The position numbers and the translations under genes are program-made. This document shows, piece after piece, positions 1 to 34,294 of a stretch of DNA of 34,294 bases. How positions within the stretch are numbered: position 1 is the stretch's first letter; each line of letters begins with the position of its first letter. A model generated the notes under the pieces. That model saw only the letters and a list, made by a program, of their open reading frames with translations, had not been told where the DNA came from and ran no database searches. The stretch lies in the IMG/VR virus record IMGVR_UViG_3300032083_000828, positions 1-34,294 of that record. One strand, written 5' to 3'. This DNA is from a virus.

Positions 1-97
1 CCATTCTGCTTTTTTCCTTTTTTGGCTTTTGAGCCGTGCAAACAGGCAACAGCGTCATCGCACATCTTGCGAGAGACACAGCCCTTACAGCGTTTAT
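1..97. repeat. Left copy of 97-bp terminal direct repeat
   Basis: Bases 1-97 are repeated at 34198-34294 with one difference (T at 7, C at 34204). A 69-residue frame reads through the junction when the copies are merged, so the repeat most simply reflects a circular or circularly permuted molecule sequenced past its start. A true packaged terminal repeat cannot be excluded. Confidence 0.95.
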
Positions 98-191
98 AGT
101 CTATTTTAGCGATTGGTTCCACCGCTTCGATTTTTACCGGCTCCGCCCGCCGAATGGGACGGGGCCGCATCATCACTCTGGTGTACTGCAT
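1..191 (-). CDS. Small four-cysteine protein, 5' part (gene crosses contig junction)
   Basis: The ATG at 191-189 overlaps the TAA of the preceding gene (TAATG). The frame runs off the window at base 1 and resumes at 34294, stopping with TAG at 34181-34179, giving 69 residues. Residues 1-30 are basic and Pro-rich. Then comes C35-x2-C38-x5-C44-x5-C50, a likely zinc or Fe-S site, and a Lys-rich tail. It lies directly upstream of the portal gene and overlaps its start, so it is expected to be made with the head proteins. The junction mismatch changes residue 62 between Gln and Arg. The same Cys spacing occurs in the 66-residue protein at 360-560. I do not recognise a named family. Confidence 0.75.
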   Translation of the reverse strand, partial: MQYTRVMMRPRPIRRAEPVKIEAVEPIAKIDYKRCKGCVSRKMCDDAVACLHGSKAKKGKKQN

Positions 192-382
192 TAGTCAGTC
201 GAATAATTGCCGGTGAAACCGTTATAGGTCTTCTTAGGCTTCCGCGCTGGCCTTGGTGTTGGCGTTGCCATGAACGCAGTTTCATCAAGACCCATGCCCT
301 CATTGCTCATGTTCACGTTGCCCATCTTTGGGCGAGACATAGGCATGGAGACTTTGCCCTTAGTGGATTTTTTTCCGTACAT
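191..382 (-). CDS. Small basic Met/Lys-rich late protein
   Basis: This is a 63-residue protein beginning MYGKKSTKGK, rich in Lys, Met, Pro and Gly, with no membrane segment and probably little fixed structure. An AAGG element precedes the ATG. It overlaps the upstream 66-residue gene by 23 bases and the downstream 69-residue gene by one base, typical of a tightly packed late operon. Short basic proteins of this look are common next to portal genes of marine phages. The function is unknown. Confidence 0.65.
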   Translation of the reverse strand: MYGKKSTKGKVSMPMSRPKMGNVNMSNEGMGLDETAFMATPTPRPARKPKKTYNGFTGNYSTD

Positions 383-560
383 TTTTAGATACCTTTTTCT
401 TGATGGCTGTTATGGCTGTAGTGCCGAGACCGGATGAAGTCATAACCGGATGGGGAACGGGTGCGGGAAGCTCATAGCCCTCGCCGCCGATTTTGAACAC
501 GATGCAACGGTCTTGCGACGAGCAACGGTCTGGATATGGGCAGTGTGTACAGGTTTGCAT
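360..560 (-). CDS. Small four-cysteine protein
   Basis: This is a 66-residue protein with C4-x2-C7-x5-C13-x5-C19 at its N terminus, a middle Gly/Pro segment, and a basic C terminus rich in Lys and Arg. The cysteines probably bind a metal (zinc or an Fe-S cluster). The spacing is identical to that in the 69-residue protein two genes downstream, so the two may be diverged duplicates. The start follows the stop of the large virion gene by a few bases, with a TTGGAG ribosome site. The function is unknown, but the position points to a virion or assembly role. Confidence 0.7.
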   Translation of the reverse strand: MQTCTHCPYPDRCSSQDRCIVFKIGGEGYELPAPVPHPVMTSSGLGTTAITAIKKKVSKNVRKKIH

Positions 561-565
561 TTTTA

Positions 566-3079
566 TTACTCCAATAATCCTAGCGCTCTGCGTTCAGTGT
601 CTGTAAAGCCTGATATCTCTCCGATAGCTCTAGAGAATCTGCTGGGTAAAACGCTTCCATCACCGAGTAAGCCCCCTCGATTTCCTCCGAGGTCACTTTG
701 TTGGCTTGCCCCTGATGGCGGTCGAACACCCTGCCCAAAGCCCCGTTCAAAGACATCCTCTGTCCCTTCGATAAGGTCTCTAGTCTCTCGCCCAAAACTT
801 GCTTCACTTTGTTGGACATAATTTGTAACTGCGTCTTGCCTTGCATTTTCATCACCTTTCCATTTCATAATAACCATGTCAGGGTTGCCCATAGACTCAT
901 CCCAACCTGATTCTCTCCACTGGTTAACAAGAGCCTTGTACTTTCTTTCACTGCCGCCATACTTAGAGTTGCGAACATATTTTTCGTCAAAAGGTATTCT
1001 TTCAACTTCCGCAAAACCAAACCGAGAATAATAATCTGGCAAAAACCCTGTTGGGTTTGCCTTACTTGGCACGGCATACGCATCCAGAACTGTTGCACCC
1101 TCTTCAATAGCTTTTAGCATAGAAGTCGGAACACCCAGCCCCTGACCAGATTTTCCAAGCTCATTGTTCATAACCCCAACAACAGCCACCTCATCAGGAC
1201 TTAGCTCAGGGTTATTTATACCATACTGTTCGTTGTAGTCCATATTTCTTTTTAAGCCAAAGTAAATCTGACCTTCATTGCCCTTTATGGATTTATTAGC
1301 GGCTGGGTTCCCAATCCCTAAACCGTAAAAAACTAACGAGCCGTCTTTTTTCCCAGCATTTATTTGACCTTCTGTGTATGGCGTTAAAGTCTCTGACAAA
1401 GAGTTATTCTCAAAAGCCTTCCTAACGTCTGCCGCACCCAAGCCACCTTGGTTAACTGGCTGTGTTGTGGTTCGCCAGTTACCACTCATAAAATCGGTTA
1501 ATAGCTGAGCTTGCCTTGCGCTGGTAATTCCCTCCGGCGCACCGTTTGGAAAAATAGCAAGTTTTTCTCCCGTTATTTCTGTCTTTGGTAGCGACATCGT
1601 CATAAATCTTTGGAACCTTGATGGCTGTCCCCCACTATTTAACCAATCAGCGACAGTCTCTGAGAATAAGTCTTCTGCCCTTACGCCATATTTTATCTGG
1701 GCTACGGGGGTGCCAAATATTCCAATGGGGTAAGAGGAGTGGCCCACTCCGCCCGCTCTCTCAACATCAATAGGAGCTTTTTTATCAAGCCTAACAAGAA
1801 CATTCCCTTGCATAGCCATTGCACCAGCCTGCTCTGGGTCTATAGTTTCCTGTAGGATTCTTTCTATAGAGGGTGCCCCTAATTTTCTAGAGCCAGCTTG
1901 ATTTAGTATTAAGCCAAACTGCTTTCTTGTTTCAAAAGTAGCATCACGAAGAAAATCAAATATTTCTGGGCTATCTAAATCTGGTATTTTTTTAAGAGCC
2001 GCTTTGTCGCTTGCTCCTGACTTTGGTTTTTCACCCGCCGCCTTTGATTTTGCCAAAGATGCTTCTCCAGCATCTCCTACTTTAATCATCCTTTTTTTCA
2101 GGTCTTCCACATTTGATTTTGTTATATATCCTTCTCTTTGATAAGCCTGAACTTGTTGAGCAATAATATCTGCCATATCCCTGTTAGAGAGTTGAGAGTA
2201 TTTATCCATAGCACCAACTATGGCGTATTTAGCCCCTGAGCCTGCAAGCCTATTAGCGATAGATGGGTCAAGGGATGCAAAGCCCAGACCCTGCTCAACG
2301 CTTTGCTGTGTAGCCCCAAACTTCTGACCACCTAATAACCCTTTGGGTCTTTCAATCGGGGCTTCTGGCAATCCCTCATAAACTATACCAGCCCTCATTC
2401 TATCGGCAGGCATAAAGACAACCTCTTCACCAAGAAGAGTTTCTGCGGGAAATTCTTCAGTACCAAAATATGGTAATTCTTTTGTGATTTTTACTCTTTC
2501 CGCTTCTGTCATATTTCTTAATCGGTCACCTTGAGTTAACAGTGGCTTGCCGATTTCATCCGACGCGGAGGCTCTAGATTTTTTTATAACTTCGCCAACT
2601 GTAGACAAAAGAGGGTCAACATCAACGCCGGAGTTTAATTGAAACGAATTACCTGCCTGCAACTGTCTGGCTGTTGCCGCGTCACCCATGTCTTCTAGGA
2701 AGTCCAGCCCTCTTGTGCCAGCGCGGACAAAACTTTGCCCTGCCGTAACTGGGTTTATCATGCCGCCAGCAAACCTACCGGCTAACTCTTCTGGGGTGTT
2801 TGTTGGGTATGCAAAATCAGATGGCGTGACGTAGTCATACATTTCCATTAGATTTTGGCTACCCAAGAACGGTGAATCTCCGGTGTTAATACCAAGCAAG
2901 CCCAGACCTTGGCTCACTAAATCCACAGGCGCTCCGAGCAAGTCAAATGGCATGTAAGTAGCGCCGCGATAAAGGTCTTCTAAGCCCTGAGACCCAGCTT
3001 GGCTACGAGCCATCTGTTGCTCCGCACTTAGCTCATCATAATAAGGCCGAGAACGCATATTCAATAAACCGTCAGCCAT
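566..3079 (-). CDS. Large internal virion protein with acetyltransferase-like C-terminal region
   Basis: The protein has 837 residues. The chosen ATG (3079-3077) overlaps the TAA of the previous gene, rather than using an upstream GTG. The N-terminal 130 residues are of the kind seen at the start of large ejected phage proteins (GAPVDLVSQGLGLLG, then ELAGRFAGG). The middle is Lys- and Gln-rich and lacks clear motifs. Roughly residues 590-735 resemble the GNAT-like domain of phage polyvalent proteins, with LDAYAVP, GFLPDYYSRFGF and RIPF followed by MVIMKW. It is probably packaged in the capsid and delivered with the DNA, where the C-terminal part could modify host or phage targets. The tail (last 100 residues) is Gly-rich. 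The virion role is inferred from size, sequence style and position before the portal gene; the catalytic activity is unproven. Confidence 0.6.
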   Translation of the reverse strand: MADGLLNMRSRPYYDELSAEQQMARSQAGSQGLEDLYRGATYMPFDLLGAPVDLVSQGLGLLGINTGDSPFLGSQNLMEMYDYVTPSDFAYPTNTPEELAGRFAGGMINPVTAGQSFVRAGTRGLDFLEDMGDAATARQLQAGNSFQLNSGVDVDPLLSTVGEVIKKSRASASDEIGKPLLTQGDRLRNMTEAERVKITKELPYFGTEEFPAETLLGEEVVFMPADRMRAGIVYEGLPEAPIERPKGLLGGQKFGATQQSVEQGLGFASLDPSIANRLAGSGAKYAIVGAMDKYSQLSNRDMADIIAQQVQAYQREGYITKSNVEDLKKRMIKVGDAGEASLAKSKAAGEKPKSGASDKAALKKIPDLDSPEIFDFLRDATFETRKQFGLILNQAGSRKLGAPSIERILQETIDPEQAGAMAMQGNVLVRLDKKAPIDVERAGGVGHSSYPIGIFGTPVAQIKYGVRAEDLFSETVADWLNSGGQPSRFQRFMTMSLPKTEITGEKLAIFPNGAPEGITSARQAQLLTDFMSGNWRTTTQPVNQGGLGAADVRKAFENNSLSETLTPYTEGQINAGKKDGSLVFYGLGIGNPAANKSIKGNEGQIYFGLKRNMDYNEQYGINNPELSPDEVAVVGVMNNELGKSGQGLGVPTSMLKAIEEGATVLDAYAVPSKANPTGFLPDYYSRFGFAEVERIPFDEKYVRNSKYGGSERKYKALVNQWRESGWDESMGNPDMVIMKWKGDENARQDAVTNYVQQSEASFGRETRDLIEGTEDVFERGFGQGVRPPSGASQQSDLGGNRGGLLGDGSVLPSRFSRAIGEISGFTDTERRALGLLE

Positions 3080-3363
3080 TACCACTTTTCCTTATTAGCC
3101 CAATAAGCCGCCGAGCATTTGCCCTTGGCAATATTTTTTGCGTGTCTTGCCTTAAACGATTTACGCCGCGCCTTCTCAGATGCGGTCTTCGGGTTCTTGC
3201 CAGCGCCGGACACACCCTGCTGACCAAACCGAATTGTTTTGATGGACCCGTCCTCGCACTTGGCAACGACCACATGAGATTTTGTCGGGTGGCTTGGGGT
3301 GCGCTTGGGCTTGTTATAGCCGGACACTCCCGCCCTGCTCAGTCTGGGGTCTTTAGATGTCAT
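3079..3363 (-). CDS. Small basic conserved phage protein (DUF6321-like)
   Basis: About 94 residues, very basic, containing DPRLSRAGVSGYNKPKRTP, a central SHVVVAK segment, TIRFGQQG, and a C-terminal KARHAKNIAKGK-SAAYWAN stretch. This pattern is familiar from a widespread family of short phage proteins that I associate with DUF6321. No enzymatic role is known to me. A DNA- or RNA-contacting role is suggested only by charge. The ATG at 3363 has GAGG nine bases upstream; an in-frame ATG four codons earlier (3375) is an alternative. It overlaps the preceding gene by 11 bases and touches the large virion gene. Confidence 0.7.
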   Translation of the reverse strand: MTSKDPRLSRAGVSGYNKPKRTPSHPTKSHVVVAKCEDGSIKTIRFGQQGVSGAGKNPKTASEKARRKSFKARHAKNIAKGKCSAAYWANKEKW

Positions 3364-3640
3364 CTTCATCCTCAACTCGAATATCAGACAGAATGTTCTC
3401 TATCTCCTGCCTGTCAATGCCCGCCCTTAACCCAGCGCGTATCATAATTGATATCGCCGCATCCATAATGTGATGCCATTCTACATCAGAACTCATATAA
3501 ATGCCATTGACATTCATTTCCAGCATTGTCGTGACGGCATCGACCATAGCCATATCATCGCGGCTGTCCTCTAGGTCCACCTCAATGAAGAACTCTGGGG
3601 GTAGCTTTGGCTTTGGAAACTTTACGATATTGTCTGACAT
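3353..3640 (-). CDS. First gene of the late unit, acidic unknown
   Basis: This 95-residue protein starts MSDNIVKFPKPKLPPEFF and ends in the acidic string EDEDDI. It has no membrane segment or recognised motif. The ATG at 3640 is preceded by GGAAGG at good spacing; the three-codon-longer GTG form would lose that site. It is the first gene downstream of the promoter at 3670-3698 and overlaps the next gene. The function is unknown. Confidence 0.65.
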   Translation of the reverse strand: MSDNIVKFPKPKLPPEFFIEVDLEDSRDDMAMVDAVTTMLEMNVNGIYMSSDVEWHHIMDAAISIMIRAGLRAGIDRQEIENILSDIRVEDEDDI

Positions 3641-3669
3641 TGCGGGCACCTTCCGGCTGGTTGTTCCTG

Positions 3670-3698
3670 ATTATACCGACAGGTCATGCGCTAGACAA
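3670..3698 (-). promoter_or_regulatory. Sigma70-type promoter for the late structural unit
   Basis: On the minus strand TTGTCT (3698-3693) is followed by a 17-base spacer and a perfect TATAAT (3675-3670). Transcription would begin near 3663, about 23 bases before the first ATG. It sits immediately past a terminator for the upstream minus-strand unit, so late genes appear to start a fresh transcript here. No comparably good promoter was noticed further along the roughly 21.5-kb run of late genes. Confidence 0.7.
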
Positions 3699-3706
3699 CT
3701 GACAAT

Positions 3707-3728
3707 AAAAAAGGGGGCCGAAGCCCCC
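3707..3728 (-). terminator. Rho-independent terminator
   Basis: On the minus strand GGGGGC, loop TTCG, GCCCCC, then six T residues. This is a perfect 6-bp GC stem capped by a stable UUCG tetraloop. It lies seven bases past the stop of the gene ending at 3735 and just before the late promoter. Confidence 0.93.
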
Positions 3729-3734
3729 TGTCTG

Positions 3735-4130
3735 TTAGTCCTTGGCGTAATAGCCGTAGACCATTTTGTTTGAGCAGTCCCATATGTCATGGGGCACACC
3801 ATCGACGACTGCCACATAGTGACCTGCTTGGCTGGCAATCACCCTGCCGTGTAGCAGGTCAGAACACCGAGCCTTGCGCCCGTCGAACTTTGGCGCTGAC
3901 CGCCATGACCAGCCGTGCTTTTTTAGGAAGTGCTCGAACACTGGCTTGTAAATTCCGCCACGGGCTGAACGCTTAAAGCCGAACTCCTTGCTGGCTCTGG
4001 CAAGCTCAAGGTAAGCCTGCTTGTAAGGAATCTGCAAAGCGATTGCCACAGAACGGGCGGCGCAGTCTCCCGCGTTGCGCCCTTTGTATCCGGCCTCTAA
4101 GCGGCCCCCATCAGTTGAAACGTAAGTCAT
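3735..4130 (-). CDS. Papain-like (C39/NlpC-type fold) cysteine peptidase-like phage protein
   Basis: The protein has 131 residues. The order GDC23AARS near the N terminus, then AGH103YVAVVDG and HDIWD117, fits a Cys-His-Asp arrangement of papain-like folds. Small phage proteins with the GDC..R..AIA and GH-hydrophobic-DG pattern are common, but their substrates are generally unknown. All three candidate catalytic residues are present, so the protein may be an active peptidase, amidase or transglutaminase-type enzyme. It follows the 87-residue gene after one base and ends at a strong terminator, so it is expressed apart from the late genes. A role in taking over or modifying host proteins is speculation. 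Confidence 0.65.
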   Translation of the reverse strand: MTYVSTDGGRLEAGYKGRNAGDCAARSVAIALQIPYKQAYLELARASKEFGFKRSARGGIYKPVFEHFLKKHGWSWRSAPKFDGRKARCSDLLHGRVIASQAGHYVAVVDGVPHDIWDCSNKMVYGYYAKD

Positions 4131-4131
4131 A

Positions 4132-4395
4132 TTATTCTGCCTCCCTTTCTAATGCCCACATCTCTGCCTTGGCTTTTGCTAATTCTAGCACCTTGGAATA
4201 AACAACTGGCTTTTTGTTAGGCCAGACCCGCGCCCGTCTCCGCATTTTTTTACCGTTTCTGGTGGTGTAATTAACCATCCGGTTTACTTCGGTGTTTTTT
4301 CTAAACTTGTGAACCATAGTGTCAATATCTCTATTTGTTTTTACACAGTATGCAATGCCCTCGAAATCTACTTCGATGCTAGTTGAATGAAACAT
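4132..4395 (-). CDS. Unknown basic protein
   Basis: 87 residues, basic in the middle (RNGKKMRRRARVWPNKK) with a helical, acidic C terminus. No recognised family. It is the first gene of the short minus-strand unit that also encodes the protease-fold protein. The ATG has a GGGAG-type site upstream (GGGAGAAAAATT then ATG). The basic patch could bind nucleic acid, but that is only a guess. Confidence 0.6.
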   Translation of the reverse strand: MFHSTSIEVDFEGIAYCVKTNRDIDTMVHKFRKNTEVNRMVNYTTRNGKKMRRRARVWPNKKPVVYSKVLELAKAKAEMWALEREAE

Positions 4396-4559
4396 AATTT
4401 TTCTCCCGAAAATCTGCGGAAAATACCGCCATACCGTATCTTAGCATACATTTATAATGAGATACAAGTAAATAATTAGCTTTTATTTATAAAATAATGT
4501 TTGACACTATGTTTATCCTTAGCGTAGACTGATAATATATCAACTCAAGGAGAGAAAAA
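4396..4559. promoter_or_regulatory. AT-rich divergent control region
   Basis: This 164-base gap lies between genes facing away from each other. On the plus strand TTGACA (4501-4506) with an 18-base spacer and TAGACT (4525-4530) is a candidate promoter for the 4560 gene; AAGGAGAG at about 4547 is its ribosome site. On the minus strand TTTACT, 18 bases, TATGCT is a weak candidate for the 4395 gene. The middle is strongly AT-rich. The 11-mer GTTTGACACTA at 4499-4509 recurs at the other plus-strand promoter (10921-10931). Confidence 0.5.
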
Positions 4560-4937
4560 ATGACTTATGTAACACAAGAAACCATTGATAAAACAGTAGC
4601 TGACCGCAACGCATATTTTGACGGCTTGCAAGAGCTACCAATCGAACAGGACAAGTTCGACGTAGAACAAATTGCCCCCGAAGATATGGGGGTTGGCGAC
4701 CATATGCTTTACCACGGTTTTGTTTACGAAATCACCGAGGTCCATGTTTCTCAGCGTGAAGGTGACGAAATCCCTGTTTATGTGGCTGAAGGTTTGTATG
4801 TATCCGGAGACATGAGCATGTACAAATACTTTTTGATGGAAAAGCAAAACGGGTGTGCGCGTGGTCATACATCAGGGCAACAGGGCAACGCCCGTGCAAC
4901 TTGGAACAGGGTTACTTGCAAAAAGGCGGCGGCTTAG
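4560..4937 (+). CDS. Unknown soluble protein
   Basis: This 125-residue protein is acidic over its first 95 residues and Lys/Arg-rich at the C terminus. It has no membrane segment, and I recognise no family. It is the first gene of a three-gene plus-strand unit with a strong AAGGAGAG ribosome site eight bases before the ATG. Position behind a TTGACA promoter that shares an 11-mer with the recombination operon promoter suggests early expression. Confidence 0.65.
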   Translation: MTYVTQETIDKTVADRNAYFDGLQELPIEQDKFDVEQIAPEDMGVGDHMLYHGFVYEITEVHVSQREGDEIPVYVAEGLYVSGDMSMYKYFLMEKQNGCARGHTSGQQGNARATWNRVTCKKAAA

Positions 4938-4960
4938 TGCCGCTCCAAAAGGAGGCTATA

Positions 4961-5224
4961 ATGGACGCGCTGGACTTAGACGTAATCTCTAACGAAATGT
5001 ATGACAAGCTTAGTGCCATGGACACAGAAAACATTGGCACAGAGCATTATATGGGTATCCGGTGGTTTGGCTGGGCAATGGATTACAAGCACTACCTACG
5101 GGACTGCACAGCTTGGCAGAGAAAAATGGTGCATGACATGTTCCGCGAGGAGGGCTTGGCTCTGGGTGGGGTCAGTGACCATCACGAAAAAATCATATTT
5201 GCGTACTTGGGGTTAAACAACTAA
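4961..5224 (+). CDS. Unknown small protein
   Basis: This 87-residue protein starts MDALDLDVISNEMYD and ends AYLGLNN. The ATG at 4961 follows AAAGGAGGCTATA, an excellent ribosome site, so the longer upstream frame is not used. It is Trp/Tyr-rich in the centre (IRWFGWAMDYKHYLRD) but has no transmembrane helix. The family is unknown. It is the middle gene of the 4560-5376 unit. Confidence 0.65.
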   Translation: MDALDLDVISNEMYDKLSAMDTENIGTEHYMGIRWFGWAMDYKHYLRDCTAWQRKMVHDMFREEGLALGGVSDHHEKIIFAYLGLNN

Positions 5225-5235
5225 AGGAGGCTAAA

Positions 5236-5376
5236 ATGGATAGAGTTCTCGGATATATCGGCTACGCGGTCATCATCGCGTTTGCCTTGGGCTGGATGGA
5301 TACGCTGTCACTGCTCGGCGTTGAGGATAGCCGGAGCTACACTTGGTGGGCCGTAATAGCTCGAATGGGGGGCTAA
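5236..5376 (+). CDS. 46-residue single-span membrane protein
   Basis: This short gene has a very strong site (AAAGGAGGCTAAA) before the ATG at 5236 and stops with TAA at 5374-5376. The product begins MDRVLGYIGYAVIIAFALGW, which forms one membrane helix at about residues 6-20, followed by a short polar tail. Its last bases overlap the 3' end of the terminase gene, which runs the other way. Small membrane proteins in early phage units often target host envelope functions, but nothing here shows which. Confidence 0.6.
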   Translation: MDRVLGYIGYAVIIAFALGWMDTLSLLGVEDSRSYTWWAVIARMGG

Positions 5377-6770
5377 ACAATCCAATTCGTATCGGGGCGT
5401 GGGCTGGAACCTGCGCCCCATTTTGTTTGCGTGTAGCCCCCAGCAATAGCGCCCTCCTGTGCAAACGATAGCACAAACGCATCGGCAACGTCCGGCGACC
5501 TCTGGCCCCTGCGCTTCATCTCATCCTTGCTCTCGACCTTCAGCTTGCCGTTGCTCAGATACTTATACCGGATGCCGGTTATCTCCTGTATCAGCGTATC
5601 ATCATCGGGAATCTTGCAGGCTCTATCCTCGAACCACTCGCGCGCCTTCCAGAACAATTCGTCGCGCAGGCGATTAAAGCGGTTCTTCAGGCTGGCAGTC
5701 TCAGATACCGAAACAGATACCGCAGGCAGATCCAATTCGCGCAATCTATCCGCCAAGCCAGCACCCAGCCCGATAGCATCAACAAATATATGCGTGGGGC
5801 GATTGCTGTAATTGCAAGCCTCATATTCAGTCAGCACAATACCGGCGAGCTCCATCAAGTCCTTACCCTGCCACGTCTTAATCGGCTCTAGCAATAATGG
5901 GCCTTGTCTCTTGGCAATCGCACTCCTGTCACCGCCCATGCGGGCCACATCGAGCCCCCAGACAGTCGGCGTGGTAGGACTAGGCGTTATATCGCGCTTT
6001 ACGGCCTCCTCGACGATGTAGAGCGGAACAAGCACATCATCAGACTGCGTGGGGAACTCGCCCAGCACACGGACGCGAAAAACGTTACTATCCGTACCGT
6101 ATTTATCAGCCATGCCGGTGAGGAACTCCTCGGTGACATATTCGCCGTCGTGACAACTGACCGTGATGTTGTGCCAGTTGTGGCGCTGTCCGTGGAAGGA
6201 TTCATAGAAGAAGCCGTCAGAGCGGGTCGGGTTCCCGCACATGACCGTCTTGGCTCCGGCAGTCGATAAAGCACCCTCGGCAACCTGAAAGACAACATCG
6301 GGAACACCAGAAGCCTCCTCGACCAAGAAGAGCATGTTCTCACTGTGGAAGCCCTGTAACGCCTCTGGGCTCTCCTTGCGGCTTGTACGGGCAACAGCAT
6401 AGCTGTCCTTCGCACCCTTGAGGCTGATTTTATCGGATTTGAACTCAAGCAGGTCCATAAAGCCAGCGGGCAATTTACGCGCCCATTTGTCGATTTCGGT
6501 CCACAGCACATCGGATAGCTGGTGAGCCGTGTTAGCCGTGACAGCAACCTTGCAGGGGTAATGGCTCAGGAGCCACCAGAGGACGAGCCACGACTGAAAC
6601 GCAGTCTTGCCGACACCGTGACCGGACTTAATGCTGACACGGGGATTTTTTGCGATGGCCTGTAGTGCCTCGCGTTGCCATTGCTGGGGGGTGGCCCCTA
6701 TGATGTGCTCGACGAAGAAAACGGGGTCGGCATGGATTTTGTGGAGCAGGTCGGTGGTGAGGGTGGTCAT
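5373..6770 (-). CDS. terL: Terminase large subunit
   Basis: The 465-residue DNA-packaging motor ATPase and headful or site-specific nuclease acts at the portal. Walker A is SGHGVGKT (49-56). Walker B is LFLVEE (147-152), with Glu as the catalytic acid. The RNase H-like nuclease acids are visible as GLDVAR (D274), FVDAIG (D331) and SPDVADAF (D427/D430), so both domains look intact. GGAGA precedes the ATG. It follows the small subunit after a 196-base non-coding gap (6771-6966), in which I see no gene. A short palindrome CGTAA-T-TTACG lies there and could be a packaging or regulatory site. Unusually, it sits far from the portal, in the same unit as replication genes. Confidence 0.95.
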   Translation of the reverse strand: MTTLTTDLLHKIHADPVFFVEHIIGATPQQWQREALQAIAKNPRVSIKSGHGVGKTAFQSWLVLWWLLSHYPCKVAVTANTAHQLSDVLWTEIDKWARKLPAGFMDLLEFKSDKISLKGAKDSYAVARTSRKESPEALQGFHSENMLFLVEEASGVPDVVFQVAEGALSTAGAKTVMCGNPTRSDGFFYESFHGQRHNWHNITVSCHDGEYVTEEFLTGMADKYGTDSNVFRVRVLGEFPTQSDDVLVPLYIVEEAVKRDITPSPTTPTVWGLDVARMGGDRSAIAKRQGPLLLEPIKTWQGKDLMELAGIVLTEYEACNYSNRPTHIFVDAIGLGAGLADRLRELDLPAVSVSVSETASLKNRFNRLRDELFWKAREWFEDRACKIPDDDTLIQEITGIRYKYLSNGKLKVESKDEMKRRGQRSPDVADAFVLSFAQEGAIAGGYTQTKWGAGSSPRPDTNWIV

Positions 6771-6966
6771 GGGTTCTCCGTGGGGTGTGTGGAATGTGTG
6801 AGGGTATTATTTTCACAGCCGCCCGCCCGTCAGCTCGAAGGGGGGTATTAGCCGATTTTGGTTAAGTTTGTCGCATAACCTCCATTATGTATTTGGTATA
6901 CCCTGCAATTACAATGACTTAGCGTTTCCGTAATTTACGTTATATAAACCTGTCGCGTATTGGACA

Positions 6967-7470
6967 CTAATCGGACCTTTTGTTCTCGGTCTGTTCCGCA
7001 GGCGCGGGCGTGGCGGTGTAAGTGTTTCGCCCCTCTTCATCATGCTCTACAACCTCTGCGCCCTCTAACTTCGCCTGCTCTACCCTAGCCGCAACACGCT
7101 TCAATTCGTCTATGAAGCTCGTCTTATGCTCCACTTCCAGCCTCTGATTGTCGCCATATAATCGCGGGAAGAACTTCGCCATGCGCCATTTCTGCGTGTC
7201 TATCTCTAGCCTGCCCGCATTGTAGTCTATCTCGCCATTACGGACGCCTTCCAGCACCTCGTCTATCCTGTCATCAATGGCAGTCGCCCGTGCTTCAACA
7301 GCCTCGCTGTAACGGCTCTGCAATATCGGGTCTTTGACCTTCATCTTGTAGAACGCCTCATAGCTTGGCATATCATCGTCCTTGCCAACAGAACGCGCTG
7401 ACCTGCCATCTATCGCTATCCGCCTCAGATACTCCACAATGACCGGCTCTGTTAGCTTCTTCTTACTCAT
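6967..7470 (-). CDS. terS: Terminase small subunit
   Basis: This 167-residue DNA-recognition partner of the large terminase selects the packaging start. The N-terminal part (residues 10-60) has the helix-turn-helix pattern of phage small terminases, with RRIAIDGRSARSVGKDDDMP then SYEAFYKMK. The DYNAGRLEIDTQKWRMAKFFPRLYGD segment in the middle is also typical. The C-terminal third is acidic. The ATG at 7470 lies within the ATGAGTAA overlap with the upstream gene; the longer frame starting at 7545 only overlaps that gene and is rejected. It lies immediately before terL. Confidence 0.85.
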   Translation of the reverse strand: MSKKKLTEPVIVEYLRRIAIDGRSARSVGKDDDMPSYEAFYKMKVKDPILQSRYSEAVEARATAIDDRIDEVLEGVRNGEIDYNAGRLEIDTQKWRMAKFFPRLYGDNQRLEVEHKTSFIDELKRVAARVEQAKLEGAEVVEHDEEGRNTYTATPAPAEQTENKRSD

Positions 7471-7741
7471 CGCCTTGCTTCCCCGCAATCTCACCTGAAC
7501 ACGCCATATAACCAGCCGCATCAACATAATTATCTGCGTTACCAACTTGCCCGTTCTTTATCCGAGCCAGCTTCAACAGCGTCATCATAACCCCGACATC
7601 ATTCGCCGTAATGTCATGCCCGCAATGCAGTGACCAATAATCCGCTATAAGCTGGAAGTTGTCTTCCATCTTGCCATGAGTAGCCGCTCTGTCCTGCGTC
7701 ACACAATACAGCGCCGTCCTTAAAATATCATCCCTATTCAC
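7463..7741 (-). CDS. DUF6378-like phage protein
   Basis: 92 residues with the features I associate with the DUF6378 family: RAATHGKMEDNFQLIADYW, then VGVMMTLLKLARIKNG, then NADNYVDAAGYMA. The family is common in phage early regions, frequently near terminase or nucleotide genes, and has no established biochemical role known to me. The helical pattern recalls MazG-type nucleotide hydrolases, which is only a resemblance. The start is GTG, with AGAGAGGAAAG upstream. Confidence 0.7.
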   Translation of the reverse strand: MNRDDILRTALYCVTQDRAATHGKMEDNFQLIADYWSLHCGHDITANDVGVMMTLLKLARIKNGQVGNADNYVDAAGYMACSGEIAGKQGDE

Positions 7742-7827
7742 TAGCTTTCCTCTCTATACGTCCGATGATGGGTTGGACGCACTATATAATAAAAACAAAC
7801 CCTTAGCCATTGCCTGTCACAACCCTG

Positions 7828-7989
7828 TCACAGCACCGGATACTTTTTCTTGCTATCCGTCACAATCAGCTTGCAAATCTTGCACTGGTAAACGCTCTCA
7901 GGCTCATCAGCCAACGTCCTGCCAATAGCCTGCCTCTGCATGACCGTCTGGCATTTCGGGCACTGATTATTATCCAGCAACCTCTGCAT
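7828..7989 (-). CDS. 53-residue zinc-ribbon protein
   Basis: It starts MQRLLDNNQCPKC and contains CPKC (about 10-13) and CKIC (about 38-41), the two knuckles of a zinc ribbon. The ATG at 7989 comes just after the stop of the upstream gene (7997), so the longer frame is an extension into that gene. Likely a small DNA/RNA- or protein-binding adaptor. The function is unknown. The 86 bases between this gene and 7741 hold no convincing gene. Confidence 0.65.
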   Translation of the reverse strand: MQRLLDNNQCPKCQTVMQRQAIGRTLADEPESVYQCKICKLIVTDSKKKYPVL

Positions 7990-7996
7990 TTTCCCA

Positions 7997-8176
7997 TCAC
8001 CCTGCGATATCACGCTCGACCTCCAACTGACCCGTACCGTGGCACTCCTGACAGGTCTGCCATTCATCCCTCAGATAGCCGCCATTATCATAATCACGAA
8101 CGCCGACCTGATAGACTGCCTCACCCTCACCATCACACTCGAAGCACTCATACAAAAACATCTCAGTGTCTCTCAT
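7997..8176 (-). CDS. DnaJ-type zinc-finger small protein
   Basis: 59 residues carrying CFECDGEGEA near the N terminus and CQECHGTGQL near the C terminus. These are two C-x2-C-x-G-x-G repeats like one half of the DnaJ cysteine-rich domain. No J domain is present. It overlaps the stop of the replication gene (TAATG). It probably binds one zinc ion. The function is unknown; similar short proteins are scattered through phage early operons. Confidence 0.7.
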   Translation of the reverse strand: MRDTEMFLYECFECDGEGEAVYQVGVRDYDNGGYLRDEWQTCQECHGTGQLEVERDIAG

Positions 8177-9018
8177 TACATCCACCCCTTATCTCTTGGG
8201 CTTGGTAGCCCGTTTCCTAACGCCATCCAATCGTCATCAGTTTGCTTAGTAAGCATGAACGCCTCAACGTCCGGCAATACCAGCTTATATGAAAATCCCT
8301 GCGAGCCGAAAGCCTTTATATACTTCTGCGTTACATTATCCGCAAATGCCTTCTGCCCCTCCGACAACACCTTGCTCTTGCCACCAGATACCGATTGCTG
8401 GCGATTTGAGCGCCCCTGAGTGCTCTTCCCCTCTTTTCTGCACCAAGTCTGCCAGAAAGCCTTACAAGACGCATAAGCGGCCTTATTACCGCCCTTCTCA
8501 TCCCACAGCCGCATGTCTGTCAGTATTTCCTGCCAATCAAGCTCTAGGCTCTCTGCATACTCCTTATCGAACTGTTCCGGCTCCCACTCAGATAATTTCT
8601 GTTTATTTTGAGCCTTCTTTCTTTTAGTTGATTTTGTATATTCTGTTCTTTGTAAGGTCTGTTCTTTGTAAGTGTCCGTGTTTTCCGTATCCGGTAAAAC
8701 CGTATCCGGTTTTTCAGGACGCGGTGAATCTGAGACTATATAACGAGTTCCGGCGAACTGACCTTCCGTTTTAACGCTTTCACGCACCAAATAACCGTAC
8801 TGCTCCATCGAGCCCAAAATGCGGTAAACTTTGTCCCTACCAATGTCGAACCTGCGTCGCAGTTCAGTCACCCGAACCTGCCAATCAGTCGGCTTGCTCA
8901 ATAGGTACACTAGAACCCCCAGAGCGTCGGCAGATAGCCGCTCATCATTCATTAAATCATTTGGCAATACCGAGAAGTTCTCCCGTATGTTGCCCCGAAT
9001 AATTAAACTATCACTCAT
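8176..9018 (-). CDS. Winged-helix replication initiator / replisome organiser-like protein
   Basis: 280 residues. Residues 10-85 form a winged-helix pattern (NDERLSADALGVLVYLLSKP, then VTELRRRFDIGRDKVYRILG, then YGYLVRE), as in N-terminal domains of phage O-like replication proteins. A charged linker follows. At about 145-195, WEPEQFDKEYAESLELDW then FWQTWCRKEG resembles the region of replisome organisers that contacts host helicase or its loader. With no phage polymerase or helicase in the window, it is the best candidate for recruiting the host replisome. The ATG at 9018 overlaps the methyltransferase stop (ATGA). The assignment rests on pattern similarity only. Confidence 0.7.
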   Translation of the reverse strand: MSDSLIIRGNIRENFSVLPNDLMNDERLSADALGVLVYLLSKPTDWQVRVTELRRRFDIGRDKVYRILGSMEQYGYLVRESVKTEGQFAGTRYIVSDSPRPEKPDTVLPDTENTDTYKEQTLQRTEYTKSTKRKKAQNKQKLSEWEPEQFDKEYAESLELDWQEILTDMRLWDEKGGNKAAYASCKAFWQTWCRKEGKSTQGRSNRQQSVSGGKSKVLSEGQKAFADNVTQKYIKAFGSQGFSYKLVLPDVEAFMLTKQTDDDWMALGNGLPSPRDKGWM

Positions 9019-9527
9019 ATCCATTCCATCCTTTGTCTTGTTGATTCACTATCCCAAACGAACCAAGCATATTGAACTGTTCCCGTGCTTGTTGCTTCCT
9101 CATCACCCCGCCAAATTGTCTGGCGCTTGCTGAAAACATAGCAAACATCAAACGGGTGCTTGCTGTAAAGCCTGTCATACCGGCCCATGCCCTCCAAGAA
9201 CCCAAGCCTCAACAGATAGGCGTGACGCTTATATTCTAGGTCCAACGCCCTCTGGATAAATTCTTCCGCCAATTTATACGGCGGGTTTGTCATAAGATAA
9301 TCGCACGGCCTCTTCTGTAGCATCAGAAAATCTCTGCGCGAATCGCCATAGCCCCTGTCAATCAAGTCCTCGCTGACAACATCATGACCATAGCACCGGA
9401 GCACCTTAGACATTGCACCGTTACCGCAAGCTGGCTCATGCACCCTGCACGGCTCAAGAAACTCATATGCTAACAGAGCGTCTGTCATTGCTGGCGGTGT
9501 CGGATAGAAATCGTCCTTCTCCCTCAC
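9015..9527 (-). CDS. DNA adenine-N6 methyltransferase (phage Dam-like)
   Basis: This 170-residue S-adenosylmethionine-dependent DNA methyltransferase has the cofactor motif EPACGNG (31-37) and catalytic motif NPPY (81-84), which indicates methylation of an exocyclic amino group. PTPPAM near the N terminus is also typical of phage members. The start is GTG at 9527, overlapping the TGA of the preceding gene (GTGA) with GGAG upstream; the longer ATG at 9587 lies inside that gene. No cognate restriction enzyme is evident, so it is an orphan enzyme, likely for evading host restriction or timing replication. The target sequence is unknown. Confidence 0.88.
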   Translation of the reverse strand: MREKDDFYPTPPAMTDALLAYEFLEPCRVHEPACGNGAMSKVLRCYGHDVVSEDLIDRGYGDSRRDFLMLQKRPCDYLMTNPPYKLAEEFIQRALDLEYKRHAYLLRLGFLEGMGRYDRLYSKHPFDVCYVFSKRQTIWRGDEEATSTGTVQYAWFVWDSESTRQRMEWI

Positions 9528-9943
9528 TTTGTATACTCCGTAAATAAATTGATATCGAAGTGAGCCAACAAGCCTTTGTCCTGCCAATCTCTCATCTGGT
9601 TCCTACCACCATATTTAACTTCATAATCCTCGCCGAAAGATATGTAACCTAGCGCATCGTCCCACTGCACAAACAAATAGGCCGGACAAACACAGTAACG
9701 TGACATCTCTCTGGCGCTGATTACCTTACTTAAATTACAGAAAAACGTGTTGTATTTTCGCATATTGTTATTGCGGCAACGCACCTCAACAAGCCCAGTA
9801 ATTTTCCCATCGCGCACCATTGCAAAGTCTAAATGATTATGTATCGGCAACTTATGAGCCTGCACACCCTCAGGCGTTATGCGCTGAATAACACGAGACT
9901 CACGCTCAAGGTCTTGCTTGCTTTCATACAATGGTCGGTTCAT
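9524..9943 (-). CDS. PD-(D/E)XK nuclease-fold protein with variant active site
   Basis: 139 residues. HLDFAMVRDG (D39) followed by LVEVRCRNNN (E53-V-R55) matches the core strand pattern of PD-(D/E)XK endonucleases, but the usual catalytic Lys is Arg. The later segment with CVCPAYLFVQWDD fits the family's third and fourth strands. It may be a nuclease tolerant of Arg, or an inactive DNA-binding derivative. It overlaps the methyltransferase start by four bases. That pairing could suggest a restriction-modification-like couple, but phage Vsr-like or resolvase roles are equally possible. Confidence 0.55.
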   Translation of the reverse strand: MNRPLYESKQDLERESRVIQRITPEGVQAHKLPIHNHLDFAMVRDGKITGLVEVRCRNNNMRKYNTFFCNLSKVISAREMSRYCVCPAYLFVQWDDALGYISFGEDYEVKYGGRNQMRDWQDKGLLAHFDINLFTEYTK

Positions 9944-9960
9944 GACTTACCCCCTGATAA

Positions 9961-10194
9961 TCATATCGACTGCTCGCCGCACCGGACATCGGCCACAAAA
10001 CTAGGACGCTCACCGATGGGAACCTCAGCCCATGTCTCCAAGTGATTGACCCGCAAGGCATCTTCGGCCTGCTTGCCAGCCTTGTAACAGGCAGAAGCCG
10101 TCACAAAGTTCTTGCGCCCGATATAGTCACAGCGAGCCTCAGTAGCTGTACCGGACCCCATAACCAAGCAATACAGAATAACGTACTCAAACAT
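9961..10194 (-). CDS. Small probably exported or membrane-associated protein
   Basis: 77 residues starting MFEYVILYCLVMGSGTATEA, which looks like a short signal peptide or membrane helix with a possible cleavage after the Ala/Thr region. The mature part contains three Cys residues that could form a disulfide outside the cytoplasm. No recognised family. It lies two bases after the resolvase-like gene. It may act at the cell envelope, for example in superinfection exclusion; this is inference. Confidence 0.5.
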   Translation of the reverse strand: MFEYVILYCLVMGSGTATEARCDYIGRKNFVTASACYKAGKQAEDALRVNHLETWAEVPIGERPSFVADVRCGEQSI

Positions 10195-10196
10195 AG

Positions 10197-10505
10197 CTAA
10201 ACCTTTCCTGCGAACATATCTAAGAAGTCACCGAGGTCCATTACCGCCAGAGGCTTTTTCCTGTCAGCCCCCACGACCAAGACATCAGAGCCCTCAAGAT
10301 GTTGATACAAAAACTTGAACCCGTCAGCCCTTTTCTTAGCCTCAATCACCCAAGTCTCTCTGCCCTTCTTAATGTGGACATCGCCCTTAAAACCTGCGGC
10401 GGCACCCGACAGCGGCACCCTGTGAGCCTCAAGGTCACGCAGTCTGGCAAGCTCGACAATCTCGCGCTCGAACCGACTGCCCTTTTCTTTTTGTGGATTA
10501 CTCAT
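10197..10505 (-). CDS. Holliday-junction resolvase-like nuclease (Hjc type)
   Basis: 102 residues. KGSRFERE (E13), HRVPLSGAAAGFKGDV (S33, D42) and WVIEAKKR (E55-A-K57) reproduce the motif order of archaeal-type Hjc/Hje resolvases in the PD-(D/E)XK superfamily. It would cut branched DNA made during recombination or before packaging. The ATG at 10505 sits in an ATGAGTAA overlap with the upstream gene. The catalytic set is complete. It is the fullest match among the four nuclease-fold proteins in this region. Confidence 0.78.
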   Translation of the reverse strand: MSNPQKEKGSRFEREIVELARLRDLEAHRVPLSGAAAGFKGDVHIKKGRETWVIEAKKRADGFKFLYQHLEGSDVLVVGADRKKPLAVMDLGDFLDMFAGKV

Positions 10506-10713
10506 CGCACTCATCCAAGCTAGACGCACCAATTTTTACAGGCTGTTCTGTCCGGTATATCTTACCCAGACTGTCACCGGTTAATTTCTCATCAACGAAC
10601 CCATCATCAGGCAGGCTGGCTGACCACTCGGCATTAGACTTCTTCTGCCACTTCAACCAAAGCTCGTATTCCAGTTGAGAAACTTTACCTTCGAGTTCAC
10701 GACGCTTAACCAC
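10498..10713 (-). CDS. Unknown small helical protein
   Basis: 71 residues with a probable coiled-coil start (RRELEGKVSQLEYELWLKWQ) and an acidic C terminus. The GTG start overlaps the stop of the repressor gene by eight bases and the end overlaps the resolvase gene, so it is co-translated in the same unit. No family recognised. Confidence 0.55.
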   Translation of the reverse strand: MVKRRELEGKVSQLEYELWLKWQKKSNAEWSASLPDDGFVDEKLTGDSLGKIYRTEQPVKIGASSLDECDE

Positions 10714-10903
10714 TGAACACCTCGCACCAATCCTTCAAAGCAACCTTGCCCTTAGTGTACTTATAGATTGCCATCATGTGCATCCCACTCGGCGGGCGCT
10801 TTCCGTAAATCCAGTTGTGAACCGTGGGCTGTGTTACATTCAGTTCCCGTGCGGCTTGCGCTTGTCTAACGCCTTCATTTACAAGGTATTCTTGGAATTT
10901 CAT
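10706..10903 (-). CDS. Cro/CI-like helix-turn-helix regulator
   Basis: 65 residues, almost entirely one DNA-binding domain. QAQAARELNVTQPTVHNWI (about 14-32) is a clear helix-turn-helix, with GKRPPSG following as in Cro/YdaS-type repressors. It lacks a C-terminal dimerisation or cleavage domain, so it is Cro-like rather than CI-like. It is the first gene of the minus-strand replication/packaging unit and faces the recombination operon across a gap holding a dyad, and probably binds there. Its transcript may start only 3-4 bases before the ATG. Confidence 0.85.
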   Translation of the reverse strand: MKFQEYLVNEGVRQAQAARELNVTQPTVHNWIYGKRPPSGMHMMAIYKYTKGKVALKDWCEVFSG

Positions 10904-10987
10904 ATTACTGTCCTTTATACGTTTGACACTACTGTGTATAAACTGTATTAAAGTAATTCTATAAAAAGATAAAGGAGAAAATTAACT
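10904..10987. promoter_or_regulatory. Divergent control region with dyad operator and DnaA box
   Basis: Plus strand: TTGACA (10923-10928), 17-base spacer, TATTAA (10946-10951), and AAGGAG (10972-10977) ahead of a GTG start. Minus strand: TTTATA (10942-10937), 17-base spacer, TATAAA (10919-10914). The two promoters overlap face to face. Their outer hexamers belong to a perfect inverted repeat, TTTATAC (10914-10920) and GTATAAA (10936-10942). The sequence TGTGTATAA at 10933-10941 is a perfect complement of the DnaA box TTATNCACA. An AT-rich stretch follows to 10985. This could be both a genetic switch and a replication-initiator binding site. Confidence 0.72.
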
Positions 10988-11818
10988 GTGAGTGAAGTTC
11001 CTCAGTATTTTGAGACGGTTCAGCTACACCATTTTAGCCCGTCACAATTAAACAAGCCTATTGCAAACTGGATATTCGACTATGTTTATCTGTCAAAAGA
11101 TAAGCGTCGTGAAATCAAAGTAGGCGAGAACGCGGCATATGGCACAGCAGTTCACGGCGGCATTCAGGCTGTATTATCTGCGGGCACCTCAATAGAGGAT
11201 GCATCGGAAGCCGCCATAATGGACTTCGACTTCCATCCCGCTGATGAGAGTGCAGAGAAGCGCGAGAAGTTTCGTGAGCTTATCCCTGCATGCATAGAGA
11301 GCGGTGTTGACCTGCTTGCTGAGACCTTCGGCGGTTGCGAAGAAGAAAAGAAAGTGACTTGCGAACTAGCTGGCATATCCGTGCCGGTCATGGGTTACAT
11401 TGACCTGTTCACAGACAAGGCATTCTGCGAAATCAAAACTAAGGCACCGCGTCAGGGGCCAGCAAGAAAAGACGGAACCCGTAATTTTGGCAAGGCTACT
11501 CTGCCTAAAAAGCCTGAGTTCAGTCACCTCTGTCAGGTTGCTATATATGCGAAGGCTACAGAGCTAGTGCCTCACCTTGCATATGTATCGGCTGATGATG
11601 GCGTTCTGTTTACGCCCGACAACTGCGAGGAGTTACAGTCTGACATGCTGAACTATTGCCTTAATGAGATGCGCCGTCGTGCGGCTCTCAGGCAGAACCT
11701 GTTGCGTATTAGCACAGACCCGAAAGTTTTAGCCAGCCTGACTGACCCCGACTTCCAGCATCCGTTTTACTGGAACCACCAATTTAAAGATGAAGCAAAG
11801 GAGCTATGGAAAATATGA
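10988..11818 (+). CDS. RecB/Cas4-family PD-(D/E)XK exonuclease
   Basis: 276 residues. The motifs of RecB-like nucleases are all present: G52-xxx-H56 (YGTAVH), GYID139LF, CE148IK150TKA and Q183VAIY187. The enzyme should resect DNA ends, giving single strands for the annealing protein encoded next, in the manner of lambda Exo-Beta pairs. No four-cysteine Fe-S set typical of Cas4 was noticed. The GTG start is ten bases after AAGGAG and about 30 bases after the predicted transcription start. It is the first gene of the plus-strand operon. Confidence 0.85.
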   Translation: MSEVPQYFETVQLHHFSPSQLNKPIANWIFDYVYLSKDKRREIKVGENAAYGTAVHGGIQAVLSAGTSIEDASEAAIMDFDFHPADESAEKREKFRELIPACIESGVDLLAETFGGCEEEKKVTCELAGISVPVMGYIDLFTDKAFCEIKTKAPRQGPARKDGTRNFGKATLPKKPEFSHLCQVAIYAKATELVPHLAYVSADDGVLFTPDNCEELQSDMLNYCLNEMRRRAALRQNLLRISTDPKVLASLTDPDFQHPFYWNHQFKDEAKELWKI

Positions 11819-12507
11819 CCGTATGGGAAACACTATCAGCAATCGACGTATCTAAGCATGTCGAGAAAAAGAACGGCTTTACCTACCTGTCATGGGCGTG
11901 GGCTTGGACGGTGCTGAAACAGCACTACCCGTCTGCTCAGTATGTAAAGCATAGTTACAGCGTGAACGGGCTCACAGTGCCTTATATGTTGGATCACAAC
12001 GGCGATGCATATGTTTGCGTCACTGTAAAAATACCCCATAATTCGAGCGATATTACGGGACACTTGGCTGAGGCAACAGAAGTCATGCCGGTCCTAGACC
12101 ATCGCAATAAACCCATCAAAAATCCAGACAGTTTTGCCGTCAACGCCAGCTTACAGCGTTGCATGGTCAAAGCTATGGCTCTGCTCGGTCTGGGTTGCTA
12201 CATTTACGCTGGTGAAGATATGCCAGCAACCAGTTCAGGTGGACCGGACAACTCCGGAAGCAAGCCTGTGCCACGGCAAACCCCTGAGCTTGGCGTAAAA
12301 GAGACACAAGCTCACCAAAGCGCATTAGTTACTGGCTCAGGGGCGAGCGGGCTAAATAAGATTAAACCTCCATTGGCATTAGCTGATGAGGTAGCAATGG
12401 CACCAGATATAGAGAGCCTAAAGAACCTCTATAACCGTGTCTCAATGGGGCTGTCATCGGAAGATAAACAGCTATTTTCTAATCGTAAAAAGGAGTTAAT
12501 GTCTTGA
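11806..12507 (+). CDS. Single-strand annealing protein, Sak3/DUF1071 family
   Basis: 233 residues. The N-terminal 150 residues carry the DUF1071 (Sak3) pattern: FTYLSWAWAWTVLKQHYP, then MLDHNGDAYVCVTVKIP, then SLQRCMVKAMALLGLG. These Rad52-like proteins anneal complementary single strands. The C-terminal 80 residues are low-complexity and probably contact partners. The ATG overlaps the exonuclease stop by 13 bases with AAAGGAG in front, a two-gene end-processing and annealing module. Likely roles are recombination-dependent replication, repair of concatemers, or acquisition of DNA. Confidence 0.88.
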   Translation: MENMTVWETLSAIDVSKHVEKKNGFTYLSWAWAWTVLKQHYPSAQYVKHSYSVNGLTVPYMLDHNGDAYVCVTVKIPHNSSDITGHLAEATEVMPVLDHRNKPIKNPDSFAVNASLQRCMVKAMALLGLGCYIYAGEDMPATSSGGPDNSGSKPVPRQTPELGVKETQAHQSALVTGSGASGLNKIKPPLALADEVAMAPDIESLKNLYNRVSMGLSSEDKQLFSNRKKELMS

Positions 12508-12752
12508 GTAATTATGACCCAGAAATGAAGGGTGCGCTCTTCCGGAATGACAAGGGCGACAATGATAAGCGTCCCGACATGCGGGGCGACATCACAATCA
12601 ATGGCACAAAGTATTCTTTGTCTGCTTGGTCTAACGTGCCGAAAAATGGCGGCGATAAGTTCCTGTCCATAAAGGCAAGCGAGTTCATCGAGAAGACTGC
12701 CGCACCGGAAACCCAGCCAGCGGCAAGCATGGACGATGACATCCCGTTCTAG
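12504..12752 (+). CDS. Small protein with SSB-type C-terminal tip
   Basis: 82 residues with a TTG start overlapping the annealing-protein stop (TTGA) and AGGAG nine bases upstream. The body (GALFRNDKGDNDKRPDMRGD, then YSLSAWSNV) is a short beta-rich unit found in many phages. The last residues MDDDIPF match the acidic tip by which bacterial single-stranded DNA-binding proteins recruit repair and replication enzymes. It is probably a single-strand-binding or host-replisome-docking protein. I cannot confirm an OB fold by eye. Confidence 0.65.
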   Translation: MSNYDPEMKGALFRNDKGDNDKRPDMRGDITINGTKYSLSAWSNVPKNGGDKFLSIKASEFIEKTAAPETQPAASMDDDIPF

Positions 12753-12960
12753 GAAAAAACCACCTAAAAAGCCGAGCAAATATCCAACTATTGATAACTT
12801 TGCTCGGTGCCACTTTTGCAATAAGCAGTTTAACTTCCGATATCAGGGCAGTGTAAACGGAAACAAAAAGGAGTTTTGTGACGATGAGTGTCTTATCAAA
12901 AATTATAGAAAAAATCTTCAGCGGGAACAGCAAGCCAATGAGGAATTTGACTCGCTCTGA
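12736..12960 (+). CDS. Small zinc-finger protein
   Basis: 74 residues with a basic N terminus (RSRKKPPKKPSK) and C25-x2-C28-x19-C48-x3-C52, the last pair as FCDDEC, a treble-clef-like zinc finger. The C terminus is helical and charged. It starts inside the end of the SSB-tip gene, and its last 77 bases overlap the DnaA-like gene in another frame. Likely DNA or RNA binding. Function unknown. Confidence 0.65.
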   Translation: MTSRSRKKPPKKPSKYPTIDNFARCHFCNKQFNFRYQGSVNGNKKEFCDDECLIKNYRKNLQREQQANEEFDSL

Positions 12961-13243
12961 AGAGCAAATTAACAAAGTGCTGGATATCACTTCATCCGTA
13001 ACCGGCATTAATAAAATTGATATTCTTGGCAGAAGAAGGGCCGCGAAACATGTCGAAGCAAGACACATCAGTATGTTCATCTGTGCAGAATTGCTGGGTA
13101 TGTCTTACTCTGAAATCGGCAGGGCATTTGGGCGGGACCATACCACCGTATTCTATGCCCACAAAAAGCTCAGGAAAAGAACGCAGGGCAGAACCAGCCT
13201 TAACACAAATCTCAAAAAAGTAACTGAGAGAATGACCGGATGA
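12884..13243 (+). CDS. Stand-alone DnaA domain IV protein
   Basis: 119 residues. Residues 30-100 match the DNA-binding C-terminal domain of DnaA: VEARHISMFICAELLGMSYS, then EIGRAFGRDHTTVFYAHKKL. The DHTTV signature (85-89) and the Arg (R60) that begins the helix-turn-helix region are kept. No ATPase domain is present, so it cannot unwind DNA as DnaA does. It should recognise DnaA-box-like sites, either steering host DnaA, blocking it, or acting as a transcription factor. The ATG at 12884 has AAGGAG ten bases upstream; a GTG at 12878 is an alternative. A perfect DnaA box lies in its own operon's control region. Confidence 0.88.
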   Translation: MSVLSKIIEKIFSGNSKPMRNLTRSEEQINKVLDITSSVTGINKIDILGRRRAAKHVEARHISMFICAELLGMSYSEIGRAFGRDHTTVFYAHKKLRKRTQGRTSLNTNLKKVTERMTG

Positions 13244-13548
13244 ACTTAGACAGCCGGACGGTTCGTTATGTCGTCCACGGTGATGTCGAAAAATTTCAGG
13301 GAGACGGCTGGGAAGTTGTCTCTCAACTATCATTGCCTCATAGCCAATATGCCGTGCTGATGGAGAATAAAGTGACCGAACCAGAGCTTGAATTTCCTGT
13401 CTTAATAGTGCCTCATGATGATGGTGTGCTAGTCAAAATCAAGGGCGAGACGGCTATCAAGAAGATGACCGCCAAGCAGATGATGGACCTAGCAATAGAG
13501 CTAATCATGCGGGCGAATCGACGGCACAACAATGACGATACTGAATAA
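13240..13548 (+). CDS. Unknown protein
   Basis: 102 residues; the start overlaps the DnaA-like gene stop (ATGA). The segment GDGWEVVSQLSLPHSQYAVL recalls short beta-rich domains in which a GWEVV strand is conserved. The C-terminal half has a helical run (MTAKQMMDLAIELIMRANRR). The function is unknown. Its place between a DnaA-like protein and a nuclease suggests DNA metabolism. Confidence 0.6.
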   Translation: MNLDSRTVRYVVHGDVEKFQGDGWEVVSQLSLPHSQYAVLMENKVTEPELEFPVLIVPHDDGVLVKIKGETAIKKMTAKQMMDLAIELIMRANRRHNNDDTE

Positions 13549-13987
13549 TCTTTTTATTGCTGATTTAAAAATAACCCAGACCGCTAGTGGCCTCGCTGGT
13601 GAGCATATTGCCGCCGCATCAGTGCTTGCTCGTGGCTGGCGTGTGGCGATGGCCCAGCAAGACGCAGTTGATTTGATTGCTTGGCACCCTGACAGCGGCA
13701 CGACATTACGCATTCAGGTAAAGGCTTGTCAGTGTTCAAGGCAGGGCGAAGGCAGAAAAAGGGTCCACTTTCAGACAGGGTTAGGCGCTGGCAAAAGGCT
13801 ACCAACGCTGGGAGACTTTGATATTTTAGCCTGCGTATCGGCAGAACAGCGTTGTGTGTGGTATATTCCTGTTACATCCATCCGAGAGAAAAAACTTACT
13901 CGGAACATTACCTTCTTCAGCGACCCCGATTTAGAGCGGGAAAGCTGGCAAGCGGCACTAGATAATCTAGGGATATTGGACAAATAA
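13532..13987 (+). CDS. PD-(D/E)XK endonuclease / resolvase-like protein
   Basis: 151 residues. GE24HIAAASVLARGW, QDAVD47LIAW and LRIQ62VK64AC are the core motifs of a PD-(D/E)XK nuclease with Gln-x-Lys in place of Glu-x-Lys, a variation known in several branched-DNA and restriction nucleases. The C-terminal part (CVWYIPVTSI) fits the remaining strand. It could act as a resolvase or a site-specific endonuclease. It overlaps the upstream gene by 17 bases and is translationally coupled, since I see only a weak ribosome site. Confidence 0.72.
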   Translation: MTILNNLFIADLKITQTASGLAGEHIAAASVLARGWRVAMAQQDAVDLIAWHPDSGTTLRIQVKACQCSRQGEGRKRVHFQTGLGAGKRLPTLGDFDILACVSAEQRCVWYIPVTSIREKKLTRNITFFSDPDLERESWQAALDNLGILDK

Positions 13988-13988
13988 C

Positions 13989-14438
13989 ATGAACTTATCA
14001 AAGCATTTTAGCTTGGCAGAAATGACCAAGAGCCAGACGGCGGTTCGTAAGGGCATACCAAACACGCCGACAGAAGAACACATCGAGGCTATGAAGCTGG
14101 TGTGCGAACACATTCTGGAGCCCGTCAGAGAGCAGTACGGCATACCGTTCACGCCTAGTAGCGGATACCGCTCTGGCGAGCTTTGTATAGCGATAGGAAG
14201 CTCAGTAAATAGTCAACACGCCAAGGGCGAGGCCGCAGACTTTGAGGTGCCGACGATTAGCAATATGGAACTGGCGGGATACATTGCTGGCAAGCTGGAT
14301 TTTGACCAGCTAATATTAGAGAATTATTCGGGCGGGAATACCGGCTGGGTACATTGTAGCTATAAAGCTAAGGATAATCGTAAAGAGGTGTTGACCTACC
14401 AGAAGGGTCTGGGCTACCGGAAAGGGCTGATAGCATGA
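13989..14438 (+). CDS. Endolysin, M15-type peptidase
   Basis: 149-residue zinc peptidase that cuts peptide crosslinks of peptidoglycan at lysis. The M15A pattern is clear: SSGYRSGEL (58-65), SQH77AKGEAAD84FE and WVH122CS give the three zinc ligands His77, Asp84 and His122. The length is usual for single-domain phage endolysins. No signal peptide is present, so release needs the holin encoded next (ATGA overlap). It sits at the end of the recombination operon rather than with the late structural genes. Confidence 0.9.
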   Translation: MNLSKHFSLAEMTKSQTAVRKGIPNTPTEEHIEAMKLVCEHILEPVREQYGIPFTPSSGYRSGELCIAIGSSVNSQHAKGEAADFEVPTISNMELAGYIAGKLDFDQLILENYSGGNTGWVHCSYKAKDNRKEVLTYQKGLGYRKGLIA

Positions 14439-14803
14439 TAGGAATATTATCTAAAATTTTAGGCTCAGGAGATGTGATATCAAAATCTCTCGACCTTATC
14501 GACAATATGCATACTTCCAGCGAGGAAGAAATACAGGCGAAGGCCAAGGCAAAAACAGATGTGCTTGCCGCTTATGCGCCCTTCAAGATAGCCCAGAGGA
14601 TGCTGGCATTCATGTTTGGTTTTACCTATGTGATTTGCTTTGCGATTGTTCTGGGAATGACCCTGTCAGGCTCAGGCAACCCAGATAATGTAACAAAGGT
14701 TATGGACCAGTTCAGCATAAATTACGCCATGCTTTTAATTTTAGGATTTTATTTTGGCGGCGGAGCTGTTGAGGGATTTATGGAAAAGAAGGGTAAGAAA
14801 TGA
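14435..14803 (+). CDS. Holin-like membrane protein
   Basis: 122 residues with an amphipathic N-terminal part, then membrane spans at about 56-77 (MLAFMFGFTYVICFAIVLGM) and 95-112, and a basic tail KKGKK. The architecture resembles the three-span holins of gene-transfer agents, though only two spans are obvious. It would form inner-membrane holes that release the endolysin encoded immediately upstream. The ATG overlaps the endolysin stop. Confidence 0.75.
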   Translation: MIGILSKILGSGDVISKSLDLIDNMHTSSEEEIQAKAKAKTDVLAAYAPFKIAQRMLAFMFGFTYVICFAIVLGMTLSGSGNPDNVTKVMDQFSINYAMLLILGFYFGGGAVEGFMEKKGKK

Positions 14804-14949
14804 ACGACCACCAAAAGAGATGCCCGCGCTGTGGCGAGGTTTGGAAGACTGTATACGTGCATGGGCATGAGCAATGCCTGACGTGCGGAAACATCGTTGA
14901 CGATTGTTGTCAGGGCGAGGTGTGTCAGAGTGCCGAAGAAACAGAATAA
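14800..14949 (+). CDS. 49-residue zinc-ribbon protein
   Basis: The ATG overlaps the holin stop (ATGA), and GGGTAAG lies upstream. The product has C8-P-R-C11 and C26-L-T-C29, a zinc ribbon, plus Cys36, Cys37 and Cys42 near the C terminus. It ends in an acidic tail. The position after holin and endolysin could suggest a lysis-control role, but the ribbon is more typical of nucleic-acid or protein binding. Function unknown. Confidence 0.65.
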   Translation: MNDHQKRCPRCGEVWKTVYVHGHEQCLTCGNIVDDCCQGEVCQSAEETE

Positions 14950-15103
14950 AGAAACGTGGCAATCGTTCCTGAGAGAATCAAACAGGCGAATGGAGCAGTC
15001 TGACAAATCCAAGCGGGCGGGCAGGGAAAGGGTATATACAAAATCCTTTAGCACCCGACAGAGCTTTGGTGCCGCGTCAGAGGTCAGGACCATCAAAAGA
15101 TAA
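14930..15103 (+). CDS. Small basic protein, end of plus-strand operon
   Basis: About 57 residues from a GTG at 14930 (GCGAGG about ten bases upstream); a TTG at 14897 is an alternative start. It is rich in Lys, Arg, Ser and Gln (ETWQSFLRESNRRMEQSDKS) and lacks a membrane span. It overlaps the zinc-ribbon gene by 20 bases and is the last gene before a convergent terminator region. No family recognised. Confidence 0.5.
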   Translation: MPKKQNKETWQSFLRESNRRMEQSDKSKRAGRERVYTKSFSTRQSFGAASEVRTIKR

Positions 15104-15104
15104 A

Positions 15105-15128
15105 ACCCCCCGCCGTTAAGCGAGGGGT
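15105..15128 (-). terminator. Terminator hairpin for the minus-strand unit
   Basis: Arms 15105-15113 and 15120-15128 pair over nine positions with one mismatch around a six-base loop. Read on the minus strand, the stem is followed by TTTT (15105-15102). It ends the 16260-15202 unit. The right arm can instead pair with 15172-15179. Confidence 0.7.
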
Positions 15129-15179
15129 CTCAGGGAGGAAACTGTCCGAGGTCAAAGGAGAGAAAGCCCCCAGACCCCT
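15123..15179 (+). terminator. Alternative long-loop hairpin, possible plus-strand terminator
   Basis: AGGGGTCT (15123-15130) and AGACCCCT (15172-15179) form a perfect 8-bp inverted repeat with a 41-base loop. A T-rich but interrupted stretch follows. It could slow polymerase leaving the plus-strand operon. It shares sequence with the hairpin at 15105-15128, so the two exclude each other on one transcript. Confidence 0.4.
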
Positions 15180-15201
15180 TATTGGTATATCATTTTTGCC
15201 G

Positions 15202-15321
15202 TTACAGCAACCAGAAGTCGGGCAAGCAAACATTTTTGATGACATGAACCGCGTCTGAGTGTGTCACCCCGCCTTTTCTCAGGCGGAGGTAAAGCGATAC
15301 TTTCTTTGCTAAGATAATCAT
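15202..15321 (-). CDS. 39-residue basic protein
   Basis: The ATG at 15321 overlaps the TAA of the upstream gene (TAATG), with GGAGGTAG as a strong ribosome site. The product begins MIILAKKVSLYLRLRKGG and contains VTHSDAVHVIKN. It is short, basic and amphipathic, without a true membrane span. It closes the three-gene unit before the terminator. Function unknown. Confidence 0.5.
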   Translation of the reverse strand: MIILAKKVSLYLRLRKGGVTHSDAVHVIKNVCLPDFWLL

Positions 15322-15740
15322 TATGCTACCTCCTCATACAAGTTTAAGTAAGTAAGCTCAAGAGAAACACCCTGCTCTTCAGCCGCCGCCTTTTCTATTT
15401 TTGCTAAAGCCATAAGGCAAACATCGCGGTCCTTAAAAAGATACCTCAGCTTGCTACCATGTCTTGGGCAGTCAGCAAGAACTTGATAATCCCCATAGCT
15501 ACCGAAAACATCCTTTTCTTTTAAGCCCATGCCTTCAAGAACTTCCCGAAAATGTTTTTTATAAATAGGGTGGTTGCCATCCATAAACTCACGCTCGACC
15601 ATACCTGTCGTGTCGTTAGACAATGTAAATGACCACATGAAGTCTCTGCCGTAGGCACCTTTCACAATAGCCATTTCAGCCATCATAATAGCATCATGCT
15701 CTGTAGAATATTCTTCAAATAAATTTAAATCGCGTTCCAT
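15321..15740 (-). CDS. Unknown soluble protein
   Basis: 139 residues, acidic, mixed alpha-beta in appearance, with no membrane span. Features include EHDAIMMAEMAIVKG near the N terminus and an Ala/Glu-rich helix near the C terminus. No known family. Second gene of the 16260-15202 unit, preceded by a GGGAGAAATATT ribosome site. Confidence 0.65.
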   Translation of the reverse strand: MERDLNLFEEYSTEHDAIMMAEMAIVKGAYGRDFMWSFTLSNDTTGMVEREFMDGNHPIYKKHFREVLEGMGLKEKDVFGSYGDYQVLADCPRHGSKLRYLFKDRDVCLMALAKIEKAAAEEQGVSLELTYLNLYEEVA

Positions 15741-15768
15741 AATATTTCTCCCTTTGCTGGCGGGGCTG

Positions 15769-16260
15769 TTAAGCCGCCGCCTTTACATTAACAAGTGTGC
15801 GCTGGTGTAAGCACTGAATGTTGTAGCCGCCAGCAAGGATTGTTTCGATTTTTACGGTGCTTCCGGCAACGTCGAACTCGCCTGAATAACCGTTACCATC
15901 GTGCTTAACAGTAAATTCAGGAAGCTGTGTAACACCATTTTTTGTCAGTGCGGCAACAACACGGGCGTTGCGCTTTTCGATAAGAGCTTCAACATTCTTT
16001 GCGATACAATCAGCAACATCCTGCTTGCTACGTCCATAAAATACGCCGTACCAAGTTTTTCCGCCAGCAATCTCAAACTGTTTGGCGGCTTTGCGGCCTA
16101 AGTATTCCATTGTTCCGTGTTGCTTTCCAGCTACCACCCACTCATCTTCGTCTGCGTTAAAAGACTTGAGTGCGTCAACGCGACCCATTGCCCACTCCAT
16201 CTGAGTTTCTAGCATTTTCTGGTCTACTTCGTTGAAAGCTGTTTTAATTTGGTTAATCAT
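15769..16260 (-). CDS. Unknown soluble protein
   Basis: 163 residues: helical N-terminal half (MLETQMEWAMGRVDALK) and a beta-rich C-terminal part (PEFTVKHDGNGYSGEFDVAG). No recognised motif. It is the first gene after one of the best promoters in the window (16299-16327), with AGAGGAGC eight bases before the ATG, so strong expression, probably early, is likely. Confidence 0.65.
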   Translation of the reverse strand: MINQIKTAFNEVDQKMLETQMEWAMGRVDALKSFNADEDEWVVAGKQHGTMEYLGRKAAKQFEIAGGKTWYGVFYGRSKQDVADCIAKNVEALIEKRNARVVAALTKNGVTQLPEFTVKHDGNGYSGEFDVAGSTVKIETILAGGYNIQCLHQRTLVNVKAAA

Positions 16261-16276
16261 TTTTTGCTCCTCTGAC

Positions 16277-16327
16277 TATGGGTTCCCCCCATAATATAAA
16301 TATAGGCTAAGGTTATAGATATGTAAA
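16277..16327 (-). promoter_or_regulatory. Strong promoter with dyad at the start point
   Basis: Minus strand: TTTACA (16327-16322), 17-base spacer, TATATT (16304-16299). The predicted start near 16292 falls at a perfect 6-bp inverted repeat, TATGGG (16277-16282) and CCCATA (16288-16293), which could be an operator or a 5' leader hairpin. It serves the unit beginning at 16260. No terminator is visible between the late unit's last stop (16370) and this promoter. Confidence 0.7.
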
Positions 16328-16369
16328 CCCTTAGTATGCAATTTTATTTATATTTTTTTCGGGGGTGTT

Positions 16370-16813
16370 TTAGCGCATTATTTGGGTAAAGCCAATATAC
16401 AGAAAGCCGAAGACGACAAAAGCGACTACAAGCAATAAAGCCCAAATCATAATTTCCTCCGCCTTCTCAGCCTTCTGCTTGGCCTCAGCTATCCGCTGTT
16501 TGCGGATGGTGCCTTGTAATCGAATGATTTCCTGCCACGCATCCGGACCGTAGTGTCCTATGACGAAAAGCCTTAGCTCTTCCTCCATGCGTTTTATTTT
16601 CTTCTGGTGCGCCCACGTCTCCAAAGCCTCCTCGTCAACAGAGCCGAGGCGACGTGACTTGGCTTTCTGGTGACCGTCCTTGACTGACTGAACGGCCCCC
16701 ATCCAGCGCGACAAATCCCCTGACATTGCCTCCACATCCTTAGCGGCGGCGAACCCCTTTTTGATGGCTGAGAAAGCAGAACTTGCAACGGCCATTGCGG
16801 TAATAGGGTCCAT
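16370..16813 (-). CDS. Membrane-anchored protein at end of late unit
   Basis: 147 residues: an Ala-rich start (ITAMAVASSAFSAIKKGFAA), a long charged helical region likely to form a coiled coil (60-115), and one C-terminal membrane span at about 119-142 (MIWALLLVVAFVVFGFLYIG). It could be a tail-tip or lysis accessory protein. A spanin-like role is possible but the topology (C-terminal anchor) is unusual for that. No family name can be assigned. Confidence 0.6.
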   Translation of the reverse strand: MDPITAMAVASSAFSAIKKGFAAAKDVEAMSGDLSRWMGAVQSVKDGHQKAKSRRLGSVDEEALETWAHQKKIKRMEEELRLFVIGHYGPDAWQEIIRLQGTIRKQRIAEAKQKAEKAEEIMIWALLLVVAFVVFGFLYIGFTQIMR

Positions 16814-16817
16814 TTCA

Positions 16818-17042
16818 TCAGCCTTTTGTGAGAGCCTTGTCTAGCTTGTCTTCCATTCGGTGCAGTGCTTCTGATAGCTTGTCCACTGCGTAGGTTAAAT
16901 CATTTTTGCTGGCAAAGTCTTCACGGGTCCGGTTTAGCAGGATATCAATTCGCTTGACCTCCCTGACTTGGTTAGACAAAAACCAGCCAACTCCTGCGAG
17001 CAGTACGCCTAACAAGAGGTCTATCAGATTGTGCATTTCCAT
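16818..17042 (-). CDS. Small membrane protein with coiled coil
   Basis: 74 residues: N-terminal membrane helix (about 5-23, LIDLLLGVLLAGVGWFLS) followed by a charged coiled coil to the C terminus. This layout suits an inner-membrane spanin-like subunit or a small holin/antiholin, but neither is proven. It lies at the tail end of the late unit, between tail genes and another membrane protein. Confidence 0.6.
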   Translation of the reverse strand: MEMHNLIDLLLGVLLAGVGWFLSNQVREVKRIDILLNRTREDFASKNDLTYAVDKLSEALHRMEDKLDKALTKG

Positions 17043-17051
17043 TTTATCGCC

Positions 17052-17417
17052 TTATGCGTAAGGGCTATCACCAAGAACGCTTGTATCCCACGCCGCTTTT
17101 AGCTCGGCAATAGTGGACGCTGATGAGATTGCTGAACTAGCAGGTGCATCACGCAGGGCATCTTTAGCCGCCGCAATAGCTGTTGTGCTGGTGCCGGCCT
17201 CAAGTGCCTTCATAAGCTCAACGTCTTTATCTGCAAGCAATGGTGCCCGAACCTCACGGATTTTATCCTGAAAGATTTCTTTTGCGGCTGTCATGTCTTC
17301 TGAGATGACAGAACCAGAAAGCGACCACGCACCACGGAAGTGGCGGTCAGATGGGACGGTGGCAGTTGAAGCATCAATCTGATTGCCGTCTTTGTCTACT
17401 ATGTATGTTGTTGCCAT
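17052..17417 (-). CDS. Conserved marine-phage tail-region protein
   Basis: 121 residues. The order DRHFRGAWSLSGSVISED, FQDKIREVRAPLLADKD, AAKDALRDAP, and a C-terminal TIAELKAAWDTSVLG is a pattern seen again and again beside tail-fibre genes of marine phages. It is probably a fibre assembly chaperone or tail-tip component. The ending SPYA is also usual for this type. No enzymatic motif. Confidence 0.65.
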   Translation of the reverse strand: MATTYIVDKDGNQIDASTATVPSDRHFRGAWSLSGSVISEDMTAAKEIFQDKIREVRAPLLADKDVELMKALEAGTSTTAIAAAKDALRDAPASSAISSASTIAELKAAWDTSVLGDSPYA

Positions 17418-17428
17418 TGGTAAAACTC

Positions 17429-17905
17429 CTACGCGGCTAAATCAGTGACTGTTAATTGTTCAGATATCTTCCAAGCGTTGCGCCACTCTCTTGTAGCTGG
17501 AAGCTGTCCCTTACGGCATATTACCATCTTTGGCTTGTTGCCGCTATCATAGTCCCGCCACACAGATTGCGGGCAGTCCTTCATAATGAGATACTCGATT
17601 GCTGACTTTTCGTCTAAAGGGCCAATAGGCTTGGTGTCATGTAGCAAATAGCCACGAGTATGTTTCTTGAAGTCCGGCTGTGCTTCATCTTTAGTTAGTT
17701 CCCAATAAACTTCTACCGGCGGCAGGATACCGCCCTGTAGCGCACATGCCATCCAGTTAGGGTCAGGTACTAATATCTTTGCACACTCGTCAAGGCTGTC
17801 CTCATACACCACACGGTAGTCAGACTGATGACCTTCTAGGTTTTCTTTAGCCCAGCATAGTCTGTCCCATAGGTGGGTGCCTTGAAACTCAGGTGTGGTT
17901 ATCAT
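17429..17905 (-). CDS. Conserved tail-region unknown
   Basis: 158 residues, Trp- and Tyr-rich, containing DPNWMACALQGGILPPVEVY and a helical C terminus (REWRNAWKI). The ATG overlaps the stop of the upstream fibre module (ATGA), and its ribosome site GGAG is supplied by the GDLA-coding end of that gene. Similar proteins accompany fibre modules in marine phages. Function unknown. Confidence 0.6.
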   Translation of the reverse strand: MITTPEFQGTHLWDRLCWAKENLEGHQSDYRVVYEDSLDECAKILVPDPNWMACALQGGILPPVEVYWELTKDEAQPDFKKHTRGYLLHDTKPIGPLDEKSAIEYLIMKDCPQSVWRDYDSGNKPKMVICRKGQLPATREWRNAWKISEQLTVTDLAA

Positions 17906-18276
17906 GCTAGGTCTCCGTGAATAATAACCTGTGTGCGTGTAGGGTCATAATAAACATCAGCAGACCTGATTTTAACAGGAACCGTTCCAGATGACCTGCC
18001 AACGCTACTGTTCTCAGTATGGTCGCCGCCAGAACTTTCTGGGTTGTTGATACAAGCTGATATAGCAAAATTTGAATTACTCATAGTATTGGTCATATTT
18101 ACAACATATCTTCCAGTATTTGAATCGGTAATAGTAGATATATTGTTACTTCCATTTATACTGGCTTGGTTAAAGTCAGCCCAAGCCTTCGCACTACCAT
18201 TAACAACGTAACTTGTATCAAGTGAGCCAGCGGTGGAGTGTTCTAGCGTATCTGCTTTGATTTTTCCAAGTGCCAT
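17902..18276 (-). CDS. Small tail-fibre module, paralogue C
   Basis: 124 residues. The core VNGSAKAWADFNQ, ISTITDSNTGRYVVN and MSNSNFAISACI follows the beta-rich tail-fibre/receptor-binding module widespread in marine phages, and it ends VIIHGDLA. It is the last of three tandem related genes. Probably forms part of a tail-tip or fibre assembly that touches the host surface. Start ATG (TAATG overlap) uses the GGAG in the previous gene's GDLA codons. Confidence 0.65.
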   Translation of the reverse strand: MALGKIKADTLEHSTAGSLDTSYVVNGSAKAWADFNQASINGSNNISTITDSNTGRYVVNMTNTMSNSNFAISACINNPESSGGDHTENSSVGRSSGTVPVKIRSADVYYDPTRTQVIIHGDLA

Positions 18277-18680
18277 TATGCTAGGTCTCCGTGTATTGCT
18301 ACCATAGTTTGTCTGGCATCTACTAAAGAACCAGCATATTGCGTCATTTTCATTTGACAGTCGCTAGTTGTAGTAAGAATAGTCTCTTCATGACCGTCAT
18401 CTTGACAAACAAAAAAGGTATCTGGCCCCATCCCAGAACAAACGTAGTCAGCATTTGAGAAACTATTAGCCCATTGCGGGTCAAAAATTCCTGTTCCAAC
18501 ATCTGTAATGCTTGAGACATTAAGACTGTTATCAACAGCGGGGCCGTCTTGATTAAAATTAAACCAAGCCTTCGCTAACCCCTGCTGAAGATTAGTAGTC
18601 GTGCTATTACCTTCGCCTGTCACAAGGATAGACCCAGCGGTCGAGGTGCCAGTGAGTTTGTTTACTAAGATTTCACTCAT
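18276..18680 (-). CDS. Small tail-fibre module, paralogue B
   Basis: 134 residues from the ATG at 18680 (overlapping the previous stop as ATGA; an upstream in-frame ATG lies inside that gene). LAKAWFNFNQ, LNVSSITDVGTGIF and FSNADYVCSG match paralogue C, and it ends TMVAIHGDLA. The N-terminal MSEILVNKLTGTSTAGSI is a typical fibre start. Probably a receptor-contacting virion protein. Confidence 0.65.
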   Translation of the reverse strand: MSEILVNKLTGTSTAGSILVTGEGNSTTTNLQQGLAKAWFNFNQDGPAVDNSLNVSSITDVGTGIFDPQWANSFSNADYVCSGMGPDTFFVCQDDGHEETILTTTSDCQMKMTQYAGSLVDARQTMVAIHGDLA

Positions 18681-19066
18681 GCTAGGTCTCCCATTACGCA
18701 TGAACTGTGACTAGCAACACTTCCATAAGAACCCGTGCTAATGTCTCTTGATGTCACGCGATATTGATTTGCTGAAGTTTGACTTCCATCTGCTTGTGTT
18801 AAGTTTGCACAGAATTTATCTTGGTTTGCGTTGTCTCCAACCCCGTGTACTACTACAAAATCATCACTCGACATTGCCGAAGTAAGTGTGTAGGTCGTAT
18901 CTCCATCTGCGTTGTCCGTAGTTGAAGCAAGATTAAAACTGCTTCTTGTTGTGAACGAAGACGCACTATTAACCTGTAAAACAAAACACTTCGCCGCACT
19001 CTGCTTAGTCAGCGTGACAGCACCGCCGGAACTGGTCTCAACTGTGTTTGTGTGTAACGTACTCAT
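18677..19066 (-). CDS. Small tail-fibre module, paralogue A
   Basis: 129 residues starting MSTLHTNTVETSSGGAVTLT, which is a common fibre N terminus, and ending CVMGDLA. The middle (FNLASTTDNADGDTTYTLTSA, MSSDDFVVVHGV) is a diverged version of the module in the next two genes. It starts at a TAATG overlap with the preceding fibre gene. Likely a structural tail protein. Confidence 0.6.
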   Translation of the reverse strand: MSTLHTNTVETSSGGAVTLTKQSAAKCFVLQVNSASSFTTRSSFNLASTTDNADGDTTYTLTSAMSSDDFVVVHGVGDNANQDKFCANLTQADGSQTSANQYRVTSRDISTGSYGSVASHSSCVMGDLA

Positions 19067-19575
19067 TATGCCACCACCAGTGTTGCGCCAGAACTGACCG
19101 TCACTGTCACGCCGGATGCAATCGCCAGCGGGCCAGCCGCTAAGCCATTTGTATCGGTTGCAACAGTCACATCTGTGTCTAGCTGTTTTTCGTGAACGCG
19201 GATAATATCACCCAGACCGCCGCCTGCCTCGCCCAAGAACGAACCGCCGCCACCGGACCCCCATGATAGGGTGCCAGAACCGTTTGTGAGCAGTGTCTGC
19301 CCGTTAGAGCCATCGCCGTCCGGCAAAGTAAATGTCACAGTCGTTGTGACCGCTGACGGGGCTTGGAACTTGATAGACGCGCTGTTGTCGTCGTCCTGTA
19401 GGTTTAGGACATCAACGCCAGTTGTGCCGCCGGAGAAGTCTGCTAGGTGGCTCATTAGCTCACGAATAGCGTCGTTCACCTTTGACGGTAACATGCCCTC
19501 AGCAGTGTTGACACCTCCGACATCCGAATTGTTAGCCGCAGTGGCATCGTAATCGGTGAGTTTATCTTTTGCCAT
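19066..19575 (-). CDS. Tail-fibre-like protein with shared N-terminal module
   Basis: 169 residues. The N terminus (DYDATAANNSDVGG, then EGMLPSKVNDAIRELMSHL) repeats that of the large fibre at 19781-21154, which suggests a common attachment module. Then come TVTFTLPDGDGSNGQTLLTN, a Gly-rich hinge (WGSGGGGSF) and a beta-rich C terminus (VTVTVSSGATLVVA). Probably a short fibre or fibre-tip component. Confidence 0.68.
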   Translation of the reverse strand: MAKDKLTDYDATAANNSDVGGVNTAEGMLPSKVNDAIRELMSHLADFSGGTTGVDVLNLQDDDNSASIKFQAPSAVTTTVTFTLPDGDGSNGQTLLTNGSGTLSWGSGGGGSFLGEAGGGLGDIIRVHEKQLDTDVTVATDTNGLAAGPLAIASGVTVTVSSGATLVVA

Positions 19576-19778
19576 TATTCAGCCTCCGCTATTGTCAACT
19601 CGCCAGCCGCTACCTGACGCATGATTTCTGCGTATTCTGTGTTGTCTGGGTCGATAGGCACAGTAATTACATACACGCTATTACCATTTCCATCTGGGTC
19701 AACGGTTTGGCTGTTGTTAATTTTAATACCCGAATTGACACCTTCATTTTGTATGTATTGTGCTGATGTAATTTCCAT
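19575..19778 (-). CDS. Small conserved tail-region protein
   Basis: 67 residues, beginning MEITSAQYIQNEGVNSGIKI, with a beta-rich centre (SVYVITVPIDPDNTEY) and an acidic helical end. Short proteins of this pattern recur between fibre genes in marine phages and may be connectors or chaperones. It is packed between the two fibre genes with almost no spacer. Confidence 0.6.
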   Translation of the reverse strand: MEITSAQYIQNEGVNSGIKINNSQTVDPDGNGNSVYVITVPIDPDNTEYAEIMRQVAAGELTIAEAE

Positions 19779-19780
19779 TT

Positions 19781-21154
19781 TTATAACTCCGCACTAAATT
19801 GAAGATTGGCATCACTATCGTTGTTTAGCGTAAGCAACAGGGCATCTAAAGTTGATATGCCACCACCAGTTGCAAGACTAATTCCCATACAGACTGTGCT
19901 ACTACTGCTTCTTGATGGCCCTGCTGTTGGGTTTAGTGTTCCACCATTAAACACCCTAAATGAGCCGCTTGCAGTAAGCGTTGGGTTCGCTCTCATTTCT
20001 GTAGGAAAATGAATTACACCTAGAAAGTTGTTAGTAGTGTTACCCATACCGTTTGCAATTTCTGTGTTTGCAGATGACCCATCTATTCTGGGTATTCTGG
20101 TAAAGTACCGCTGGCACTTCTGCAAAGTTTCCGCAAAACTTTCGTGTTCAAACGGCGTGGCTACCCCGCCTACTTCAAGCTGGATGCCTGTGATTTGCCA
20201 CGTTGCATTTAAAGTTGCAAATAGGTTTGTTTGACCCACGTAAGTATTTACCCCACCTGATGAGGCTTCCCAAGTTGTTGCTAGTGTTCCTGTTGTAAAA
20301 TTTGAACCAGCCGCTAAACAAAATATTAATCTAGCACTTAGGCCATTATCGTTATTAAATGCGCCTGTAGTATCTGGCGGAAACGTAATTGTTTTATACT
20401 CCCACGTATTTGCCAAGTTTATTGTATATGAACCGGAAACGGTTCTTTGACCGCTGGTGTCCAAATCATTAAAAGCACAGATAAAAATTCCTGTTATGCT
20501 GGACTTTACCCAGAATGACAAAGTAACAGACTGTGCGTCACTTGTGCCTTTTTTTAACTGCTGTAAATTCTGTCCTTCAAATCTTTGGTCTAGTTGATAA
20601 TTTTGATTAGCATCTAAAGATGCATCCTGTGTTGTAGCAGTTATTTTTAGTGAATAACCAAAGCCATTAGGTGTGTCTGTAGATTGTTCCTGCTTGTGGC
20701 TTAAAGTTGCACCGTCAAAATTAACATTCCACCTATCAACGGTATGATAACCATTTGATGTGATAGATGTTGCTGAGGTTGCCCTCTGCGAACAGGCCAT
20801 ATTTCCGTTGATTATGAGGTTTCTAGAACCGCCAATCTGCCCGCCATTTATGCTGGTCAGGTGTGCCGCTACAGCATTCGCAATCGAGCCGATAGCGCCG
20901 TCCTTTAGGAGAACGCCGTCAATGGTCACGCCAGTGGCAGATGTCTTTTCGCTGATGGTGTCCGTGCTGAAGCTGTCAGCCACAGGTGTTTCCAGAGCAA
21001 CAGTGCCGGTGCTGACGTTCTTGAGGTCGGTCATAACTTCGCGGATAGCGTTGTTTAACCCGCTAGGCGCACAGCCCTCAGATATGTCAACTGACTGGAT
21101 GTCCGAGTTGTCGGAACTTGTCGCGCTATAATCGCGGATACTGTCTTTAGCCAT
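19781..21154 (-). CDS. Tail fibre / receptor-binding protein
   Basis: 457 residues. N-terminal attachment module 1-45 (YSATSSDNSDIQSV, then APSGLNNAIREVM). Residues about 110-330 look like a carbohydrate-binding beta-sandwich (RNLIINGNMACSQRA at its start). ITGIQLEVGGVATPFEHES followed by LQKCQRYFTR (about 318-350) is a hallmark of such fibre domains in marine phages. The C terminus is beta-rich and probably the trimeric tip. It is the largest fibre here, so the main host-range determinant by inference. Confidence 0.8.
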   Translation of the reverse strand: MAKDSIRDYSATSSDNSDIQSVDISEGCAPSGLNNAIREVMTDLKNVSTGTVALETPVADSFSTDTISEKTSATGVTIDGVLLKDGAIGSIANAVAAHLTSINGGQIGGSRNLIINGNMACSQRATSATSITSNGYHTVDRWNVNFDGATLSHKQEQSTDTPNGFGYSLKITATTQDASLDANQNYQLDQRFEGQNLQQLKKGTSDAQSVTLSFWVKSSITGIFICAFNDLDTSGQRTVSGSYTINLANTWEYKTITFPPDTTGAFNNDNGLSARLIFCLAAGSNFTTGTLATTWEASSGGVNTYVGQTNLFATLNATWQITGIQLEVGGVATPFEHESFAETLQKCQRYFTRIPRIDGSSANTEIANGMGNTTNNFLGVIHFPTEMRANPTLTASGSFRVFNGGTLNPTAGPSRSSSSTVCMGISLATGGGISTLDALLLTLNNDSDANLQFSAEL

Positions 21155-21163
21155 TACTCGCTC

Positions 21164-22738
21164 CTAATCCAGCAGATTTCTATCTGATGGTCTGATTGTT
21201 AGATAAGGTATATCACGTTTTGCCACCTCTCCGCCAAGTAATCCTGCGGCGGCTGGGGTTCTGAGCATGGCACCTGCGGCTGGGAGTGTCCTCCTGAGAA
21301 GGTTCTGAGCAGGAGTGGTGTATAGTGCGCTTAAACCGCCGCCAATCAGCGCTGATTCAAGAGGCATCCCAATAGTGGCCCCGCCTGCACCGGACATCAA
21401 TGCGTTTGCAACTATGCCCCGCGTTGCCGTGCCTGAATCAGGCAGGGTTGCTGGAAGGGTTGCTCTACCTGCCCGCGCAAGTTCCTGCAATGGAGCCTGA
21501 CCCAGAGCCAGCTTTGTCTGTTGCCTTTTTGCTTCCTGACCGATAGCTGTGGAAAGCTGAGAAGGTGTGAACACACCCTCGTCTTTTTCTGCTTTTACAG
21601 TGGCCCGACGAACAGGAACTAACCTGCTATAAGCATCATCAGCCTTTGCAAGCTCACGCGCTAAATTAGGCGATGTCTTTGATAGGGTGTTTGTCACCTC
21701 AAAGGAGACGTCAGTTAGTGCAGAGCCTAGCTCTTTTTCATAAGCAGACTGAGATGTGGAAAAATTATATGCCTTTTGGCGTATTGCTGACTGTGCATCC
21801 TTAAATGCCTGACCGGTCAGCTTGCCGTCCACAATCCTGTCAGTAAGCTCATTCTTAATAATCCGTGTCATTGCCTTTAGCTCTTCAGGGCGAAGCTGAT
21901 TAGCAAACTTAGAAACCAATGATTCAGGAGTTGCATTGAAATCAATGCCAATCTTAGGAATTACTTTCTGGTACTGCTGTGCTATGGCATTGTTCGCCGC
22001 CTCAAAAGCCTCAGTTCCAATCATGCCCCTTGGAATGGTCTTACCCAAAGGCTTGAGAACTTCGTTAATAACCTCTGTATTAAAGCCCTCAGAAGCCTTC
22101 TGTCTTGCAGAGCGTATAACATCACCAGCTAAGGGTATGCTACTCACAGCCTCCTCAAACCGCTTTATGCCGCCGCCTGTTGCTTGCCCCAAGGTTAGCG
22201 GAATACCGCGCTGTAATAATTTTTTAGCTGGCTCTGTTATAGCCGGAGTGATTTTCTGTAACCCCGCTCCCAGACCGCCACTAATTAAAGCAGTGGCTGG
22301 AACATCCTCAAGCTCTTCTGCCGTGCCTGCTCCGTATCCCGCGCCAAGCGCCATAGCCTGTGGCACTTTGCCAGCAAGTCTAGCGGCAGTTAATCCTGCC
22401 CCGCCGACCATTGCTGTAGGTATGGATGACGCTATCTCAGCCCCATAAGCAAGGTATGGAGATTCAGTGCGGAACTGCTCCAAGCCTGCGCGGGCTGAAT
22501 CTCTGGCTTCCGTATAAGTTTCATCGCCCAGAATACTGCGGGCATACCCCTCTGCCTCATCAGCAAAGCCAAATAACACACCCTGCCCGATTGCTCTAGC
22601 AAGGTTCTTAGCTAGGTCTACATTAGACATCTCTGGGGCTTGAGAGGCGGCTGGTGCAGTAGACGGCTGGTCCACTCCAAGGGCTTCTCTGAGTTCTGCT
22701 TGGGTAGGCTTTCTAGCCTTTAAAACTTTATCAGCCAT
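21164..22738 (-). CDS. Internal virion / DNA-ejection protein
   Basis: 524 residues. Residues 60-180 contain several Gly/Ala-rich amphipathic stretches (VGGAGLTAARLAGK, LGAGYGAGTAEELE, LISGGLGAGLQ), then a long helical charged region (190-420) and further Gly/Ala-rich stretches near 440-505. The mix suits a protein carried in the capsid and inserted across the host envelope during DNA entry. It starts eight bases inside the end of the 22731-24023 gene, the second of three consecutive ejection-type genes. No catalytic motif was seen. Confidence 0.6.
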   Translation of the reverse strand: MADKVLKARKPTQAELREALGVDQPSTAPAASQAPEMSNVDLAKNLARAIGQGVLFGFADEAEGYARSILGDETYTEARDSARAGLEQFRTESPYLAYGAEIASSIPTAMVGGAGLTAARLAGKVPQAMALGAGYGAGTAEELEDVPATALISGGLGAGLQKITPAITEPAKKLLQRGIPLTLGQATGGGIKRFEEAVSSIPLAGDVIRSARQKASEGFNTEVINEVLKPLGKTIPRGMIGTEAFEAANNAIAQQYQKVIPKIGIDFNATPESLVSKFANQLRPEELKAMTRIIKNELTDRIVDGKLTGQAFKDAQSAIRQKAYNFSTSQSAYEKELGSALTDVSFEVTNTLSKTSPNLARELAKADDAYSRLVPVRRATVKAEKDEGVFTPSQLSTAIGQEAKRQQTKLALGQAPLQELARAGRATLPATLPDSGTATRGIVANALMSGAGGATIGMPLESALIGGGLSALYTTPAQNLLRRTLPAAGAMLRTPAAAGLLGGEVAKRDIPYLTIRPSDRNLLD

Positions 22739-24023
22739 TTATATCCACCACTAATATGTCGCCACCCTTAGTCTCGTAATATTGTTTATTGCCAATTTCT
22801 TTTAACAGCTTAGAACCTTCAGGAACATCGACCAAAACCTCTGGGGGAAAGAAAACGTCATAAGCTGGCCCTGACGCCGCTTTCATAGCCTGCAATGCCC
22901 GCGCCCTTGCTCTTGCTTTCTGAGCAATAACTTCTGGCTTGTCGTTTGGCTGTGGAAAATATTTTCTATCTTCTGTCTCAAACTCACTAGGATTGATAGC
23001 CGCGCCAGATTCTTTTCTCAGGACCGCTGTAATAAAATCAGATTTAGACTGCTGGAACCGCTGTCCTAATTCGCTGACCAATCCACCGCCGATAACGGAA
23101 GGCAGATTTCCGGCAAGATAGTCCTGAGTGCTTGTTGGGTCGTAACCCTCACTCAAAACTGATTCAATATCCTGCAAGGCAAAATTCATTCTATTTGCAA
23201 AGCCAGCCGCCTTGCCTTGGACCTCAGTAAAGCTCGCGCTTTTTTGACTGACAACCCTTTCGTCTGGAACATAACCTTCTGGTGTGGGGAATGATGAAAG
23301 GTTCATCGCTGGCCTTTCCACAATAACCATTCCTTGGTCTGTCTGGCGAGTCTCTTTTTCTGGCTGTGACAGCTTCTGAAAGACCAGCGAATACGCCTGT
23401 TTTTCTTCTGCGGTTGCTTTTCCGCTGGCTATTTTTGGCCCCAAGGCGATTAAAGTATTGTAACCCTGCGCTGTCATGCTGGTGCCTGAGAATGGCTGTT
23501 TGCCCTTCAAACGCTCTGTCTGAATTTTTGCCAGAGTTAGCTCTCTAGCAAAGGCATCGTTTATATCTTGCTTTTCAGCCGCCTTAGCCGCTTGGAATGC
23601 CTTCATGCCGGACTGCATCATCGCGCCCAAGCCCTGCGCTGTTGATATCGGTGTCGGACTGTAGCCTGACATCTGCAAGCCCGTTGCCGCCGCCGCACCT
23701 AAGCCAGCCGATGCCGGTGTGCCAAACTCAGGAGATATTCTGTCCATAAGGCTCATGGGCTTCTTTGGTGGCAGAGACGGAACTGTTCCCATTGTTGGCT
23801 GTATGCCAGTAAGACGGTCCATAACATCCTTGCGAAAGCCGAAGGGAGCTCGTGGGTCAGGCTGTGCGCCAGCACTAGGCAAGCGCGGGCCAGCAACAGA
23901 AATTCTGCCCAAAGCGTCTCTGGCAATCACTTGGCTTTGTGGCCTTGGTGTTTGTGGCTGTTGTAGCTGTAGGAACCGACCCGCTGGGGTCATGCTCAAA
24001 TCAAAGCGTGAAGGTATTGCCAT
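22731..24023 (-). CDS. Internal virion / ejection-type protein
   Basis: 430 residues with a Pro/Gln-rich N-terminal third and a Gly/Ala segment near 105-125. The conserved C-terminal block FITAVLRKESGAAINPSEFE, followed by RKYFPQPNDKPEVI, is shared by many podovirus-like internal structural proteins. Probably assembled in the head beneath the portal. Overlaps its neighbour on each side by a few bases, consistent with coordinated synthesis. Confidence 0.65.
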   Translation of the reverse strand: MAIPSRFDLSMTPAGRFLQLQQPQTPRPQSQVIARDALGRISVAGPRLPSAGAQPDPRAPFGFRKDVMDRLTGIQPTMGTVPSLPPKKPMSLMDRISPEFGTPASAGLGAAAATGLQMSGYSPTPISTAQGLGAMMQSGMKAFQAAKAAEKQDINDAFARELTLAKIQTERLKGKQPFSGTSMTAQGYNTLIALGPKIASGKATAEEKQAYSLVFQKLSQPEKETRQTDQGMVIVERPAMNLSSFPTPEGYVPDERVVSQKSASFTEVQGKAAGFANRMNFALQDIESVLSEGYDPTSTQDYLAGNLPSVIGGGLVSELGQRFQQSKSDFITAVLRKESGAAINPSEFETEDRKYFPQPNDKPEVIAQKARARARALQAMKAASGPAYDVFFPPEVLVDVPEGSKLLKEIGNKQYYETKGGDILVVDING

Positions 24024-24784
24024 TATGCGAATGCTCCTAACAATGCACCACCTGCGGCAAGACCCTGTGCGCCGCCGCCTGTCATGCTCAGCATTTTAGC
24101 GGCCTGTGCGCCAGCTAGACCGCCGGAGAGGAACCCTAATGCTGGGTTGCGTGTGACCGGAGTTATTTGCTGACCGCCAAGTGCGCCTGAGCCACCCTGA
24201 ACCATCTGCATATAATCTGCCAGTTTAGCCGCCGGACGAGCCTGCTCATACTGGAACCTCTGCATATCAGCTTGCAGTTCTGCCTGTGACTGAGCCTCTC
24301 TAGCACCGCCAACCTGTGCGAGTGTCTCTAGGTCAGCGAAGCCAAACTGACGGGCCGCTGGTGCCTGAGCAATCGCCGCCTGTTGTGCTTGGTAGGCCAT
24401 AGGTGCCAATGCCTGAGCAATCGCCGCGTCACCATAGCCTGAGCCATATCTGCCAGACTGAGAGAGTTGACCCTGCATTTTCTCAAGGACGGGTTGCATC
24501 GCCGCCGACATGAGCGGGTTAGTGCCCATCAGGTTCTGCATTACAACGTCCTGCGTCGCGCCAACAAACGGGCTACCCTGAAGAGCTTGTGAACGATATC
24601 CGCTCAGTGCTTGCTCCGTTTCAGGGGCAAAGCCTACAACTGTGCTCTGAGGGTAATACTGAGGTGTCGGGCTCTCATATAGACGCTTGGCCTCTTCCAG
24701 ACCTGTCTTCAGGAATGGCTGTGCGTATTCCGGTGCCTGTGTGGACTGTGTGATAGTCCGTGAACTTCCGCCGCCCTTACTCAT
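24023..24784 (-). CDS. Ejection-type virion protein
   Basis: 253 residues, Gln- and Ala-rich. SQSGRYGSGYGDAAIAQAL in the middle and a C-terminal Gly/Ala stretch (GLAGAQAAKMLSMTGGGAQG) are typical of the smallest of the head-located ejection proteins in marine podovirus-like phages. It likely forms part of the translocation channel with the next two gene products. Confidence 0.65.
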   Translation of the reverse strand: MSKGGGSSRTITQSTQAPEYAQPFLKTGLEEAKRLYESPTPQYYPQSTVVGFAPETEQALSGYRSQALQGSPFVGATQDVVMQNLMGTNPLMSAAMQPVLEKMQGQLSQSGRYGSGYGDAAIAQALAPMAYQAQQAAIAQAPAARQFGFADLETLAQVGGAREAQSQAELQADMQRFQYEQARPAAKLADYMQMVQGGSGALGGQQITPVTRNPALGFLSGGLAGAQAAKMLSMTGGGAQGLAAGGALLGAFA

Positions 24785-24785
24785 A

Positions 24786-25145
24786 TTACAAATTCCTTGT
24801 TAATAATGTGGCTGTCGCCTGATACTCGTTTAGCTGGCGCTCCCAGCCCTTGCGTCCAATAATTTCCATTGAATCGCATCCGTGACCCTTGGCCCATTCA
24901 GCGACTTCTTTTTCAGCTTCCATCAGTTCGTCCATATTGCCACCGGCTAACCAGATTCGGCAGGACGTTCTCTGCGGGTAGTCAACTATCTCCGTCACTA
25001 TAACAGAATTTTCATACGGAAAAAACTGGGCTTTGCCAGAGCGTATAGCGTCCAGCACATCCAACGCCGTGTGACTGTTTCCAGCGTATCCTAATGCGGC
25101 CTCTACATGGTGCATTAATCTTTCGTATTCATCCAATAATGACAT
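24786..25145 (-). CDS. Conserved virion-assembly-region protein
   Basis: 119 residues. CRIWLAGGNMDELMEAEKEV, EWAKGHGCDSMEIIGRKGWE and a C-terminal YQATATLL form a pattern common between tail-hub and ejection genes of podovirus-like phages. The arrangement loosely recalls a GNAT fold, but no acetyl-CoA loop is evident. Role unknown, probably assembly. It overlaps the upstream gene by 17 bases. Confidence 0.65.
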   Translation of the reverse strand: MSLLDEYERLMHHVEAALGYAGNSHTALDVLDAIRSGKAQFFPYENSVIVTEIVDYPQRTSCRIWLAGGNMDELMEAEKEVAEWAKGHGCDSMEIIGRKGWERQLNEYQATATLLTRNL

Positions 25146-25440
25146 ATGCTACTACCGTTGCATGACCGTGGCTTTTACTCTCCACGACAAAACTCCCGTT
25201 GTTTAGCGTGTTGACCACCGGCTCCACGCTGTAGAAATGTGCATCCAATGGGCTGAACAAGATAACGCTTTCCTTGCCCACCCTTGGGTCCGTCACCGTT
25301 GTTGATATTGTGCTGTGCGGGATGGTGAACTCACCCACGCTGTTTAGCTTACCGTCAACCGTCCTGTTCAGCACCTCTGCGACTTCTCGCGTAGTGGCTG
25401 TAATGGGGTTCAGGATACGATAGTTTGTCGTGCGCGTCAT
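25129..25440 (-). CDS. Conserved small structural-region protein
   Basis: 103 residues, beta-rich throughout (ESVILFSPLDAHFYSVEPVV, GSFVVESKSHGHATVVAYVI). Likely a small tail or head-tail component. It lies between the gp10-like gene (4-base overlap) and the 119-residue gene. No named family that I can recall. Confidence 0.6.
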   Translation of the reverse strand: MTRTTNYRILNPITATTREVAEVLNRTVDGKLNSVGEFTIPHSTISTTVTDPRVGKESVILFSPLDAHFYSVEPVVNTLNNGSFVVESKSHGHATVVAYVIIG

Positions 25441-26906
25441 CTGCGACCTATCTCTCTTGCCTCAACGTCAATGCCCTGAGCCAGCGACCACTGACCGGAG
25501 ATGTTCATACGAACTCGGTGGTACCTGCCCTGCTCTCTAAACGGGACAAACCCGTCTGCATTAGGCGCTATGGCTGTTGAGAAGGTCGCGTCCTCTGTGT
25601 GAACATTGCGAGTGCCAACCTCTACAGTAACGGTGCCGCCCTCATGGTATGGATAGACCCGCGTGACGATTGCATGCTTGCCCATAGACAAGCTGTTCTC
25701 TCCGGCCTCAATAGTGCCGGTCAGAGGGTCGCCAGTAAATGCGTGAATCTTAGTGCCCAGAGCTCCGCCGAACAGGAACTGACCACCCTTATATAATGCG
25801 CTATCCAGAGACGCAGGCAGGCCGTCAATGCTCGCGCTGATATTATCCAGAGCCTCAAGAGTGTAACCCGCCGTAAAGAATGGGGCTATCAGGTCGGCTG
25901 ATACGTTAGCCAGTGACCAGCGGTTCAGAGCATAGTTATATATGAGGAGCCTATCAGGGGTGCCATCCAGAGAACTATTAGAGACATATGACCAGACGGC
26001 AAGCTGTGCCTGCGGGTCTACTGTGGATGTCATTTTGTCCTTAAAGCTGAAGTCAAAGTCGTCGAAGAAAAAGCGGTTCACCTTCTCAGCGCCAATAGCC
26101 TTTGAGCCTTGTCCGTCAAACATATAGAAACCATCGTCTGACAGATAAAACACACTATGCCCAATATTGCAGACAGAGCCCGCAACCTGACAGCCACGCG
26201 CCGTTTCCACTTTATCGAACTGAAACACCAGCGGCAGGCCGGAATAGGTTGCCCGAACAATCGCCCGCTCCATTAGAATTGTGCAATATTCTCCGCCGAC
26301 AATTCCTGAAATATCGCCAGAATCGGGCAGGTCCTGAAAATCGCTTTGGTCGGTTCCAGATGTCCAGCCCGTGGGGTCATTGAACGCAGACCAATAAACA
26401 CGATATGGCTTTCTGCCGGAGCCGGTGTCGATATTAGCTGTCCACACAAAATCACGCACAACGGCAATGAAGTCAGACTTAGGTGCGCCAGATACGTCAG
26501 AGAACACGGTATCAGTGCCTAGCTGAAATTTCTGCATTTCCTCGCCAATGCCACCAGCCGCATAAACCGTGTCGCCAAACTGAACGAACTTCCAGCGCTC
26601 ACTGCTCGACAGGTCATATGCAGGTGTTCCCGCCTTGCTGATATCATCCAAGCTGGAATCACTGGCATCAAATTCGTATAGCTTTGCGCTATCACCGGCA
26701 AACAGCTTTGTATTGCCATCATCTGACTTTGCCGCAAATACGCCCAGAATTGTGTTTGTAGACGCGCCGGAGTACGGCACAAACTCGCTTAGGCTGGAAT
26801 AGCCGCTCAGAACCGGAACCACATTGGTTGCGACTGATACGCCTTGATTCATAAAATTAGGCTGGTCAGGGAGCCACTCACCGAACTGCATCATTGTCTT
26901 GCCCAA
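25437..26906 (-). CDS. P22 gp10-like tail hub / DNA-stabilisation protein
   Basis: 489 residues with repeated beta-blades (GVFAAKSDDGNTKLFAGD, RWKFVQFGDTVYAAGG, SVFYLSDDGFYMFDGQG, RLLIYNYALNRWSLANVSAD), as in phage stabilisation proteins related to P22 gp10, which close the portal channel and carry the tail needle. The N-terminal GEWLPDQPNFMNQGVSVATNV is a familiar start for this family. Its place after adaptor and before ejection genes fits. Assignment from pattern, not alignment. Confidence 0.65.
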   Translation of the reverse strand: MGKTMMQFGEWLPDQPNFMNQGVSVATNVVPVLSGYSSLSEFVPYSGASTNTILGVFAAKSDDGNTKLFAGDSAKLYEFDASDSSLDDISKAGTPAYDLSSSERWKFVQFGDTVYAAGGIGEEMQKFQLGTDTVFSDVSGAPKSDFIAVVRDFVWTANIDTGSGRKPYRVYWSAFNDPTGWTSGTDQSDFQDLPDSGDISGIVGGEYCTILMERAIVRATYSGLPLVFQFDKVETARGCQVAGSVCNIGHSVFYLSDDGFYMFDGQGSKAIGAEKVNRFFFDDFDFSFKDKMTSTVDPQAQLAVWSYVSNSSLDGTPDRLLIYNYALNRWSLANVSADLIAPFFTAGYTLEALDNISASIDGLPASLDSALYKGGQFLFGGALGTKIHAFTGDPLTGTIEAGENSLSMGKHAIVTRVYPYHEGGTVTVEVGTRNVHTEDATFSTAIAPNADGFVPFREQGRYHRVRMNISGQWSLAQGIDVEAREIGRR

Positions 26907-27619
26907 ACCTCACTGCCAGTTGCTACTGTAGCCCAAACCTCTGAGCCAACCGCTACATCAGACCACGTTTCTGTCCCGATTGAATTATCTGTCCAATCCT
27001 CACCCAGAACCTTCGCTGTGCCTGTTACACTTATCTGCGCCTGCGTTGCGCCCGCTTCCACGAATATGCCAGTTGTTGCGCCGGTTGCTGTGAACTCAGC
27101 CGTGGCAGTGCCCTGAGCCAGATACAGGATATTACTGCTTGCCGTTGATGTGACAACAGCAGAGGCCGTACCAGCTACGCTGATGAGCCTGTTATAATCT
27201 GCCGCGCTCGTTACAGCAATAGACGCCGTGCCGGACATTTGCCTCAGCGGGGTAATGGTTGCTGTAAAGCCGAATGCGCCCGTAATGCTGGCAGACATCG
27301 TTCTTATTCTGTCGGCATCTGATGCCGCAGTGACAGCTATGTTTGCCGTGCCAGCCACATCAATAGCAAACTGAATAGCCGCCGTTGCTGTAAAGGCAAT
27401 AGGGGCCGAGCCTGAGCAATGGATTACGTCTAGGTCAGCTAGTTGCTCTAACGTGCCAAAGCCGTCCAGAGCGTCCATAGTGCCCCAAGCATCTAACTGC
27501 TCAAGGGTCGGGTTAGACCAGTCAACACTCGTAAGAAAAGACGCGCTGTCCAGAGATATGGTCAGCGTGTCTAAGTTGTTCTTAGTAAAGTTGTCGAGGC
27601 TGGGTGTCCCTGTAGGCAT
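26891..27619 (-). CDS. Repeat-rich beta structural protein
   Basis: 242 residues. After an N-terminal region (1-68) there are about six tandem 20-residue units with consensus (A/S)GTAxIAVTxxAxxxRIxxV, for example SGTASIAVTSAADYNRLISV and AGTASAVVTSTASSNILYLA. The C terminus is three 10-residue units (NSIGTETWSD, VAVGSEVWAT, VATGSEVWAR). The regular strands suggest a beta-solenoid or fibrous decoration protein. It lies between the neck and gp10-like genes, so perhaps a tail or capsid spike. Confidence 0.65.
   Translation of the reverse strand: MPTGTPSLDNFTKNNLDTLTISLDSASFLTSVDWSNPTLEQLDAWGTMDALDGFGTLEQLADLDVIHCSGSAPIAFTATAAIQFAIDVAGTANIAVTAASDADRIRTMSASITGAFGFTATITPLRQMSGTASIAVTSAADYNRLISVAGTASAVVTSTASSNILYLAQGTATAEFTATGATTGIFVEAGATQAQISVTGTAKVLGEDWTDNSIGTETWSDVAVGSEVWATVATGSEVWARQ
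26901..26990. repeat. Three imperfect 30-bp tandem repeats
   Basis: Units begin at 26901, 26931 and 26961. The first two share the opening GCCCAAACCTC; the third is more diverged. They encode the 10-residue GSEVWA-type repeats at the C terminus of the beta-repeat protein. The pattern points to past copy-number change within the gene. Confidence 0.75.
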
Positions 27620-27628
27620 TGCCTAACC

Positions 27629-28015
27629 TTACGCCGCTGTAATGTCTAGGTCGCCCGCCGGTATCTTTAGGATGTCACCTGACCCGATAGCCTTGCCAGT
27701 GGTGAATGCGCCGTGAACCAACAGGTTGCCGGATGATGCCGCATCGAACAGACCAAAGTGGCTGACCGTGCCCCATGAACCTGTCGCCGCTGGAAACTCA
27801 ACAGCCGCGTCATTATCAGCAGTTGCCGAAGCCGCCGCGTTGAAGGTGATAACCTTGCGAGTATATCCAGAGCCTGATAACTCGGTTCCGCTTGCATCAT
27901 CGTTGAATGATGCCGTTGCTAGGCCCACATAAACATTTGTCGGCATGGTGTAAGCACCAGTTCCGAGAATGTGGTCGAGAATTTCATTCTCTAAATAATC
28001 TGATAATGCTGACAT
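27629..28015 (-). CDS. Conserved tail/neck structural protein
   Basis: 128 residues. SDYLENEILDHILGTGAYTM then NVYVGLATASFN, SGSGYTRKVITFN and GLFDAASSGNLLVHGAF are typical of small beta-sandwich tail proteins found widely in phages. The protein is probably a tail or decoration subunit. It lies directly after the adaptor gene. Confidence 0.7.
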   Translation of the reverse strand: MSALSDYLENEILDHILGTGAYTMPTNVYVGLATASFNDDASGTELSGSGYTRKVITFNAAASATADNDAAVEFPAATGSWGTVSHFGLFDAASSGNLLVHGAFTTGKAIGSGDILKIPAGDLDITAA

Positions 28016-28018
28016 TGT

Positions 28019-28660
28019 TTAATTCTCCGCTACTGCGTTCTGTCGTGAATAAATACTTTGGATTTGTAAGCTACCCGTGCCGTAATGTGCACGTTGCTCG
28101 TCTACCTTTACTTCCTCCATGCCGCGTGTGAACTTGGCATCATACTGCGAGGCCCGTGCCTCATCCAGTAAGTACGCGTATGATTCTGCCAGCGCCCCAT
28201 ACAGATAGAGGTCTGGGCTCCGAAGGAATAGGGTCGGGGTGGCGGTGTCTGAGATGCTTTCGAGACTGCCGATATAGACAATCTCCATTGTGTAAGCGTC
28301 ATCAGGTACGGGCCGAATTTTCATTTCCTTGCCGACAATGCTGAACCCCTCTGGGCGACCACCGCCGGATGAGGCATATGAGGTATCCAAAGATGACGGG
28401 CTGTAATATGTCAGCACCTGCACGGGGTCAGTGTTTAGCTTTACTTCGCGCACTTCACGCAGGTCAGTTGGCAGGGCTATGTATTCATCGCCGCTGGTCA
28501 GCGTTGCTGTTGAACGCTTCTCCTGCTCGCGGGTCTCAAGCTCACGGCTCATGCGACCCTCAGCAAGCTGGATAAACATTGGTATCTGTGCTGTGAGGTC
28601 ATCACGCGCCAGAAAGTTTGCGATTGCAGTTTTTAACTCTGCGTAACTACCTATACTCAT
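28019..28660 (-). CDS. Head-to-tail adaptor protein
   Basis: 213 residues. YAELKTAIANFLARDDLTAQ with FIQLAEGRMSRELETRE at the N terminus, then YIALPTDLREVREVKLN, a GKEMKIRPVP strand and a helical C terminus (LYLYGALAESYAYLLDE) match the adaptor family of SU10- and P22-like phages that forms the ring below the portal. The position two genes after the capsid gene agrees. Confidence 0.75.
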   Translation of the reverse strand: MSIGSYAELKTAIANFLARDDLTAQIPMFIQLAEGRMSRELETREQEKRSTATLTSGDEYIALPTDLREVREVKLNTDPVQVLTYYSPSSLDTSYASSGGGRPEGFSIVGKEMKIRPVPDDAYTMEIVYIGSLESISDTATPTLFLRSPDLYLYGALAESYAYLLDEARASQYDAKFTRGMEEVKVDEQRAHYGTGSLQIQSIYSRQNAVAEN

Positions 28661-28977
28661 ATGTTACCGCCGCCCGTTCTGAATGCTTTGTTTTCGCTGT
28701 CGTTCAGCCACTGCTTCCAAGCTCTCGGATTATCAGCAGGCTTTCCAAATTTACTTACAAGGTCAGCATACACTATATTGGGTATTTCTGCCACATGAGC
28801 CATATGCTTTTGGGTTCCGCGCATTTGGCCCTTTTGCCACTGGTCGTTCATGTGCTTATTCAGCTTAATGAGGGAGTCAAAGTGCTGGGTCTGCTCAATA
28901 ACCTCAGTGCCGTCTGCATTTTGATGCAGGTATAATTCTTTGCCCGTGATTGGGTCGATACTTAGCACTCTTTTCAT
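28657..28977 (-). CDS. Small conserved head-region protein
   Basis: 106 residues starting MKRVLSIDPITGKELYLHQN. The middle (MRGTQKHMAHVAEIPNIVYA) and the end (NPRAWKQWLNDSENKAFRTG) recur in small proteins coded after capsid genes of podovirus-like phages. No function known. RBS GGAGGACAAT directly precedes the ATG. Confidence 0.65.
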   Translation of the reverse strand: MKRVLSIDPITGKELYLHQNADGTEVIEQTQHFDSLIKLNKHMNDQWQKGQMRGTQKHMAHVAEIPNIVYADLVSKFGKPADNPRAWKQWLNDSENKAFRTGGGNI

Positions 28978-28996
28978 ATTGTCCTCCTGATGGGTA

Positions 28997-29020
28997 GAGG
29001 GGGCAGTTGCCCGCCCCCTC
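28997..29020 (-). terminator. GC-rich hairpin just after the capsid gene
   Basis: GAGGGGGC (28997-29004) and GCCCCCTC (29013-29020) pair perfectly over 8 bp around an 8-base loop. No T-run follows on the minus strand, so it is either a leaky terminator or an mRNA-stabilising stem that favours capsid expression over the genes below. Confidence 0.6.
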
Positions 29021-29027
29021 AGTGAAA

Positions 29028-29978
29028 TTAAGAACCGTTAAGGTCAAAAATTCCCGCATGTGCTTTTGGTGCCTGAACCTTCAGAGCCCACTCAGTGATT
29101 AGCTGAGTTTTCTCTGCGTCACCTGTCGATGCAATTTCTTTCTCAGCGAAATTACGTCCGTTCAGTGTGCAAAGGCTGGCAAAGTCTGGGTCAATCAAGA
29201 AGATACGGTCATTGCCGAGGAATCTTGAAGGAGCCACATCCAATGTGCCGAAGTCTGTGAGAAAGACAGAAGTTGAGCCGACATATGTTGTCGCCTTAGC
29301 CGCAGTCATGTTCACATCGTTTGACACAAGGTTGCCGGATGCTGACAGGTCAGAGAAGTTTGCACGGTTAGTCGCAGATGCAACAAGCATCTTTGGGTTT
29401 CCGCCGTCTGTCCACGCATCCTGCATTCCGTCTTCAATCAATGCAAGAGTAAGTGCGCGGTCATCTCCACCCGTGATTGTGTCAGTGCCATCGCCCGTGC
29501 CGAAAGCACCTGCAGTTGCACCAACAGAACCATTTGTCATCCAGCATGACAGAGACGCAGATTTGCGTGGCTCAGAAGCTGAACGTGCTACGTCTGTGTC
29601 GCCGATTGACTTTTCGATGTCACGACGAAGTTCCAATGACTTTAGAACTTTCTGGTATGCAAGTTCTTTGTCACGGCCCGCTTTGTCCACAACATCCAGA
29701 GTTCCAGAAACTGCAACAGACTTCACTGAAATCTGGTGGTAGTTGCCAAATCTAGCCGTAGCGGTGGGTGTACCAAAACTGGCATCAGCTCCTTCAGAAG
29801 CGTGGTTATCAGTAGCGGCGGCGGCTAGTTCCTGAACTTGCCATTCAGTAAAGATGCCGTTGCTTGTTTCTTTTTTCAGTGCTGAAAAAATTGGTGTCTC
29901 ATCGGGGTCAATCCGATAGATTACGTCTGCGAGTTGCTCGCGCTCGCCCTTTGCAAGAGCAGTAGTGAAAGTAGCCAT
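29028..29978 (-). CDS. Major capsid protein, SU10-like (DUF5309)
   Basis: 316-residue HK97-fold shell protein. The N terminus (LADVIYRIDPDETPIFSALK) and the GNYHQISVKSVAVSGTLDVV segment are characteristic of the SU10-like/DUF5309 capsid family. So is the C-terminal block with DRIFLIDPDFASLCTLNGRN, EWALKVQAPKAHAGIFDLNG. No N-terminal delta domain is attached; the separate scaffold gene lies just upstream. Strong AGGAGG-type site before the ATG and a stable hairpin after the stop suit high expression. Confidence 0.9.
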   Translation of the reverse strand: MATFTTALAKGEREQLADVIYRIDPDETPIFSALKKETSNGIFTEWQVQELAAAATDNHASEGADASFGTPTATARFGNYHQISVKSVAVSGTLDVVDKAGRDKELAYQKVLKSLELRRDIEKSIGDTDVARSASEPRKSASLSCWMTNGSVGATAGAFGTGDGTDTITGGDDRALTLALIEDGMQDAWTDGGNPKMLVASATNRANFSDLSASGNLVSNDVNMTAAKATTYVGSTSVFLTDFGTLDVAPSRFLGNDRIFLIDPDFASLCTLNGRNFAEKEIASTGDAEKTQLITEWALKVQAPKAHAGIFDLNGS

Positions 29979-29995
29979 TGTTGGCCTCCTAAAAG

Positions 29996-31000
29996 TTAAT
30001 TACCCATAAGGTATGATACAGCGGCATCAACGGAACGCTCATTATTGAGACGGTCCAGCCCCTGCTTACGTTGACGACTTGCAACTTGTGCCTTGCTCTT
30101 AGGCTGTCCTGCCTTAGCCATTTTAGGTGCGCTCTTTACTTTTTTCTTCGCGGCGGGAGTCTTCTTCTGAAGGTTGTCCCACTGCCACGCCTTATAAAGC
30201 AATTCGATAGCACGGGCGTCTGATGCCTGTGATACCTCTTCCTGAGAAAATCCACGAGACTGAGCGTACTTGATAACTTCCTGACGCTCGTTGTTCCGTG
30301 TGTCCTCATTGGACCAAGACGGTATGCGGTCAAGCATCTCGCCTCGTTGAGCTTCCAAGTGCCTCTGTCTAAACACCTGTTGCTCTTGCGCTTGTTCCTG
30401 CTGAATGCGTTGTCTCTCAGCTTCAACGTGACGAGCTTGTTCTTTTTGCTGGTCCAGTTGGGCCTTGTAGACAATTAAGTCTTCAGCCGGATACTCCTTG
30501 GCTAGTGCCGCCCAATCAGGTTCCTGTTCAGGGATTGCCTGTTGGAGTTGCCCTTGAACTTGTTCAAGTTGCTGTGCGTACATATCCCTCATTTGCTTCA
30601 CTTGCGCGGCCTCTTGCTCAAAAGCTTTGCGTTGTTCAGCGAGTTCCATGCTACGCTTTGTGAACGACTTTGTCCGAGAGTAACCGCTAAGAAGTTCGTC
30701 CTGCGTGACCTCGAACTCTTCACCGTCAACTTTGACAGTGTAGACTTCGGGTTGCTCTTCGACTTCTTCTTCGTCGCCCTCTTCTAACTCGTACTCACCT
30801 TCATCATCATCCTCAGATGCTTCGGCCTCATAGACCTCTTCATCGTCAGCTTCAGTTTCCGGTGCCGAGGCTTCAACCTGAATTTCAGGTGTTTCCTCTA
30901 GCCGCCCTTCGTCTACCTTGTCCTCTACGGGGGGTGTTTCTAAAAGGCTCATTGCTTCTGACATTGAAAGCGTTCCGTTCTGCTCAGAGTTGTCGGACAT
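29996..31000 (-). CDS. Capsid scaffolding protein
   Basis: 334 residues. Very acidic N-terminal 85 residues, then YTVKVDGEEFEVTQDELLSG (a strand and turn motif typical of scaffold proteins before capsid genes), a long Gln/Glu-rich coiled coil (115-225), and a basic C terminus (KKKVKSAPKMAKAGQPKSK) expected to bind the capsid interior. It guides shell assembly and is later lost. Directly upstream of the capsid gene. Confidence 0.85.
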   Translation of the reverse strand: MSDNSEQNGTLSMSEAMSLLETPPVEDKVDEGRLEETPEIQVEASAPETEADDEEVYEAEASEDDDEGEYELEEGDEEEVEEQPEVYTVKVDGEEFEVTQDELLSGYSRTKSFTKRSMELAEQRKAFEQEAAQVKQMRDMYAQQLEQVQGQLQQAIPEQEPDWAALAKEYPAEDLIVYKAQLDQQKEQARHVEAERQRIQQEQAQEQQVFRQRHLEAQRGEMLDRIPSWSNEDTRNNERQEVIKYAQSRGFSQEEVSQASDARAIELLYKAWQWDNLQKKTPAAKKKVKSAPKMAKAGQPKSKAQVASRQRKQGLDRLNNERSVDAAVSYLMGN

Positions 31001-31005
31001 TGCTT

Positions 31006-31293
31006 CTACTTCCTTTTCTCAAATTTTACGCGGTTATGCAACTCATCTAGTTGCGATTTCGCCAGCTTACCCGACGAGACCACATTTTCGATGTAGCCTT
31101 TGACGGCAGATAAGTTCTGGCACAACATATACAAGCGTTCACGGTTTTGTGAATCCTCCACAGAACTTTGTTTCCACGCCTGTATAAACTCAGTCTCAAG
31201 GCTGGTAAAAGCCTCCTCAAGAATTTCGTTTTTTATTAGTGCCGCCGCCTTTTCGCCACGGTCCACTAACTCCCTTGCTTTTCCCTCATTCAT
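31006..31293 (-). CDS. Small helical head-region protein
   Basis: 95 residues, all helical in appearance (ARELVDRGEKAAALIKNEIL, RLYMLCQNLSAVKGYIENVV). Short proteins of this kind commonly precede scaffold genes in podovirus-like phages. The ATG overlaps the end of the previous gene. Function unknown. Confidence 0.65.
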   Translation of the reverse strand: MNEGKARELVDRGEKAAALIKNEILEEAFTSLETEFIQAWKQSSVEDSQNRERLYMLCQNLSAVKGYIENVVSSGKLAKSQLDELHNRVKFEKRK

Positions 31294-32129
31294 GATAACA
31301 AACTGTATCCCTGTAAATTATATGGGTCTTGGAAGTATTCCGGTCTTGTCGCTGACCCCATGCGAAAAGCCCTGTTCTGCTCGGCAAAGTCCGGCATAAA
31401 TTCCAGCAGGTTCTCTGGCATGGTATCCAGTAGACCCATGCGGGCATAAGCTCCGGTCTCAGGATAGAACCCATCTTCCGGCCTGACATAGTCCGTCGGA
31501 ATGCTGGACTGATACTCTTCCTCTGCCTGCTCTTCTGCGGTCATAGGATATGGGTACGGATACGGATAGCGAGGTCTGTCCGGCTGGTCTCCGCCTTCTT
31601 CAGTGCGGTTAGGGTCAAAGTCTGGTCGGCCTGAGTAAGCAGTACCACCGAACAAACCCTTGCCCATAACGCCCATAATCTGACCGGCATTGTTATAAAC
31701 AGGTCTACCACCCTGAGCTATCTGGTTAGCGATGTTACTGAGATTAAACTGGCTAATAGCATTCATGTAAGCTGGCATGCCCATAATGGCATCTGCGGCC
31801 TGTCGCTGTTCTAGGTCTTTAACACCAGCCAGTAACTTTTCTGCCTCACGCATTTCAGCCGCTTCTTTTGCCGCCTTAGCGACAACAGCCGCCGCCATAT
31901 TTGCTCTGCCCTCATCGCTGGACGGAGCGGAATATTCATTTGAACCACCGCCATCAAACGTGCCATAACCAGAACCTTGATAACCAACATCAGCCCCAGC
32001 GCCTCCGAAAGCGTCTAAGTCACCGCCTGCGTCATCTCTGGTTGTCCCGCCGCCGCCGAAGTTGCAAAGCATTTTGCTTTCAAACTTAGCCGCTGGGTCA
32101 ATGTTATTGATGTTGTCTGTGTTAAACAT
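31290..32129 (-). CDS. Gly-rich low-complexity virion-region protein
   Basis: 279 residues. Gly-, Ser- and Asp-rich N-terminal 75 residues, an Ala-rich helix (MAAAVVAKAAKEAAEMREAE), then a Pro/Tyr repeat (PRYPYPYPYP) and a Tyr/Pro-rich C terminus. No enzymatic motif. Encoded between portal and scaffold, so likely a minor capsid or portal-associated protein. No family recognised. Confidence 0.6.
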   Translation of the reverse strand: MFNTDNINNIDPAAKFESKMLCNFGGGGTTRDDAGGDLDAFGGAGADVGYQGSGYGTFDGGGSNEYSAPSSDEGRANMAAAVVAKAAKEAAEMREAEKLLAGVKDLEQRQAADAIMGMPAYMNAISQFNLSNIANQIAQGGRPVYNNAGQIMGVMGKGLFGGTAYSGRPDFDPNRTEEGGDQPDRPRYPYPYPYPMTAEEQAEEEYQSSIPTDYVRPEDGFYPETGAYARMGLLDTMPENLLEFMPDFAEQNRAFRMGSATRPEYFQDPYNLQGYSLLS

Positions 32130-32131
32130 AT

Positions 32132-34201
32132 CTACCTCGGTAAGTTCGTTGAAATGTCAGAATCAGTTACAGCTTTGAGTGCCCGTAACTGCGCCTCGGC
32201 CTCTAGCTCCTGACGGCGCATCTGCAATTCCATTTGCATTTTCTCGCGTTCCATCTGGATATCTGCCTGCATCTTCTCACGCTTCAGCGCAATATCAGCC
32301 TCAGCCTTTTGCTGGGCAATCTGGATATCTGCCGCCGCTTTTTGCTGTTCAAGCTGTAGCACCTGAGCCATTTGCTGTTGCTCTGGCGTTGGAGCTTGTG
32401 GCTGTTGGGCTTGCTGTGCCTGTTGCATCTTCATCATCTGAATTTGCTGACTGTTGTTGAAGAACTGGTCAGCATCCTTGAAGCCGCCAATCTCTGCAAT
32501 ACTGCGGAGCGTGTTGACATATTGCTCCATCGTAACCACGGGATTGTCTGGGCCCATCTGCATTAGTATCTGCTCCTGCTTGGAAGCAATCTGCGTCAGG
32601 AATGCAATCTTCTGCTCATCGTCAGCCGTGCCCAAGCCAACTTGCACAACAACGTCATACTGGTCAGTCCATTCACGCGGGTCAATCGGGACGAACTCAT
32701 TCCGCAATCTGACAATCTTCGGCTTATTATCGTACTTGGTCACAAGGTGTAAAATACCCCTGAACAAATCCTTAACGCCGGTCTCTGCCATTGTGCGGGC
32801 ATAGCTCTCTAGCTTTACCTGTGCGCCCCGTACAGTCGCGCTGATAGCACTAGCTGTTGTGGATTGCAGTGCATTGGCATCGAGCCCCTGAGAGGCTTTA
32901 GACATGCCCGTGCGCTGTTCCTTAATCTGGTCGATGTAGTCCATCAGCGGGCGAACTTCACCACCAACAGCATTGCCCATAATAGGCTGAATAGCACCGG
33001 CCTGACGCATGCGGATAACACCGCCAGCGGTTCCGTCCAGAACGTCATCAATATTTACCATGCCCTCGACAACACCCATGCGCGGCAATGTGGAGCTATA
33101 AACGCTGTCCAGATACTGCCGGAGAAGTGTTGATTTGATGACCTGTAAATCTTCGGTCATGTCATAGATGGACCGACCAATCAGGCGGTGCGGCATCAGG
33201 ATGGGGCTAACAACGGCAAACGGGATATGGTCGAATGGCTCGTTATGCAGGATTTCTGTGCCAGCTTCGCCAATAGCGCAAATACGGCGCATTTCAGCAA
33301 TGCCGTCATTGTCGTAATCGACCTTCATTATGCATTCGTAATAGACAACCTCAGCCAGTGTGGGGTCTGCTGGGTCAATACCTGTCGAGGCTTCGAGGTC
33401 TTGGAAACGTGCCACGCGCTCTTGGTCAACATCGAGGTCGGAGTTACCGGCATGCTTTTCAACAACGTCGCGGTCATAGCCCATTGCCACGAGGTCGCTG
33501 ACAGTCATTGTTGTCCGGTGGGCTACGAAGTGCGCGTCCTCTAATGAGGTGGCTCTGCGATTTACGAGGAACTCTTCTGGTGGGACGTTCTGGATTTTAA
33601 TCTTGCCGCCGGTCTCTTTTACTTTGACGGTTAGGTCATAGCTGGCTGGTGGCTCCATTATCATGCCAGTTACTTCATCAATAATGGCTTCCTGCTCAAA
33701 TGTCTCGATTGAGCCGACAACCTCAATATTCGGGTTTGCTAATAAAGCGGCTAGTTCCGTTTCATTAAGTCCTTCATATTCTTCTTCAGTGACAGATTCA
33801 GTTTCTTCAAAGTGATACTTAACGACACCAAGCCTAAATAGTAGCGCGTCCTTAAACCAGTTGTGGAGAACTTTATATCCGTCATTCTGGTGGTTAATGA
33901 TGTAATTACAGTAGTCAGAAATTTGCTCGGCACGGTCCACGTCCTCCGACGTTCTAGCATTAAAACGCACATACTTATCATTGCTCGTAAAGACCCTCAT
34001 CAAATTAGGCATGATGGCTTCGACGGTATCACTCACCTCAGTGGAGATGACCTGTGACCGGCCCTCCACTTCATTGCCCATAGGCTCGCCCAAATAGAAA
34101 TCCAGAGCACGAATGCGCTCGGAGGAGTATTCACTCTCAAAGTGGTTCAGGCTCTCTCGTATCTCGCTCGATACAATGCTATTTAGCTGATACTCGTCCA
34201 T
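32132..34201 (-). CDS. Portal protein
   Basis: 689 residues, forming the twelve-subunit ring through which DNA enters and leaves the capsid. The start MDEYQLNSIVSSEIRESLNH at 34201 is preferred; the longer frame merely reads through the overlapping 69-residue gene. Portal hallmarks include the early EGRSQVISTEVSDTVEAIMP block, the FVAHRTTMTVSDL region, RLIGRSIYDMTEDLQVIKS and KASQGLDANALQSTTASAI. The C-terminal 100 residues are a Gln/Met/Glu heptad-rich helix, like the barrel of P22-type portals. Confidence 0.92.
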   Translation of the reverse strand: MDEYQLNSIVSSEIRESLNHFESEYSSERIRALDFYLGEPMGNEVEGRSQVISTEVSDTVEAIMPNLMRVFTSNDKYVRFNARTSEDVDRAEQISDYCNYIINHQNDGYKVLHNWFKDALLFRLGVVKYHFEETESVTEEEYEGLNETELAALLANPNIEVVGSIETFEQEAIIDEVTGMIMEPPASYDLTVKVKETGGKIKIQNVPPEEFLVNRRATSLEDAHFVAHRTTMTVSDLVAMGYDRDVVEKHAGNSDLDVDQERVARFQDLEASTGIDPADPTLAEVVYYECIMKVDYDNDGIAEMRRICAIGEAGTEILHNEPFDHIPFAVVSPILMPHRLIGRSIYDMTEDLQVIKSTLLRQYLDSVYSSTLPRMGVVEGMVNIDDVLDGTAGGVIRMRQAGAIQPIMGNAVGGEVRPLMDYIDQIKEQRTGMSKASQGLDANALQSTTASAISATVRGAQVKLESYARTMAETGVKDLFRGILHLVTKYDNKPKIVRLRNEFVPIDPREWTDQYDVVVQVGLGTADDEQKIAFLTQIASKQEQILMQMGPDNPVVTMEQYVNTLRSIAEIGGFKDADQFFNNSQQIQMMKMQQAQQAQQPQAPTPEQQQMAQVLQLEQQKAAADIQIAQQKAEADIALKREKMQADIQMEREKMQMELQMRRQELEAEAQLRALKAVTDSDISTNLPR

Positions 34202-34294
34202 TCCGCTTTTTTCCTTTTTTGGCTTTTGAGCCGTGCAAACAGGCAACAGCGTCATCGCACATCTTGCGAGAGACACAGCCCTTACAGCGTTTAT
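34179..34294 (-). CDS. Small four-cysteine protein, 3' part (gene crosses contig junction)
   Basis: This is the C-terminal part of the gene that begins at 191 on the left end. Within this copy the four Cys residues, the Lys-rich stretch and the ending NGRVSAK are read, stopping with TAG at 34181-34179. It overlaps the portal start by 23 bases in another frame. In the merged circular sequence the product is 69 residues. Confidence 0.75.
   Translation of the reverse strand, partial: KRCKGCVSRKMCDDAVACLHGSKAKKGKKRNGRVSAK
34198..34294. repeat. Right copy of 97-bp terminal direct repeat
   Basis: Matches 1-97 except at 34204 (C here, T at 7). The copies merge to restore both the 69-residue gene and the portal start, giving a unit genome of about 34,197 bp. 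Confidence 0.95.

Follow-up and report, generated by a model that had tools for sequence, protein, structure and literature searches.

A free-standing DnaA domain IV protein encoded in a phage recombination operon and its possible role as a competitor at DnaA boxes

The locus and its gene neighbourhood

The window, that is, the whole stretch of 34,294 nucleotides of the IMG/VR virus record IMGVR_UViG_3300032083_000828, belongs to a marine phage and carries a gene for a 119-aa protein consisting of a free-standing DnaA domain IV (hereafter DnaA-C). The gene shares an operon with a module for recombination and single-strand DNA that is probably expressed early (Table 1). The gene starts with ATG and is preceded by AAGGAG, a good ribosome-binding site.

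Table 1. Features of the window around the DnaA-C gene and the replication initiator gene.
Feature	Position	Strand	Basis
O-like/DnaD-like replication initiation protein	8176..9024	-	phrog_1456 8e-16; phrog_4707 2.8e-12; phrog_186 3e-12; phrog_270
Hjc/RusA-like Holliday junction resolvase	10197..10532	-	phrog_244 5.4e-17; PF01870 9.9e-5 (over cut-off)
Small repressor-like HTH protein, oriented divergently to the exonuclease operon	10706..10903	-	phrog_35 5.1e-8
Promoter-like region for the operon from exonuclease to DnaA-C: TTGACA, TATAACC-like element, TAnTAAAG	10923..10951	+	alignment of 22 loci
The one exact occurrence of TTATNCACA in the window (TTATACACA), within the promoter spacer	10933..10941	-	motif search
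PD-(D/E)XK-like (Cas4/exonuclease-like) nuclease	10988..11818	+	phrog_1706 7.3e-9; phrog_69 'exonuclease' 0.0011
Sak-type single-strand annealing protein	11806..12507	+	PF06378 1.3e-43; phrog_659 1.3e-44
Single-strand DNA-binding protein (SSB), 82 aa, C-terminal tip DDDIPF	12504..12752	+	phrog_7364 5.6e-11
Small zf-FCS zinc-finger protein, 74 aa	12736..12960	+	PF06467 1.3e-6
Free-standing DnaA domain IV protein (DnaA-C), 119 aa	12884..13243	+	PF08299; AlphaFold2 and Foldseek
Conserved protein, adjoins DnaA-C in related loci	13240..13548	+	synteny; no Pfam or PHROG match
PD-(D/E)XK-like endonuclease, same operon as DnaA-C	13532..13987	+	PF11645 7.7e-5 (below cut-off); phrog_5018 7.3e-15

Wherever the contig reaches, the gene order exonuclease, annealing protein, SSB, zinc finger, DnaA-C, conserved gene and nuclease is kept in the relatives. 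Among the 39 records compared, which are not independent cases since several are near-duplicates from different assemblies, the zinc-finger gene lies directly 5' of DnaA-C in all and the annealing gene lies upstream of it in 37, the contigs of the other two ending before that point; the SSB gene was missed by tblastn in some of these records. The neighbourhood of exonuclease and annealing protein, to which an earlier note on this DNA had drawn attention, is thus a feature of related phages as well. Viewed from the annealing gene, DnaA-C lies at most 0.8 kb downstream of a related Sak gene in 19 of 56 loci, counting loci that either have a DnaA-C hit or extend 2.5 kb or more downstream. The SSB tail, DD(D/E/S)IPF, is present in all 15 SSBs examined; a DDDIPF-like tip is that of bacterial, i.e., host-type, SSB, and recruits replication and repair proteins.

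Even divergent relatives show strong conservation of the promoter-like sequence TTGACA...TATAACC..TAnTAAAG. Two related loci, L004 and L005, have about 100 nt (approximately 7885-7989) that are missing from the window; this stretch lies downstream of the promoter and ahead of the exonuclease gene, and contains an additional reading frame starting with ATG. Elsewhere in the window, 62 nt at 19573-19634 are 87% identical to the SAR116 phage HMO-2011, a possible hint of a SAR116 host or of a shared tail-related gene, and three adjacent minus-strand genes at 17902-19066, near the tail fibre genes, encode proteins of similar size with C-termini all ending in DLA (two in HGDLA), possibly a tandem duplication.

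A predicted DnaA-box-binding domain without a motor domain

DnaA-C matches the PF08299 (Bac_DnaA_C) profile with E=5.6e-21 and 74.8 bits over profile positions 1-68 of 69, well above the curated cut-off of 31.5 bits, and the same profile is matched by 18 of the 18 aligned relatives. When compared with the PDB by phmmer, it finds the DNA-binding domain (DBD) of M. tuberculosis DnaA (3pvp, 5.7e-12) and that of E. coli (1j1v, 1.4e-7). The protein is composed of an N-terminal helix (residues 3-12), a linker and a helix-turn-helix domain at about residues 24-118; its AlphaFold2 model has a pLDDT of 86.7, and the top Foldseek matches of this model are the DnaA-DBD/DNA complexes 3pvp and 1j1v, with TM scores of 0.84-0.87 on the target. 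The ATPase (AAA+) domain is absent from the 119 residues, the N-terminal 22 of which form only the short helix and the linker. The TIGR00362 (DnaA initiator) cut-off is missed at 69.7 vs 343.9 bits, only model positions 340-436 being matched, and the PRK06030 (NF004687) cut-off at 33.4 vs 181 bits; the match to PHROG 27829, 'DnaA-like replication initiation protein', is borderline (E=0.0092, 17 bits).

In the alignment, R52, R60, D85, H86 and T87 correspond to R399, R407, D433, H434 and T435 of E. coli DnaA, D85-H86-T87-T88 being the counterpart of D433-T436; these five E. coli residues we take to be the DNA-contact positions of the 1j1v structure. Across 27 highly divergent DnaA-C proteins of phages, equivalents of R399, R407, D433 and H434 are almost always retained, so that DNA binding of the canonical type seems to be under selection, and the position equivalent to 435 varies, being mainly T or S. 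The claim of the earlier note that a DnaA domain IV without the ATPase is encoded here, with R60 and D85-H86-T87-T88-V89 as its DNA-binding residues, is therefore confirmed by both the profile search and the structure comparison. Taken together, the profile match, the predicted fold and the contact residues provide good support for DnaA-C being a sequence-specific DNA-binding protein of the DnaA-box type devoid of a motor domain, although its binding specificity may have drifted.

A newly described detail is the overlap of this gene with its upstream neighbour: the final 77 nt of the zinc-finger gene (12884-12960) also serve, read in a different frame, as the beginning of the DnaA-C gene, and an out-of-frame overlap of 74-77 nt is found in 18 of the 18 sequences compared. 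Changes at the first, second and third codon positions amount to 0.164, 0.249 and 0.213 in the overlap, and to 0.210, 0.122 and 0.359 outside it. The usual third-position excess is thus absent from the overlap, a pattern that use of both frames would produce, and both look constrained. In the relative C72C1 the zinc-finger ORF was left unannotated. The invariant N-terminus of DnaA-C, MSVL-KII, was considered as a functional peptide and rejected, since its conservation is confounded by the overlapping zinc-finger frame and should not be taken as evidence of a binding peptide. Translation of DnaA-C probably does not begin at a later codon, since in some relatives, L024 among them, the first ATG is the only one ahead of the domain core.

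Replication genes, DnaA boxes and possible functions

The earlier note had described the phage as lacking its own polymerase and helicase, and this part of the description stands: among the ORFs scanned in the window, which represents a possibly incomplete IMG/VR record, there is none for a DNA polymerase, helicase, primase or integrase, and none of these is annotated in the circular relative C72C1. What had been overlooked is the minus-strand gene for an O-like/DnaD-like initiator and the SSB with its DDDIPF tail. The PHROG matches of the initiator are replication initiation and DnaD-like helicase loader families, and in tblastn it matches Rep of TP901-1 (1e-8); its AlphaFold2 model is poor (pLDDT 48.5). 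Of the 39 DnaA-C records compared, 19 proved to contain an O-like initiator. Given such an initiator and a host-like SSB tail, the phage appears able to reach the host replisome by a path of its own, so that the recruitment of host replication factors can be understood without invoking DnaA-C.

The initiator has a putative winged-helix-type N-terminus, which is swapped among relatives, and a conserved C-terminal part. Two unrelated N-terminal types interchange among close relatives (window initiator; L012, 20560-21384; L023, 2429-3256; L039, 4191-5024; L041, 1458-2291). Between C72C1 and L023 the DnaA-C proteins are 99% identical and the C-terminal parts of the initiators 96%, vs 21% for the initiator N-terminal halves; for L039 and L041 the respective values are 87%, 93% and 28%. 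Since the DNA-binding domain of the initiator is exchanged with no matching change in DnaA-C, the latter does not seem to follow the phage origin. These two domain-swap pairs offer a ready comparison between a role at the phage origin and a host-directed one.

The distribution of DnaA boxes leads in the same direction. Neither TTATNCACA nor TTWTNCACA nor TGATNCACA occurs above chance in the window, in C72C1 or in the Pelagibacter phage HTVC035P, unlike in an oriC-type array, and a DnaA-box array on the phage DNA was accordingly rejected. One-mismatch matches to TTATCCACA are in slight excess (13 vs 6.3 expected, with 3 of 100 shuffles as high), but scattered rather than clustered. Were DnaA-C the origin-binding partner of the initiator, both a box array and co-variation with the initiator DNA-binding domain would be predicted; neither is seen, which argues against such a partnership and weakens the earlier proposal that DnaA-C tethers host factors to phage DNA. 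The other mechanism put forward in the earlier note, displacement of host DnaA, may still hold.

The reading that we favour, with a probability of roughly 0.4, is that DnaA-C is a competitor at DnaA boxes, most simply those of the host chromosome. Most likely, judging by the families involved, the phage would start its own replication with the O-like initiator/helicase loader and recruit the host replisome via the initiator and the SSB tail. DnaA-C would occupy DnaA boxes but could not assemble the ATP-dependent filament by which an origin is opened, its simplest targets being the boxes of the host chromosome (oriC and the dnaA promoter), and as host initiation fell, helicase and polymerase would stay available for phage DNA. 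Competition is the simplest reading in view of a box-binding domain without a motor, with its contacts kept, in a phage that has another route to the replisome and no box array of its own, and the host chromosome is the suggested target because DnaA boxes are plentiful there. The constant location of the gene in the recombination/SSB operon suits a role on phage DNA equally well, and the lone box that two clades have in the promoter spacer hints at a target on the phage side.

One such phage-side role, which appears rather unlikely, is that of a replication accessory: by binding one or a few phage sites, DnaA-C would help the O-like initiator to load the host helicase. DnaA boxes have a helicase-loading role of this kind in many plasmid origins. 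The conserved linkage of the gene to those for exonuclease, annealing protein and SSB fits this role, as do the O-like initiator encoded alongside DnaA-C in the 19 records mentioned above and the same arrangement in HTVC035P, where the O-like match is weak. The chance-level, unclustered boxes count against it, and so does the constancy of DnaA-C next to a swapped initiator DNA-binding domain, although contact with the conserved C-terminal part of the initiator is still compatible with the latter observation.

With a similarly low probability, DnaA-C could be a transcription regulator which binds the divergent promoter at the box between its -35 and -10 elements, thereby turning off or switching the operon to which it belongs. 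This spacer indeed contains the window's sole exact TTATNCACA, and the L019-L021 clade, with a protein about 52% identical, has a box at the same place. The exact box is, however, confined to these two clades; it is lost in L007, with a 92% identical protein, in C72C1 and in most others, where only its TTAT part persists, and it is therefore not claimed here as a conserved target. Moreover, a separate repressor-like gene adjoins the promoter region. Some other role of the box-binding domain, e.g., binding host DnaA or recruiting a nuclease or zinc-finger partner to specific sites on the DNA, is improbable, for although the conserved zinc-finger overlap suggests tied expression, nothing specific supports a partner.

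Extending the preferred reading, competition at host boxes, to phages in general is doubtful: a free-standing domain IV would then be a widespread phage means of clearing or blocking host DnaA at oriC and dnaA, thereby stopping initiation. If so, host helicase and polymerase would be freed for phages that lack a replisome but encode an initiator and an SSB, phages would commonly halt initiation on the host chromosome by the simple means of blocking host DnaA, and small DnaA-box binders could become tools for controlling bacterial replication.

Occurrence and comparison with known systems

Free-standing DnaA-C is an established, annotated kind of protein in phages, contrary to the rarity implied by the earlier note, and some of the marine phages that encode it rank among the most abundant. 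Relatives are present in 37 loci of viral contigs, and 19 Pelagibacter phage records carry the protein under the labels 'DNA replication initiation (DnaA)', 'Bac_DnaA_C domain-containing protein', DnaA-like or hypothetical. Among predicted viral structures (BFVD), Foldseek finds dozens of phage DnaA-C proteins, most of 79-200 aa, many of them named 'Chromosomal replication initiator, DnaA C-terminal'. The literature searches returned no functional or experimental study of phage proteins consisting of domain IV only. A scan of contigs by sequence pattern returned mainly actinobacterial DnaA, since the pattern resembled the recognition helix of these proteins, and is uninformative as to host or origin. 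DnaA-C also co-occurs with a phage helicase (EBPR podovirus 2) or polymerase (ctNMl277), and is thus no substitute for either.

DnaA has been reported in all HTVC010P-related genomes (PMC6811365), and HTVC010P-type pelagiphages have been reported to lack their own DNA polymerase, Skadi-1 using host polymerases and encoding a lambda-like helicase loader (PMC10504331). Like that of the window, the proteins of HTVC035P (gp24), Skadi-1, Greip and HTVC010P are domain IV without the ATPase, encoded downstream of nuclease and annealing genes. Those of the HTVC010P type differ in being about 170 aa long, with a longer N-terminus and another SSB-like neighbour, and are about 33% identical to DnaA-C over 66 residues (E 1e-3). 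Much closer is the 'hypothetical protein' encoded at 26306-26656 of C72C1 (OQ984150), an orthologue with 52% identity, the same operon order and the same zinc-finger overlap, in a phage whose initiator has another N-terminal DNA-binding domain. The DnaA C-terminal proteins of uncultured Caudovirales in BFVD have the same fold at 14-28% identity, and most are too small to contain an ATPase. PRK06030 (NCBIfam NF004686-8) comprises hypothetical proteins that are also short and DnaA-C-like, but the match of the window protein lies far below the family cut-off. With domain IV of bacterial DnaA (3pvp, 1j1v) DnaA-C has in common the fold and the base-contact residues, whereas bacterial DnaA additionally possesses the AAA+ domain and domain I, neither of which is found in the phage protein.
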